From Antedon mediterranea (lineage: Eukaryota; Echinodermata; Crinoidea; Comatulida; Antedonidae), in assembly GCF_964355755.1 (NCBI RefSeq), contig NC_092671.1:625001-689000 (forward strand): DNA of 64,000 bases. The letters run 5' to 3'. This document shows, one piece after another, positions 1 through 64,000 of the stretch. A program made the translations under genes and the position numbers. A model generated the notes under the pieces. That model had not been told where the DNA came from. It saw only the letters and a list, made by a program, of their open reading frames with translations, and made no database searches. Every line of letters begins with the position of its first letter. The stretch's first letter is position 1.

Positions 1-75
1 CATCGTTTGTAATTGGTTAAATTACTTGCGTTACGCCTGTCTTTGCCTTGCGTCCAGGGAACCAAGCCTAAGAGC
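1..75. repeat. Truncated end of a foldback/MITE repeat (family A)
   Basis: The first ~70 bases (TTGGTTAAATTACTTGCGTT, then a CTTGCGTCC segment and GGAACCAAGC) match the end of the repeat that is abundant at 2476-3665, where the consensus runs through an ATTGGTCAATTCACTTGCGT motif to GTGGGAACCACGC. The element is cut by the window edge. Other diverged copies appear near 18655-18725 and 51680-51775. Confidence 0.55.
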
Positions 76-287
76 GTTCCGACTTAATTGACACACATTT
101 GGCAATGTTTTATGCTATCGTATTCAAGTAGTTTTTAAAGAGAAAAAAAACTACTAATCGATAGTGTGGCTTCTGGCTGAATAATTGGCTGTCATGAACA
201 GAAGAACTACTTGTTCTTGGATAATAATTACTGTGTTTGTTTATATACCATAGGCTGCAGAGTATCATTAAGAATTAAGCCGTGAAT

Positions 288-1874
288 ATGAACGTAAAGA
301 CGGGAGAGTCTTATGCTGAACGAAGCACTGGACTTGGCGCCAAAATACTGGTTCTTGGGGACAGCGGAGTCGGTAAGACCCGCCTAGTTAGACGCTTTGT
401 AGAAGATACTTTTATTCCACGCTATGTTGCTACAGTTGGGGTTGATTTCAGATCAAAGGCTGTCAAAGTAGGAGGAAAAGAATTGATGCTGCAAATATGG
501 GATACAGCGGGTCAAGAGCGTTTTCGATCCATGACAACAACTATTTTCAGAGGTGCAGAAGGTAAGATCACTTTGTTTGGTACCTTTACCGCTTCATGGG
601 TGTGTGCGCACACAATAAATGTAATGATTATTAATTGTTAATGATGATTAAGATGATAATGGTGACGATAAGTATGACAATGGTTTTGAATTTGACGACA
701 TGTTAAGGTCCAAAACGATTTATTGTTGACACGCTTTCATCAGTGACGACGATATGATCCTAATAGAGATGATGACAATGATAATGATGACATTAAATAT
801 GAGAATGACGATGATGATATAGCAAAATTGATGACAATGACGACATAATGTTAACGGTTTACAGGTTGGCATGCATTCATCATAGTTAATTATTATAATG
901 TTATTCTAGAATGTCGATAATGAGGCCTATGATAAACCTAATTTATAATGGGTAATTCAAATTACACAATGTCCATGTGTAGCGTATTCGACGACGCATT
1001 TTAAATTGATTGATACCATAAACTAATACAGCAACATCAGGGAAATGTAATCGTTCAGTTTTTAATCAATAAGTGATCACGTGACAGAGTAATCATTCAA
1101 TTGGAATAGGCTTATGTTGTTTAAAAATATGTAATCAACACTCATTAATAATTACAAACATGAGATGAGCAAAATACGCGAGACATTGTCAATGTCAGTA
1201 CTCTGTGTGTCGTGGTGTAAGTGACAATTCACATTACAAAAGAATGAATGAATGTTCAAAAGTTAATGATGAGTCAAATACTGAATATTATTAATGTAAT
1301 AGTAACCATCTAGATTGATCATTCTAATGATGTTAGACTATTTGAGCATAGTTACACGAACATATTGGATTGCCAAATAATGATTGTTAATGCAATTATT
1401 AAATTCATTTCGATCGAATAATACCACACATAATATGAGGTTATTACTTTTAGTATAGGCCTATGCATTGTATTCATAGAAGCTATTTTAATGTCAACTA
1501 TTATATTTTTTATAGGCGCAATTTTAGTTTACGATGTATCATCGCGAGTATCGTTTGATCATCTAGAAGATTGGATAGAAAGTATACGAAAGAGTGCTGA
1601 CCAAAACATACGAGTGGTTGTTGTTGGCAACAAAACGGATAAAGAAGACCAAATCGAGGTTGACGCGCGTACTGGCAAGAAATTTTCCGAACTAATGGGA
1701 TTGAACTTCTTTGAAACTAGCGCGCAATCTGGCAAAAATGTTGACAAACCGTTTAACAGGTTAGCAAAGGAAATACTGGAAGCACGACAAATTACAGAAA
1801 CACAATTATTTGAACAAGAGAGGAATAAGGTGCCTATTTCTGAAGAAAAGAAAACATTTGAATGTCTATGCTAG
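288..1874 (+). CDS. Rab-family small GTPase (two coding exons)
   Basis: Coding exons are 288-561 and 1516-1874, joined at donor GGTAAG and acceptor TATAG in phase 1; the product is 210 aa. A GTG six bases upstream is in frame, but ATG 288 is the sensible animal start. All G motifs are visible: P-loop GDSGVGKT (residues 24-31), switch I threonine T49 in TVGVDF, WDTAGQE (71-77), NKTD (130-133) and ETSA (158-161). The protein ends in ECLC, a CXC double-geranylgeranylation motif typical of Rabs. Family knowledge says it should act as a membrane-trafficking switch on a vesicle or organelle surface. The sequence after switch II (MTTTIFRGAEG instead of the common YYRGA) is divergent, and I cannot assign a subfamily with confidence. 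The gene converges with the TRANK1-like gene. An AATAAA lies at 2012. Confidence 0.93.
562..1515 (+). other. Intron of the Rab gene
   Basis: This 954-base intron has no coding signal. The part at about 640-850 is a degenerate GAT/GAC-rich simple repeat (GATGATGACAATGATAATGA and variants). The rest is AT-rich unique-looking sequence. Confidence 0.8.
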
Positions 1875-2011
1875 AAAATATCGGCTTTTATGCTTTTATA
1901 ACAGAGAGGAAAGAGTTATTACTAGGTCGCGGGCGCGGCATGAGTTTCGCGTGCGCAATGACATCTTCTGAATTTAGACAACTTTAATAAGCTATATAAA
2001 GGAATTAAAGG

Positions 2012-2017
2012 AATAAA
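2012..2017 (+). terminator. Candidate poly(A) signal of the Rab gene
   Basis: AATAAA lies 138 bases after the stop codon at 1872-1874, a normal distance for a short 3' UTR. No experimental support is available in the sequence. Confidence 0.5.
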
Positions 2018-2475
2018 AGCAACTTATTGCTTGTCTATTGGTCATGTTGTAAAAGTATAGCCTAGAGGTGCATGACCACCGGTAAGTGCGGATGTAGCGC
2101 GGACTTGGTGCTCCATAGTAAATTTGATAATATGCTGGTGCACATAATACAATTCACCAAGGTAATGTTGTTAAATTCACTATTGTTATAGTGAAACGTT
2201 TCTCAGCCTGTCTGTCGTTAAAATAGTGTGGTAACACGAGTTCAATACAGCAATAGTAATAATAATATTATAATATTTTGACATTTTAAATGTGTTTTAT
2301 ACTATAGTACACTTTGTTTCATTTGTTAAGCACTAATTATCTGAACGATATGTATGCACAATAATATAAAATATCTAACCGTTATTAATGTATGTCTTTG
2401 ATTGTTAAATGCAAAAACATGTTAAGAAACTTGAAAGATGAAACAATTCAATCAGTAATCTGAAATATTTGTAAA

Positions 2476-3665
2476 GCTTGGTTCCCACTAGCGACGCACC
2501 GTAACGCAACCTACGCAACGTAAAGTTTGGTTCCCACTAGCGACGCACCGTAACGCAACCTACGCAACGTAAAGCTTGGTTCCCACTAGCGACGCACCGT
2601 AACGCAACCAACGCAACGTAAAGCTTGGTTCCCAATAGCGACGCACCGTAACGTAACCTACGCAACGTAAAGCTTGGTTCCCACTAGCGACGCACCGTAA
2701 CGCAACGTAAAGCTTGGTTCCCACTAGCGACGCACCCTAAAGCTTGGTTCCCACTAGCGACGCACCCTAAAGCTTGGTTCCCACTAGAACGTAACGCAAG
2801 GACGTAAACGCAACGTAAGCGTTTTAACCAATGACAAGCGAAGTTATAGACAGTTAAGCTTGGTTCCCACTAGAACCGTACCTAAAGAGCCAACAACAAC
2901 ATCGGCAAGGGTTCGTCGAGGCCGACTCGCTCCTAGTTCTGGTGGTGGAACAAGTCTTCTCGGATAAGGACTATAAACCGTAGGTCCAGTGTACACAGTT
3001 ATAACCTGTGTGTACTTTAAAGAACCCAGTTCATTATTCGAAAAAGAGTAGGGGGTTGAACTGGTTCACACAATAGCCCCTGATACAGGGGATTACCACC
3101 TATCTGATAGGACAGTGATTAATTCACTATTGGTAATCCTTGGCCACATTGCCTAAAGACATAAAATAAAAAATAAAATAAATAAAGAACGTAACGCAAG
3201 GACGTAAAGGCAACGCAAGCGCTTTAACCAATGACAAGCGAAGTTATAGACAGTTAGCAATCACAAGCGAATAAGCCATCGCTTGTGATTGGTCAATTCA
3301 CTTACGTTGCTTTACGTCCTTGCGTTGCGTCGCTAGTGGGAACCACGCTTTAGAAATCACAAGCGAATAAGCCATCGCTTGTGATTGGTCAATTCACTTG
3401 CGTTGCGTTACGTCCTTGTGTTGCGTCGCTAGTTGGAACCACGCTTAACGCAACCTACGAAACGTAAAGCTTGGTTCCCACTAGCGACGCACCGTTAACG
3501 CAACTTACGCAACGTAAAGCTTAGTTCCCACTAGCGACGCACCGTAATGCAACCTACGCAACGTAAGAAAAGCACTGATGCGTCGTCAGTTCCCACTTGT
3601 GATTATGCAATAAAGCACTTTGCGTCAATACGTCGCTGCGTTGCGTTGCGTCGCTAGTGGGAACC
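2476..3665. repeat. Clustered foldback/MITE repeats (family A)
   Basis: About a dozen head-to-tail and inverted copies of a CpG-rich motif occur here. Forward copies read GCTTGGTTCCCACTAGCGAC followed by GCACCGTAACGCAACC (2476-2790, 3470-3560). Inverted copies contain GCGTCGCTAGTGGGAACCAC (3326-3360, 3425-3445, 3650-3667). Forward units at 2476-2700 are spaced about 54 bases. The forward and inverted ends, plus a shared inner segment (ACCAATGACAAGCGAAG and its complement-like partner), indicate nested terminal-inverted-repeat elements. The composition differs sharply from the AT-rich surroundings. Confidence 0.8.
2874..3188 (+). mobile_element. SINE-like insertion inside the MITE cluster
   Basis: This segment interrupts a MITE copy: the ~70-base stretch beginning GAACGTAACGCAAGGACGTA occurs on both sides (2786-2855 and 3188-3257). 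It contains TCTTCTCGGATAAGGACTAT and TTAAAGAACCCAGTTCATTA, then a run ending in an A-rich tail (AAATAAAATAAATAAAG). From memory this resembles a central domain seen in several invertebrate SINEs with a conserved TCTTCTCGGATAAGGAC core. The family name is not certain and no Pol III A/B boxes were confirmed. Confidence 0.5.
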
Positions 3666-3839
3666 ACGCATTAGTCTATGCTGTAAAAGAACTAAACACA
3701 GTTTGTCGCACCATTCCATTCTATACTGAAGTGCGAGTTTCACATCCGGCATTCTTAAGAGCAGATTTGGGGATCAGGAAGATGTTGCGATGGTGCAGTG
3801 GTGCTTTAAATTTTAAAGTTATACGAATATTTTAAAGTA

Positions 3840-4620
3840 CTATCTCAGGATTGTAGACGTAGATTGAGACGTAGATAAATAAAGTTTAATCCGTTTAATG
3901 ACAAAAAGTAAAGTAAACACCAGAAGTACGATGAGATAAACATGAAGAAACAATTATAATAATATAATAATTATAACAAATGTGTTATCATCAAATGATG
4001 TGTTGACAAATATTAATTGATTATTATTATTAATTAATCCGTTTAATGACAAAAGTAAAGTAAACACCAGAAGTAGGATGAGATAAACATGAAGAAACAA
4101 TTATAATGATATCATAATTATAACAAATTAAACAAGTTATTATCATAATGTGTTGACAAATATTAATGAACCTTGATTATTAATTAATACATCTAATAGG
4201 AAACGTAAAGCATAATAAACCCATTTAATAATAATAAACCCATCTTAAAAGAGTAATGCTGTATGGCTAAATAATTAGGATAAACAAAAACTTATGATAT
4301 AATGGTTGTTGATGATGGTGTCCATTAATAATACATTAATAACATCGAGGTGGATAATAATATACACAATTCTATTTATGATGGTGTCGATAAAAGTGTT
4401 GAAGATGTAGTGGTGATCAAATGAAGTTAATGATGGTGGTGGAACAACGGTTGTTGATGATGGTGATGGTAAAAAGGTTGTTAATAATAGTAAAGTTAAT
4501 GGTGATGGTGAAACAATGGTTGTTGATGAGAAATTCATGAAAGTGATACAGTTATGTGACGTCTAGGATAATGATAACACAACGATATATGGTGCTGACA
4601 CAAACTAGTGATATTAAATT
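3840..4620. repeat. Convergent intergenic stretch with a tandem duplication and simple repeats
   Basis: A segment of about 140 bases starting GTTTAATCCGTTTAATGACA (about 3885) is repeated once, directly, from about 4030 to 4190 with small differences. From 4285 to 4540 the sequence is a degenerate GATGATGGTG-type simple repeat. The region separates the 3' ends of the Rab gene and the TRANK1-like gene. No coding signal is seen. Confidence 0.7.
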
Positions 4621-4625
4621 TTATT
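4620..4625 (-). terminator. Candidate poly(A) signal of the TRANK1-like gene
   Basis: Minus-strand AATAAA (plus TTTATT) lies about 96 bases after the predicted stop at 4723-4721. Confidence 0.5.
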
Positions 4626-4720
4626 GGTAAAATATGAAGACATTGTAACTAATATAACTAAAAAAAATCTTTAATAAACAATAAAAAGCAATAAAAATAA
4701 ATTCAATAATAAAATATCTT

Positions 4721-6100
4721 TCATTTGTTCTTCTTGTTTCCTTTTCTTCTTTGCCTTCCACCTTTTCCTTTTTTCTTCTTTGTAACTTCCAATGTCTGGT
4801 GTTGATCTTCATCATCTGCTTCTTCTCTTATCTGTTCTGCAACATTGTCATCATCTTTTGCATTACTCGTTGCACCTACAGAAAATTTCAATATTTGTTT
4901 TTTGCCTACTATAATTAATTTAACAATGGAATTTCAGCTGTAATTTTAATTCCTTATTTAGGATTTTATACACATGCTATAGTAGTATATGAAATCTGGC
5001 TACATTTTATATTTATTCAAGAATAATAATTATGTCAATTTAAACACTAACACCAGATAGTTCCCTTCATTTTGAGATCACTATCCTGTATGTATGCATC
5101 TTTACCATAACACTTACCACTTATCTTAGTATCAGTTGGCTCCCTTCGTTTGGATGTTTCACTAGATAGTTCAATGACATTTGACCTGTACGTATGCATC
5201 AAGCTCTGAAGTTCATCAAAGTTTTCCCAGTTGCGTTTATCAATGATTTCCACCATAGTTTTATTAAAACGACTTCGGTCCTCTTTGATCCGCTTTAAAA
5301 GGCATTCCGAAAAAAAAAAAATCTTTATACATTAGAAATAGTAAAAAATAAATATGCATTTCAGAACAAGATATACTGTACAATAAGAAATCATAAGTTA
5401 TAAGAAAGTTTGAAAATGAACTACTTTAATGATAACAGTGGCAAAATGTAACTAGACTTAGACTACTACAATCAAGGTTATGTAATTCAATTTTTTTTGT
5501 AATAAACAGTAAACATTAATAAGCAAAATAACTATTTTTAATCTTATTTATTAAGGTGAAGAAATCTAATGAAACCAACTTACATTAATAAAATAATCTA
5601 AGTCTTTGTTTGCAATATCTAGACCTTTTTCATGATTCCATTCCTTTTCAGTTACTTTAAAACAAAATAATTTCTTGATATTAAAATGGCAAGTTTGATC
5701 AATCTCATAAATATAGGTTGACACTCTATGTTAGTTGGTTCATTGATGAACTGTATGTAAGCAGTAAATGTTAGTGTCAAAATGATGTCATTGAAGTCAA
5801 GTGAGGCAAATTCATCAGATTAGTCCATCATCTGAACAGCAACTTAGTCATTAAGTATCAGAAACAAAGATGAGGGATCAGGTAGTCAGCCAAACTGTAT
5901 GTTAGTCAGCCAGTTAGTATTATGATTGGTATTACCTTCAAATAATGGTACCAACTGAGTGACCATCTTGAGTTTGAATTCGTCCAATGTCTTTTTTCTG
6001 TCAATATGTTCAGGCAACAAGACATGCTCTTCCATTTCAGTAGATTTTGTTTCTGTAATGCTAATTTCTCGCTGTATGGTATAGTTTGATGTAGCCTCAC
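4721..6100 (-). CDS. TRANK1: TRANK1-like exons 29-32: C-terminal tail
   Basis: Exon 29 (6100-5936) reads [18 protein letters not shown] in the frame set by exon 28. Exon 30 (5654-5584) gives [20 protein letters not shown]. Exon 31 (5292-5118) gives [20 protein letters not shown]. Exon 32 (4875-4721) ends in a strongly basic tail, [19 protein letters not shown], before TGA. All four short exons keep phase, and the basic tail is consistent with nuclear or RNA-associated localisation (inference). Confidence 0.78.
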
Positions 6101-9100
6101 CTTAAATATAAATACATGAATTAACTATAGAATCAAAGATTCTCAAGTTAATTTAAGCGAATTAATTCAAATTCTAAATGTAACGAATTATTACTTATGA
6201 AATTATGACTGTTGAATAAACACAAGATTAGTTTATTACAGAGTAAAGATTATTACTATTATTGCAATTTCACAAAAACATTCCTTATTATTGCACTGTA
6301 CCTTCAACGGGGCTGACAGGTCTCAATTCTGTTTCATCAGCTTTTACAGTAAACGTTGTCCGGCATATTCCACATGTTGTTTCATCAACAGACAATTCCT
6401 CCTCCATTCTAATAACAAACCAAGGGTTAGATGTCTTCACATCATTCACTGGACGTTTATCTTCATCCATCTCTTTGGCGATTTGTTCCAAGACAAGATC
6501 AGCTAACATTCCTTTCTTTAAAAGGATTGACATTATTGTTGAGGTGAACTTTTGTCTGAATGCTAGATTTGATCTTATCTTAGAAATCATGTCAGATTTC
6601 TTTTCTAAGTCTTGATGTTCCTCAAACAATTCTTTTTGTTCCTCAAACAATTCTCTTTGTTCAGCATCTTCATCAACATCTTCAATTTTGTCAACAGAAT
6701 CTTCATCAACATTGTTTCTTGTTTTAACAAAATCGTCATCGACATCTTTGGTTGTTTCAACAGAAACTTCAACATCTTTGTTTGTTTCAACAGAATCTTT
6801 ATGAACATCTTGTCTTGTAATAACAACTTTTCTAATTATTTTGTCAGAACTTTCTGGAGCTATGATTGGTTTTATATGAATCATGCCCTCAAGACTTCCT
6901 AACCGGATCAGCTTGTAATGCTCTGTAACTATTCTTTCAAATTGTAGTTTATGAAATCTATCTGAACTCCAATGGCAGGCCATAAGATACTCATCGTCTC
7001 GTTCCATCAACAGCTTTTGAAGTGTCTGTGTTAGGTCTTTTAATGTAGTCATGCGTTTAATGCGGTCCACAGCTCTTGCTAGTCTGGGTGGGTATTGTTC
7101 ATCAGTCTGAATGTGAATTAATTGGCATCTCAATTTAAATGCAACGTCAAAGTTCAACAAATTGCGAAAGTTACACAACATTACAAGAGCTAAAACAAGG
7201 GTTCTTTCAGCTTCTCCAGATTCAATGTCCTGCCTTGACGAAAATGCATCAGAAATAATGTCAAAGCTACGATACTTATCTCCACAGATCATCAGTTCCA
7301 CAAAATTTCGAACCTGTCCGAGTATTTCACTATCTCTAATGTTCTCAACCAAGCCAACTGACTGATAGCAGGTGTAATATCTAGCACGATTTCTGCACAA
7401 TTTATCTTGAAACTGGACTTGAGCAAGGTAGCTAGCTGGCAGAAAAACTTCAATCTTGCGATTAACTTTAGCCATTACTGCACATGCAACGGTAAACGCT
7501 TGCTCGATTATTGCAACAGTATTTGCAATAGATGGGATTAGAGGGTCATAAGGTCTTTTGGCAATAAACACCAAAAATCTGTTGCAGCTACCAATTGCTT
7601 TTAGTGGGTCACCACTGACATTCAAATTAGCTGAATAATCCAACATTCGGCGCATGTTGCTCAATGTACCTTTACCCTTCTCAAACCAAATTCCTAATGG
7701 AAGTTTTTTAAGCTTAGTACACTCCTTTTCATCTTCACTCATCCATTGCTTTATGGTGTTTGGGTCTTCCTCGACCAGACGGTGAACATTCAAAGCTTTA
7801 AGGTAAACATCTGAGTTACAGTTTCTCATATTAACTGGTACATTATCTCGAAGATGTAAGACCCATGCTTTCATTTCTTGCTTTACCTCATGTTGACGAA
7901 TTATATACAAGTGTTTCTCAATCACTTGAGTTGCTATACGACGATTGCAGTGAGATGGAAACACAAGATCATATAATTTGGAACAAGGCTGGTGTTTCCA
8001 TGCAATGATGTTATCTATTAAAATCTGCATATCTTCAGGTCCAATAGTGAGATTTTTCCATTGTTTTGCACAGTGAACCAACTTGATCATTGTCACAAAG
8101 CAGTCAACAAGCTGTAAAACATTATCTGCTTGGTAAAAATTGTGTAAATGTTTACATTCTTCTCTAGAACAAGCTCTACCTGTTGCAAAAAATAGACACT
8201 GTTGTGTCTTTGCTTCGACATTCAAAAGGTTCTCTTTAACTCTTCTAAACCAGTTTGTTGCTTTAGGCAAACAATGTTTTTGTACAACATTTAAACGAGC
8301 CTGTTTGAATTTAGCTTCAGCAAATTGACTTTGAGAATTAGCTCCAAGATCTAAACCATAGAAGTGCTCTGCTGAGTTGACAAGCTGCTGACCTTTTGTA
8401 CCATCATAGTTGATTAAAATATCAACAAATCTATAAATTTTTGCCAGATTAGGAACGATTTTTCGCGAAAGCAATTCTTCTAGTTGTAGACGTAAGTGAA
8501 AGCATTCCATTTGACCTGCATCACTGGAAGCCTGAAGGAAGTGCTTTGCTGCATCACTCAGTAAAAAAATATCATTGTTCAACTCTGCAAGAATAAACTC
8601 ACAGTCTCCTAGAAGCCTTGGCAAACCTTTACTTATTTTCAATAACTTCAATGATTCTTCTGCATGTTTCTTGACGTCTTCTACCATTACTTTCCTTTTA
8701 CTTTCATATATCTGACAGCTTGACATTGGAGATTTCTCACAAACTACAGTACTTTCCTCTTTCAAGACATTGACTTCTTTGTCTTCACTATCATTCAAAT
8801 TTCCTGGAATATTTTCATCAGTAGAACCATCTCCTTCTGGCTTGATAGACTCAACATCATTTTCTATGTTATTTGACTCTGCTGTGATAGACATCTCTGG
8901 TGATTGAATCTCTGCAATCTCTTTTGATGGATTATCTGTCGATGGAATCTCTTCTTCAGTTTTTATTTCTACATCATTCTCAGTTGGCTGGTAACTTTCT
9001 GTTTCTAAAGTTTCTGTCTCTTTTTTGCTTAAGACCATATCACCATTCTCTTCTTTCTTAAGAAACTCTATGCCAGATTCATGTACAGTGGTTTTCTTAA

Positions 9101-12100
9101 GAAGGTCCATACCAGATTCATGAACAGCGCTTTTCTTAAGAGGCTTCAAACGGATAATATCAGAATCTTTAATAATTGGCTTTGTCAAATCAAAATTTCT
9201 GAGTTGTCTCATCTTCTGTTTTGCTAACTTTAAGTGGCATTCAGCACGGAATTCTAGGTGATCATTATGGCATAGCTCAATGGCTTGTAGAAGATCACCA
9301 GAAGCTTTCAAGATTTCAGCAGCCTCTTTCAACCTTCCTTCAGTTTTAAGAATTTCGACGGCATAGGGATGTAAGTTATAACCTTTCAAAAATGTTACTC
9401 GATCATCTACATTTGGTAATCTGTTCAAAGCTTCCAACATTTTAGGATAAGCTTTCTGTTGAAGATGTTGTTTAGCTGCACGATGGCAACATATGGCAAA
9501 ATTATCTCTGAAAAAACAATTTCATATGTTTATTTAACATTTGTTAGTGACAGAATAAAACAAAAAATAACTACAGTAGAATAGAAAATAAGATAATAGG
9601 TAAATGTTGCACTGGCCACATTTACATACCTTGGTGGTACACAACCATCAGGGCGGTCATTTACATACCTTGGTGGTACACAACCATCAGGGAGGTCATT
9701 TACATACCTTGGTGGTACACAACCATCAGGGAGGTCATTTACATACCTTGGTGGTACACAACTATCAGGGAGGTCATTTACATACCTTGGTGGTACACAA
9801 CCATCAGGGAGGTCATTTACATACCTTGGTGGTACACAACCATCAGGGAGGTCATTTACATACCTTGGTGGTACACAACCATCAGGGAGGTCATTTACAT
9901 ACCTTGGTGGTACACAACCATCAGGGAGGTCATTTACATACCTTGTGGTACACAACCATCAGGGAGGTCATTTACATACCTTGGTGGTACACAACCATCA
10001 GGGAGGTCATTTACATACCTTGGTGGTACACAACCATCAGGGAGGTCATTTACATACCTTGGTGGTACACAACCATCAGGGAAGTCATTTACATACCTTG
10101 GTGGTACACAACCATCAAGGAGGTCATTTACATACCTTGGTGGTACACAACCATCAGGGAAGTCATTTACATACCTTGGTGGTACACAACCATCAGGGAG
10201 GTCATTTACATACCTTGGTGGTAAACAACCATCAGGGAGGTCATTTACATACCTTGGTGGTACACAACCATCAGGGAGGTCATTTACATACCTAGTCATA
10301 GTCATAGTCATATATACTTTATTGTCCATTTAAAAAACAGAAATGTGATTTGAAAACTGGCAAAATACAAAAATATAAAATACAATTTACAAAAACACAC
10401 ACAAAAAGTTAAGAGGCTAAAAATTGTTAAAATTAGATAAAAATTATCGGTTACATTTTACCTTTGTACTCTGGAGTTATATAAGTGTATAGCATTAGGT
10501 ACAAACGAGCACCTAAACCGTTTTGTTTTGGTATTAAGTGCACGTAGTCTTATGCCAGAATTCATGAGAGCAAATTGTTTGTGAAGAGGATGTGTTTCAT
10601 CATCAATGATACTTTTTACTTTTTTTAACACATTTTCTTTATACAAGGATTCAACATCAGGTGCTCTCCTACTAGTCTAATTGCTCTATTTCCTATTCGA
10701 TTAAGTTTAATTTTATCTTTTTGGATTGTATTACCATAAAAACAAACATTACAAAAAAGTATTACGGTACACTGAGAATTACAGAGTTATAAAACAATTT
10801 AAGTATAGTTTTGTCAATTTGTAGGTACTTCATTTATCTTAAAATAAACATCCTTTGGTTGGCTTTGCATGTGGCTTTATTTACATTATCTATATATAAA
10901 TTTACGTAAGGGCAAAATTCGGTAAATCGCGCGTTATTTCTAGAATGTTTACTCGATGGAATATAAAGTTGGTTAGAATCTCGGTACTGATTTTAACCAC
11001 CTGATGTAACCCTGTTTACTAATTAAATTGAGTTAGATAATTAGTTATTGACAATTAAAACGAATTTAGGTTCAACGATTTGCCCCAAATAGGGGTGTTT
11101 TTCGATCGTGGTATACACTGTCTAATGGATGTCCGTCTTGAAAAATACCCACAGACAATAATACGAGGATGCTTCGCATTTTCCTATCTCCTCCTACGAT
11201 AAATGTTTTTAATGGCTGAAAACCGGTTGAACAGCTCGAGTACAGCATCATAATGTTGAAGACAGGCCGCTTTTCTTTAAAAAATACTATTTTGATAGAT
11301 TTAATATACGTTTATACAAATGTATTGATTTGCGATGAATGGAACATTCCAATCTCTGTTCCACAAGTGTCTATTCCCTCAGGCGTCGTAAAGGAAAGTA
11401 CTGTATACTCATAATAGAAATTTGATCCATTTTTTTTCTCAATCTGTGCTGCAGAGGTTGGATATAATTTTTTTAAACTGATAATGAGCTAGCGTTTTCA
11501 GTCGCAGTATATTATGTAAAAATCTTTATTATTGCATTTAAACCACCCACATCATCACCCTTCCCTCACTGGCATGAGTAGCGTTGTAAAGCCAGTACAG
11601 GATAGGCCTCGGTCCATCACATCCCCTAAACGCAGAACAAAAGTATGAATTGGCTCTAAGAAACAATTGAAAACCATTAGGCCTACTAATTAAGTTGAGT
11701 TAGATAATTTAATATTTATTGACGATTAAATCGAATTTATGATTTTCCTCGAATAGAGGTGGTTTTCACAAATTGTTTTACATTATATAAACATACACGT
11801 CGTAGTGATGTGTCGTTACATGTACTGTACTATTCCAATCGACTAGGACGGTGATAGTTTCAACAAAGTATTACATAGCAATGTTTTACTGTGTTTAGTG
11901 GTATATTATTTGTAAAACATGAAAAAAATTAATATTTCGTTACTAAATGGATAAAGAATATATTTAATATATTTAAAAATTGTTCCTCTTTGCACCCATC
12001 CTCTTCGCCATTCCTCACCCCTAATGTTACATACAAAACACAAATTAAGTTTGTTTAAATTTGACTTAAACAATTGGTCTCATTTTGTGACAAGTTTCTC

Positions 12101-15100
12101 TTTCGGAAGTAATTCTCAGGGTGCTAATTTTAGTTGAGTACATAAATCATTGTCTATTTATTCGTTCCTGTAAACAACATGTATTATTGTACGTACATTT
12201 GAAATCGCCAGTTTTTTAACGCTGAAATTATTATGTATTCGAGAACCATCTGTGGGCACGATCTAGATGGTACGCGAGCGAAGCGAGCGTACCATCTAGT
12301 TTATCCAATTTAGCTTATTGTCAATTATACAACCCAGATATTTGTACTCATTTACTACTTCAATCTCATTTTCATTTATAATCAGAGGTTCTAAGGGTTC
12401 TTTAATTTTCCTAAAATCAATTTGCATTTCTTTTGTTTTCTTTATGTTTAGTTTCAGGTTGTTATTGCAGCACCAGTGATAAAAATCACATCCTAGTTGT
12501 CTATAGCTTGTTTCATCATTGCCAGTAATGTATCCAGTGATGACTGTGTCATCTGCATATTTTACTATACAACATTCATTTGAATTGGCTCTGAAACTGC
12601 TGGTGAACAGTGAAAACAACATTGGGGAGATAACAGACCCTTGTGGCGTGCCAATGCTAACAGTTCTTTTATCAGATAAAATACCGTTTAGTTTAACATA
12701 CTGGAACCTTTTTGTTAAGAAATTATATATCCATGAAGTCAATGTGTCGTTTACGTTCATTTCTTTAAGTTTGCGTACTAATGAACCAGGTTCAACGGTA
12801 TTAAAAGCACTAGAAAAATCTATATACAAACATCTTACATATGATTTAGGCACATCTAAATGTTGGTAAATATTATGTAAGTGGAAGAGCACAGCATCTT
12901 CAACACTTACCTTGGTGGTACACAACCATCAGGGAGGTCATTTACATACCTTGGTGGTACACAACCATCAGGGAAGTCATTTACATACCTTGGTGGTACA
13001 CAACCATCAGGGAGGTCATTTACATACCTTGGTGGTACACAACCATCAGGGAGGTCATTTACATACCTTGGTGGTACACAACCATCAGGGAGGTTTATTT
13101 ACATACCTTGGTGGTACACAACCATCAGGGAGGTCATTGTTGGCTTTTCTCTGCTCATATCTTTCAACCACATCAGCTGCTTTGTCAAACTCTCTATTTT
13201 GTTTTAAAACCTTGACAGCTGTTGCATAGTCACCACGCTTTTCATGACATCGGCTAGCATCACGGTAACTCCCCAATCGGGTCTCAAAGATCTTTGCAGC
13301 ACCAGCAACCTAATATAAAAAAGAATGCATTTTATGAGTACAAAAAGCAAGATAGTAGAGAAAGAAATAATGATAATAATAAAATAAGGATAGATAATAA
13401 TTTTCAGATTTCCTTCATGCCCCATGAAGTACTTGCAAAAACATCCTAAACATAAAATATTTGCCACACGTTTTTTCTTGTGCTTCATATTATGCTTCTT
13501 TGTACAATGCTAATGTGTTTATTCATCTAAAATCTCAAAATGTAAAGATCTCGAAGGAAATTCGGAAATTATCATGTCTTTTTTCAATAATTTTGTAGTA
13601 CTGTAGTTTGTGACTTTCTAAGTTAAAATCAATTTATACCAGGGTATAAGTTTGTACTTACATCACCAATCTTTTCAAAGAGCTGAGCAGATAGATCAAA
13701 TGTCTTGCTGTTGAAGAGGCATCGCGCTGCTTCATTGTGCATTCCACACTGTAAGAAATCATACGCTGCTTGAAGATACCAATCACACATTTTGGAAACA
13801 TTCACTGATCCTTTCATCTTCTCTGCTTCAGTTACTCGAAGGCTGGCATTTGCTTTCAACACTTTCTCCTCTGAAAATGAAATTAGGACACTACTTCTGT
13901 TTTGCTTGTTCATCCAAGAAACAGATTTAGCAAAGGAGTTTTTTTTTATTTTCAAATGTTATCTATCTGTGTTTGTAGGTAAAAGAGTATAGTAGACTTA
14001 CCATTTCCCGCAGTTCTGTAGCATTTGAGTGCTACTTCCCATAGACTATTATTATAGAAGTAATCGCCTCTCTTCTCCCAGTCCTCTGGTGATGACTTTT
14101 CCACAAACATAACATCATGGACTATGAAAAGAAATACATCAACTGAAAATATCTTACTTATTTTAAGATCACGTTTGGCACAAAATGTTTTAATGCAGAG
14201 AAACCTTCTGGTGAAGTTTAAAGGTAAAGTGAACAGCTGTATTTCATGAATATACCATGACAGGCCCATTCTAATAATAATCGCATTAGAAAAGAAACAT
14301 TTTCAGTCTTTTCTTTTTAACAATATTTCAGGACTGTCATTTAGTAGTAGTAGTTATTAAAAAATTAAATTAAATTGTTATATTTTGTGTTTATCATGTT
14401 CTATTTACATTGGCTTTGACTTGATAAATCTTCTTTTGCTTCCAGAACTTGAACAAGTTTTCTAACTTTGAAGTATTGAAACATTGGCTTGCGATTGTTA
14501 ATGTCTTCATCAAAGATCCAAACATTCACACGAGCACGGCTGATGGCGGTATACAAATACTTCAATTCAGAATTCAATACCTGTGTTATAATAAAATGGT
14601 TTTTACTTTACAGCCTTACCTGCAATTACACTATATGTCATTAAATGAGGCATTGGTTAACAAATATCTGGGAAGATGTTCAAACTTCCTAATAAGTATC
14701 TTTTTTATTTCAATAAAATCAATACACAAAATTCAATGGATAGATTTATTTTATGAGGCACATTTTCTGTGTGAAGATGTGAGTCTTTTATCGCATTTGA
14801 TTGGAGCACTTATTTATTATTTTAACATGAATATTAATAAAAAGGTTCATCTGGATCTCTGTATACTGTAGTATTTAAATGATTTTTCTTTTGGATCATC
14901 CAAAAGAATAATTATTTGAATAACATGCATATTGATGCAAAGTGTATCTAACTTTACTGCTTGGACTTTAGTGATGCTGAATTACCTTGTGTTTATCAGG
15001 GTCAAAGGCCAGCTTCCTAGGTTGTTCTGCAGTACAATTCATGACATCAATGTCTAACTCAAACAAATTTGATTCACTGTTGTCATTGTTTGTATTCTGC

Positions 15101-18100
15101 ATTTGTATGTCATTCAGATGTTCGTGCACAACTCTCCACTCATCCTTTGCCTGTAAAAATATAAACCAAAATGATTATTTTTAGATTATAACTTAAATTG
15201 ATTACTTGAGTCATATGGCAGCAAGTGCACTCTATAATTAAAAAATTCAATATCGTTTATGTTAACAAAGTTTTTGTCCAGTTCACAAAGCCTAAGCATG
15301 TGATCTGGAAATATCAGCTTTTTACATTTATAATGATAATCGATTTTCTTACGGGAGAATCTTTAAAAAAGTTGTAGATCATGACATCATCAAACTCCAG
15401 ACCCTTAGCCTCAACGATTGTAAGACATAATGCAAGGCTCAGCTCTTCTGGTAATTGTTTTTTTGCTTCATCATTGGCTACTAGAATAACCTAAGAAGAA
15501 AAAGAATTAAAATTTAACGAGGAATGTCTGAAAAAAAAATCTGATCAAGTAACTATAAACATATCCCTGTGCATGTTAAAGAATGCAGTACACACTTCCA
15601 AAATAACAGGGGGAATCCTCTATATTTATGTAATCATCTGGATCTCACCTGATGAGCTCCAAACTCAATTTCAGAAGTCTTTCTTTTGTTTCCACGAAGT
15701 ATCATAGCAAGGTCACTAGTGCTACAGGAATCCAGTAGTACTGGTTTAGGTCCATCAAATAGACCTTGATCTCGCTTAAGACGATCAAATGAAGTTGGGA
15801 AAAAGAAGGATAGTAAATCCACCACACTGGCAGCCAACTCCAGTATTCCTTTAAAATAATAATGAATGAATGAAAATAATGTTACAGATTCAATAACTCT
15901 ACAGTACTGTAAATGTTGCAGTCATAAAAGTCATGTCATGTCTAGTTGTTAGGGAGCTTTTGATTTGCAGCAACCTTTAAGAAAGAACAAAAAAGAATTT
16001 GAGAAAATAATTACCAGCATGCGACCTGTAGTTGTGTGTAAGCTGGTAAACCTTCTTAGGCACAGCAACAGCTGACTGTTTTCCAAGAGCCTTCATAGAA
16101 TCCTTGGCATAGTGAAACAGAGATTTCAAGTCATCAAAACGGAAAGCAACTCCACGCATGATACTTTGAGCTGTGTCCCCTGCAAACAAAAATCATGGTA
16201 TACAATTTGCTAATCAGTTGTTTTATCTTGTCTAAGTAGAAATGGTTTTAAAACATAATACAACTAAAAATACCTGTTAGGAAAACAGCGTTTGGATCAC
16301 TACAGCATCGAATGAGCAAGGCTAGCTCGGCTTGGGTAAAGTCTTGTGTTTCATCAACATAGATCTGATGTATTGCCCAATCAGGTACCTCAACTTCTTG
16401 TAGACGTTTGTAGATGTCATACACAACATCGGCCTCATCAAAATAAAAGCGTTGTTTCTTCATATGCTGAAGAAGTACGGTAATGTTAATGAATTTAGTT
16501 CTGATTGACAAATGGGTGCTAATGCAAAATTTCAGTTATATATTTTCTAAATATTATTGCACCCAACAGACCTTGATTAAGTACTTAAAATAATTACATG
16601 CTCACTAATTGCTAATTTCTACAACATTTTTAGTTGTATGTTTGCTGTGCCTATGTATCTATATTAAAATATTATAATGTATTAGATAAATATATATATA
16701 AAGAAAAATAAACCCTATTAAAATAATAAATGAAAACTAGAATTTAATTCGTCACTTTGACGAATTATAGGTGATCATTTTTATCATTTTACTGAAATTA
16801 ATTTTTTTTAAAACATGCACATACGTTAACATACGATCGGAAAATGTTGATGTATGGCATCCTATTATACGCTTATAGTGCTGAATTGTGCCTATTTTAT
16901 GCCATATACAATATGTACAGTATATACTGTATATCTATATACAGTGTAGCATACATACTAAATACAGTGCAGAATAGGTGAAAATAACGGGACCCTCCTT
17001 TATTCCAAATTTTAAAATGATGACGTCATAAAAATGAAATACGTAGATAGCAATTTTGGAAGGAAATTATTTGAGCAACAACTTATTAATGTGTTGAAGA
17101 AATTGGGATACGCATAATATGGATGCGCGCTCTTTTAAATGTCATGAACTATGACGCAAAATATGAAAATACGACTTTTATAATTCAACTGGCCATATGA
17201 TGACGTCACAACATCAGATGCGCAAAATGTTTACATGAATTCGTATCTACAATTCAACAGCTTCCAGAAAACGTTTTAATCATGAGTATCTCTTTTTATT
17301 CTAAGGAGCTATAACATATTGAAATTTACTATAATGATGAAAATAAATGACCCAAGGAATTCATGCTTTTGAACATGATGACGTCATAACAATTTTTAAA
17401 ATGGTAAATCATTCGAAAGATAATTGATTGACCTAGACAATATCAAAATCAGGTGCAAAATGGAAAACGCATAAATGGATATGCGCTCTATTAAATGCGA
17501 TAAGCTATGACGAAAGAGACAAAAATCTAATATTTTATATTCGAGTGGCCATACAATGACGTCAAAATGTCCGGTTAGCCATATTGATGCATGATCCGAT
17601 ATCTACAACTCATCATCTTCCAGAATTTGTAATAAAAATAACTTTCACCGTTTAGTTTAGAAAATATGAAAAAAAGGCATAATTTTGACGAATTTTTTAA
17701 CTTTTTCATCAAAAACACGCGCAAATTCTCAAATTCGACGTGCTCGCATGACGTGATTTAAAGTCGAAATTGTTTAAAAGTTGGTAAAATTACGAGAAAA
17801 GGGCTGAAAAAACATAAATAAAGTGATAAAATATGTTTTTAACGCTACATGCGTGCCGCGGAATTTTTGACATGCTTAAAATGACATGAAATGCGTAGAA
17901 AATTGATTAGAAATTGATTTTTCATATTTTTAACTTTTAACGCGCGATTTTACGCGCATGAACCTATGTACGCGTGCGTTTTTATTTTCTAACATTTTTA
18001 CCCTTGACCTGAAGTTTACGTGTAGGGAATTTCATTAATATGTGATAATGAATTATGGAGATATGATTGATAATGCGATTTCACAAAATGGCGTATAAAT

Positions 18101-21100
18101 GACATCACGGATGAGTGATCGCGCTGAAAAGCTTTTTAGGAATAAGTTAAAGTATTAGAAAGACATTGTGAAATTCTTGTGATCATTGCCATTCAACTTT
18201 TTGAGATAATTGACACACAAAATCAGTACAGAAAGTAACAAATAATAAGATTTCATACAATAACAATAGGTGATCATTTTATTCTAAATGATCACCTAAA
18301 AACACTAAAAACAAATTTTTACATACTTCATAGATTTTAAAGAGTTCAAAAATCTCTTTCCGGTCACCAGTAAAACTTGGTGCCCTCTTTTTGCCCAATT
18401 TTTGATAGCCTTCTAGTTCCAGTTTTCCCTTGTCCGAGTGCAATGCTTCTATTGAGCCTACAAAACATTAAGTGTTTTAAGTGCATGCACATGCAACAAT
18501 CTAATTTCACTTAAGTGTAAAAAAATGGGAAGTTGATTACAATGATAAAACATATGTTGACTATTATCATGCTACAATATAATGGTACAAAATGGGAAGT
18601 TAATGTCAATGATACAAATATTTGTTGACCATAATCATGCTTGAGACATGTTTATTGTGGTTCCCACTAGGATGCAAGGCAACACACGTCTTGACGCTAA
18701 ATCATGTACTGGGAACCGACAACACAACAATACTGCATACATCGCAAGAAATCAAATCAGTTTGATTTCATGCACTGACGCAATGCAAAACATAGGAGAA
18801 ACATAGTACAGTGCATAGTCAAGTATGCAGAGTGAAGCAGGTCCAACGTTAACATGCAACCAACCACACTTTAAACATTTTTTTACCTTTAATAAAAGAC
18901 CTGATTTCCATCCAGACCAAAGTTGGATGATAAGGTAAGTTTTTCTTGTTGATTTTAGTCCAAAAGTTATTTTCAAAGATTTCATAAGTTACTTCATGCC
19001 GTTGGTCTCGAGTGCCCGTCTTCTTTTGCTGTTTCTCTTCAGCATCAGGATCAAACTCAACCTCTTTCTCCTCTCCATCTTCATCATCGTCATCATCCGA
19101 TTCATCGTCATCTGATTCATCCTTCATGTCCATCATATCAAGAATAGGCTGTTGTCCATCTCCTAGTAATAAAAGGTTTCATAATTAGTTGAATAAGACA
19201 TTGTTAACACTAGTGATGTTTTGGATGTTAAAATAACATGAAACAATACCTTCTTGCCATCCGCGTATTTCTTTCTTTAAAGAGCCATCAGGGTTTCGTT
19301 CAAAGAACGGCTGACCTGGAAGCGAAGCATCGAGTATCAAGAGAAACTGCCTGGAGTTGAGAAAGTATGGAAACCCTGTACTTGGAGCATCCTGAAAGCG
19401 ATGAGGGCGCTGTTCATCTTCTGTCTCCAAGTAATGCGTCGCTACATTACATCCATGTGCTAAATCACGGAAATTCTTAAGAACTTCATAACACAAAACT
19501 CGATTTTTTGTGATGAATATTTGATTGAGATGATCATAGGGTACTTCAGTGTCACTTTCTTCAGAATCAGTTTCTTGAGATACAGGGTTTGCGACAGCAC
19601 CTTCTTCTAATTCCTCATCGGATGATGTTATGTCAGTTTCATTTCCTAAATATGGTTAGCAATTAATATTATTTAAAAAATAAAAATAAATGATTAAAAT
19701 ATTGTGTATACCTTCATAAAAGACTTTATGAAATTGAGCAAATCGAATCAATGTTTTGTATGTTTTGTAATATTGCATATTAATTAATCATTACAAAAAG
19801 TACTTCTGATCATTTTTCAGCTTTTCTTGCATTTAAAAAAATACCATAAATTCCTACTCAGCATAATGTGCAAATATATAGAAAAAAAACCTGAACTTGT
19901 TATTGGCTCCAAACAGAATATACAGTATTGGGGTGTTAACAAATAAGAAGATAATAGTTACCAAATTCGCTAACTTTAGAATGCTGAAAACCAAAGTCAC
20001 GTGGTATTCGTGGTTCACAATCAATTGACGCCATTTCCCAGTATTTCAGAAAACATGACCAAAGTCGGTAAAGACAGCAAGTTGTTTTTCCTAAAATGAA
20101 TGAACAGGTTAATATTCAGTTAAATACCTTAAACTTGCATCAGCTAAGGTCATTCATAAATTAGAAGTTACAATTAATGTTTACTATAACTTATTTTCTA
20201 TCCAAAAAACACATTTTATTCAAATTAAGATACAAAGATTGTTGCTGGAAATGGAGGTTCCATCCAAATTATTTTACCTGTTCCACTACGTCCTAGAAGC
20301 AGAAGAGAGCAAGGAGGCTTAGGGTTGATGTGAATTATGGCATGTTCCTTCTCTGTTACACGGAATGGGAAGTCAACTCTTGTACTGGTGTCATGCAAGA
20401 TGTTGTTTACAAGACTAGAACTAAAACTGTAAAACTTCATTATGTGATATTCTGTCTCCTTTGAGCTTGCTGGTGGGAAGAAATCTTCTTTTTTCATCAT
20501 TCTTTGTGGAGAATCTTCTGGAAGTATTTCTTGGTACAAATTTGGAATCCTTGTTGCTGATAAAAAAAAAACACAAGGTATTGTTATTAATGGAATACTT
20601 ACATGTTTGTTTTTTTTAAATAACAATGATACATGAGATGATAAATTTAAAAAAAAAGGAAAATCAACCTTGTCCAGTTTGTTTATTTGGAAGTCCTCTT
20701 AATTTTTTCTGGAGGATACATTCATGACCACGATCAATTGATTTCAAAATCACATCAATTGCATGTGACACATTGTCATGATCTGGAACTACATCCCAAA
20801 CACGGATGACCTCAGCATAAATACGACCTCCAGTGACACCACCAAATTCTTGTTGAGTTTCTATGATGTAAAGTGGACAATTGAACATATACATTATTGA
20901 ATGATATTTATAATATACACAAGTGAAAGTCAGATAAGTTCGATTTTGTGACACTGTGGTGAAACGTTTGTAATGGGGAAGATAGTTAAAATAGATGTAT
21001 GCATTGGCACCTGATAGAAGTAGATACAGTGTCTTTTGTCCATGGAAAGAAAGAGAGAACATAGATAGAAAGATTTTATTAAGGTAGCAAAGTTGTTCAG

Positions 21101-24100
21101 TTACCTGTAAGTCTTGCCTCTGGATTCACACTAAGTTTTGGTGAAAAGGCTATAGCTTGCTGCCACAGGATCCTAGCACCACTGGTCAGTTTGATCTCAA
21201 ATAGTTGGATGTTTTTAGATTTGTCATGGGTTAGTGCTTTGGAAAGACTTTTAGACCGATCTCCTTCACCAAGCCGTCGTATTTTGTTCACAACAGCTTG
21301 TTTGATTTTATTCAAAACATGACGATCTCTTAAGAATTTCCAAACCTTGGCGGTACATTCAACTTCCCAGGTTAAGTTGTCAAACACTGCTGAATCTATT
21401 TCTTGTAGATCTCTATCTGTGCCTCTATCAGTTTGGGCTTTGAAATATAAATGAGATTATTGAAATTAAATTAATGTTTTATATTTCAGTAATTTATAAA
21501 TTTAGTTCAATGTATTACTATTAAAAAAGTTAAAACAAAATTCATTACAGTTACAAATAAAATCTGTCTTTGAATTTTTACTTTAATACTTAAATATAGT
21601 TTATCAAACCTTCTTCATCTGGTTGTGTTATATCAGGTGCTTTTTCTTCTTCTGTTCTTTCGTTTTCCATCTCATTCTTTTTTTTTCTTGGTTTTCTTTC
21701 AGATTCGACTTCCCTCTTATTTCTTTTTGCTTGCTTAATAACTGGAAGCACATCATCAATCAGTCCAGCTATTTTTCTCTTTAACTCATTTTTATCTAAT
21801 TTAGTTACAGCATTCTCCTTTTTTTGCTGCTTTGTTTTCTGCTGTGAATCCTGATCAGTTGTCATAAGTGATGATGATGATGATTCTGCAACTTCTACGG
21901 TCCTAGTCGACTCTTTGGACTTTGCAGGACCTCTTTTCCCTTTCTTTGGATGATAACGCGCTGCTTCTTCCAGGTATCGGTATCGTCTGTCATGTCTTTT
22001 TATTTGTGTGATAGGTATTCTTCCCGATTTGTTCTTCAAATATGGATTCACCTTATTTATAGCCAGAAGCTTGATTGCCTCTAGTGACAAAGCCTCGTCT
22101 TTTTCGTTAAGAGCAATATGAAACAGTGTATCATCAGTGCGAGTATTTACATCTGTTGGGTCCAGATATCGATCATCATTCTTGGTCTTGCTATACTTGT
22201 CAAAGAGCACCTTGAGAAGATCCATTTTTTTATCTGAAAAACAGTATAGAGACATTATACAAATACTCTCCATATTCAGTCATTCATATTAATTCCTGTG
22301 AAATGAACAAAGTGAAAATTATGTTTTAACACTACAGCTAACTCCTATCCAGGAACACCTCTAATAAGGTGACATTTTGTTGGATCCCAAAATACTGTAG
22401 ATTAGAGTGAAATATAATATCTCTATGGGCTAACAGAGGAAAGTATGAGACAGAGGTCCAATACTGTTGATTAGAGTGAACTATAATATCTCTATGGGCT
22501 AACAGAGGAAAGTATGAGACAGAGGTCCAATTTTATGAGGACTAAATTCAATTTCCTGCTCTTGTTTCATACATAACTTGCATAACCTAACCTGTAGCTT
22601 AGAAGTATCTATCTATGTGAATGGAATACTAAGTTTAATGTATTATAGTTTTGATACTGAACTGCAAAGATGAAATTACCATAGCATTTCAAACAAAGTC
22701 TCAATGCAGCATGTAGAGGACCGTCTCCATCAACTTCAACAAGATCTTCTGCTGCTGCATCTTTCCTTATTAATGCTGTTATTATCGAATAATTATCACC
22801 TTTCATCCCTTGTTGTAAACAATATTTGACCGGGGATTGACCTTCACTTGGCAGTCCATTTGGTATTGCTCCATTCTAAATAACATAATTTTGAATATTA
22901 TAAGATCTATAAAATCTTTTTTTTATAATTTCTATTTTATTCGCATCCAATATCGAGTAACTCACCAATTACAGGATGGACAAAAACTACTTTTTAATTT
23001 GTCATGCTTATAAACTAAGTCTTGAAGCTTAGGGAGTGGAGTTGGAAAGTGTCGTGAGTTAAAACAATTGGGATTGGAAGGCAGTTGGTGTACTGTAGTG
23101 TGTATTGTATCTTGAAGTTAAGTTAGTAATGAGAAATATACATTTAATATTATTATGTGTAGTCTTAATAATGAAAGTGAAAATGTATTATTCTCAATGA
23201 TTGTTGATTATGTCTGCTCTCCAGATTGAATAGTATCTTTAGCTCTGTCTACACTATTATTAACTGTCTGCACTACCATATTTGGGCACACCATACTTTT
23301 TTTGTCTAACCAGTTTGATAGTGTGAACAGAGCTTTAGAGACCACATTATATTGTACTCTGACAGTGATACTTTTTTAAATTTGTATTTTATTATTCAGA
23401 CCTACGAAATGTTGATGGAAATTTCAACTTCGTTTTATTATTTTATTCACTGGGCAAAAATATAAATTTCACAAAAAAAGTGATCTACCTCTAAGAGAGC
23501 TTTAACAATTTTAATCTTTTCAATTTTCTTATCTGTTGATTTTAGACATTTCATGATTGAAACAGATTTCACGTCACATCCTGTAGCTAAACCACCTTGG
23601 CCATACTCAAAATTATTTCCTCCACCTTTTAGTAAAAGGAACATCACTCGCCAACGATTTTCAATCTGAAGATCAAGCATGGTTTTATCCCAAATTGAAG
23701 GATTTAAACCACTTTGTACATCTTGTGTAATTTCTGCAAAAAAAGTCATGGTATCATTTAAATTAAATATAATAAATTGGTTCCTTTATTGAGAACGTTT
23801 TAACTTTTGCCTTTATATGCTTTTTTTTTAGTCTTAGGGTCAAAGAGAGAAACTCACTAAAAATAATTGTAAACTTAAGTTCTAAATTAATAGGTTGTCA
23901 ACTTCGTAGCTTATCTTCTTTCTGTGACATGCAAACTCTATAAAAAAGTTGAGCTATTCTAAAAAATATTAACCATGCCTTGTTCAGTGATTTCGAGCTC
24001 ATGCCTCATGGGCGTCGCTTTCTATGCCCGGCATGTAGAACAAACCGGAAAAGAAATTCGTTTTTTGCCAGTGGCCATCCGACTTTTAAATTCTTGAACT

Positions 24101-27100
24101 TTGACTCTTGTTATAGTGTATTGTGATATTTTGTAAGATCATTTCAATCCAGACCTTTTTATTTGAATTGCCCCGTGTGGGATGATTAAAGAATTTTGAA
24201 TTGAATTGAATTCAATCACTTTTACAGTGAGTGATGAATAAAAAAAACACTAGAAAAAAACCATGAAAAACATTTTTCTTGCACAAGAAAACAAAACTAT
24301 GATTAAAACAACACATAACAATTAACATCTCCTTTTCCATTACTGATAGTCTTTTGTAAATAAAAAAAGAATAGTAGTGTACCTTGTAGAAGTGAATTGG
24401 ATGTAAAATACCTTTGAAATCAGATGAATCTAATATGTTGATGATTTCTTGTTTGCAGTTTTCAACTTCTTGTTCACCAGGGTTTCTGTCCACCATAACG
24501 TTTAAGAACACTTGCAGGGCTTTGCTATACTGTCTTTCTCTTTTTAATTTACAACCTTTTTCAAACCCATTAACTTGTTCTGAAAAAATAACAATCTAAA
24601 GGTTCATGCATACACTTTTATATTTAACATATTTAGTTGACTCTTTATATCTATTACTGTTTTATTTATTGTTGATTAAACAGACAAACTTCTATAAAAC
24701 AAAGTGAACTGCTGCTATTAAAAAACGTACAAAAACAAACATTGCAGTTCTTTTCTAAATGTGGTTTTAGATGCATTCTGTTGCTATAGCAATAGAAATA
24801 CTCATATATGTTTCATACCCTTTTTGTATGTTTGCTTTTTATATTTTTCTTTGGTTTTCAAATTAGGCTGACTGTTTTGATTTTGTTGCGGTTTTTTTCT
24901 TGAATTTTGTTTATCCTGTTTCTTGGAATTTGTAACTTCAGAGTAAGGCCGTCGTTCTCTCTCAGGCATGTCATCAGAAAATTTAGAAAAGCCATAATCA
25001 GTATTTGAAGCCGCTGGTGATGAGTAGGGACGCCGGGTCCGTTCTGTAAGAACAGGATTTTCTTCAAACCTTCGTTGCTTTGTCTTTGGTACAACACTCT
25101 CAGAACATTTTGGAACTGGTTTTGCTTGATTGGCGACATGTTTAGAATTTTGTTCTTCAGTTCGTACTTTCATAGCCAAGGTCCAATCGTCAATATAATC
25201 AGCAGCTGTTTTCCCAGATTTATCCTTGACACACGGATCAACCTTGTTCTTTAAAAGAAAAAGCACTGCTGTCTTTCTCTGCTTTCCACTTCGCTTGGCA
25301 GCAAAGTGCAGAAGTGTAGCGCCATCACCGTCTTTGCGGCTTCGTTTCTCTTTAGTTGTTGCATGATCAGAGAATAAATAGTCCAGAAAGTCATAATTAG
25401 CTTAAATTAAAACACAAAAATATAAGTTAACAATGCAAGCCTACATTGGATGGAAATAAATAAAAATATTATCTTGCTAAATGGCTCAATTATGAAGTAG
25501 CTTCACAAGAACAAGTTCGTAATGTACATTTAATAATCTCACTTTAATTAATTTTTTTTTTTAATCATTACCAATTTCCATGCAATGGTTCAAAGCAACA
25601 TGAAGGGGCGTGTCTCCATCTTTGATTGACAGTCCTTCCCAATTCGCACCATGTTTCATGAGAACCAACATCAGATCCATTCCATATCTATTCCGATCAG
25701 AAGGACCCATACATCTTCAATTTAAATGAAAAAAGAAAAGATCAGGAAAAAAAAACCATACTAAATTATTAGACAAATGAAATATCATACATGCATATCC
25801 GGGTTCAAAACGACTCCCAGTTATCATTGTGAATCAAATGTATCACAATGATATATAATAATAGGGATCTTGAACCATCCCCATTCTGCCTTTTCTTTTT
25901 TGTTTAAATATTGTTGAGTGTAGAAGAGACATGAACATAAGTGTGTTCAATTCAATTCAATTCAATTCAATTCAATTCAAAGAACATTTATTCACGTCCA
26001 AAAGATAAAAGTAACAAAAACAAAATGGCAAGTGATAAAACAAGAAAATGGACGAAGGCAAATCCCAAAAAGATTACAATCTTGTGACGGGATTGCCTTT
26101 ACATATTTAAATTAAGAGAAGAAAAAAATATAAATAAAGAAAATAAATTAATTAAACAATAAAGAAATACAAAATATATATAAAACCAGTAGATAAAAGT
26201 TGGAATAAAAAATAAAAAAAGAAGAACAGAAAAAAGTACAGCTGCATGGCATATAGCGAATATGATGACAAATGAATAATAAAGGTAGCAAGTCACGGAA
26301 CATGGAAACAACGACCATATCAAACAGATCGATCAGTAATGAGACAAAAGGTAATTTTTAATGTTATTATTGAATGAATGGCGGTTAGCAGCACAGGAAA
26401 TTGAGGGGGGTAAATTGTTAAACAATAGAGGTCCAGAATATCTAATGCTATGTTGAAAATAATTGGTGTTATGGTTAGGGATATATATGTTATTTCTTGT
26501 TCTAGTGTAATATTTATGAACGGTATTATTAGGAGCGAAAAGGTCGTTAAGATGGCAAGGGAGAAGTGAGTGAGTGGTCAAAAAAACAAAGACACCTTGA
26601 GGAATGTGACAGTGGATGAGCGCCAGATATAGTCCTGATACCTTTTTTTTGTAGGATAGAGAGTTTAATGATGTTTGTAGGGTAAGTGCTGGCCCAGACA
26701 ATGTTACCATAGCTCAAATAAGGAAGGATGAGTGTGCAATAAAGGGTCCTGAGAATATTAGTTGGGAGGAAGGAAGAAAGCCTTGAAATGATCCCAAGGT
26801 TCTTAGACACTTTGTTCTCAATTTCTTGGATATGGGGTTTCCATGAGAGAGAGTTGTCAATGATAATGCCAAGAAATTTATTATACTTTACAGAGGGGAT
26901 TTCTTGATTATCAATAACGACTTTAAGTGGGGACACATCAATACCTCTAGTCAACTGCGGGGTTCCGAATAGGATGTAACTATACATTTATTATGATTGA
27001 GGGTCAGTTTGTTGGCAATAAAGTACTGGGACAAGGGGATAACGTTGGTATTAAACGTGTCAAAAAGAGTTTGGATATTTTTGTTGGCATGAAAAACTGT

Positions 27101-30100
27101 AGTGTCATCAGCATATAGAAAAAAATTTAGCAGGTTTGAGGTTCGGTGGATATCATTAATGTAAAGGGTGAACAGAAGAGGGCCAAGTAAGGAGCCCTGG
27201 GGAACGCCACAGGTGATAGGGCAAAAATTTGAAATAGAGTTAAAATATTTAGTACATTGGGAGCGGTTAGTGAGATAGCTTTTGAAAACGTTTAAGGCGG
27301 GTCCTCGGATTCCATAGTGAGACAATTTAAAAAGAAGAATATTATGATCAATGGTGTCGAAAGCCTTGGAAAGGTCGATGAAAAGTCCGATTCCAAATTG
27401 ACGATTTTCGAATGCATGAATAATTTTGTTAGTGAGGTCGATCAAAGCCATGGAGGTGTTATGTCCTTTTCTAAAGCCATATTGTCTCTTGAAGAGGATG
27501 TTATGTTTGCTGATAAATGAAAATGTTCTATCATAGATAATTCTTTCCAAGGCTTTCGAAAAGATTGACAGGATGGAGATAGGACGATAGTTAGAAAGGT
27601 TGGATTTGGGGCCAGATTTGTAAACAGGGGTAACGCGCGCCAGCTTCAACCTGTTCGGAAAAACACCTTTGCAGAGGACAAGATTAAAAATGTGACACAA
27701 GGGAAGGGAGATAAGGTTGATAACATGTTTAATGGCTTTAGTATGGAAATCATCAGTACAAGGAGCTTTATTGTTATCGAAGGAGGAGATAATTCTTATG
27801 ATATCATCTTCTAGGACGGGGGTTAAGAACATTGATTTCGGATTTGGTTGAGGAAGAAATTCTTTGAAAGAAACATTGCTTGGAGGGATTTTGTTAGCAA
27901 GGGAGGGTCCGATTTCGACAAAAAAATCATTAAATGCTTTAGAAATAATGACGGGGTCTTTAGTTGGTACTCCGTTACATTGACAGGGGTATTGCCTTTG
28001 TGTTGGTTTCGGTTTTTATGGTTCAATAAAGAGTTAATTGATTTCCAGGTTGTCTTAATATCATTTTTTTTGCTTGGTGAAAATATCATGAAAGTGGATT
28101 CTTTTGGCAATTTTGATAATGGAGTTAAGTTTATTACGATATCGTTTATATTTGATTTCATTGGCAGGAGAAGGGCGGTGAAGAAATTTTGCATAGAGTT
28201 TATGTTTATACTTTATTGATTTTAGCAGTCCGTTTGACATCCAAGATTTAATTTTTTTGTTCTTGTTTGTATTGTTCCTTTTCAGTAACGGGAAGTGTTG
28301 GTCATAAAGGGCTTTAAGTGTGTTATCAAAGAGGTCATAAGCAAAGTCAGGATCATTAGAATTAAGGATATCAAACCAAGTTTGATTAGAGACATCATGG
28401 TAAAAGTTGTTAAGAGACGTATTGTTAATCTGTCTGAGAGATGGGATCTCTTCATTGTTTGAGCTAGTGGCAAAACTATAAGAGAGGTTTGAAATATTAA
28501 AAACAGGGAGATGATCAGAGATATCACTATATAGCAGACCACTTATATGAGAACAATCAAATTGATTTGTAATAATATTATCTAATAATGAGGCTGTGGA
28601 ATTTGTTATTCGGGATGGTCTGTCGATAAGTGGAAGATAGTGATTGCTAAACAGTGTGTTAATGAATTGACGGGCAGTATTGTCAGATTCATGTTTCAGA
28701 ATGTCAATGTTAAAGTCTCCAAGAATATAAACATTTTTATTTTCTTTTGTTAAATTGGAAAGGACAATGTCAAGTTCAATTAAGAATTGATTTGGGTCAG
28801 AGGAGGGGGGTCCTCTTATTTATTGGTTTAATTACCCACCTTATGAGAGGACGAAGATTTACAGATGAAGCATCACATTCAGTTGCCATGCCGACACCTC
28901 TTGGAAGGTAAGGCTCACCTTTGAGAAACACACGATGTAAAACCTTGGAGAAAAAAACACAATCATTATATTCTGCAAAAGCCTCGTTTTTTATGATTTT
29001 CAATAATATTAATTCAGGCTTAATAGCTCATTATGCAAAAGCCTCAATGCACTTAACAGTAAAAATAAAATGCCAGTCAAAAAAGATTCAAAGTTTTCAA
29101 AGCTGACTTAAAATAAGTAAAGCAATTGAAGAAAACAGAAAAACCTTGTCCATGGATGCAATAAGCGAGAGTAGAGACTCGGAGACCTCTCATATGGATG
29201 AAGAAGTTGCGAAATAAAACAAATCAAAAGAGATATAACTTTAATAATATTTTTCCACTTTACCTTGGTTAATCTTTGTTTAGCTAACTGTGAAACAACT
29301 TTTGACCAAACCGTGGGTGGCGCTGTACAGCGAAAACAGAGTTCTTGAACTTTTGGCATGTCTGCAATGCAAGTGTAATATCACATGATTAATTATTACG
29401 AGTGTTGCTGGCAAAAGAGAATTACTGTTATGGCAGGGTGAGGAAATAAAGTAGTACTCCACACCAACTATTGCAAACAAAAACATACAGATTTTCAGAT
29501 TCTCTTCAGGTTTTAATCAACAGATTATTTAGAATATTGTTATCTGTAGACACCTGTATAGCCCTATTAATGATATCTTAAGTACTCTTGGATGGAGTAG
29601 ACTTACAGAAAAATGGAATGAAAATATTCTTATAATGCTATTTTTAAATAGCATTATAAGAATATTAAAAGAAATAGCTCCAAGATACTTAACCATATTA
29701 TTTCAATTTACTGTAAATAACCATAATAAATGCACTAGCTCCCAAAGTAATAATGACTTATCAGTTATGTTATGCATGCGTCACTTGCATGTGACAAGAA
29801 AAATGGAGAACATGACCTTTGTTTTTAATTTTAATAATACAAGAGAATATACATACTATATGCCTTATTATAGTCAACTTGTATATACTGAAATAATTTG
29901 TACTGCAAACTGAAACAAAAGTGGGACGAGCCCTTAAAAGACAAAAAAAATCTATTCCGTTATGGAATAACTCTCAGGGTAAAAGAAATTTTGTTTATAG
30001 ATCAACAAAACTATGGAATTCTCTACCAAATAACATAAAATCAGAACTCCATAATATGTCTTTGGCAACTTTTAAATCTTCACTATAGAAAACATATATG

Positions 30101-31686
30101 TATTAACCTTTTTGCCTTCACAATTGTAAATAGTTTTATATCTCTTTTCTTTCTTTTTGTTTTTGTTTTATATTTTATTTTTGTTATAGTATATGTTTAT
30201 TGAACCACTTTGGAAATCAGTAAATTTGTATTGAAAGTGTATTTCAGTTTAAAGAAAGAACAAATAAATAAATAAATACATTATCATGCTTGAATCGCTG
30301 TTTTTCTTTCCAGATAAACTTGATAAAATAGAAGGCCTACTAGAAGGGAGCTGTGTCTGCAAAAATTAAAAACCTAAACCAGAAATGCACAATGATCATC
30401 AGATTACCTTTGAGACTCTCCCATAATATTGCAATTTCTCTCATAAAGTCAGCCCTGTCTTTAACAGCATCATCATCAAATCCTCTGATGCTACTATACC
30501 CATCTACCAAAGACTGGAGCGCTTGCATGAGTTTATTCATTTCCTTAAATGCTACAAACACTCTCCAATAACCCTGCAAAAAATATACTAAATAGGGTAA
30601 AGAAGATGATTTCTTCCAGGGATATTACTAGTTAAAATTCTTTTATGACTGTGAAAACAACTTTGACAATTAGCCAAATTAACCTTAATTTAATTACATA
30701 TTAAATTGATTTAAATTCAATGAATTTATTTTTCAATTTGTACACTTTTGATGATTAACTTTTACTAAGATGAAATGTATGTAAAAAATTACCTTTATCC
30801 ATGTTTTGTCCATGTCCAAACACATCATGCCATCATTAAGTGCCTCTTTAAGTCTGCCAAGTTTAGAAAACGCCAATGACCGGTTGCTTAAGACCTTAGC
30901 AACATCTCTTGTGGTAAGCCCTACTTCTATAACTTGTGTAATCTCTAGTGCTTGTGAGTAGCATTGAATGGCATAATCATAGTGGCCATGTTTATTTGCT
31001 TCATTTCCAGTTTCTTTATGAGCATTAAACTGGTCTACATAATGCACATCTATTAAGAAATTAAATTAAAAAAACAAGAAATATAATAGTAAGAGTACTG
31101 ACATCAACCATTGGGCATACAAGTTAATTCTTCCATTGTACAATTTGAAAATAGAGCGCTAACGTAAACTAGCCAATATTCCTAAAAAAGCAATTCTTTT
31201 CTTACTAGAAATGAAAGTTTTTTAAAACTTAAAAGTCATTCAGTCGTAGTTAAGGAAAGAAATAAACATCGCGTTTGAAATTGGTTGTATTTTAGTTTTG
31301 TCTCAATAAAATAAACTTTAGTATTGAGTACAAGCAGGATTATCTCACCATTGTCTTTACTAATATATTGCCTAGAGTATATAGTAGAATAATATTTTTA
31401 GGAAGTACGTTGTTTGGGCCAAATAAATTTGATCCAATTAAAATGCAACCAAAACAAAAGCATAGCTAAAGCAGTAGCACTACTGCTGGGTATGTAAAAT
31501 ACCATGGAGTTACTCCATGAAAATACCAGAAGTTGATTCAATCACAACTGACAAAATATCATAATATTCAATATTCATTCATTTTTTAATTGTAAAACCC
31601 AATAGGACCTACTTACTCAAATGAAAATATTCTTGTTGTTGTTGATAAGTGTAATTATATGATGGATGCCCTCGTCGCCCTGCCAT
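4721..31686 (-). CDS. TRANK1: TRANK1-like TPR/ankyrin/UvrD-helicase giant protein, 32 coding exons
   Basis: Exons in transcript order: 31686-31617, 31049-30793, 30573-30408, 29361-29264, 28943-28840, 25714-25572, 25400-24819, 24579-24412, 23733-23489, 22875-22680, 22233-21610, 21437-21105, 20860-20669, 20556-20278, 20090-19962, 19645-19250, 19162-18887, 18457-18327, 16466-16274, 16179-16015, 15848-15649, 15490-15353, 15150-14986, 14580-14409, 14121-14002, 13870-13662, 13309-13107, 9507-6302, 6100-5936, 5654-5584, 5292-5118, 4875-4721. They sum to 9726 nt, or 3241 aa plus stop, with phase kept at every junction; as I recall vertebrate TRANK1 is about 2.9 kaa. Phrases such as [25 protein letters not shown] and [16 protein letters not shown] identify the family. 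The biochemical role of TRANK1 is poorly known; the SF1 core predicts ATP-dependent nucleic-acid action. Exons 5 and 31 have the least certain acceptors. The sections below describe the domains. Confidence 0.93.
6302..9507 (-). CDS. TRANK1: TRANK1-like exon 28: giant exon with acidic linkers and CCCH zinc finger
   Basis: This single exon of 3206 nt encodes about a third of the protein. It opens with more TPR-like helices ([20 protein letters not shown]). A Glu/Ser/Thr-rich disordered stretch (8700-9150) follows, then a conserved domain containing the finger C-x8-C-x4-C-x3-H ([19 protein letters not shown], about 8147-8205), a classic CCCH RNA-binding-type zinc finger. A second degenerate repeat region (about 6600-6830) has [24 protein letters not shown] units. 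It ends [20 protein letters not shown] and splices at donor GTACAG. An alternative is that translation ends inside the exon 12 nt later (EGTVQ then stop). The downstream exons fit phase and resemble a TRANK1 tail, so I prefer the spliced form. Confidence 0.9.
9622..10292. repeat. 39-bp minisatellite copied from an exon-intron junction, main block
   Basis: About 17 near-perfect copies of a 39-bp unit that on the plus strand begins CCTTGGTGGTACACAACCAT and ends GGTCATTTACATA. On the minus strand each unit equals the last ~32 nt of TRANK1-like exon 27 plus its donor AAG|GTATGTA. Because 39 is 13 codons and the unit lacks stops, two strands stay open over hundreds of bases; these are repeat-driven open frames, not genes. 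Confidence 0.95.
10291..12908 (-). mobile_element. 5'-truncated L2/CR1-type non-LTR retrotransposon inside the minisatellite, itself interrupted
   Basis: Minus-strand reverse transcriptase sequence occupies 12908-12300: [29 protein letters not shown] and the catalytic [10 protein letters not shown], then [18 protein letters not shown]. The RT resumes at about 10890 (NQRMFILR, a stop, then ILKLFYNSV), and its C-terminal end [19 protein letters not shown] lies at 10646-10458. Frame breaks and stops mark it as dead. The 3' end is a short (ATGACT)n tail, seen on plus as TAGTCATAGTCATAGTCAT at 10293-10311. Both ends abut 39-bp repeat units, so it inserted into the array and split it. Confidence 0.88.
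10893..12300. mobile_element. Unidentified ~1.4-kb insertion splitting the retrotransposon
   Basis: The RT coding sequence breaks after KLNWI at about 12300 and resumes with DNVNKA near 10890, defining an insert of about 1.4 kb. Its 12263-12299 end is a hairpin (CTAGATGGTACGC ... GCGTACCATCTAG around GAGCGAAGCGA). It contains a diverged direct repeat of about 85 bases (11020-11105 and 11688-11772, sharing AATTGAGTTAGATAATT-type sequence). No coding region is seen. Class unknown. Confidence 0.6.
12909..13136. repeat. 39-bp minisatellite, exon-proximal block including the founder copy
   Basis: Six copies. The one at 13100-13136 contains the authentic end of exon 27 and its splice donor; the next spacing is 40 bases (GGTTTATTTACATACC instead of GGTCATTTACATACC). 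The block is separated from the 9622-10292 block only by the retrotransposon insertion. Confidence 0.95.
13107..14121 (-). CDS. TRANK1: TRANK1-like exons 25-27: TPR-like block ending at the amplified splice junction
   Basis: The three exons encode helix-turn-helix repeats of TPR type: [20 protein letters not shown] (exon 25), [20 protein letters not shown] (exon 26) and [20 protein letters not shown] (exon 27). Exon 27 ends [12 protein letters not shown] with donor AAG|GTATGT at 13106. That last ~32 nt of exon plus the donor is the founder of the 39-bp minisatellite filling much of intron 27. Phase 2 at 13107 joins correctly to 9507 (AG + A gives Arg, then [13 protein letters not shown]). Use of the next donor downstream would meet an in-frame TGA, because the first repeat spacing is 40 rather than 39. 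Confidence 0.9.
14409..16466 (-). CDS. TRANK1: TRANK1-like exons 19-24: UvrD-type SF1 helicase motifs II-VI
   Basis: The helicase core is intact across six short exons: Walker [19 protein letters not shown] (exon 19, near residue 1500), motif [19 protein letters not shown] (exon 19/20), motif IV-like [12 protein letters not shown] (exon 20), the motif V region [17 protein letters not shown] (exon 22) and motif [21 protein letters not shown] (exon 24). All catalytic residues expected of an SF1A ATPase (the K and T of Walker A, DE of motif II, the arginines of motifs IV and VI) are present, so I infer ATPase competence. Confidence 0.92.
16740..18310. repeat. Unclassified repeat-like insert in TRANK1-like intron 18, with CRE-like palindromes
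   Basis: The intron between 18327 and 16466 differs in composition from neighbouring introns. AGGTGATCAT motifs sit near both ends (16770; 18269-18298, the latter itself an inverted pair TAGGTGATCAT ... AATGATCACCTA). Between about 17020 and 17600 two diverged direct units of about 360 bases share ATGCGCGCTCTTTTAAATG/ATATGCGCTCTATTAAATG, CTATGACG and TGGCCATA(T/C). TGACGTCA occurs at about 17022, 17202, 17382 and 17558. No protein-coding signal. Confidence 0.55.
18327..21437 (-). CDS. TRANK1: TRANK1-like exons 12-18: linker and Walker A ATP-binding motif
   Basis: Exons 12-14 encode the conserved region ahead of the helicase ([35 protein letters not shown]). The Walker A motif GRSGTGKTT (around residue 1150) is split by an intron: exon 14 ends in GRSGT and the G-K-T-T follows in exon 15. 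Exon 16 carries [13 protein letters not shown] and [16 protein letters not shown]. Exon 17 begins with a very acidic stretch ([20 protein letters not shown]) before the conserved [14 protein letters not shown]. Exon 13 uses donor GTTGAT. Known from the family: this block precedes helicase motif II. Confidence 0.87.
18655..18725. repeat. Short family A foldback repeat in a TRANK1-like intron
   Basis: GTGGTTCCCACTAGGATGCA at the left and ACTGGGAACCGAC at the right form an imperfect inverted pair about 60 bases apart, using the same GGTTCCCACTAG end seen at 2476-3665. Confidence 0.5.
21610..25714 (-). CDS. TRANK1: TRANK1-like exons 6-11: ankyrin-like repeat block
   Basis: Ankyrin signatures recur: [16 protein letters not shown] (exon 6), [17 protein letters not shown] and [16 protein letters not shown] (exon 7), [17 protein letters not shown] (exon 10), [15 protein letters not shown] and [16 protein letters not shown] (exon 11). 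The repeats are dispersed among low-complexity linkers: a basic, Gln/Asn/Lys-rich tail in exon 7 and a Lys/Arg/Glu-rich segment in exon 11 with likely nuclear localisation character ([19 protein letters not shown]). Exon 11 uses the uncommon donor GTTTGA, yet phase and downstream similarity support it. Confidence 0.85.
22391..22529. repeat. Two-copy tandem duplication (~73 bp) in a TRANK1-like intron
   Basis: The segment with ATAATATCTCTATGGGCTAA and AGGAAAGTATGAGACAGAGG is repeated almost exactly, the second copy following directly on the first (AGACAGAGGTCCAA at both ends). Confidence 0.8.
23238..23338. mobile_element. MITE, family B (internally deleted)
   Basis: Ends TTTAGCTCTGTCTACACTAT and GATAGTGTGAACAGAGCTTTAG form terminal inverted repeats. 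The middle has the ACTACCATATTTGGGCACA motif shared with copies at 40049, 51061 and 54777. Confidence 0.75.
24000..24215 (+). mobile_element. 3' fragment of a CR1/L2-type non-LTR retrotransposon
   Basis: The plus strand retains a short RT C-terminal remnant ([15 protein letters not shown], about 24050-24096), then a 3' UTR ending in a (TTGAA)n-type tail (TTTTGAATTGAATTGAATTC). It is orientated opposite to the host gene and far 5'-truncated. Confidence 0.7.
25945..28807 (-). mobile_element. CR1/jockey-superclade non-LTR retrotransposon in TRANK1-like intron 5, degenerate
   Basis: Same orientation as the host gene. Endonuclease (C-terminal part): [13 protein letters not shown] at about 28700-28745 and [11 protein letters not shown] near 28500-28530. 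Reverse transcriptase: [74 protein letters not shown] and [16 protein letters not shown] (27800-27050). The C-terminal domain runs to about 26340, and the 3' end is a pentanucleotide (TTGAA)n tail at 25945-25980. Frameshifts near 27965 and 26960 break the frame, so it is inactive. It is 5'-truncated within the endonuclease, ending about 30 bases from the exon 5 donor. Confidence 0.93.
28840..31686 (-). CDS. TRANK1: TRANK1-like exons 1-5: start codon and N-terminal TPR block
   Basis: Exon 1 starts at ATG 31686 ([18 protein letters not shown]) and leaves a 1-nt phase at donor GTAAGT. Exon 2 encodes a TPR pair: [20 protein letters not shown] followed by [19 protein letters not shown]. Exons 3 and 4 continue helical sequence ([37 protein letters not shown]). 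Exon 5 ([20 protein letters not shown]) has a usable acceptor at 28945-28944 that keeps phase; a second upstream AG at about 28979 would break it. The intron after exon 5 begins only about 30 bases before a retrotransposon. Family knowledge: the N-terminal TPRs probably mediate protein contacts. Confidence 0.85.
29540..30280 (+). mobile_element. 3' end of a non-LTR retrotransposon (plus strand) in TRANK1-like intron 3
   Basis: RT C-terminal remnants are readable: [15 protein letters not shown] (29670-29715) and [18 protein letters not shown] (30000-30055), with a stop soon after. A T-rich 3' UTR and an (AAAT)n tail (AACAAATAAATAAATAAAT, to 30280) follow. It is antisense to the host gene. A 44-bp palindrome interrupts the coding remnant at 29623-29666. 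Confidence 0.75.
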
Positions 31687-32121
31687 CACTCCGCCCAACG
31701 ATGACGATGATGATGTTGTGCAGATGTGGGTTCAAGCTTCCGTCCCAACAAAAAGGCTACTAGAAAGTAGTCTAGTTGGGCCTAGCTAGTCTGAGGAGAG
31801 AGCCTAGTCAGACTGTCGTCGTGCTTTTCAGTAGGCTTAAAATCATTATTGACGATATATCAATACTGTATTATTACCATTATACAACCACGTAACTAAT
31901 ACTTATATACCTACGTATCAGATTACAGTAAATATACAAAAATACAGTATCTTTCGCCAGTATTTTAGGTACATGAACTACTTGTATTGTTGTTTTCTCC
32001 GTTCATTGTCGAAAGTCGGGAATTCCCGATTTCTAAACAATCCGAGGTCAAGCTGGTGGTGTCACATACTTTTGGGCAATTCCATTTCAGATAGGGATGT
32101 TAAAACTGAAATAAATTAAAG

Positions 32122-33207
32122 GGGTGTCACGAAACCTAAGACCACGAAAGCTAAGAACCCCTAAGACCTAAGATCACGAAAGCTAAGACCCAAGACCTAA
32201 GATTACAAATTTATCTTTCGTACCTGCCTTGTTTTTAACTCCCAACATTTATTCTGAATACCACACCTTAGAATTGGTACTTTCATGAAAAAGAATCACA
32301 TAAAAAGTAACAAATACATTTTTAAATTGATGATTTTACAGACGTTTTTCTCGCACACAAAATGACTAGCCTACAGTACAGTAGGCCTACCCCATGTTCA
32401 ATGTTTTTGTTTCTATGGAACGTCAAAAGAGCAAACATTATATAGAGGGCTGAAAACTCTGTGGAGTCCATCTACAGTGTGGATGGAACAATGTAAAATT
32501 AAAATTGTAATGATAATAGTATAATCATGCAAGTACGAGGAAATAAATACTGGCAAATAAATTTTAATTAAAAAATCATGATAAGTTTTTTTTTTGTTTC
32601 GTTTTCTTTCTGTTTTTATACTTGTACTATTATTGTTGCTCTTTTGGCGCTCCATAGAAACAAAAACATTGAGCATGGGGAGCTCGAGGAGTTACATTAC
32701 AGGATACAAAGTCTCAAAGAAACACATCTGTAAAATCATAAATTTAAAGGATTTCTTTATTTGTTATTATGTGTTTCTCCTTCTGAAAGTACTTACCGTA
32801 TAAGTCCTAATTTTAAAGTGTGGTGTTCAGGATAAAGTTAGTCAACAAATTTGGAGTCAAAATACAAGAAAGGCAGGTGCGTAAGAAAAACATCCTCTGA
32901 ACCAACACAATGGAGTAAATATATACAAACAAACACCCCGTCAAGTTTGTTTGTTGTAAAGAAAAAATATACATTTACTCAACGGGCGAAAATAATGTGA
33001 GTTTATCTATGTTTTGCGGTGGTATTAAATTATATTTATGGTAATAAATGAAACCTACTGTGTTTAAAATCATGTATGGATAAACAAGTATTGTTTTTAA
33101 GCTGTAGTATATCTTAGAATTTGTAATCTTAGGTCTTGGGTCTTAGCTTTCGTGATCTTAGGTCTTAGGGGGTCTTAGCTTTCGTGGTCTTAGGTTTCGT
33201 GACACCC
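32122..33207. mobile_element. Near-palindromic DNA transposon with 10-bp target-site duplication (MULE-like)
   Basis: Left end GGGTGTCACGAAACCTAAGA and right end TCTTAGGTTTCGTGACACCC (the complement) are long inverted repeats of at least 90 bases, rich in CACGAAAGCTAAGAC units. Weaker pairing continues inward (CCTGCCTTGTTTTTAACTCC vs ...AAGAAAGGCAGGTGC; CCATGTTCAATGTTTTTGTT vs AACAAAAACATTGAGCATGG). TAAATTAAAG flanks both sides exactly (32112-32121 and 33208-33217). A 9-11 bp duplication with long inverted repeats is typical of Mutator-like elements. No transposase frame remains, so it is non-autonomous. It lies upstream of the TRANK1-like start. Confidence 0.85.
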
Positions 33208-33217
33208 TAAATTAAAG

Positions 33218-35950
33218 CTCAGGTACAGGCATGAATTTTAAATATAATATCTGGTTAATTGTACATAAATCAAATATTTGTAACAGAAAAATACATGAAT
33301 TTCCCTTAATATGGTCAAATACAAATTTTGGCAAAATTCTGCCATATTAAAAACCAGGAAGACTTTTTTCAGTAGTTAGGTAGTTTAACCTAATGTAATA
33401 ACATGTCTGGTGACTCCCTACAAGGTGAAAAAGATGGTTGGATATACGGTGGATAATTTTTGCTATAGCATGAAAATAAAAATCTGAAGTTGAATAAAAA
33501 TACCAGAAACGTAAAATTCAAATTATATTACCTATATTAAGTCATTTTTTGCCACACCGTTTATTTTTTATAGCTTTTTAAAATTGGTATGTATGATCAA
33601 TAGAAATGTTTTGACCGCACCTGGCCTTTAAAAAGCATTAAAAAATAGAACTACAGTAAAAGCAAAAGAACAATTCTAACTAAAATTAAATTATAAACTA
33701 CTTTTTGATATCTATTTTTCGATTGTGTCGAATAAATAAATAAAAATATCACATTTTTTTGTCACATAAAGTTTGATAGTGTAGACAAAGCACTACAACA
33801 AATAAAAAGTTCACACAAAATATTTCAAAATAAGTTTTATTGCTTCTTAATTGAAGGATTTATACTGTACATTATACACTTTTCATAAATGAAAAATGTT
33901 TTCAAATCTACATTTCATACCCACAACACTTACAATTTACTTAAACCCAATCCCAAAATGTACAGCCTTAAAATAATTGTTTTGTTTACAAGGCCCACAT
34001 GTCAACAACGGTATTTGTGTACAACATTCAAAATGTTAAGTATCAATGGACTGCTGCCCTTTAGGCCGCCCTTAATGAGATAGATATGGTAGAGTAGTGT
34101 TTAACTCAAATCTGGTGCAGATGGGGAATGTGAGATAAAAGTAAATTATACACAAATCATTTCATTTCTTACACATACCAACACCCTAACAAAATCTATA
34201 AAAATAAATCATTAATCAATTAATGTGCTGACTGAATAGAATACTGTATCATTGAAATTAAATTATGCAAATCATTTTATTTTTCATGTGGCAGTGACAA
34301 TAATAAAAACAGGATGACTAAAAAAAAAATAATGATGAATTTTGGAGACATTCAGGTAAACCTAGCAGGTTATACCAATGCGTACAAACTAAGTTTACAC
34401 TCACAATATTGAGAAGTAATCTTTCTAAATAAACCGTACCACCAATATTCACAATTCTAATTGAAGATAAGTAATGTTATCTTTTTAATAACATTTTAAT
34501 AACATAAAATGTTTGTTCAATACTCATACTGGGCGTTACTGATCGTCTGCACCTAGTTTGACTATCTTTGAGGTCAAAGGGTCAAGTCACCAACAAGATA
34601 TCACTATGAGAAATTGACCTTTGACCTTAACCCTAATTATTCTGTTGCCTATCAAGATGGATATATTGACTGAACAGAATAAAATTCTATTGCACATAAT
34701 TATAGTAAAAGCATTATAAATTCAAATACTAAATAAGTTCACATGCATGCTAATTTACATAATAAATGAGTGAATAAATAGAGAAATAATGATAGGAATA
34801 ATAAAAGAAATACCGTCAATTTACATAATAATATATTATGCTAAACAAACTGGTTAATTGAATACAAAACAATACTATACTGAGGGAAGATAAAACAATG
34901 CTTTTTATGTACTATTCAAAATTATTGCTATTTAATATTAATTGTATTTAATTGTTAGATTAATTACGAATAATATAATTAACTGAACAAGTTATTGTGT
35001 AGTTTTCAATCAATAGATATAGTATAATATAATATCTTACTTTTTATCAGTATTTACAAAATTTAAATGACTAGCTATCTACATTTACAAGTTGGATACC
35101 AACATTCATAATCATGATTTTAAAGTTTTAAATATCTATTTTTAAGTAATCAATAAATATATTAAAACATGTCTGAGGCACTTGAGGAAACTCAGGTTAT
35201 TTTACTAAAATTTAGAGGAATTAGAAAAAATGATTTTAAACACCTTTAATATTTCTTAAATATTGAAATAGGAAATGATGACTAAATTTGTGCAAAATAC
35301 AAGTAGTTTACAGATGTTTTGAGCGCAGAGTGACACAGAATTGACTTCAGCAGAAAATTAGGGGAAAATTAGGCGCCCATAGGAGGTTTCTCGTTTATGT
35401 AATCTTCAGTCGATATAGGACCATTTTGCAGTATTTTAAACAAACCGTGTCTAGATTCTAGGCATCGGAAATTATTTATGATTTGTAAAAACATTGTATT
35501 CATCTGTTTTGTATGTTAATTTGGGAATTAAACACAAAGCGTTTTAAAAACTCCAAATTGTACATTTTAAAAGTCTATGAGACATACCAAATGCACACAT
35601 TTAAAGTATTAGTGTTCAAGAGATGTCTTAACTGTAACATCTAAATTTCAGAATCAAAAACTTTTCATTTTACTACAACCTTAAGTTTTGTTCTATCACA
35701 ATGCACATAATTGATCTTTTAGAATTAGTAAAGTACATAATTTTAATCCAAATTTTTCTCTATTTATAGCCAAAATGTATTTTCATATGCACCTATTTTA
35801 TCATCTTTGGCATCCTGAGGAACAAGATATAATCTTTGGCTGATTGTACTCAATAATAATAGTCAATAAAGAACTATAAATGTGTACCAGACATATCCTG
35901 AAATCCAAATTTCATAGAACATTAATTTATCCAAAAGTATTTTTAACAAA
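33218..35950. other. Intergenic / possible distal 3' UTR of the UCP-like gene
   Basis: No coding exon, tRNA-like or strong repeat signal was found, apart from a partial family B MITE end at 33749-33794 (GTCACATAAAGTTTGATAGT then GTAGACAAAGC). AT-rich, unique-looking sequence. A minus-strand AATAAA at 35958-35963 lies about 160 bases after the UCP stop; others lie further away, so the 3' end is undetermined. Confidence 0.5.
33749..33794. mobile_element. Solo right end of a family B MITE
   Basis: TTTTTGTCACATAAAGTTTG followed by ATAGTGTAGACAAAGC matches the right end of the element at 40049-40199. No left end is present. Confidence 0.6.
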
Positions 35951-35957
35951 ATCTAAT

Positions 35958-35963
35958 TTTATT
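35958..35963 (-). terminator. Candidate poly(A) signal of the UCP-like gene
   Basis: Minus-strand AATAAA (plus TTTATT) about 160 bases beyond the stop codon. Competing signals exist downstream, for example near 33836. Confidence 0.35.
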
Positions 35964-36081
35964 CTGAAATTTTAAATTACAAATATCAGCAAATGGTTTT
36001 ACTTTCTGACGGTAATAAAACAAAATAATTATTTTATGCGGATTTAGGTGAATTTACCAAATTTGGACTCAATAGCATTCT

Positions 36082-36181
36082 TTTGCCACTATACACAACT
36101 GCTTAAGCTGTTCAAAAAACAATTCAATTACGACGTCGTTCATTTGCCACTACGCATAACCGCTTAAGCTGTTCAAAAAAT
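36082..36181 (-). repeat. Direct duplication of the UCP 3' coding end
   Basis: The block TTTGCCACTACGCATAACCG CTTAAGCTGTTCAAAAAA (36143-36180, coding for the C-terminus) is repeated at 36082-36120 with four or so changes (ACTATACACAACTGCTTAAG). The offset is about 61 bases, so the second copy is out of frame and lies after the stop, in the 3' UTR. Confidence 0.85.
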
Positions 36182-39100
36182 ACAAACATGCAGATGTTCC
36201 ATGAGCCAAGTCGGATGAAATTTGGAGTGAACCTGCAAGACAAAAGTTACATAATGATTAACTTTAATTACTAATATTTATGTGCTATCTCTTCCCTGCT
36301 CTAACTAGTATAGTTGCAATATTACTGTTAGAGGAAGAACTGAACACACATACCCTTTGTAGAATGCAATTGGTCCACCTTCTTTGAACATTGTCAGAGC
36401 ACAGTCTATAACACCTTTGTATTTGCCTTGTCCAGAGTTCATGAACCTTGTCTTGACAACATCAACAGGTGATGCTACACAAGTAGTAATAAATCCAGCA
36501 CCAAAGGCAGACATAAAGTGGCAGGGGAATTGGTCTTGCAGAAGATTTCTTTTAAGGATTTGCTCTTTTATCATATCATAAGCCACCAACTCACTGGCAT
36601 TAACAACAGCATTACGAGTTATATTAGGCAGTGTACCTGTAACAAAAATGAAATAAGATTAATTATTCAATATTGTTTAAAGGTTTACTCGGCGAATAAA
36701 CACTGAAAAAGTTAAGTTTTTAATATATCATGTGTTCAAAGTTATGCATAGCGTATAAATGAATAGTAAAGTAAGGTGTGCGGTATTCTAAATCATAATC
36801 ATGTGTTTCATAAAAAGGAACAAAGTTGAAAACTTTACTTCTGTGAAAAGTTTTTTAGACATAACTGTCAATTGAAACATAATATGTATTGAATCTGCTA
36901 TCTATCACAACCAATTGAAAGACAGTACCTTTCCATAGACCACGTAGTCCTTCCTCTAAAAAGATTTTCCTGTATGCTTGTAATGCACCAGTGTAACGCT
37001 TCACTGCTTTGGCATCCGAGTTATTCTGAGCCTGCATGCGGACTTTTACTACATCTGTAGGTTGTGCACAGACCACGGCACATCCCCCGGTTGTGACACC
37101 GGCAGCAATACGTATCAATACATTCGTCTTACCACCAGCAGCATCTAAACAAATGACATATAAATAATAATATGTAAATATCATTCATAGAATTAGCATA
37201 TTATTATAAACAAAAATTATATGCATTTAATTGTCTGATTACTGTTTTAAACAATGATTGATTTCACATTAATTGTTTTTTTAAAAGCAAGTCAATGGCT
37301 ACCACCAGATGTTTTTAGAAGACGGTTATTTATAAAAAAGCAATAGACAGACTGGTTAGATAGGACGTAGGAGCTGGTAGAAGGAAGAAAGAAATTGTAT
37401 TTTGATCGTTAAAATGGAAATTGGTGCATTATCAAAAAGAAGGCCCCATGTTAACATTTTTTAAGCCACTGTATTTTTACTGAAGTAAATTTTCTGTAAA
37501 AAATCACACAAACAGTACTAGTAAAATTAATTGTACATCCCAATACCAAACCATTACATATTTAGCTATAACCTCTATTGTGACCAATGACATTGTATGG
37601 TTTGAACATTCTAAGATCAGTTAAACATCTTTGACAACCAAGAACATATTGAAGCTTGTAACCTCAATCAAAACAATCCACAATTGTTGTTATTATACTA
37701 TTGGCCATAGTCACTTATTTAAACATTTAACACTTTTAACATTGTGAAAACATGGAGTTTAAGACCAATTCAATAATACAGAACCATGTAGGCCTAAGAC
37801 TTCAAGCATTAAAATATGAAATGAAAATATGTTAGAGAATTCAACAAATATAATTCTTCAATGTAAAGAGGAAATGGAATCCATTGGGAGGTTTTGTAAT
37901 TGTTGCTATCATGTGTTTGATAGATGTCCAAATTGACTTTCACAATTTTACTTGTGAATAAATGTTGGTCTAAAACATTTCAATATGTCTTCCATGCATT
38001 AGTAAATCTGCATGCAGTACATTTCTTTATTATTGCCAAATAGTAATACTTTCTTGCCTACTGTACCTCGTCCAATACCAAAATATCATTAGTGCTACAT
38101 GATACATTTAACAAAATCACTGTATGCATGAATGGTTATGCATTATAATAACATCATTTCTAGACGTCACAATAAAGCACAATCAGTATACAAATTAAGC
38201 AGTGTGCCCCTGGGATCTTCTTCCATTATCGATACTGACTTGGTTTGCACTTTTCAATACTGTAGGTTGTTACCAAAGAAATAGGTTTAATATGGTGGGT
38301 TGATAAGAAGAAATAGAAGAACAGTTGATAGAAATAATGTTTGTGAAACCCATGAAAATTGCAGTTCTATAAATGCATGTGCCAATAAAATAAGTTTTGA
38401 TATATATTATCTGGGCTAGTCAGCCCATTATCTTCTGTGTCCAGTGTTTACTGAACACTTACCACCAGGTTCACTTAGGACACAGTATACTTTAAAATGA
38501 TATTTAATAAGTTGAGGAACCATTAGAGGTAAAATCTGACATACAGTACAATAGTTCTGAACTGAATACATTATATTTCCATCAGTTGAATATAATTAAA
38601 TTACCAATCAACCTAAAAACCATAAGTTAGTCATGGAGACATTATGATTTAATCAATGAGTTGTCTATGAAATAGAGCAGCAAATTAAATTTCATCTACA
38701 AAAATGTTATTCTATAATTAAAATTGCCAAATAAGGTATCATTATTAGCCGTTAGTTTGTGCATTAAAAAAAGTGTCAGGTGATGACAATGAAAATATTG
38801 AAACCTGTTCAGCACCTGTGTAGAATTGTTTGACAGAATCATAGAGTCCAATACGAACAGAGGCAAAGCAGGCTTGCCTCTGGAGGCCTGCGACCAGACC
38901 ATTGTACATGCCACGGGCACCTTCTTGCCTTACGATCGTCACCAAAGTGCCATACACGCCCCGGTATTGAAACTGTGCCCGTTGCTCACTCAGAGCTGCG
39001 ATGGACAAACTGCTGATTCTCGTGCCTTCTCCTTGGATCTGAAATGAGCGCGCTCAGTTGGTATCCACACAGTACAGTTGCATTTTATATTTAAAACAAT

Positions 39101-39648
39101 TGTTAACACTACCAAATGATAATATATTATGGTGTTACAGTATTAAGTTAAAATTTAAACTAAAATAATAATATAATCTTATGTATTGTATCAACTGGAA
39201 TCTGTGTATTTCTGGATTTCTGGGGCAGATCCAGGAAGGGGCAAATTTAAAATGAAATTATGAACTCCTCCTTGATAGCTTTGATAATTTATGTTAGCTC
39301 CCCCTGTTTAAAAATATTCTGGATACACTCCTGATTTATAACAGAATTAAGCATTTTTCAAATACTTATACTCTGTTGCTTTTAAATACTGGTATAAATA
39401 CAGGTATACTGGTTGAAAAATGTTGGTTTAAGATACCAGTATGATTGATATAATGGAATTTAAATGAATCTACACATATTAATCTTATTTGATCAACAAA
39501 AATAATATTTATTTACCTGTAGTCTGACTTTAGCGGTATCTAAAGGGAACGTAATAAGGTCTGCCATACACGCTGCTGTACCAGCACTTACGAATTTCAT
39601 ACCAATGGTTGGTTCTACTTGAGTTGGTTTCAGTCCTATATTGCCCAT
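36124..39648 (-). CDS. Mitochondrial uncoupling protein (UCP/SLC25 family), five coding exons
   Basis: Coding exons: 39648-39517, 39038-38816, 37144-36929, 36636-36354, 36232-36124; total 963 nt, 320 aa, all phases consistent. The three SLC25 signatures are present, one per repeat: [10 protein letters not shown] (exon 1), [10 protein letters not shown] (exon 3) and [10 protein letters not shown] (exon 4), and the protein ends [17 protein letters not shown] plus a short tail. [28 protein letters not shown] and DSVKQFYT place it in the UCP1-3 branch rather than among other carriers. Known family role: inner-membrane, proton- and fatty-acid-linked anion transport with six transmembrane helices. 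An upstream acceptor at 39707-39708 starts the 5' UTR part of the first coding exon. Which UCP paralogue it equals cannot be decided here. The C-terminal tail [10 protein letters not shown] differs from vertebrate UCPs. Confidence 0.95.
37145..38815 (-). other. UCP-like intron between coding exons 2 and 3
   Basis: This 1.67-kb intron is AT-rich with no recognised repeats or coding remnants. Confidence 0.7.
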
Positions 39649-40048
39649 ATTGATTATACCTCTTTAACTTGATACAAGATGAAATATATTTATCACACAG
39701 CTGATTCTGAAAGAATATGAACATAAACACGTTATTTATGATATGCATGAATTAAACAGTATGTCTCAGGATGATTAATGGAACTACCATGGGAACACAG
39801 CAGTAGTAAAGTACAAACATTATGTTATTTTCAAGGTCTTAATATTTGAAGAACTATTTCTACAATAAGATAAACTAAAAGCATATTCACAGTGTGATTT
39901 ATTATCACAAAAATTAAGCATATGCAAAACTAAGAGGCATGATGTCTCACAAAGATTTGAATCTTAATTTATATTTAAAGCAAGCAAATAAAATTGCAAA
40001 AGTTTTTCACACATAAATAACCACTAATGAGCAATACCTGCATTTGTG

Positions 40049-40199
40049 TAAAGCTCTGTCTACACTATCAAACTTTATAACGTGCCCATATATGGACATG
40101 ATGATGTCATATCACTACCATATTCAGGCATATCACTACCAATTGGACACATCACACTTTTTTGTCACATAAAGTTTGATAGTATAGACAGACCTTTAA
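40049..40199. mobile_element. MITE, family B (complete, ~150 bp)
   Basis: Starts TAAAGCTCTGTCTACACTAT and ends with AGTTTGATAGTATAGACAGACC. The interior has GTGCCCATATATGGACATGA and TCATATCACTACCATATTC. Terminal TA is consistent with TA target duplication. Confidence 0.8.
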
Positions 40200-41478
40200 A
40201 GAGATGCTAGACTGTTTATATTATAATATAAATTTCCAAATTAAATTTGGAAGTTTCTACTCCAAATACATTTGATTTAAATGAAAATAACCGGAAGAAT
40301 AATAATTACATCCAGATGTAAATCATGACATTTGGAAGATATTGGATCAGATTTAGCAAGTTGCAACAAAGTTAAAACATATTGTACATAATTACATTGG
40401 TACAGAATGGAATCAGCTTTTTTATTTTAGTTAAATTATACCGTAGTACAAATCATATGTAGCATCCAGATAACCAGAAAATAATATAGTACCAAAAAAA
40501 AAATCAGTGCATTAATATCAATGTAATATTAATGCATATTGAAGTGTATTTTTAGTGAATTATTCAGCTGACATTACAGAATAAAATGAAATTTGTTTTT
40601 ATCAGCTTGTTAATGTTACATATTCTGGTAACTGTACTTACTTTTTTTTTATAATTTAAACAAAAATCCGGCAAGAAAATAAGTCAATAAAATAAATATC
40701 ACAAATATTGTTAAAAATGTTCAGATTTTCTTTCCCTAAAATTTCTTTCTGGTTGATGACGATGACAAGAAACACATAAACCACAGCCAAGGTCCTTGTC
40801 CATTGGATGTTAGGTAAACACACTGGTGAAAAAAATCTGGAAAAAAAATGGACTAAGTTCAAATTAATGAAAAAGTAATTAAAAAAACTCCCAAAACACT
40901 GTTTCAACTCTATAAATCTACCTACCAATTTATTATCTACTACTATGCATCACTGACTGCTCTTGGGTAGGTTGATTCTAAAAGATATGCTGTACACTTT
41001 TAGCATTTATTCGCAAACTACCCTTAGAATTCATCAGCCAGTAACTCTACAGACTTGTTTGTACAGTACATACATTTTACACAATTTTTATAGTAGTTAA
41101 TATCACATATAATATTATAGAATAGAATGAAAACACTACCAGTAAATTACAGAACTACAAACTGCTGGTACACTGTATTCTAAGTTGATTGTTTGGTACA
41201 TATGTTGGACAATTGTGCAGATTATTGGAAATGTGTTTTAAATGTACAGTATGTGTGCCTTTATCGACTTAGAATGAAATAATGAAGGTAATCATGTTCA
41301 GACAATGACCTAGACATAAACTCCATTTGGGATTCTCAAATTTCAAACTATTAGATTATTATTAATATTTTTTTTTTAATCTCTGGTTAAAATGTCTTTA
41401 AAACAGGAAAATGGAAACTAAAAATTCAATTTAGTTATGTTTATTTTCTATAATGAACCAAAGAAATGAAAGATTGAA

Positions 41479-41766
41479 TTACATATACAGGGCAGTACTG
41501 TATGTTACATATACAGGGCAGTACTGTATGTTACATATACAGGGCAGTACTGTATGTTACATATACAGGGCAGTACTGTATGTTACATATACAGGGCAGT
41601 ACTGTATGTTACACATACAGGGCAGTACTGTATGTTACATATACAGGGCAGTACTGTATGTTACATATACAGGGCAGTACTGTATGTTACATATACAGGG
41701 CAGTACTGTATGTTACATATACAGGGCAGTACTGTATGTTACATATACAGGGCAGTACTGTATGTT
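41479..41766. repeat. 26-bp minisatellite, about 11 copies
   Basis: The unit TTACATATACAGGGCAGTAC followed by TGTATG is repeated almost perfectly. Since 26 is not a multiple of three, the three long overlapping open frames here arise from rotation of a stop-free repeat and are not genes. It lies in the probable UCP-like intron 1. Confidence 0.97.
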
Positions 41767-42170
41767 CAAATAAAAAGAAAAACAAAATTCTCTAATATTG
41801 ATGATAAACTACTTTAAACGGTAGAATACTCTGTATTAATTTATAAGAATGCCTCAAATAATGGACTAGCAATATAAATTGCGAAAATGTCAGAAGAATG
41901 TCAATATAAATTGAAATGTTAATTTGTTACAGTGCACTAGATTACCGCAATCAATAATTGTAATGAATTTACATCTAAATCAAGGCAAACTTGTAACATA
42001 CCAATATTCTATGCTACGTGTTTGAAAATAATGTAATGCATTCCTTCTCAAAATAGAATTTTGTAAAACCATGTAAAATAATGAAGATGTTTAGATTCCT
42101 TATAAATCATCCAAAATAATAACAATTACTAGGCTGAGGGTCCATTATACGTTTGATGATAATGATATTT

Positions 42171-42284
42171 ATAAAACAAATTCTGAAACAAAGTGAGGAA
42201 AGCCATCATGATTCAATATTTCAAACCTTATTTGTTCATCTTCAGGAATAGCTTGCCTCACTTTTTTTTCGGAGTTTGTTTTAT
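42171..42284. mobile_element. Short MITE, family C (~115 bp)
   Basis: Left end ATAAAACAAATTCTGAAACA AAGTGAGG and right end GCTTGCCTCACTTTTTTTTC GGAGTTTGTTTTAT are inverted repeats. A solo right end occurs at 49274-49306. Confidence 0.7.
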
Positions 42285-42617
42285 ATAACTAATTAATTGT
42301 AATTTATGAAAAATAAAAAAATACATTATTTACAAAGACCTTTTTAACATTTTTTTTTTATTTGGATGCTTCATTTTACTGAATCAGCATCAAGACCTAA
42401 GATAATATTGACTCTATCTTCAAAGTACAAAATACAATGAAAAAGGTCATCAACTGGCCACAACAAACAAAATAGTTATTAACAGGTCAATGACTATTAC
42501 TATTGTTAATAATAACCTTGACTTTATTTTATCTAGCAAAGCAAAATATTTCTGTATATGTAGGCCTATGCTGCAAATAAATAAACATGCTAATTATATG
42601 AAGTACAGTTTGAGTTT

Positions 42618-43312
42618 GGGTATGTTCAGACTCACGGAGTTACGGTGGAGTTATCTACGCAAGGCGTACGGTAATTATCTGTGGCGTTAAAAGTCAAGGT
42701 GTTCAGACACAACGATCAACATTCCAATGCCTTGCGTTTAAAACACTCTGATCAGGTCAAAGCAGATAGAACTATATGTATACATTCATGACAATGCATG
42801 AAAGTTTACATAGTTTACATTGTTTTTTTTATTTTTATTTATATAATGTTTACCTTCAAATATACTGATTTGTTCTTACTACTTGTAGAATTGCATTTTA
42901 ATTCAAAATAATTTAAAACGTAATTTTTACATGGACAATTATCTGATTGATTGATTTAATTTATGAAAATATCATATTATAGGCCTAATTACTGACGCTA
43001 ACTTTACTGTTATTTAAAATCTGAACCTGAAAATACATTTGACATAGCTATTTCGCTGTCGTATCATAGGGTACGGGTATGTAGTTGCTTTCTGCTAATC
43101 GTGGTCGTGTATTTTCATTGGTTAAGGTTAAAATCACTGATGCATCACTGGATTAGCGTTATGAAATCTACCCTCTCCCGCTCTAGAGTTATTAACGCCA
43201 CTGGCGCGGAGTAACAGCTTCCCAACGCTAATCCGCGGCATGGTTCAGATACAAAAATATGTACGCCGCTTACATAACTCCACCGTAACTCTGTGAGTGA
43301 GTCAACATACCC
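42618..43312. mobile_element. Foldback DNA element of ~0.7 kb
   Basis: Left end GGGTATGTTCAGACTCACGG AGTTACGGTGGAGTTAT pairs with right end ATAACTCCACCGTAACTCTG TGAGTGAGTCAACATACCC. A second inner pair is GTGGCGTTAA / TTAACGCCAC. The interior has no transposase. No clear target duplication is visible. It sits in the probable UCP-like intron 1. Confidence 0.75.
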
Positions 43313-43469
43313 TAGGCTTTGATGCATAATTAATAATACTATTTGTGATTTGTGACTGGCTAATTAGTAAAACAACACACACTTAAATTATTTTGTAGAC
43401 GGCTAAGACTACGCACTCTTCTTCTTCTGCTGCTGAGCTAAGCTAACTAAAGCCTACCAAATGAATGTT

Positions 43470-43620
43470 ACCAGGCTAGCCTACACAGTAGGCCTAGGCT
43501 AGGGCCTCAGCCCTAGTAGGCCTACTAGGCCTAGGCCTAGTCCTACTAGCTTGGCCTATTTAGGAGGGCATAGAAATAGCTAGCTAGTAGGCCTAGGGCC
43601 TAGGCCTATACTAATAGATG
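43470..43620. repeat. CCTAGG/GGCCTA low-complexity tract next to the UCP first exon
   Basis: Dense overlapping palindromes (CTAGGCCTAGGCCTAG, TAGGCCTACTAGGCC). It ends about 100 bases downstream (in gene direction) of the putative first-exon donor. A longer tract of the same kind lies at 62637-63020 near the EFCAB6-like first exon. Confidence 0.8.
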
Positions 43621-43722
43621 ACTTTGTGGTAGAGTACTAATCTATATAGCTTTCTTTAATCACTACAGCAAAAAAATAAAGCTATAAATCACAAATGCGA
43701 CATAAAACAACAAAGAACTAAC

Positions 43723-43830
43723 CTCCTGTCCTTCTCGATTGCTGATACGGAAACTGCTTTAATTTAACATCGCAAGGGTTTCTAATCATCAGCTGATTGT
43801 CAGAAAATGCTCGGCCTAACGGAATCAACC
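43723..43830 (-). promoter_or_regulatory. Putative noncoding first exon and promoter of the UCP-like gene
   Basis: The minus strand reads CAATCGAGAAGGACAGGAG|GTTAGT, a good donor with no start codon needed. Sequence beyond it (43840-43925) is richer in CpG than the neighbourhood. Family knowledge: vertebrate UCP2/UCP3 genes begin with noncoding exons. The 5' boundary and promoter elements are not identifiable. Confidence 0.4.
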
Positions 43831-44688
43831 AATCAGAATATTGGGACGAGAGGTGTGTCTCAAAGGTTGGCCAATCGGTGTTACGCAATGAGGCGAGCCT
43901 CCACGTCACTGACCTGCGAGAAGCAATGATGCAACATGACTTTCAGAATAATGTCAAAGTCAAATTATGTGTTGACGCAGTTTTTACAATTAAATAGATC
44001 TAGGCTTTGTAGAAGGATCATTTTTTAAACTAAGTCAGGATAAAATAGACAGAAATTAATTTATGCTTATATTTTATTATGATAGGCTGATTTTGTATCT
44101 CTGATTGTTCTTTTATTCTTTATAGTCTTCAATTCCAGGAAATGATCATCTCACCTCCATGATCTCACACATACTATGATGACTCTTTTGGTTTTGGCTA
44201 TGTCACCATGATATCACATATTTGGAGAAGGACGTAGAAAACACCACAGATAAAAATATAAATGACAATACTTTTTGACAATTCATTCAATAGATAATTA
44301 GTTATAATTATAGTATGGACAAAACAATGAATGCATTGACTAGCAGAAAAATGTTAACTATTTAGATAAGACTTTGAATTGTAGTTTTCAGTTGATTAAT
44401 ATTTTTTTTTTAGGCGTAGTGAAATGAAAAAGGAGAATTTAAAACAAAAATGAATGATAAATGATGGTCAGTGGTGGCATGCAAGATTTTAAAGGTCGGC
44501 CCAAAAAAAATGAAGTGGTGATGCCTTACCAGCAAGGGGCAACTTGGGTGGGCTGTATACGCGTACCATTTCAGTCATAGGAAAAATGTCTTACCTACGT
44601 CAGTATTACACTTCAGTATATAAGTTTGCGTGGAGGAGACGAATCTCTGCAATTCACAACAGGATTTTTTGCAGTTCTTGACCATAAC
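43831..44688. other. Intergenic, upstream of the UCP-like gene
   Basis: No coding signal. Contains a TATATAAG at about 44620 on the plus strand without a convincing downstream gene. Confidence 0.6.
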
Positions 44689-46988
44689 CATGGAGTAAAG
44701 AATAAGAGGAGGCACAACTCGGCCTAGCTATCCAGTTAATCCAATTAGTATCACGCTGTGCGGTAGTGCTTAAGCATAGGGTAATAAACTTCCCATAACG
44801 ATCCTTTGAAGAACATCCTGTTTACCCGTGCAGCTCGCTGCAGAGTCGGCTCTGATTACGTAACACCCTAATTAAGGAAGAAGCCAGGCATGACATCGGT
44901 GACAAAAAAAGTAAACAGAGGCTGCGCAGTAGTTTCTAATACATCATAGTGAAGCATGACCTTTGTGCAGTTGTTCATTGTTCTTTGAGCTTTTTTCTCG
45001 AAAAAACCGTTTAAAAATCGAGTAAATTTTCACGGAGATATCGCAGTTTTTATACCAGCTAACAAATTAATCATATTTTTTATCAAGCCATAGACGTATC
45101 ATTTGGTAAATCGAAATTTTACCGTTTAAGCAACTTTTTAATTTACGAACCCTAGTGCATTTTGTAGCATATTAAAGACTCCAACTTATTTTAAAATCAC
45201 ATTTTAGTGCGCGCAAATGCGCGCATGAAAAAAATTATATAATTTGTTCTCATGAATATTCAAAAATATACGTATAGTAGAATTCCAACGACACAATTTC
45301 TTATTTTTATTACTGTATATGACATTTAATTTATGTTTCAGTCTATATTATGACTGTTTAGCAAAACTAACATTCTTCTATTTTAGTCTGATATTGTATA
45401 ATTAAATTATTTATGATATTAATATCATAAAATATATGATTTTTACGATCACATACTTAGAGTTCAGTGAACTTGTAGGACTTAAATTATATATCGTTTA
45501 ACGATTTGTGGCTACACATAGGCCTAGTAGTTCGTAATATATTATTATTTAATAAATAGCCTAAATAAGGATAATATTTAATCCCATAATGATGGACATA
45601 TTCAGTGCATACCGTAACCGGTAGGCCTAATAGGTTCAGGCATAGGCGCGCCTATAGTAACAATAAACAATATCAATAATAATAATAGGTTTTTTTTTAT
45701 GTAGGTCTATATTAATATATTAATAATTGTAATAACGTTAGAAAACAAATAGTAGTAATATTCTATTAAAGAAGAAATTAATCAATTAGTTTTAGTTTTC
45801 GGTTGGTCGTTCTTATAATATTATATAATATGGTATAAAATGGTACGGTACTACGAGAATATTCGTTTAGTATCAACCCGTAACAACAACTACAAATGAT
45901 ATGTGTTGGTTAAAAATTCAATTACAAATATAGTCTATGCTCTTTTGTAATTATAAGCCATTGTTTAAAAGGATTATGTACAGTTCGGTACATAGCGGTT
46001 AATCGTAAAATTAAAAAATCGGACATACGAACAATAGATCGCCAACATTATTCGTACCCTTTTGCTGTATTGCGTACGTCGATCACGACTGATGCGGCTG
46101 TAAACTTCGCCTGGAAAGTAACTAGTACAGTACACATTCTGGTCCCTGGATGGAACATGATATCACACGTAAACCGCAATGGAGCAGGTCCAATGTTAAA
46201 CAATTCGTACAAAGGGGAACCGCCAGACAAGTGCGTACCTATTCATTGTTTATTAGATCGCTGGCAATAATGCATGCAAAGTGCAATAGCTCTCTGCTCC
46301 ACCAAGCAACGTACAGTACTAAAAAAAATGGAACGTCGCGGTTTTTCTAGGCGCTGAAGTTATACGAAGTGAACGCGAATGATTTTTACTGTATATTATA
46401 TTCCCCGACGAAAAGTACTCGCGTTTCCCAGACGGGGAAGAGGGGGGGGGGGGGAGACGACGAGGGGATACAGCCCCCGTAACCCCCCGCTGGCACCACC
46501 ACTGGTCCTTATTAAACCCATTTATTCATCATGATTCATGATAAGTTGTCTGGAGAAATTACCAACATTTAGTACACAGTAAACCATATAAATATAATTC
46601 CTTTATTGGTGCCGTATAAAACTCGTATTATTAATTTATTAATAAAAGATATCCAGTAGAATATATATATAGCGCTGCTTTTTAATAAAAATTAATAAAC
46701 AAGGTCGGAATACAAGTTCAGTAGGTCTACAAACAGTATATAGTACACCTTTCACGCTTGAACGCACATCGCCTAGCAAGAGTATTGTGACGTCCTAATA
46801 CGCATGTGTACTAACACCAAAATTGACCGCGGGCAGTAAACATTGTACTCTTTGCTAATTGGGTTACGTAACGGCAGTGTTTAGCACCTCCTTAAATACT
46901 CATTACAAGCATAGCCTTAAGCAAGCGGTAAACACGATGAACTGACTGAACTATTCAAGTTGTGTCTCCTCTTATTCTTTACTCCATG
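44689..46988. mobile_element. 2.3-kb DNA transposon-like element with terminal inverted repeats and a 7-bp target duplication
   Basis: Left end CATGGAGTAAAGAATAAGAG GAGGCACAACTCGG and right end TTGTGTCTCCTCTTATTCTT TACTCCATG are inverted, 31 of 33 bases matching. Weaker pairing extends about 180 bases inward (GATTACGTAACACCCTAATT vs AATTGGGTTACGTAACGG). CCATAAC flanks both ends (44682-44688 and 46989-46995). No transposase frame; a CpG-rich internal patch (46030-46330) and a G13 run (about 46442) are present. Superfamily unknown: a CATG terminus and 7-8 bp duplication recall P elements, but Dada-like or hAT-like elements are possible. Confidence 0.78.
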
Positions 46989-47232
46989 CCATAACCTTGG
47001 TTTGGCAGTTTTTGGTAGTTTTATAGTTTTATTTATATTAAAATCACATACCACCTGCCATTGATTTTAAATAATCTAAGTCGACACTGTTTCATATACA
47101 AATATTGTATTATCAATTGATTGTTGCATTATACATGATTTTGTTAAGATAGAAAAATACATTTTAATACGAACACTGCAAATTATATTGTTCTAAATAC
47201 AGGTGGAATAAAAAGATGAATTTTTAGATTAA

Positions 47233-47418
47233 AATTAGCATATACAGGTACGTCATACATTGTAATTAGCATATACAGGTACGTCATACATTGTAATTAG
47301 CATATACAGGTACGTCATACATTGTAATTAGCATATACAGGTATGTCATACATTGTAATTAGCATATACAGGTACGTCATACATTGTAATTAGCATATAC
47401 AGGTACGTCATACATTGT
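47233..47418. repeat. 31-bp tandem repeat, six copies
   Basis: Unit AATTAGCATATACAGGTACG TCATACATTGT repeated six times with one C-to-T variant (GGTATGTCATAC). It lies between the 2.3-kb element and the 3' end of the EFCAB6-like gene. Confidence 0.97.
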
Positions 47419-48433
47419 AAAAAAATAATGTGGAAGTATTTTTATATCATATTTATAGCAGCACTATAATAAGGTTTGGAATTAAAGATTTATATTTACA
47501 GTTAAGACAATAACATCTATAAATACACAAAATTAGTTGTAAATTTCCTTAAGCTTACTTTATATTATAAAAACAGGTTAGTACATGGTTATGGATATAG
47601 TCTACTTTAATTCTACCATGGAGAAATAACTAACTTATTTCTCCACGATTCTACTTATAATGAAATACACACTGTTTTTTAATACCACTTAATTGTAACC
47701 TTGCATGATTTTTAGTCTTTATAAAGCAATGACAATACAGGTATTCAAAAGTTAAAGTTAACAATTAGTACAAAGGTATTATAACTCCCTGGTCTACACA
47801 TTAATGACAAATAACAAACAATTAATTGGAATCAGTATAATAGCTACGTACAAAAGAGTACATACATGGTTTTATAAAGAAAGATGGAGCTGATAAAAAC
47901 ATTTGAAAAGTAGACGTAATAATAATAAAAAGGAGAAGAAAACTGCACACCTGTGCTATATTCAAATTTGAATGACAAAATAAATATACATGAAAAATTT
48001 GAATTGGATAAGGAAATGTTAATGGAATTAAGAAAAAGTGGGATACACAATATGATTGTAACCACAGTAGCCATAGCACTACATTAGTAGTAATAATAGT
48101 AGACAGCATTTCATCTGAAATGGTTATTATTTAAACCCAGCACCAAAGAGAAACAGTACCAGAGAAATATCCAAACTTCTCCTTCTGGCTAATATCAAAC
48201 ATAATCACCCTGAACAATTCCACAACATTTAATTAAAAACACAAATCCATTTTATAGCAATATACTGTACATATCCTAAACTATCATTATCAATATAAAA
48301 TTATTACTATATTGTACAGCGGCATAATCACTTATTATGATTTTAAAACCAAACTTGGTTATTATAAAACATACAATTATGAAATAATGAAAATGATATA
48401 TAATTAATTTCACAAAATTTATGAATTGTTGAA
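47419..48433. other. Intergenic AT-rich stretch, 3' of the EFCAB6-like gene
   Basis: No coding or structured-repeat signal found. Short open frames here lack any family resemblance. Confidence 0.6.
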
Positions 48434-48439
48434 TTTATT
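48434..48439 (-). terminator. Candidate poly(A) signal of the EFCAB6-like gene
   Basis: Minus-strand AATAAA (plus TTTATT) about 62 bases past the stop codon at 48501. Confidence 0.5.
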
Positions 48440-48500
48440 GACAAATAAATTTAATAATTTCTGCTTATTCATTACTAAAATATTGACAAATTTGTGGTTT

Positions 48501-51500
48501 TTATTTGAGGTATGCACGTAGGAAATCATTGTAAGAAATCCTGCCCTCCAAATTTTTATCGTAGTACGTCATCAAATGGAAGAACTCGTCCTCACTAAGG
48601 TTCACCATGAATTGACGCAAGACGTCCCTAAACTGATTTGTAGTGATGTAACCCTCAGCTTTTTCATCCAAACCACGGAACACTCGTCGCATCCTTTTCC
48701 AGTCTTGTACAACTCGTTCTCCAACACGGAGCATTAGATCGAGCATGTCACTACTTGCTGTACCAGGCGTCATCTGTAATTAAATTAATAATAGCAATGC
48801 TCATAATATCAACGACGATAATAACAAAATAGGCAACTGTAGGAACAATTATGAATGATATTGGATGGACAATATTAAATGGATGAATAACATTAAATGG
48901 ATGGATAATATTGGATGAATAATATTGAATGGATAAATGGATGGAAAACATTAGATGGATGAACAGAAGGATGAATGAATGACAACAACTGTATAAATGA
49001 ACAGAAAGGAAAACCTTGCAATGTTTACTTACTGGAAGACGAGATTTGTGGATTCGTTGGCGAGAAGTCAAATTCCTATCTCCACTTGCATTTGTAGATG
49101 GGTTCATGTTCAGGACAAAATTTCTCAAGAAGGAATTATAACTAAATCTGAAATGTGATTAAAATAATGGATATAAAAATATAATCGCTGTTATTTCAGT
49201 ATATAAAAACTTTATAATTACTTTATCTTTAAGAAAATGAACAAATAAAGTAGTAATAATATAGAATCATAATGGCTTGCTTCACTTTTTTCGGAGTTTG
49301 TTTTATATCATAATATCATATCTATATTATTATTGCATGACCAAATAAAAGATGACCACAAAATGTTGATGGTAAATAAAAATAATGAAAATAAAAATAA
49401 ATATTTCAATTTTGACTCTCCTATTTCACTAATCAACATATGCGATACAATCTTGTTTGTTCAAAATGCAATTATCACAAAATGTATAATATAACAACCA
49501 CTTACTTTCCATTTTCTTTTATGTCATATTTTGCCATAAGATCTCTGAAATCGTCTGATGATATTACCAAGTTCAAGTCTTCAATAATTTCTAAAATTTT
49601 GAAAGTTACATCAATTGTATTAACAAATGTGCATGGATTTGCGGCTAATATATTGTTGTGGTTCTGGCATACACATTCACTAATGTACTAGTAGTAAACT
49701 GTTATTGATACGTAGTATCTCAGTGTACTGCTATACCCATCCTTTGTAGTGGATTAATGTGCATGCATTGACATGGTATGACTATATAGTCCAACTACCA
49801 AATGTATCTATCTTTTTTCTTTGCATTATAATATATATATACTGTTTACAAAAAAACATTAATAAAAGATTTAAAGTTTCTTTGCATTAGTATTTGGTAA
49901 TCAAATTAATATAAAATAGAAAATGGAAAATTACTTAAAACATACTATTAGTGTAATTAGATTTGTTACCTTTAAAATCATAAATATCAATAAATCCTGT
50001 ATCATCCAGGTCCTTAGAGCGGCACTGACTTCTAATTCTCTGCCAGTATTTAAATATCTTATGTTTCAGTTTATGTTCAATGTTTTCTGCATTTACCATT
50101 GGTGTAACTGTTCCTGCTCTGCTAGACAATGAGCTCTGTGACTGTAAATAAAAGAACAAAATGTAAATTGTTACTAAGTTAATTTTTATGTAAATATTTA
50201 AAGTTTGTGGCAGTGTTCTATCCCCTGTTGCTACAGATTCAACTTAAATTTCAAAATCTCTAACGATAAAGCTAATATACATTGGTTTGTGTAAAGCTGT
50301 AGCTTGGTTGACATGCTTGCCTTCCAATCTTAAGGTACAATCTTTACCTAGTGCCAGGGTATCCCACAACTCTTTTTAAACCTCACTCCCCAGCTTCAAA
50401 TGAGACTTAGTTTATAAGCATGATGAATTATAAAATAGCGTATCCATCCTGTAATTCATTGGCGAGTAGCTTGCTGTTAGATTAGATAAATTTTTAAATG
50501 TTGTACAATTACATTGTATGAACTAGAATGTGTCAACAAACATACCTGTCTACTGTAGAGTCTTCTAGTTGGCAGATTAAACCCATTATCTAGAGGATGC
50601 AACACGTCATCTAACTCTTCAGATATTTCCAATTCAGAATAATCCCTAACAAACTTTCGGTAATTCATGTTTCCAAATTCATTTACTTCAACTGTACTCC
50701 AGAGAAGATCAAACTGAAATTAATATCAACAAGTTTTAAATAAAATGTTCACTTGATCAACTCACCGACTTTGTACATATTTTATGTAGAGCTTTATGTA
50801 CTTCAATCAAACTATTATGTATTTACTCCAAAAAAAAGGAAAAAAGGAGGAGGATGAAGGCATACATGCACCAACTATCATTCGATCAAATATGGACTGT
50901 ACTCCAAGACGATACCATTAAACAATCATGTTGTGATATTTGTCAATATAACATCAGCATAGCAACAGAAGAAGTCACGCTGAGTAGCTCAACAAAACTG
51001 TCTTGAGACCTAAGTTCATATTGGTTTATTTGTTAATGACCTATTTACGGATTGTTCATCTAAAGCTCTGTCTACACTATCAAAATAGTATGATGTGTTC
51101 CCGAATATGGTAGTAATACAGTATGCCCAAATATGGTAGTGATATGATGTCATCATGTCCATATATGGGCACATCACATTTTGTTTGATAGTGTAGGCAG
51201 AGCTTTATAAACAATAAATATTAGTTCAAAAGTCTTCTTGACATGACAATTAAATATTGACCTTTTGACCTACCTGTGAATCATTGAGTCTAAATGCAAG
51301 TTCGTTAATAACATTTTTGAAGTCGTCCCTGGTGACCACTCCAATGTTAGCATAGTCTAAGCTAGTGAAACGTTCCATAAACATGTCTTGGCGACCTGCA
51401 ACAGCTTCCTTCAGTTCTCTCTGAATATCAAGCAGGTTGATTTCTTGAGGGGACAACGTTTTTTTCTTTTCTTGTTTTTGCAATGATTCAAACCAATTCT

Positions 51501-52494
51501 GTGCAAGCTGAAAAAACAATCATTAAAATATGTAAGAATGGGTAAGATTTAGAAAAATACAAATAGATGAAGATGAAATTAAATGATAGACTTAAAACCC
51601 ACATGACCCTTATTTAAAGATGGGTGAAGGTGAACTTTCTATTTTAGTGGTGGAGTCAGGGAGTGGCAATAAAAGGCACAACACAAGTGACTTGACCAAT
51701 CAAAAGTGACAGTTTTGACGATCCATCTCATCATGATTGGCTAAATTACTTGCGATAAGTGGGATCCAAGCTTAACTTACTTACAGTAACATACTGGTAC
51801 CAAATATGGTACAAATCAAAACATCATTAGTAAAAGATAGCTTCCTATAAAAACTTTAACTTACATCTTGTTCACTAGTATTAAAGTCTTCCAGAAAAGC
51901 TTGATAGTTGATGGTGAGATCTTGATTCACTTTGAGCTGGGCCATCAAAGCTTTGAATTGTTTATTAGTCAGTTTGAAACAAAAATTATCAAGAATTCGA
52001 CGGAATTGGGAGGCATCAACCCGCCCTCGCTTTTCACGATCAAATGCACCAAATGCCTGAAAAAACAAGTCATATAGTTGAATTATTTATGATAATACGG
52101 GAAGTACTTTAAATTAAGATAATTTTAGGAATTTTAGCAATGTCCAAAACCTTCTGATAGAAGTAAACAATTAATCCAATGTTATTATGTTTTAAATTTG
52201 ATTTGATTTAATCTGATTTTGATTCAAAGTAAATTTGATCAGATGAGAATTGTTCATACAAAGCAAATTGCTAAATAAATGTTGAAATAGTTACTCACAG
52301 CCATCAAGACACCTAGATTCTCCATAACCATTAACTTGATCTTTTTGACAGCTTTATCTGGTGGAAGTTGGGAGAAGGTTTCTGGTCGGACCACTGGATG
52401 ATTCTTCTGTCGGAATTTCAATTCCCGACCCTCATCAAAAGCATCCAAGAATTCGGTGTAGTTTAACATATTGCTGCCTGACATCAATCCAATT
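48501..52494 (-). CDS. EFCAB6: EFCAB6-like exons 17-24: C-terminal EF-hand region
   Basis: Loops or decayed loops: SNMLNYTEFLDAF (exon 17), DREKRGRVDASQ and DLTINYQAF (exon 18), DYANIGVVTRDD (exon 19), GNMNYRKFVRDY (exon 20), DLDDTGFIDIYD (exon 21), DEKAEGYITTNQ and DKNLEGRISYND (exon 24). The last exon ends NDFLRAYLK and TAA. Exons 22-23 are short (85 and 115 nt) but phase-consistent. The end on an EF-hand pair matches the family. Confidence 0.88.
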
Positions 52495-55400
52495 CTACAA
52501 AAAAGCATAAAAACCTCTAAATAAAAAGTAAATGAAAAAGAGGAATAAAATAAAATGTTGTGTTATAAAGTACCATAGTTGTTTCTATGTGTTATAGAGT
52601 AAAATGTTGTGTTATAAAGTGCCATAGTTGTTACTATGTGTTATGGAGTAAAATGTTGTGTTATAAAGTACCATAGTTGTTTCTATGTGTTATAGAGTAA
52701 AATGTTGTGTTATAAAGTACCATAGTTGTTTCTATGTGTTATAGAGTAAAATGTTGTGTTATAAAGTACCATAGTTGTTTCTATGTGTTATAGAGTAAAA
52801 TGTTGTGTTATAAAGTACCATAGTTGTTTCTATGTGTTATAGAGTAAAATGTTGTGTTATAAAGTACCATAGTTGTTTCTATGTGTTATAGAGTAAAATG
52901 TTGTGTTATAAAGTACCATAGTTGTTTCTATGTGTTATAGAGTAAAATGTTGTGTTATAAAGTACCATAGTTGTTTCTATGTGTTATAGAGTAAAATGTT
53001 GTGTTATAAAGTACCATAGTTGTTTCTATGTGTTATAGAGTAAAATGTTGTGTTATAAAGTACCATAGTTGTTTCTATGTGTTATAGAGTAAAATGTTGT
53101 GTTATAAAGTACCATAGTTGTTTCTATGTGTTATAGAGTAAAATGTTGTGTTATAAAGTACCATAGTTGTTTCTATGTGTTATAGAGTAAAATGTTGTGT
53201 TATAAAGTACCATAGTTGTTTCTATGTGTTATAGAGTAAAATGTTGTGTTATAAAGTACCATAGTTGTTTCTATGTGTTATAGAGTAAAATGTTGTGTTA
53301 TAAAGTACCATAGTTGTTTCTATGTGTTATAGAGTAAAATGTTGTGTTATAAAGTACCATAGTTGTTTCTATGTGTTATAGAGTAAAATGTTGTGTTATA
53401 AAGTGCCATAGTTGTTTCTATGTGTTATAGAGTAAAATGTTGTGTTATAGAGTGCCATAGTTGTTTCTATGTGTTATAGAGTAAAATGTTGTGTTATAAA
53501 GTGCCATAGTTGTTTCTATGTGTTATAGAGTAAAATGTTGTGTTATAAAGTGCCATAGTTGTTTCTATGTGTTATAGAATAAAATGTTGTGTTATAAAGT
53601 ACCATAGTTGTTTCTATGTGTTATAGAGTAAAATGTTGTGTTATAAAGTGCCATAGTTGTTACTATGTGTTATAGAGTAAAATGTTGTGTTATAAAGTAC
53701 CATAGTTGTTTCTATGTGTTATAGAGTAAAATGTTGTGTTATAAAGTACCATAGTTGTTTCTATGTGTTATAGAGTAAAATGTTGTGTTATAAAGTGCCA
53801 TAGTTGTTACTATGTGTTATAGAGTAAAATGTTGTGTTATAAAGTACCATAGTTGTTTCTATGTGTTATAGAGTAAAATGTTGTGTTATAAAGTACCATA
53901 GTTGTTTCTATGTGTTATAGAGTAAAATGTTGTGTTATAAAGTACCATAGTTGTTACTATGTGTTAAAGAGTAAAATGTTGTGTTATAAAGTACCATAGT
54001 TGTTTCTATGTGTTATAGAGTAAAATGTTGTGTTATAAAATACCATAGTTGTTTCTATGTGTTATAGAGTGCCATAGTTGTTTCTATGTGTTATTATTAT
54101 AGAGTTCTGAAACTTGAGAAACTTTTCATTGGAACATTATTATTTTTAATAGAGTGACATTTTCTATTGTGAGAAACTTTTAATTTGTTATTGTTAGAAC
54201 TTAGAGGTTATTTCAATTCAAAAAGACATTTATTTTCGTCCAACAAACAATAAGAAAAAGATAGTAATGGATGAAGGCAGACTCTTAATAAGATAAAAAT
54301 CTTGTGGTGGGATTTCCCAAGACAAGTTGATATCGTAACAATAAAACAAATCAATAAATAAACAACGAGAACAATTTGTATATAAAATTACCTCTGCAAA
54401 AACTCCATCAGAATGCCATCAGTGACTAAATAGTTATGTTCAAGAAGCACCTTCTGAAGATCTTTGATGGAGATCTTCCCAGTGTTGCCAGTGTCAATGG
54501 CATTGAAGGCTTCTTGGAAGGAGCTGTAACAATCTCTAAAACGGTCTTTTAAGCCTTGCTCTAGCTGGTCAGCAGAGATAAATGTTGCATTCTGAGCCTG
54601 GTTTAGCGTGATATTCATTCTGAAATTAAGAATTTACAACGTAATTAATAGTTGGTTTAAAAGTATAAGGCAATGAAAATGAGTAAAAACCAAACTAGTA
54701 CTTTCTACTGAGTAAATTATAGGTGGGTAGGGTAAAGGTGGGTTGGATCGGTGCGCTTTGGGGTTTATAATCAATCTAAAGCTCTGTCTACACTATCAAA
54801 ATAGTTTGAAAAAAAAAAAAAGATGTGCCCAAATATGGTAGTGATATGCTTAAATATGGTAGTGATATGACATCTATATATGGGCACATCACATTTTTTT
54901 GTCACTTTCACCATAATTAACTGCAGTAATAATTGCAGTTGAAGTCCTCAAATGTTTAAATAAGATTGCCATAAAAACATACTGCTTTTGCTGCTGGTCA
55001 TCATGATGTAGTTCTAGATTTGCCTGAGAGTTGTCTACAATTCTCTTGCTGACACCCTCACTGTCTCCAGGAGCAAATGCTTGTCCCATCATCTTTAGGA
55101 AGTATTGGTGATCAATATAGCCTTTGTCTTGAGGATCATACCTAAAGTTGAGAAAGTTACATGCATAATTTTCAATTTGGTGGGCATCCAAATTTTACAC
55201 TAGTCAGAGGGGAGACTATACATTGTTTGATGCACCCTAGGTAAACTGTAATATCAAGAATGTAATATCATGTTTATCACATAATTCTGAAAGATGAAAA
55301 TGTTCACCAAAACAATCTTTGATCGGTATTTATTAAATGATACAATGTTAAATCAATGTACCGGTGGTTAGAGGAGTGTTGTATTTCTACACCAGACCCA

Positions 55401-58400
55401 TTCACACGTGGATCTTCAAACAGCTCTATGAAGTATGTATAACTTAAATGATACAATGGAATACAAATTACCACCAAATTATCACCAACAAAATAAAGTA
55501 ATTCTAACCTCTTCCAAAGACGACTAAATTCATCCTTGGTCATGGTTATCATGAAAGTGTAGAGAAGGTCGCGGAGTTCTTTCCGTGTGATAACACCGTT
55601 GCTGTTCTTATCGATTGATCTGAAAGCCTTTGCCAAATCATGATATTGTCTCTCTGCTTTAGCCACCAGGATCTGGTGTACCTCTTCCGCTATTAACTTG
55701 GCTGGGGCTAGAGTTTGGTTATATCTGGAATCAAAGTAAAATATTTGATTTTTAATAATAAAAACTATAAAATATTCAGCCTATTTTTTTATGATCCTGT
55801 ACTCCTTTTTATATCTCCAATTATAAATAGTTTTCTCTTCTTTCTGGCTGTTTTACTATAATTTTTTGATTTGATCTCCATAAAACTGATACTCACAACA
55901 TTGTCTATTTTTTGTTTGGTTGTTGCATATTTCAAATAGGATTTAATTGTTTTATAGAGTTTTTTCAACTTCAATCAAAGTATTTTATGATTGCAATGAA
56001 TAAATAAATTCAGCCTACACGAATGATGTAATCATTAAGCAGCAACAAAAGCCCAATTTCCCTCCTTACCTGTGGTCCGAATCCAGCCATTTGTGACCCT
56101 CTTCTGTGTCCACAAGTTCAAACTTATCTAAGAACTGACGGTAGTTGAGTTTAGTTCGTCTACTAATACCAATTTGTGACATGAGGGATACAAATTCTTG
56201 ATCAGAAATGACAAACATCATGGTACCCATTATTCGGTTGAAATCATCACGACCTATCAATCCGTCATGATCGTCATCCAGTTTGTAAAAAGCGTCTCTT
56301 AAACTCTGTAAAGTAAACAATATTATTTGTTTTTTTTAACAATACAGTGTACAAGAAAAGCAAACATAGAATTTAAAAACATCAACATCTAGTCATTGAT
56401 TGAATTAGAATTTACTTTACTAATTACTTTCTCTACTAACTAAAAATATGTAATAGCTTGTTACCTACCCCATAAGTTTCTCTAAGCTTACTGAGAAGCT
56501 TAGCTCCAACTTGATCTGCTGTCATTTTTTGTATTGGTAAATCAATGTACCGGTGGTTTGAGGAGTGTTGTATTTCTACACCAGGCCCATTCACACGTGG
56601 ATCTTCAAACAGCTCTATGAAGTCTGTATAACTTAGAGGCGTTTTGGAAATACCAAGGCGGTCACAGAGAATTTGAAACTGATCATCTAACATATACATT
56701 CCAAAACTCTCCAACACCTACAATAAAATGACAAAACATACTATACTGTAAAGAGATTGTTTCTAATGTCTGAAGCAATATTTTTAATTTAACATCTAAG
56801 CACAACATCAATTTATAGTCAAGATTTAAAAAAAACAGACCTCTCTGAGTTCCTTTTTGTGTAGTTTTCCTTTTTTGTTTTTACAGTATCTTAAAAAGTT
56901 CTGCCGTATATGTGAAGATTTCTGTGACATCCGATCTTTCAACTTTATGATGACGGTATCAGCTGACATCTGGTTGGTCTGATTGAGGGCGTTTACTTGG
57001 ACTTGATAAAGACGCATATCTAAGTCAGCTTGTCTTTGCTGTTCATTGAGGTCACTGAGAACATGAATTTGTGTACTGGTGCCAACGACATCTCCTGGGG
57101 AGACATCAACGTCGAGTGCGTCTAAGAACTGTGCTAACAGGATTTTACCATCACTTCCCTCCTCACAACGGTTCCATAAACTGTAACAATGGTTTATGTC
57201 AAAATATGTATCTTAAATAATGTGAAAAATAATGAAACATGAAAGCAACAGCAATTACATGCAACATTTTGTCAAATTCAAGTGAACTTATTTATTCAGT
57301 CAGGGGGAAAATAGCAAAAATATTCCTACTTTCTAGGAGTTTTATCAGATAATCTATATTATTTTGACAACTCTTGTAACATGACCACAGTGCTGATATT
57401 GCCATTTTCCCCTAAATGTATTAGGGTAGAATAAATACTTTAGAATACGATATATCAATTATTTTAATGATTTTTTGTTGTATTCTTTAGAACATTGTAT
57501 GAAATATATTATTCCCTCACCTTTCAAGATGGTCATTCGACAGTGTCATGACGTGTCTATTCAACAATTTACGCAAGTTTCGTTTTGTTATATAACCTGT
57601 TTCATCCGGATCCATGCTTCGGAATGCGGCACTCAATGGTTTCCAATATTCCACAATCTTTTCCTTCAGGATTTCTTCTAAAGTGCTCCATGCAAGAGTA
57701 GCAGGGGCTGGGTCACTGTTGTACCGATGGGCTGAGTTTAACCACTTATGTCCCTCCTATATTACAAAAAGTTGAAAAGTAATCATGTACACTCCTCTAC
57801 TTTATATTGTTATTCATTTGTATACTGCCTTTATTTTCAAACTATATAATCATAATGGTTTTGTTTATTCATTTTCTTTTTTTAATGTCAATATTTATTC
57901 TTTTTTTAAAGGTACATATTAGCTTAAAGATCTATGCTCTACTTAGGACAGATTTTAAAATATGCATCCTCCATGTATGTATAAATTGAAGATGGCCCAA
58001 ATAGTTTAGTTTCAAAAATGAATTTAATAACAAACAATATTAAAAACAAATATTCTACTTTCCAGTGTGTCTAGTTTTTTTATTTCAATAAAAATGTTAT
58101 TCACCTCTGTTTCTCTGACTTCAAAGAGGTCTAAGAATCGATGATAGTGGATAGAATTCCTGCCATCTGCATCCAGAAGATTCATAAGAGCCTGCAACTC
58201 TTTCTCATTTAAATTTATTGTGAACTTCTTCAGAACCTTCTGAAATTCCTTCCTACTAACTTTACCATCTCGGTTCTACAGCAAAATTGTAATAAATGTT
58301 GTAAACTTTACATTTTAAATAATCTTTCACAATAATATACAAATAATGAATGTTTACGAGTCGAATATAATACACACACATTTTTATTATGTTACCCACA

Positions 58401-61400
58401 ATTGTCCGGAATCTATTTATGTGTTTATAATGTACCTTTACAAACGTTAAAAATAAAATGATGAAACAGTAACCCTACTCTGTGATACACTCTACGTATT
58501 TTTATAATAACTTATTTCTGTACATCTTCCTAAACCGCATATTTTTAAATTACCATTAGCCAATTTAGGACAGCACATTTTTTAACCAATTTCACAATTA
58601 GGTCATGGGAAGTTATCATGAATTCATCCAATTGGATGGTTAAACTGCTAGAATATTGCATGTGTTTACTTACATAATCAAAGACAAGGAATGCATCCTT
58701 TATTGAAGTATATCTGGTTGTAACATGTTTATGAAGCATCTTAAGGAGGTCCTTCATTTCAACATCATACTCTGCTTCCCGAATTGGATTCACTCTGCAA
58801 GGTTGTACAATCAAACATTAAATCTATAACAAAATACTCAATACAATGTTTATATTTTTAAGTCTTTTCAATAAATTGTACAATCTAGTATCGGTGATTG
58901 TTACTCACTTGTGGTTGCACTTAATTGGCAAAGTTTGTCCATTTCCTTCAATTCTTGGATTTTGGAATTTTTCTAGAAAATGTTCCCATGGAACTTTGTG
59001 GGAGGCTTTGAATCCACACCTGAAATAAATGTACAGTTAGCATCAATGTTAGGGCCTGTCAATCAAACAATACAATTAATAAATAAATTATAGGGTGTGT
59101 ACAGTAAGAAGCCAACATACTGAAATTTGAGTGTTTAACTTCATGTTACAAATGTAACAAAGAATTTCTTTCTTTCATTCATTAACATTTATTCAGCAAT
59201 AATATCATTATATTTACATTGTTATATAGAATATTGCAGGGATCTTACAGAGAAAGTTTATTTTCTGTAGTCGTAAGACATTTTGAAAAAAGAAAACACA
59301 AAGAAAATTATGAAATAAAGTTTCATACAAGTTGAGGAAGAAAATAAATGTATCTTTATGTTCTTATTGTTGACGAGCATACTAATTTCCTATTGTGGAC
59401 TAATAAATGAATTGAACTTAAAACACAAATAGTACTACATACTGTAAACTACATAAGCTTTCAACCTCTTCATCTATCACAACAAACAGTACTACATATT
59501 GTAAACTACATAAGCTTTCAACCTCTTCATCTATCACAACAAAAGCAGTATGCTACATACTGTAAACTACATAAGCTTTCAACCTCTTCATCTATCACAA
59601 CAAAAGCAGTATACTACATATTGTAAACTACATAAGCTTTCAACCTCTTCATCTATCACAACAAAAGCAGTATGCCTCCACTTTACAGCATTACGCCTAT
59701 AATAGGTGATTGTAGTATAATAACCAACATTTCCAACAACACTTTCCTTCTAAACCTTCATAACATGTCAAATAACCCACACTGACCTGTCCATTAACTG
59801 TGAGAATAGTTGGTCTGACATTGGTAATGTAAAATGTACAAGCACTGACTTCAAATCCTCTAGGTAAATGTAACCATCTTGTTTGCTGTCAAACGCCATG
59901 AACGCTTTCTTTAAGTTTACATAATTCTCTTTCATCTGTCACAAACCAAAAATGTTTATTGTTAATACTATTAGTTAAAATTTGAGCCACATGTTTACAC
60001 TAACATTTTAGGTATTAGTAAGGTTATGTGTTGATCCCTGTTCATTTATTTGTCTGTATATGTACAAGATATCTCAAGATATCCTACCTAAGAAAAGACA
60101 GTATTTGTTGTAATATGATTGTATAGACTTCAATTTGGTGTCATTTAGATTCGCATTGCTGCCTATGTTAGTGTGGTGGAGATTTGCTTTTTTATCTAGT
60201 TATATATTTAATTCTAGTTATATATTTAATTTGGATTCTACAGTATAAAACAAACAGTTACCCGTTTCCTTAATTCTGCTTCAATCTGTCCAAAGTTCAT
60301 TCCTTTAACCATATCATCTGTTCTGTTAATCACTGCCAGTTTTTCTGTTTCATTCTGACGGAGATTTTGTTTCTCAGTAAAGCCAAGCCCAACCTTTGCT
60401 CCGTCTGGCATTGTTTTCTTCCTTCTTTCAACGTTGATACCAAGTCTTCTCAAAAACTCATAGTAGTTTATAATTCCCGAATGATGAAAATCATACCGAG
60501 CCCACAACCTAACATTAACAATTTTTAATTTTAAATTAATTTACCACAATAATACATTAGCACAGTTTTGCTGTGCCTGTAACAGGGTACATGAACAATT
60601 AGCACTAGCTCCATTTTCCATTCTAGATTTTTTGTTTGTTTTGGGTTTCAGACTGCTCAAGACCATAATTATCCCATATATATTTGAGTAACAGGTGGTT
60701 GGTAGAATGGGTATCAAAAAACTAAAGTAATATTAAACAACCCTGGGGCAAATATATTTGCTATCAAAATACAAAACATTCTGGAAAATCATTTACCTGT
60801 CAAACTGACTGTCAGACATTCGTAGACAGTAATTCTCCAGAACTTTACGCATCTCATGTTGCTGAATACGACCGTCGCGATTATAATCAAACAATCGCAA
60901 CGCTCTTAAAACATTCTTCATATTTGCTGCAATTCTTTCACGCAACTGACGCTCAAGTACATCAACACCCATGTCATGTGGTGATTGTGTGTAGCTGTAC
61001 CTGAAGAATATAATATAAATGGATTAAGCAATTTAGCAACAAAATAATGATACTTGTTTTTCCATAAATTATAACAATAACACAATTATATTACAGCTCT
61101 TAATATCCATAAATAAAAAAAAAAAATATATGACCAAAGATAAGATATACTTGATATATATTTCATTAAATCCTTTTATTTTTTGAATTGTATCAGTCTC
61201 TTTTTGTATAGTTTTCTAATCATATGTACTGTAAATGGTAACTTAAATAAAGTTGTTGTTATTATATACAGAAATTAGGTAAATTCCACTAAATCTGTTA
61301 ATAAGTTGAATTTTTAAAATTATTTTTTATTATTGAGTGACTCTCAATGACATCTCAAATGCTAAATAGAGATATCAAAAGCATGTACAGCTGCCGGAAA

Positions 61401-62579
61401 TGACAATAAAATGAGTCTAAAAATAATTAAATGTGAAATCAATAAGATCATTCATGACAACATATGTCCTTAGCAACCATTATGCATCCAACATATAAAA
61501 AAAGTCTAATAAATTGAATTTTAATATCCTACCTATGACCTGACGCCATCTTCCATGACTCTTTTGAGCCATCTGTCCTTCCAGCAAACCTATCTAGGAA
61601 ATCGCAGTAGTTAATAGTTCCGTTAGCATTACTCGCTACCTTGGCCATAATACCGTCAAACTGCTCAGTTGTTAATGGAAAACAAAAGTTGTCAAGCACC
61701 CGTCGCAGCTCTCCACGCGTGATAGTCAAGCTATGATCAATATCATAGTTTTGAAAAGCCTATACAAGATGAAAAATATAAATTTTAGGATTTAAGTAAG
61801 AACGAAGAACATAAATTTTAAAACTAAAGGCATACAAAACATAAAAATAACAGAAAGGCGATGAATTTATTTTTTTCCTTGTCTAATTACAATTATAGAC
61901 AAAATTCCATTGCTAAATAAATGTTTTTAAAGCGTGTGTACTTACTTGTTTAAGATCATGGTAGTGACGCAAAGCTTTGTCCCTTAAGAGTTGCTCAACT
62001 TCAATGATGCTTAGGTTCCCATTAACTATAACAGAAGTTGAGGATGAGCCTGCGGATGATCCTAAAAGAATGTAAAAATATGTTAATTTTCTATTTATCA
62101 ATAAAACAAACCGATTGTGAAACCTCCCAGATTTTTAATATATTATAACGGCCAAAGAAATTTCTCCAACAAACTACACAGCGATCCCATTTGAACAAAT
62201 AAAATAGTCTAAAGGCCAATATAACAGATGAGCAGTATACGGTAATAAAAATATAAAATCTATGTTATTCATTATGACCATTTGCACACAATGCGGAGTG
62301 GATGGACGGTTTAATACAGATTATAGAAGAGCTGCAATATGCGTAAATATGTAAATTGGCTTTAATTAAAGACGATTATACCAAAATGAACCGTGGTAAA
62401 TATGTCTTACCTGCAGACCAGCTTCTACTGACTGGATCAAGATGTAACTTCTGATTACTTGGTCGACGCATACTTTGAGCAGTCTTCAAGATTTCACGAG
62501 GCGTAAAGAACACACCGGTTGAAGCTGGTCGAATGCTTAGACCAGCAGAGTCGGCTGGTGGGAATACCTTATCAAACAT
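48501..62579 (-). CDS. EFCAB6: EFCAB6-like multi-EF-hand protein, 24 coding exons
   Basis: Exons in transcript order: 62579-62411, 62061-61946, 61759-61533, 61000-60797, 60508-60262, 59935-59787, 59019-58909, 58794-58674, 58275-58105, 57756-57521, 57180-56841, 56717-56469, 56305-56070, 55724-55509, 55141-54983, 54619-54392, 52494-52299, 52056-51865, 51507-51274, 50713-50546, 50141-49970, 49590-49506, 49147-49033, 48773-48501. Sum 4614 nt, 1537 aa; every junction keeps phase, and as I recall human EFCAB6 is about 1.5 kaa. The protein is a string of EF-hand pairs with linkers, the hallmark of EFCAB6 (also called DJ-1-binding protein, expressed in testis and associated with sperm flagella or the androgen receptor in mammals). 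Role here is inferred: Ca2+ sensing or a structural axonemal component. Two exons use weak donors (exon 11 GTCTGT, exon 14 GTTAGA). Confidence 0.93.
48830..48975. repeat. Degenerate ATGGATGAATA simple repeat in EFCAB6-like intron 23
   Basis: Repeated ATTGGATGGACAATATTAAA, TGGATGAATAACATTAAATG and variants. Both strands give a compositionally biased open frame that is not a gene. Confidence 0.8.
51061..51207. mobile_element. MITE, family B (complete) in EFCAB6-like intron 19
   Basis: Ends TAAAGCTCTGTCTACACTAT and GATAGTGTAGGCAGAGCTTTA are inverted repeats. The interior has GGTAGTGATATGATGTCATC and CCATATATGGGCACATCACA. Confidence 0.85.
52551..54098. repeat. 49-bp minisatellite, about 31 copies, in EFCAB6-like intron 16
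   Basis: The unit starts TAAAATGTTGTGTTATAAAG and continues TACCATAGTTGTTTCTATGTG TTATAGAG. Copies are nearly identical, with a recurrent variant ATAGTGCC/GTTACTATG near 52620, 53640, 53800 and 53940. The distribution of variants indicates higher-order duplication. It has many stops in all frames and no coding role. Confidence 0.97.
54205..54330 (-). mobile_element. 3' fragment of the CR1-type retrotransposon family in EFCAB6-like intron 16
   Basis: The plus strand (AATTCAAAAAGACATTTATT, GATGAAGGCAGACTCTTAAT, TCTTGTGGTGGGATTTCCC) matches the 3' UTR of the element at 25945-28807 (TTCAAAGAACATTTATTCAC, GGACGAAGGCAAATCCC, TCTTGTGACGGGATTGCC). Only the last ~120 bases are present. Confidence 0.75.
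54392..57180 (-). CDS. EFCAB6: EFCAB6-like exons 11-16: middle EF-hand region
   Basis: Exon 11 has a Gln/Asp-rich helix (LNEQQRQADLDMRLYQVQVN) and ends at the unusual donor GTCTGT. Exon 12 carries LSYTDFIELFEDPRVNGPGV. Loops: DDDHDGLIGRDD (exon 13), DKNSNGVITRKE (exon 14, canonical), DPQDKGYIDHQY (exon 15) and DTGNTGKISIKD (exon 16). Exon 14 joins exon 15 as SRLWKR|YDPQDKG. A transposed fragment of exon 12 lies in the intron between exons 14 and 15 and is not part of the model. Confidence 0.88.
54777..54908. mobile_element. MITE, family B, lacking its right end, in EFCAB6-like intron 15
   Basis: TAAAGCTCTGTCTACACTAT left end, then GTGCCCAAATATGGTAGTGA and TATATATGGGCACATCAC. The expected right inverted repeat is missing. 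It lies just beyond the donor of exon 15. Confidence 0.8.
55348..55443 (-). pseudogene. Transposed fragment of EFCAB6-like exon 12 within intron 14
   Basis: Positions 55349-55446 match 56538-56635 (inside exon 12) at 95 of 98 bases, same orientation. The three changes are two amino-acid changes (D to Y, P to S) and one silent. The fragment is flanked by perfect direct repeats TTAAATGATACAATG at 55333-55347 and 55444-55458. Frame is open from exon 14 through the intron into the fragment, so intron retention could attach an exon-12-like EF-hand half and a short tail. Confidence 0.9.
57521..62579 (-). CDS. EFCAB6: EFCAB6-like exons 1-10: N-terminal EF-hand pairs
   Basis: The start MFDKVFPPADSAGLSIRPAS is followed by a short disordered region (FFTPREILKTAQSMRRPSN). 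EF loops seen: DIDHSLTITRGE (exon 3), DYNRDGRIQQHE (exon 4, canonical), DSKQDGYIYLED (exon 6), DYNRDGKVSRKE split across exons 8/9 (canonical) and DPDETGYITKRN (exon 10). The loop paired with each is usually degenerate (NGTINYCDF, SGIINYYEF, NSIHYHRF). The pattern of one canonical and one decayed hand per pair suggests few high-affinity calcium sites, used as regulatory or structural modules. Confidence 0.9.
59432..59671. repeat. 57-61 bp tandem repeat, four copies, in EFCAB6-like intron 6
   Basis: The unit includes CTGTAAACTACATAAGCTTT and CAACCTCTTCATCTATCACA; spacings between AAGCTT sites are 57, 61 and 61. The early copies lack the AAAG of the later ACAAAAGCAGT. Confidence 0.93.
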
Positions 62580-62636
62580 GATGAACCTGGTCCTGGTAGC
62601 TATTCTAATGAGAATTAATTAATTATGAATGATGAA

Positions 62637-63020
62637 TAGGCCTAGGCCTAGGTATGATTAGGCCTATACATAATATATACTTTTGTAGGAAAACTTTAAC
62701 AAGATTAGAACATGCCTAAAATAGGCATCTACGGATCAAATAGGCCTAGGCTAGGGCCTATGCATAGGCTAGACCCTAGAAGGGGGCATAAATAGGCAAT
62801 TATTTAGCTAGGCCTAGTTAAGCAGGTAGTCTAGCCTATAGTCTCTAGCGGGATAGAGGGCCTAGGCCCTAGCTAGTTAGGCTAAGCCGGCCTTCTGTGT
62901 GTGTGGGCCTAGCCTAGCTATAGGCTAGTAGTAGGATAGCCTCTAGGCTAGGCCTAAACTACTAGCTAGGCCTAGCGCCTAGTAGGCCTACTTACTAGCC
63001 TACTAGCTAGTAGGCCCTAG
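62637..63020. repeat. CCTAGG/GGCCTA/CTAGCTAG low-complexity tract next to the EFCAB6 first exon
   Basis: About 380 bases dominated by overlapping CTAG, AGGCCT and CCTAGG palindromes (ATAGGCCTAGGCCTAGGTAT, CTAGCTAGGCCTAGCGCC). It fills the first intron of the EFCAB6-like gene right beside the noncoding exon, like the 43470-43620 tract beside the UCP first exon. Confidence 0.85.
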
Positions 63021-63047
63021 ACTTTTTTTTTTTAATTAATGTCTTAC

Positions 63048-63160
63048 CTAATCGCTTACAGAAACTCTACCCTGCCTGCTACTTCCTGTTTGAATCCTCC
63101 TACATGTATTTTACTAGGAGTCGGCGGAAAGTACAGAAATTATTGACACCCTCCTCCCCA
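63048..63160 (-). promoter_or_regulatory. Putative noncoding first exon and promoter of the EFCAB6-like gene
   Basis: Minus-strand GCGATTAG|GTAAGACATT is a strong donor at 63047-63042. The matching acceptor CTCATTAG lies at 62606-62605, 25 bases upstream of the start codon. The 5' limit and promoter elements are not identifiable. Confidence 0.45.
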
Positions 63161-64000
63161 AATAAATAAAAATGTGTTTTGTTCACATGCGCCGCACAGT
63201 TTTTAGTCGTCAATGTTTACATGGGTCACGTGATAACTGTCATGGTTGCTAAGCATTATTGTCAGTAGCGCCCTCTACAGATGGTAATTTTTTAAAACTT
63301 TTTATATACTTGTTGGATTAGTGTCGTGTGTATAAAGTTTTGTTTGTCAATCGATATCATCAAATGCATTCTATAATGTCGCGAATCAAGTCACATAGTG
63401 AAATAGTGTATGTTCCAATTGAAAAATGTTGATATATTACCATAATTGTCAACACAAAATTGAAAATAATAATTGTATTATAGACTTTTCCGAAACTGAA
63501 CCTAACTTCATATTTATTCTGGGGCGCGTGTACAATAATTCAAAATAAAAGGCTATAATAGTTAATTTTAATGTTATAATAATTCAAGGCATTTTATTTT
63601 TAAAATGGAGACGGTTAATACAGGTCTTAGCCTACGGATAAAATGAATTTAGGCACACAGGTACTAACCTTATGGGTAATGCATATCATGTGGATGTGGA
63701 GTGTGGATATAAACAGACAACAAATATATTAAACACAATTGAACTATTTCTAAATACTCTGCTTTATTTATTTCTACGTAAAGTATCGTCAACATCAATA
63801 AATTATCATTGTAATTATAACCCAAGAAAAATGTATCCCCCGTTTCTGTATCTGTGTCGTTTTCGTGTTTGTGTGCTGTAACTAACCATGGAGCAACACA
63901 CTGGTTAAACACCAAACAAAAAAATGATTTGATTAATTGACTACTCGAACTGTTGCATATAACATAAGGGACAAAATAGAATAATTTGATTAAATTACTA
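63161..64000. other. Upstream intergenic end of the window
   Basis: No gene, RNA or repeat could be supported. The short open frames in both directions at 63670-63915 overlap each other and resemble nothing known. Confidence 0.6.

Follow-up and report, generated by a model that had tools for sequence, protein, structure and literature searches.

The choice made by the spliceosome among identical 5' splice sites has been studied mostly with a few engineered copies. The copies of a 31-bp tandem repeat in the human CBS gene are said, in work by Lievers from 2001, to act as alternative donors. This VNTR, c.1444_1467+7(16_21), is described as 24 exonic plus 7 intronic nt in 16-21 copies (PMC2630376); it sits where exon 13 meets intron 13, and activity is reported to fall as the copies become more numerous (PMC5188458, PMC1395315). 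The same gene carries 844ins68, described as a tandem duplication of the intron 7/exon 8 junction in which splice-site choice keeps the normal mRNA (PMC2630376). Tandem duplication has also been described as a source of introns, including a case across an intron-exon boundary (PMC4974935; PMC2891723), and in recent human paralogues internal tandem repeats at exon-intron boundaries are reported to alter exon/intron structure (PMC2812944). Open-licence PMC papers yielded no account of a genome carrying numerous junction arrays.

The locus presented here, which is a further case of this known but rarely described kind, lies on the minus strand of a 64-kb window of Antedon mediterranea DNA (GCF_964355755.1, NC_092671.1 positions 625,001-689,000; the window is the whole stretch analysed, and coordinates refer to it). 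The 39-bp unit consists of the last 32 nt of a coding exon (13138-13107 of 13309-13107) followed by GTATGTA, and 23 copies run from the real donor at 13106 to 9619 (Table 1). Its presence is beyond chance, because the TRF scores of the array blocks are 1301 and 439. Thirteen copies are exact, eight carry one change, one has a 1-nt deletion and one is split by an insertion; listed copy by copy in the register GACC...AAAT, six fall at 12901-13135 and 17 at 9620-10281. Of the donors, 21 read CCACCAAG/GTATGT, one CCACAAG/GTATGT and one AAG/GTAAGT. A sequence-only reading had proposed about 23 tandem units of 39 bp, each combining the final ~32 nt of the exon with its donor and being 13 stop-free codons long, with the exon's own end as the outermost unit. 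The count and the composition agree with ours, one frame of the unit indeed lacks a stop, and copy 1 runs on from the open exon. The single run that it placed at the start of the intron does begin at the donor but is not continuous, as an insert divides it into 6 + 17 copies.

Table 1. Features of the array and its host gene (window coordinates), followed by junction arrays elsewhere in the genome
Feature	Position	Strand	Description
Coding exon, 203 nt (27 in the sequence-only reading)	13107..13309	-	Open frame; ends CCACCAAG
Outermost, presumably authentic donor	13101..13106	-	GTATGT; use suggested by the reading frame
Array block 1	12908..13138	-	Copies 1-6; first spacing 40 nt, later ones 39
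Target-site duplication, 5' copy	12908..12912	-	AGGTA; read from sequence
Non-LTR retrotransposon, 5'-truncated, 2,614 bp	10294..12907	-	RT domain; 3' tail (ATGACT)3
Target-site duplication, 3' copy	10289..10293	-	AGGTA; read from sequence
Array block 2	9619..10293	-	Copies 7-23; one spacing of 38 nt
Intron side of array	9608..9622	-	...AAATGTGGCCAGTGC
Next exon	6291..9507	-	Open frame; frame carries on when joined to first donor
DHX8 donor array			22 units of 37 bp; next exon GDILMFLTGQEEIDTACE; PDB E 1.1e-20
AQR donor array			About 56 units of 22 bp; PDB E 1.5e-20; Pfam E 2.8e-21
DHX16 donor array			3 units of 40 bp; PDB E 2.1e-27, joined exons
UTP6 donor array			About 9 units of 31 bp; PDB E 4.3e-17, continuous over joined exons
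CUB-domain protein donor array			About 11 units of 23 bp; Pfam E 9.1e-9
Rabaptin-like exon donor array			23 units of 17 bp; weak, PDB E 0.38
C5:23.7 exon donor array			About 20 units of 19 bp; putative aminotransferase-like motif
C4:21.18 and C9:1.14 donor arrays			Open-frame exons
EIF3L-like exon, C1:18.6			Unit with only 3-4 exonic nt; Pfam Paf67 E 1.2e-4, below cut-off
DHX38 acceptor arrays			29 units of 82 bp, 4 of 91 bp, about 12 of 120 bp, about 48 of 43 bp
DHX38 donor array			About 6 units of 64 bp

Exon 13309-13107 reads on in frame into the exon starting at 9507 when the joined exons are translated. In the host protein, TPR matches pass Pfam's cut-off, ankyrin matches fall below it and a GRSGTGK motif is present; taken together, we take these to mark a TRANK1-like protein. 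No paralogue for comparison emerged at E <= 0.001, where the 2 matches of the joined exons were both to themselves, and a PDB search gave no match for one window exon. Copy 2 begins after a 40-nt spacing, with 39 nt (once 38) between later copies, and a stop in the exon's frame begins at intron position +19, ahead of the first inner donor at +40. All inner donors of the 39-bp array are accordingly placed by the sequence past an in-frame stop, which supports, at that level, the earlier prediction that their use would truncate the protein through the 40-nt first spacing. As in autoregulation by unproductive splicing, the alternative sites are predicted to bring premature stops.

The insert dividing the array, which the sequence-only reading missed, is a retrotransposon; its RT fragment lies in the open frame 12299-12928 of the minus strand (RVT_1, Pfam E 6.1e-23). 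The element sits between copies 6 and 7 and entered the donor of a copy, that of copy 6 changing from GTATGT to GTAAGT. Block 1 contains one instance of the variant GACT and block 2 contains two; since both blocks carry it, the array had probably reached a considerable length by the time the element arrived. Other minisatellites of the window (at 41479, 47233, 52551, 59435 and 22391) are, judged by eye, intronic and not junction-seeded.

As for the origin of the array, a 35-nt core of the unit, searched with up to 3 mismatches, gave 22 matches in the 354-Mb genome, 22/22 of them at this locus, and the reversed-pattern control gave 0. The idea that the same unit might recur at many unrelated loci, as a dispersed satellite would, fails on this point: at up to 3 mismatches the 39-bp unit is found at no second place in the 354 Mb. 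The exon just before the array reads CAATGACC and the intron just after it GTATGTAAATGTGG; AATG stands at both borders (13138-13135 on the exon side, and on the intron side), forming a 4-nt microhomology. Since this word is common to both borders, a duplication between the microhomologies is proposed. The direction is read as exon to array because copy 1 lies within the coding exon and the intron has a single unrepeated continuation; we read it so from the anatomy here together with the conserved proteins at DHX8, DHX16, UTP6 and DHX38. The earlier claim that the array derives from the exon-intron junction is thus strengthened by copy 1, by the microhomology and by the single genomic place.

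The array could have arisen as follows. A short tandem duplication, probably through replication slippage or microhomology-mediated repair between the exonic AATG and an AATG seven bases into the intron, would have placed a copy of the last 32 exonic nt and the donor inside the intron. Slippage or unequal exchange would then have multiplied the copies to about 23, and the non-LTR element would later have inserted into one of them. All new copies lie downstream of the original donor, which is intact; the exon and its frame would be preserved as long as splicing takes the 5'-most donor, the inner donors being unused or their stop-containing transcripts lost.

Compared with the described systems, the closest likeness is to the human CBS VNTR. 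Both units join the end of a coding exon to the first 7 intronic nt and run in tandem from the junction into the intron. However, the human repeat belongs to a vertebrate, is polymorphic and is linked to enzyme activity, whereas the TRANK1-like array has 32 + 7 nt in 23 copies from the presumed authentic junction onward, is split by a retrotransposon and is known from the sequence of one assembly. The single extra copy in CBS 844ins68 is on the acceptor side and resembles the DHX38 acceptor arrays more closely than the present locus. Intron gain by tandem duplication likewise copies splice signals but yields a new intron, while the TRANK1-like copies sit many times over within what appears to be an existing one, after the donor of an intron that possesses its own acceptor. 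The repeats of human paralogues are also minisatellites at exon-intron boundaries, but with units of on average 30 bp, repeated four times, and novel introns; the TRANK1-like locus is a donor array. The earlier remark that such minisatellites are unusual is weakened by the same anatomy in human CBS and by more junction arrays in this genome. An intron with 23 donors whose nearly identical flanks leave them differing mainly in position constitutes a natural experiment on splice-site choice.

Several patterns, each of three strong donors in succession spaced by 8-45 nt, were used to survey the genome, loci being drawn from the matches listed (up to about 100 places per pattern); the survey did not extend to the satellite families on C3 or to a simple-repeat array at C4:30.49. 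The places found by pattern and by reversed control were 295/18, 76/12, 82/1381 and 292/82 for the first four patterns and 76/10, 35/15, 21/6 and 734/406 for the remaining four; one control exceeds its pattern, so the counts do not prove that donors are enriched. The 5' flank was read at 37 array loci including the TRANK1-like one (L005 and L017 were judged from the sequence and a single frame). Among the matches listed, a plausible coding exon ends at the first donor at 11/37 loci, namely the TRANK1-like locus and 10/36 others. At C4:21.18, C9:1.14, C5:23.7 and C3:18.14 the putative exons were called from open reading frames together with acceptors and motifs, and the C5:23.7 exon is presumably aminotransferase-like, by its motif. 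Pfam gave nothing for the rabaptin-like exon, the joined two-exon DHX8 piece or the C1, C11 and C5 exons, and PDB nothing for the C5 exon. For the UTP6 query, PRPF6 has the best whole-sequence E (4.9e-20) but no single passing stretch; UTP6 gives the best single continuous match, which spans the junction. In DHX8, DHX16, UTP6 and DHX38, a known protein is recovered once the next exon is attached to the first donor (or the last acceptor). Conserved genes hold further arrays, with 22 copies in DHX8, about 56 in AQR and acceptor arrays in DHX38: exon junctions seed minisatellites that remain in splicing-machinery genes, and the TRANK1-like locus opens the way to a phenomenon that recurs in this genome.

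Tandem arrays are dense here: nine regions totalling about 183 kb hold 46 of them, some of the regions having been picked for holding an array; non-junction arrays in these regions were judged by eye and by a crude codon score. The genome contains 3,383 instances of the donor word CAGGTATGT and 2,678 of its reversed form, and from this excess real donors are estimated at about 21% of its sites; an estimate by hand, with base composition assumed, gives 26%. Among the matches listed, arrays with CAGGTATGT lie at an exon edge at 4/14 loci, or 4/10 if five look-alike C9 loci are counted as one (P 0.14-0.51). Because arrays are dense and this exon-edge share fits the share of real donors, junction arrays are expected from random seeding, a fit that holds for CAGGTATGT, the one donor word tested.

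Spliceosomal helicase genes seem to depart from this picture. Three of the ten other exon-edge donor arrays are in such genes (DHX8, DHX16 and AQR); if intron shares of 1-3% are assumed, P lies between about 1e-4 and 3e-3, for a category picked post hoc. DHX38 (PRP16), read as a follow-up together with portions of other DEAH-helicase genes, carries five junction arrays in a stretch of 8.2 kb, four at acceptors and one at a donor. Its identity is given by a PDB match across one joined junction, the first of the five (E 9.1e-91); the other four junctions are based on open frames and putative DEAH motifs. Junction-spanning arrays make up 5/8 in DHX38 vs 0/26 in unselected regions (Fisher P 2e-4), or vs 3/26 when ambiguous edges are counted (Fisher P 0.009); the 26 control arrays exclude those of AQR, DHX16, DHX8 and the TRANK1-like gene, which were found through the array itself. 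Genes presumed from their motifs to be DHX15-, DHX36- and DHX40-like have one ambiguous array edge apiece. In the DHX15-like gene an array starts exactly at a donor whose exon is not repeated, and no junction array was established in the DHX36- and DHX40-like pieces read or in that of a gene likewise taken to be DHX35-like. Simple random seeding explains neither the DHX38 excess nor the helicase share, which we regard as a lead, not a result; the clustering in helicase genes, noticed post hoc, is unexplained, in DHX38 included.

Over nine donor arrays, GT is intact in 217/219 inner copies counted, units too unlike the consensus having been dropped beforehand (e.g. 1/22 inner copies at the TRANK1-like locus and 2/12 at C9). 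Cells off consensus amount to 29/1,294 at donor positions vs 171/5,238 in the rest (P 0.06, biased by ascertainment), and in AQR it is the donor that varies more (13/330 vs 2/880). By these counts, the inner donors appear neither visibly purged nor clearly conserved. In 9/10 arrays, no exact inner donor is both in frame and before the first stop; the exception is C9:1.14, where 33-bp units stay in frame at the first four inner donors. The simplest account would be that splicing relies on the 5'-most site and the other copies are tolerated. We consider it probable that the TRANK1-like array is a neutral, junction-seeded minisatellite of this sort, with an intact 5'-most donor that would be used predominantly and inner copies without appreciable effect. 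Against first-donor use stands in-vitro work with duplicated 5' splice sites, in which the intron-proximal site is often favoured. The main rival is a leaky competition of the CBS type, in which low-rate use of inner donors would give stop-containing extensions and full-length mRNA would fall with copy number, the array being an expression modifier without being an adaptation. DHX8, DHX16, DHX38 and AQR are taken as essential, and, if they are, the arrays in them suggest that the cost is small; we rate such a leak as rather unlikely. It draws support from the 22 inner donors (21 GTATGT, one GTAAGT) in nearly identical exonic context, each beyond an in-frame stop, and from the lower activity reported for human CBS with more repeats (PMC5188458).

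Readings further from neutral junction seeding fare worse. Tandem splice-site arrays might be recurrent and partly selected, accumulating in DHX8, DHX16, DHX38 and AQR as devices in which competition among many near-identical sites would gauge the capacity or fidelity of splicing and provide feedback via isoforms that contain stops, the TRANK1-like array being a by-product or relative. The helicase share among the exon-edge donor arrays and the five arrays of DHX38 favour this, but the category was chosen after the data were seen, the intron shares are assumed, the DHX35-like piece has no established junction array, the DHX15-like gene has only one starting at its donor, and donor positions are not clearly conserved; we find it very doubtful. 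That the array is a captured dispersed satellite, or an artefact of assembly, is more improbable still: satellite families with donor-like words are present in the genome, but at up to 3 mismatches this unit is found at one place only, and an invented array is hard to square with the unit variants, the indels and the insertion of an element flanked by a target-site duplication. Scarcely credible is a role of the intronic donors in titrating U1 snRNP or shielding the nascent transcript from premature cleavage. There are 23 U1-like sites in the one intron, but the sites of a single gene are few relative to cellular U1.

In the donor array on contig C9, built of 33-bp units, inner donors 1-4 are in frame; judged from sequence, it is the sole array among those examined that could lengthen the protein and not truncate it. 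The 41-bp donor array on C4 is split into two blocks, the second of which has the consensus AAT|GTATGT, predicted to be a weakened donor.

Donors were also amplified in DHX8, where 22 units of 37 bp derive from the exon end ...LTEPPG (with a single spacing of 60), in AQR, where ~56 units of 22 bp follow the exon end, and in DHX16, where three identical 40-bp units contain the exon end. The 21-bp array of the DHX15-like gene starts exactly at the donor GTAATA, and the exon is hardly repeated. At the other end of an intron, the T-rich 15-bp array of the DHX36-like gene extends to the acceptor preceding RPNLKLILMSATLN, looking as if a polypyrimidine tract had been amplified. DHX38/PRP16 packs five junction-seeded arrays into 8.2 kb; acceptors account for four of them and a donor for the fifth.

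Within the window, the 33-bp repeat of the TRANK1-like gene is coding and keeps the frame. The 49-bp array stops ~55 bp short of the acceptor of an EF-hand-like exon; a junction origin was rejected for it by eye.

Locations of the arrays and repeats (L, stretches of the same genome, G000; C, its contigs)
Feature	Location	Strand	Setting
Donor array, 41-bp units	L029+L048 (G000:C4:21179300-21184000)		
21-bp array	L056+L057 reverse complement, 13019-13346		DHX15-like gene
15-bp array	L066 reverse complement, 3735-4284		DHX36-like gene
Junction-seeded arrays	L065+L067 (G000:C8:28463001-28483000), 2771-10995		DHX38/PRP16 gene
Donor array, 33-bp units	L050+L031+L055 (G000:C9:1140900-1145200)	minus	
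Donor array	L019+L027 (G000:C1:17775200-17779800), 1028-1873		DHX8
Donor array	L030+L049 (G000:C7:17597500-17602000), 1088-2329		AQR
Donor array	L054+L044 (G000:C11:501000-504600)	minus	DHX16
33-bp tandem repeat	window 6662-6811		large exon of TRANK1-like gene
49-bp unit, 31 copies	window 52551-54070		intronic
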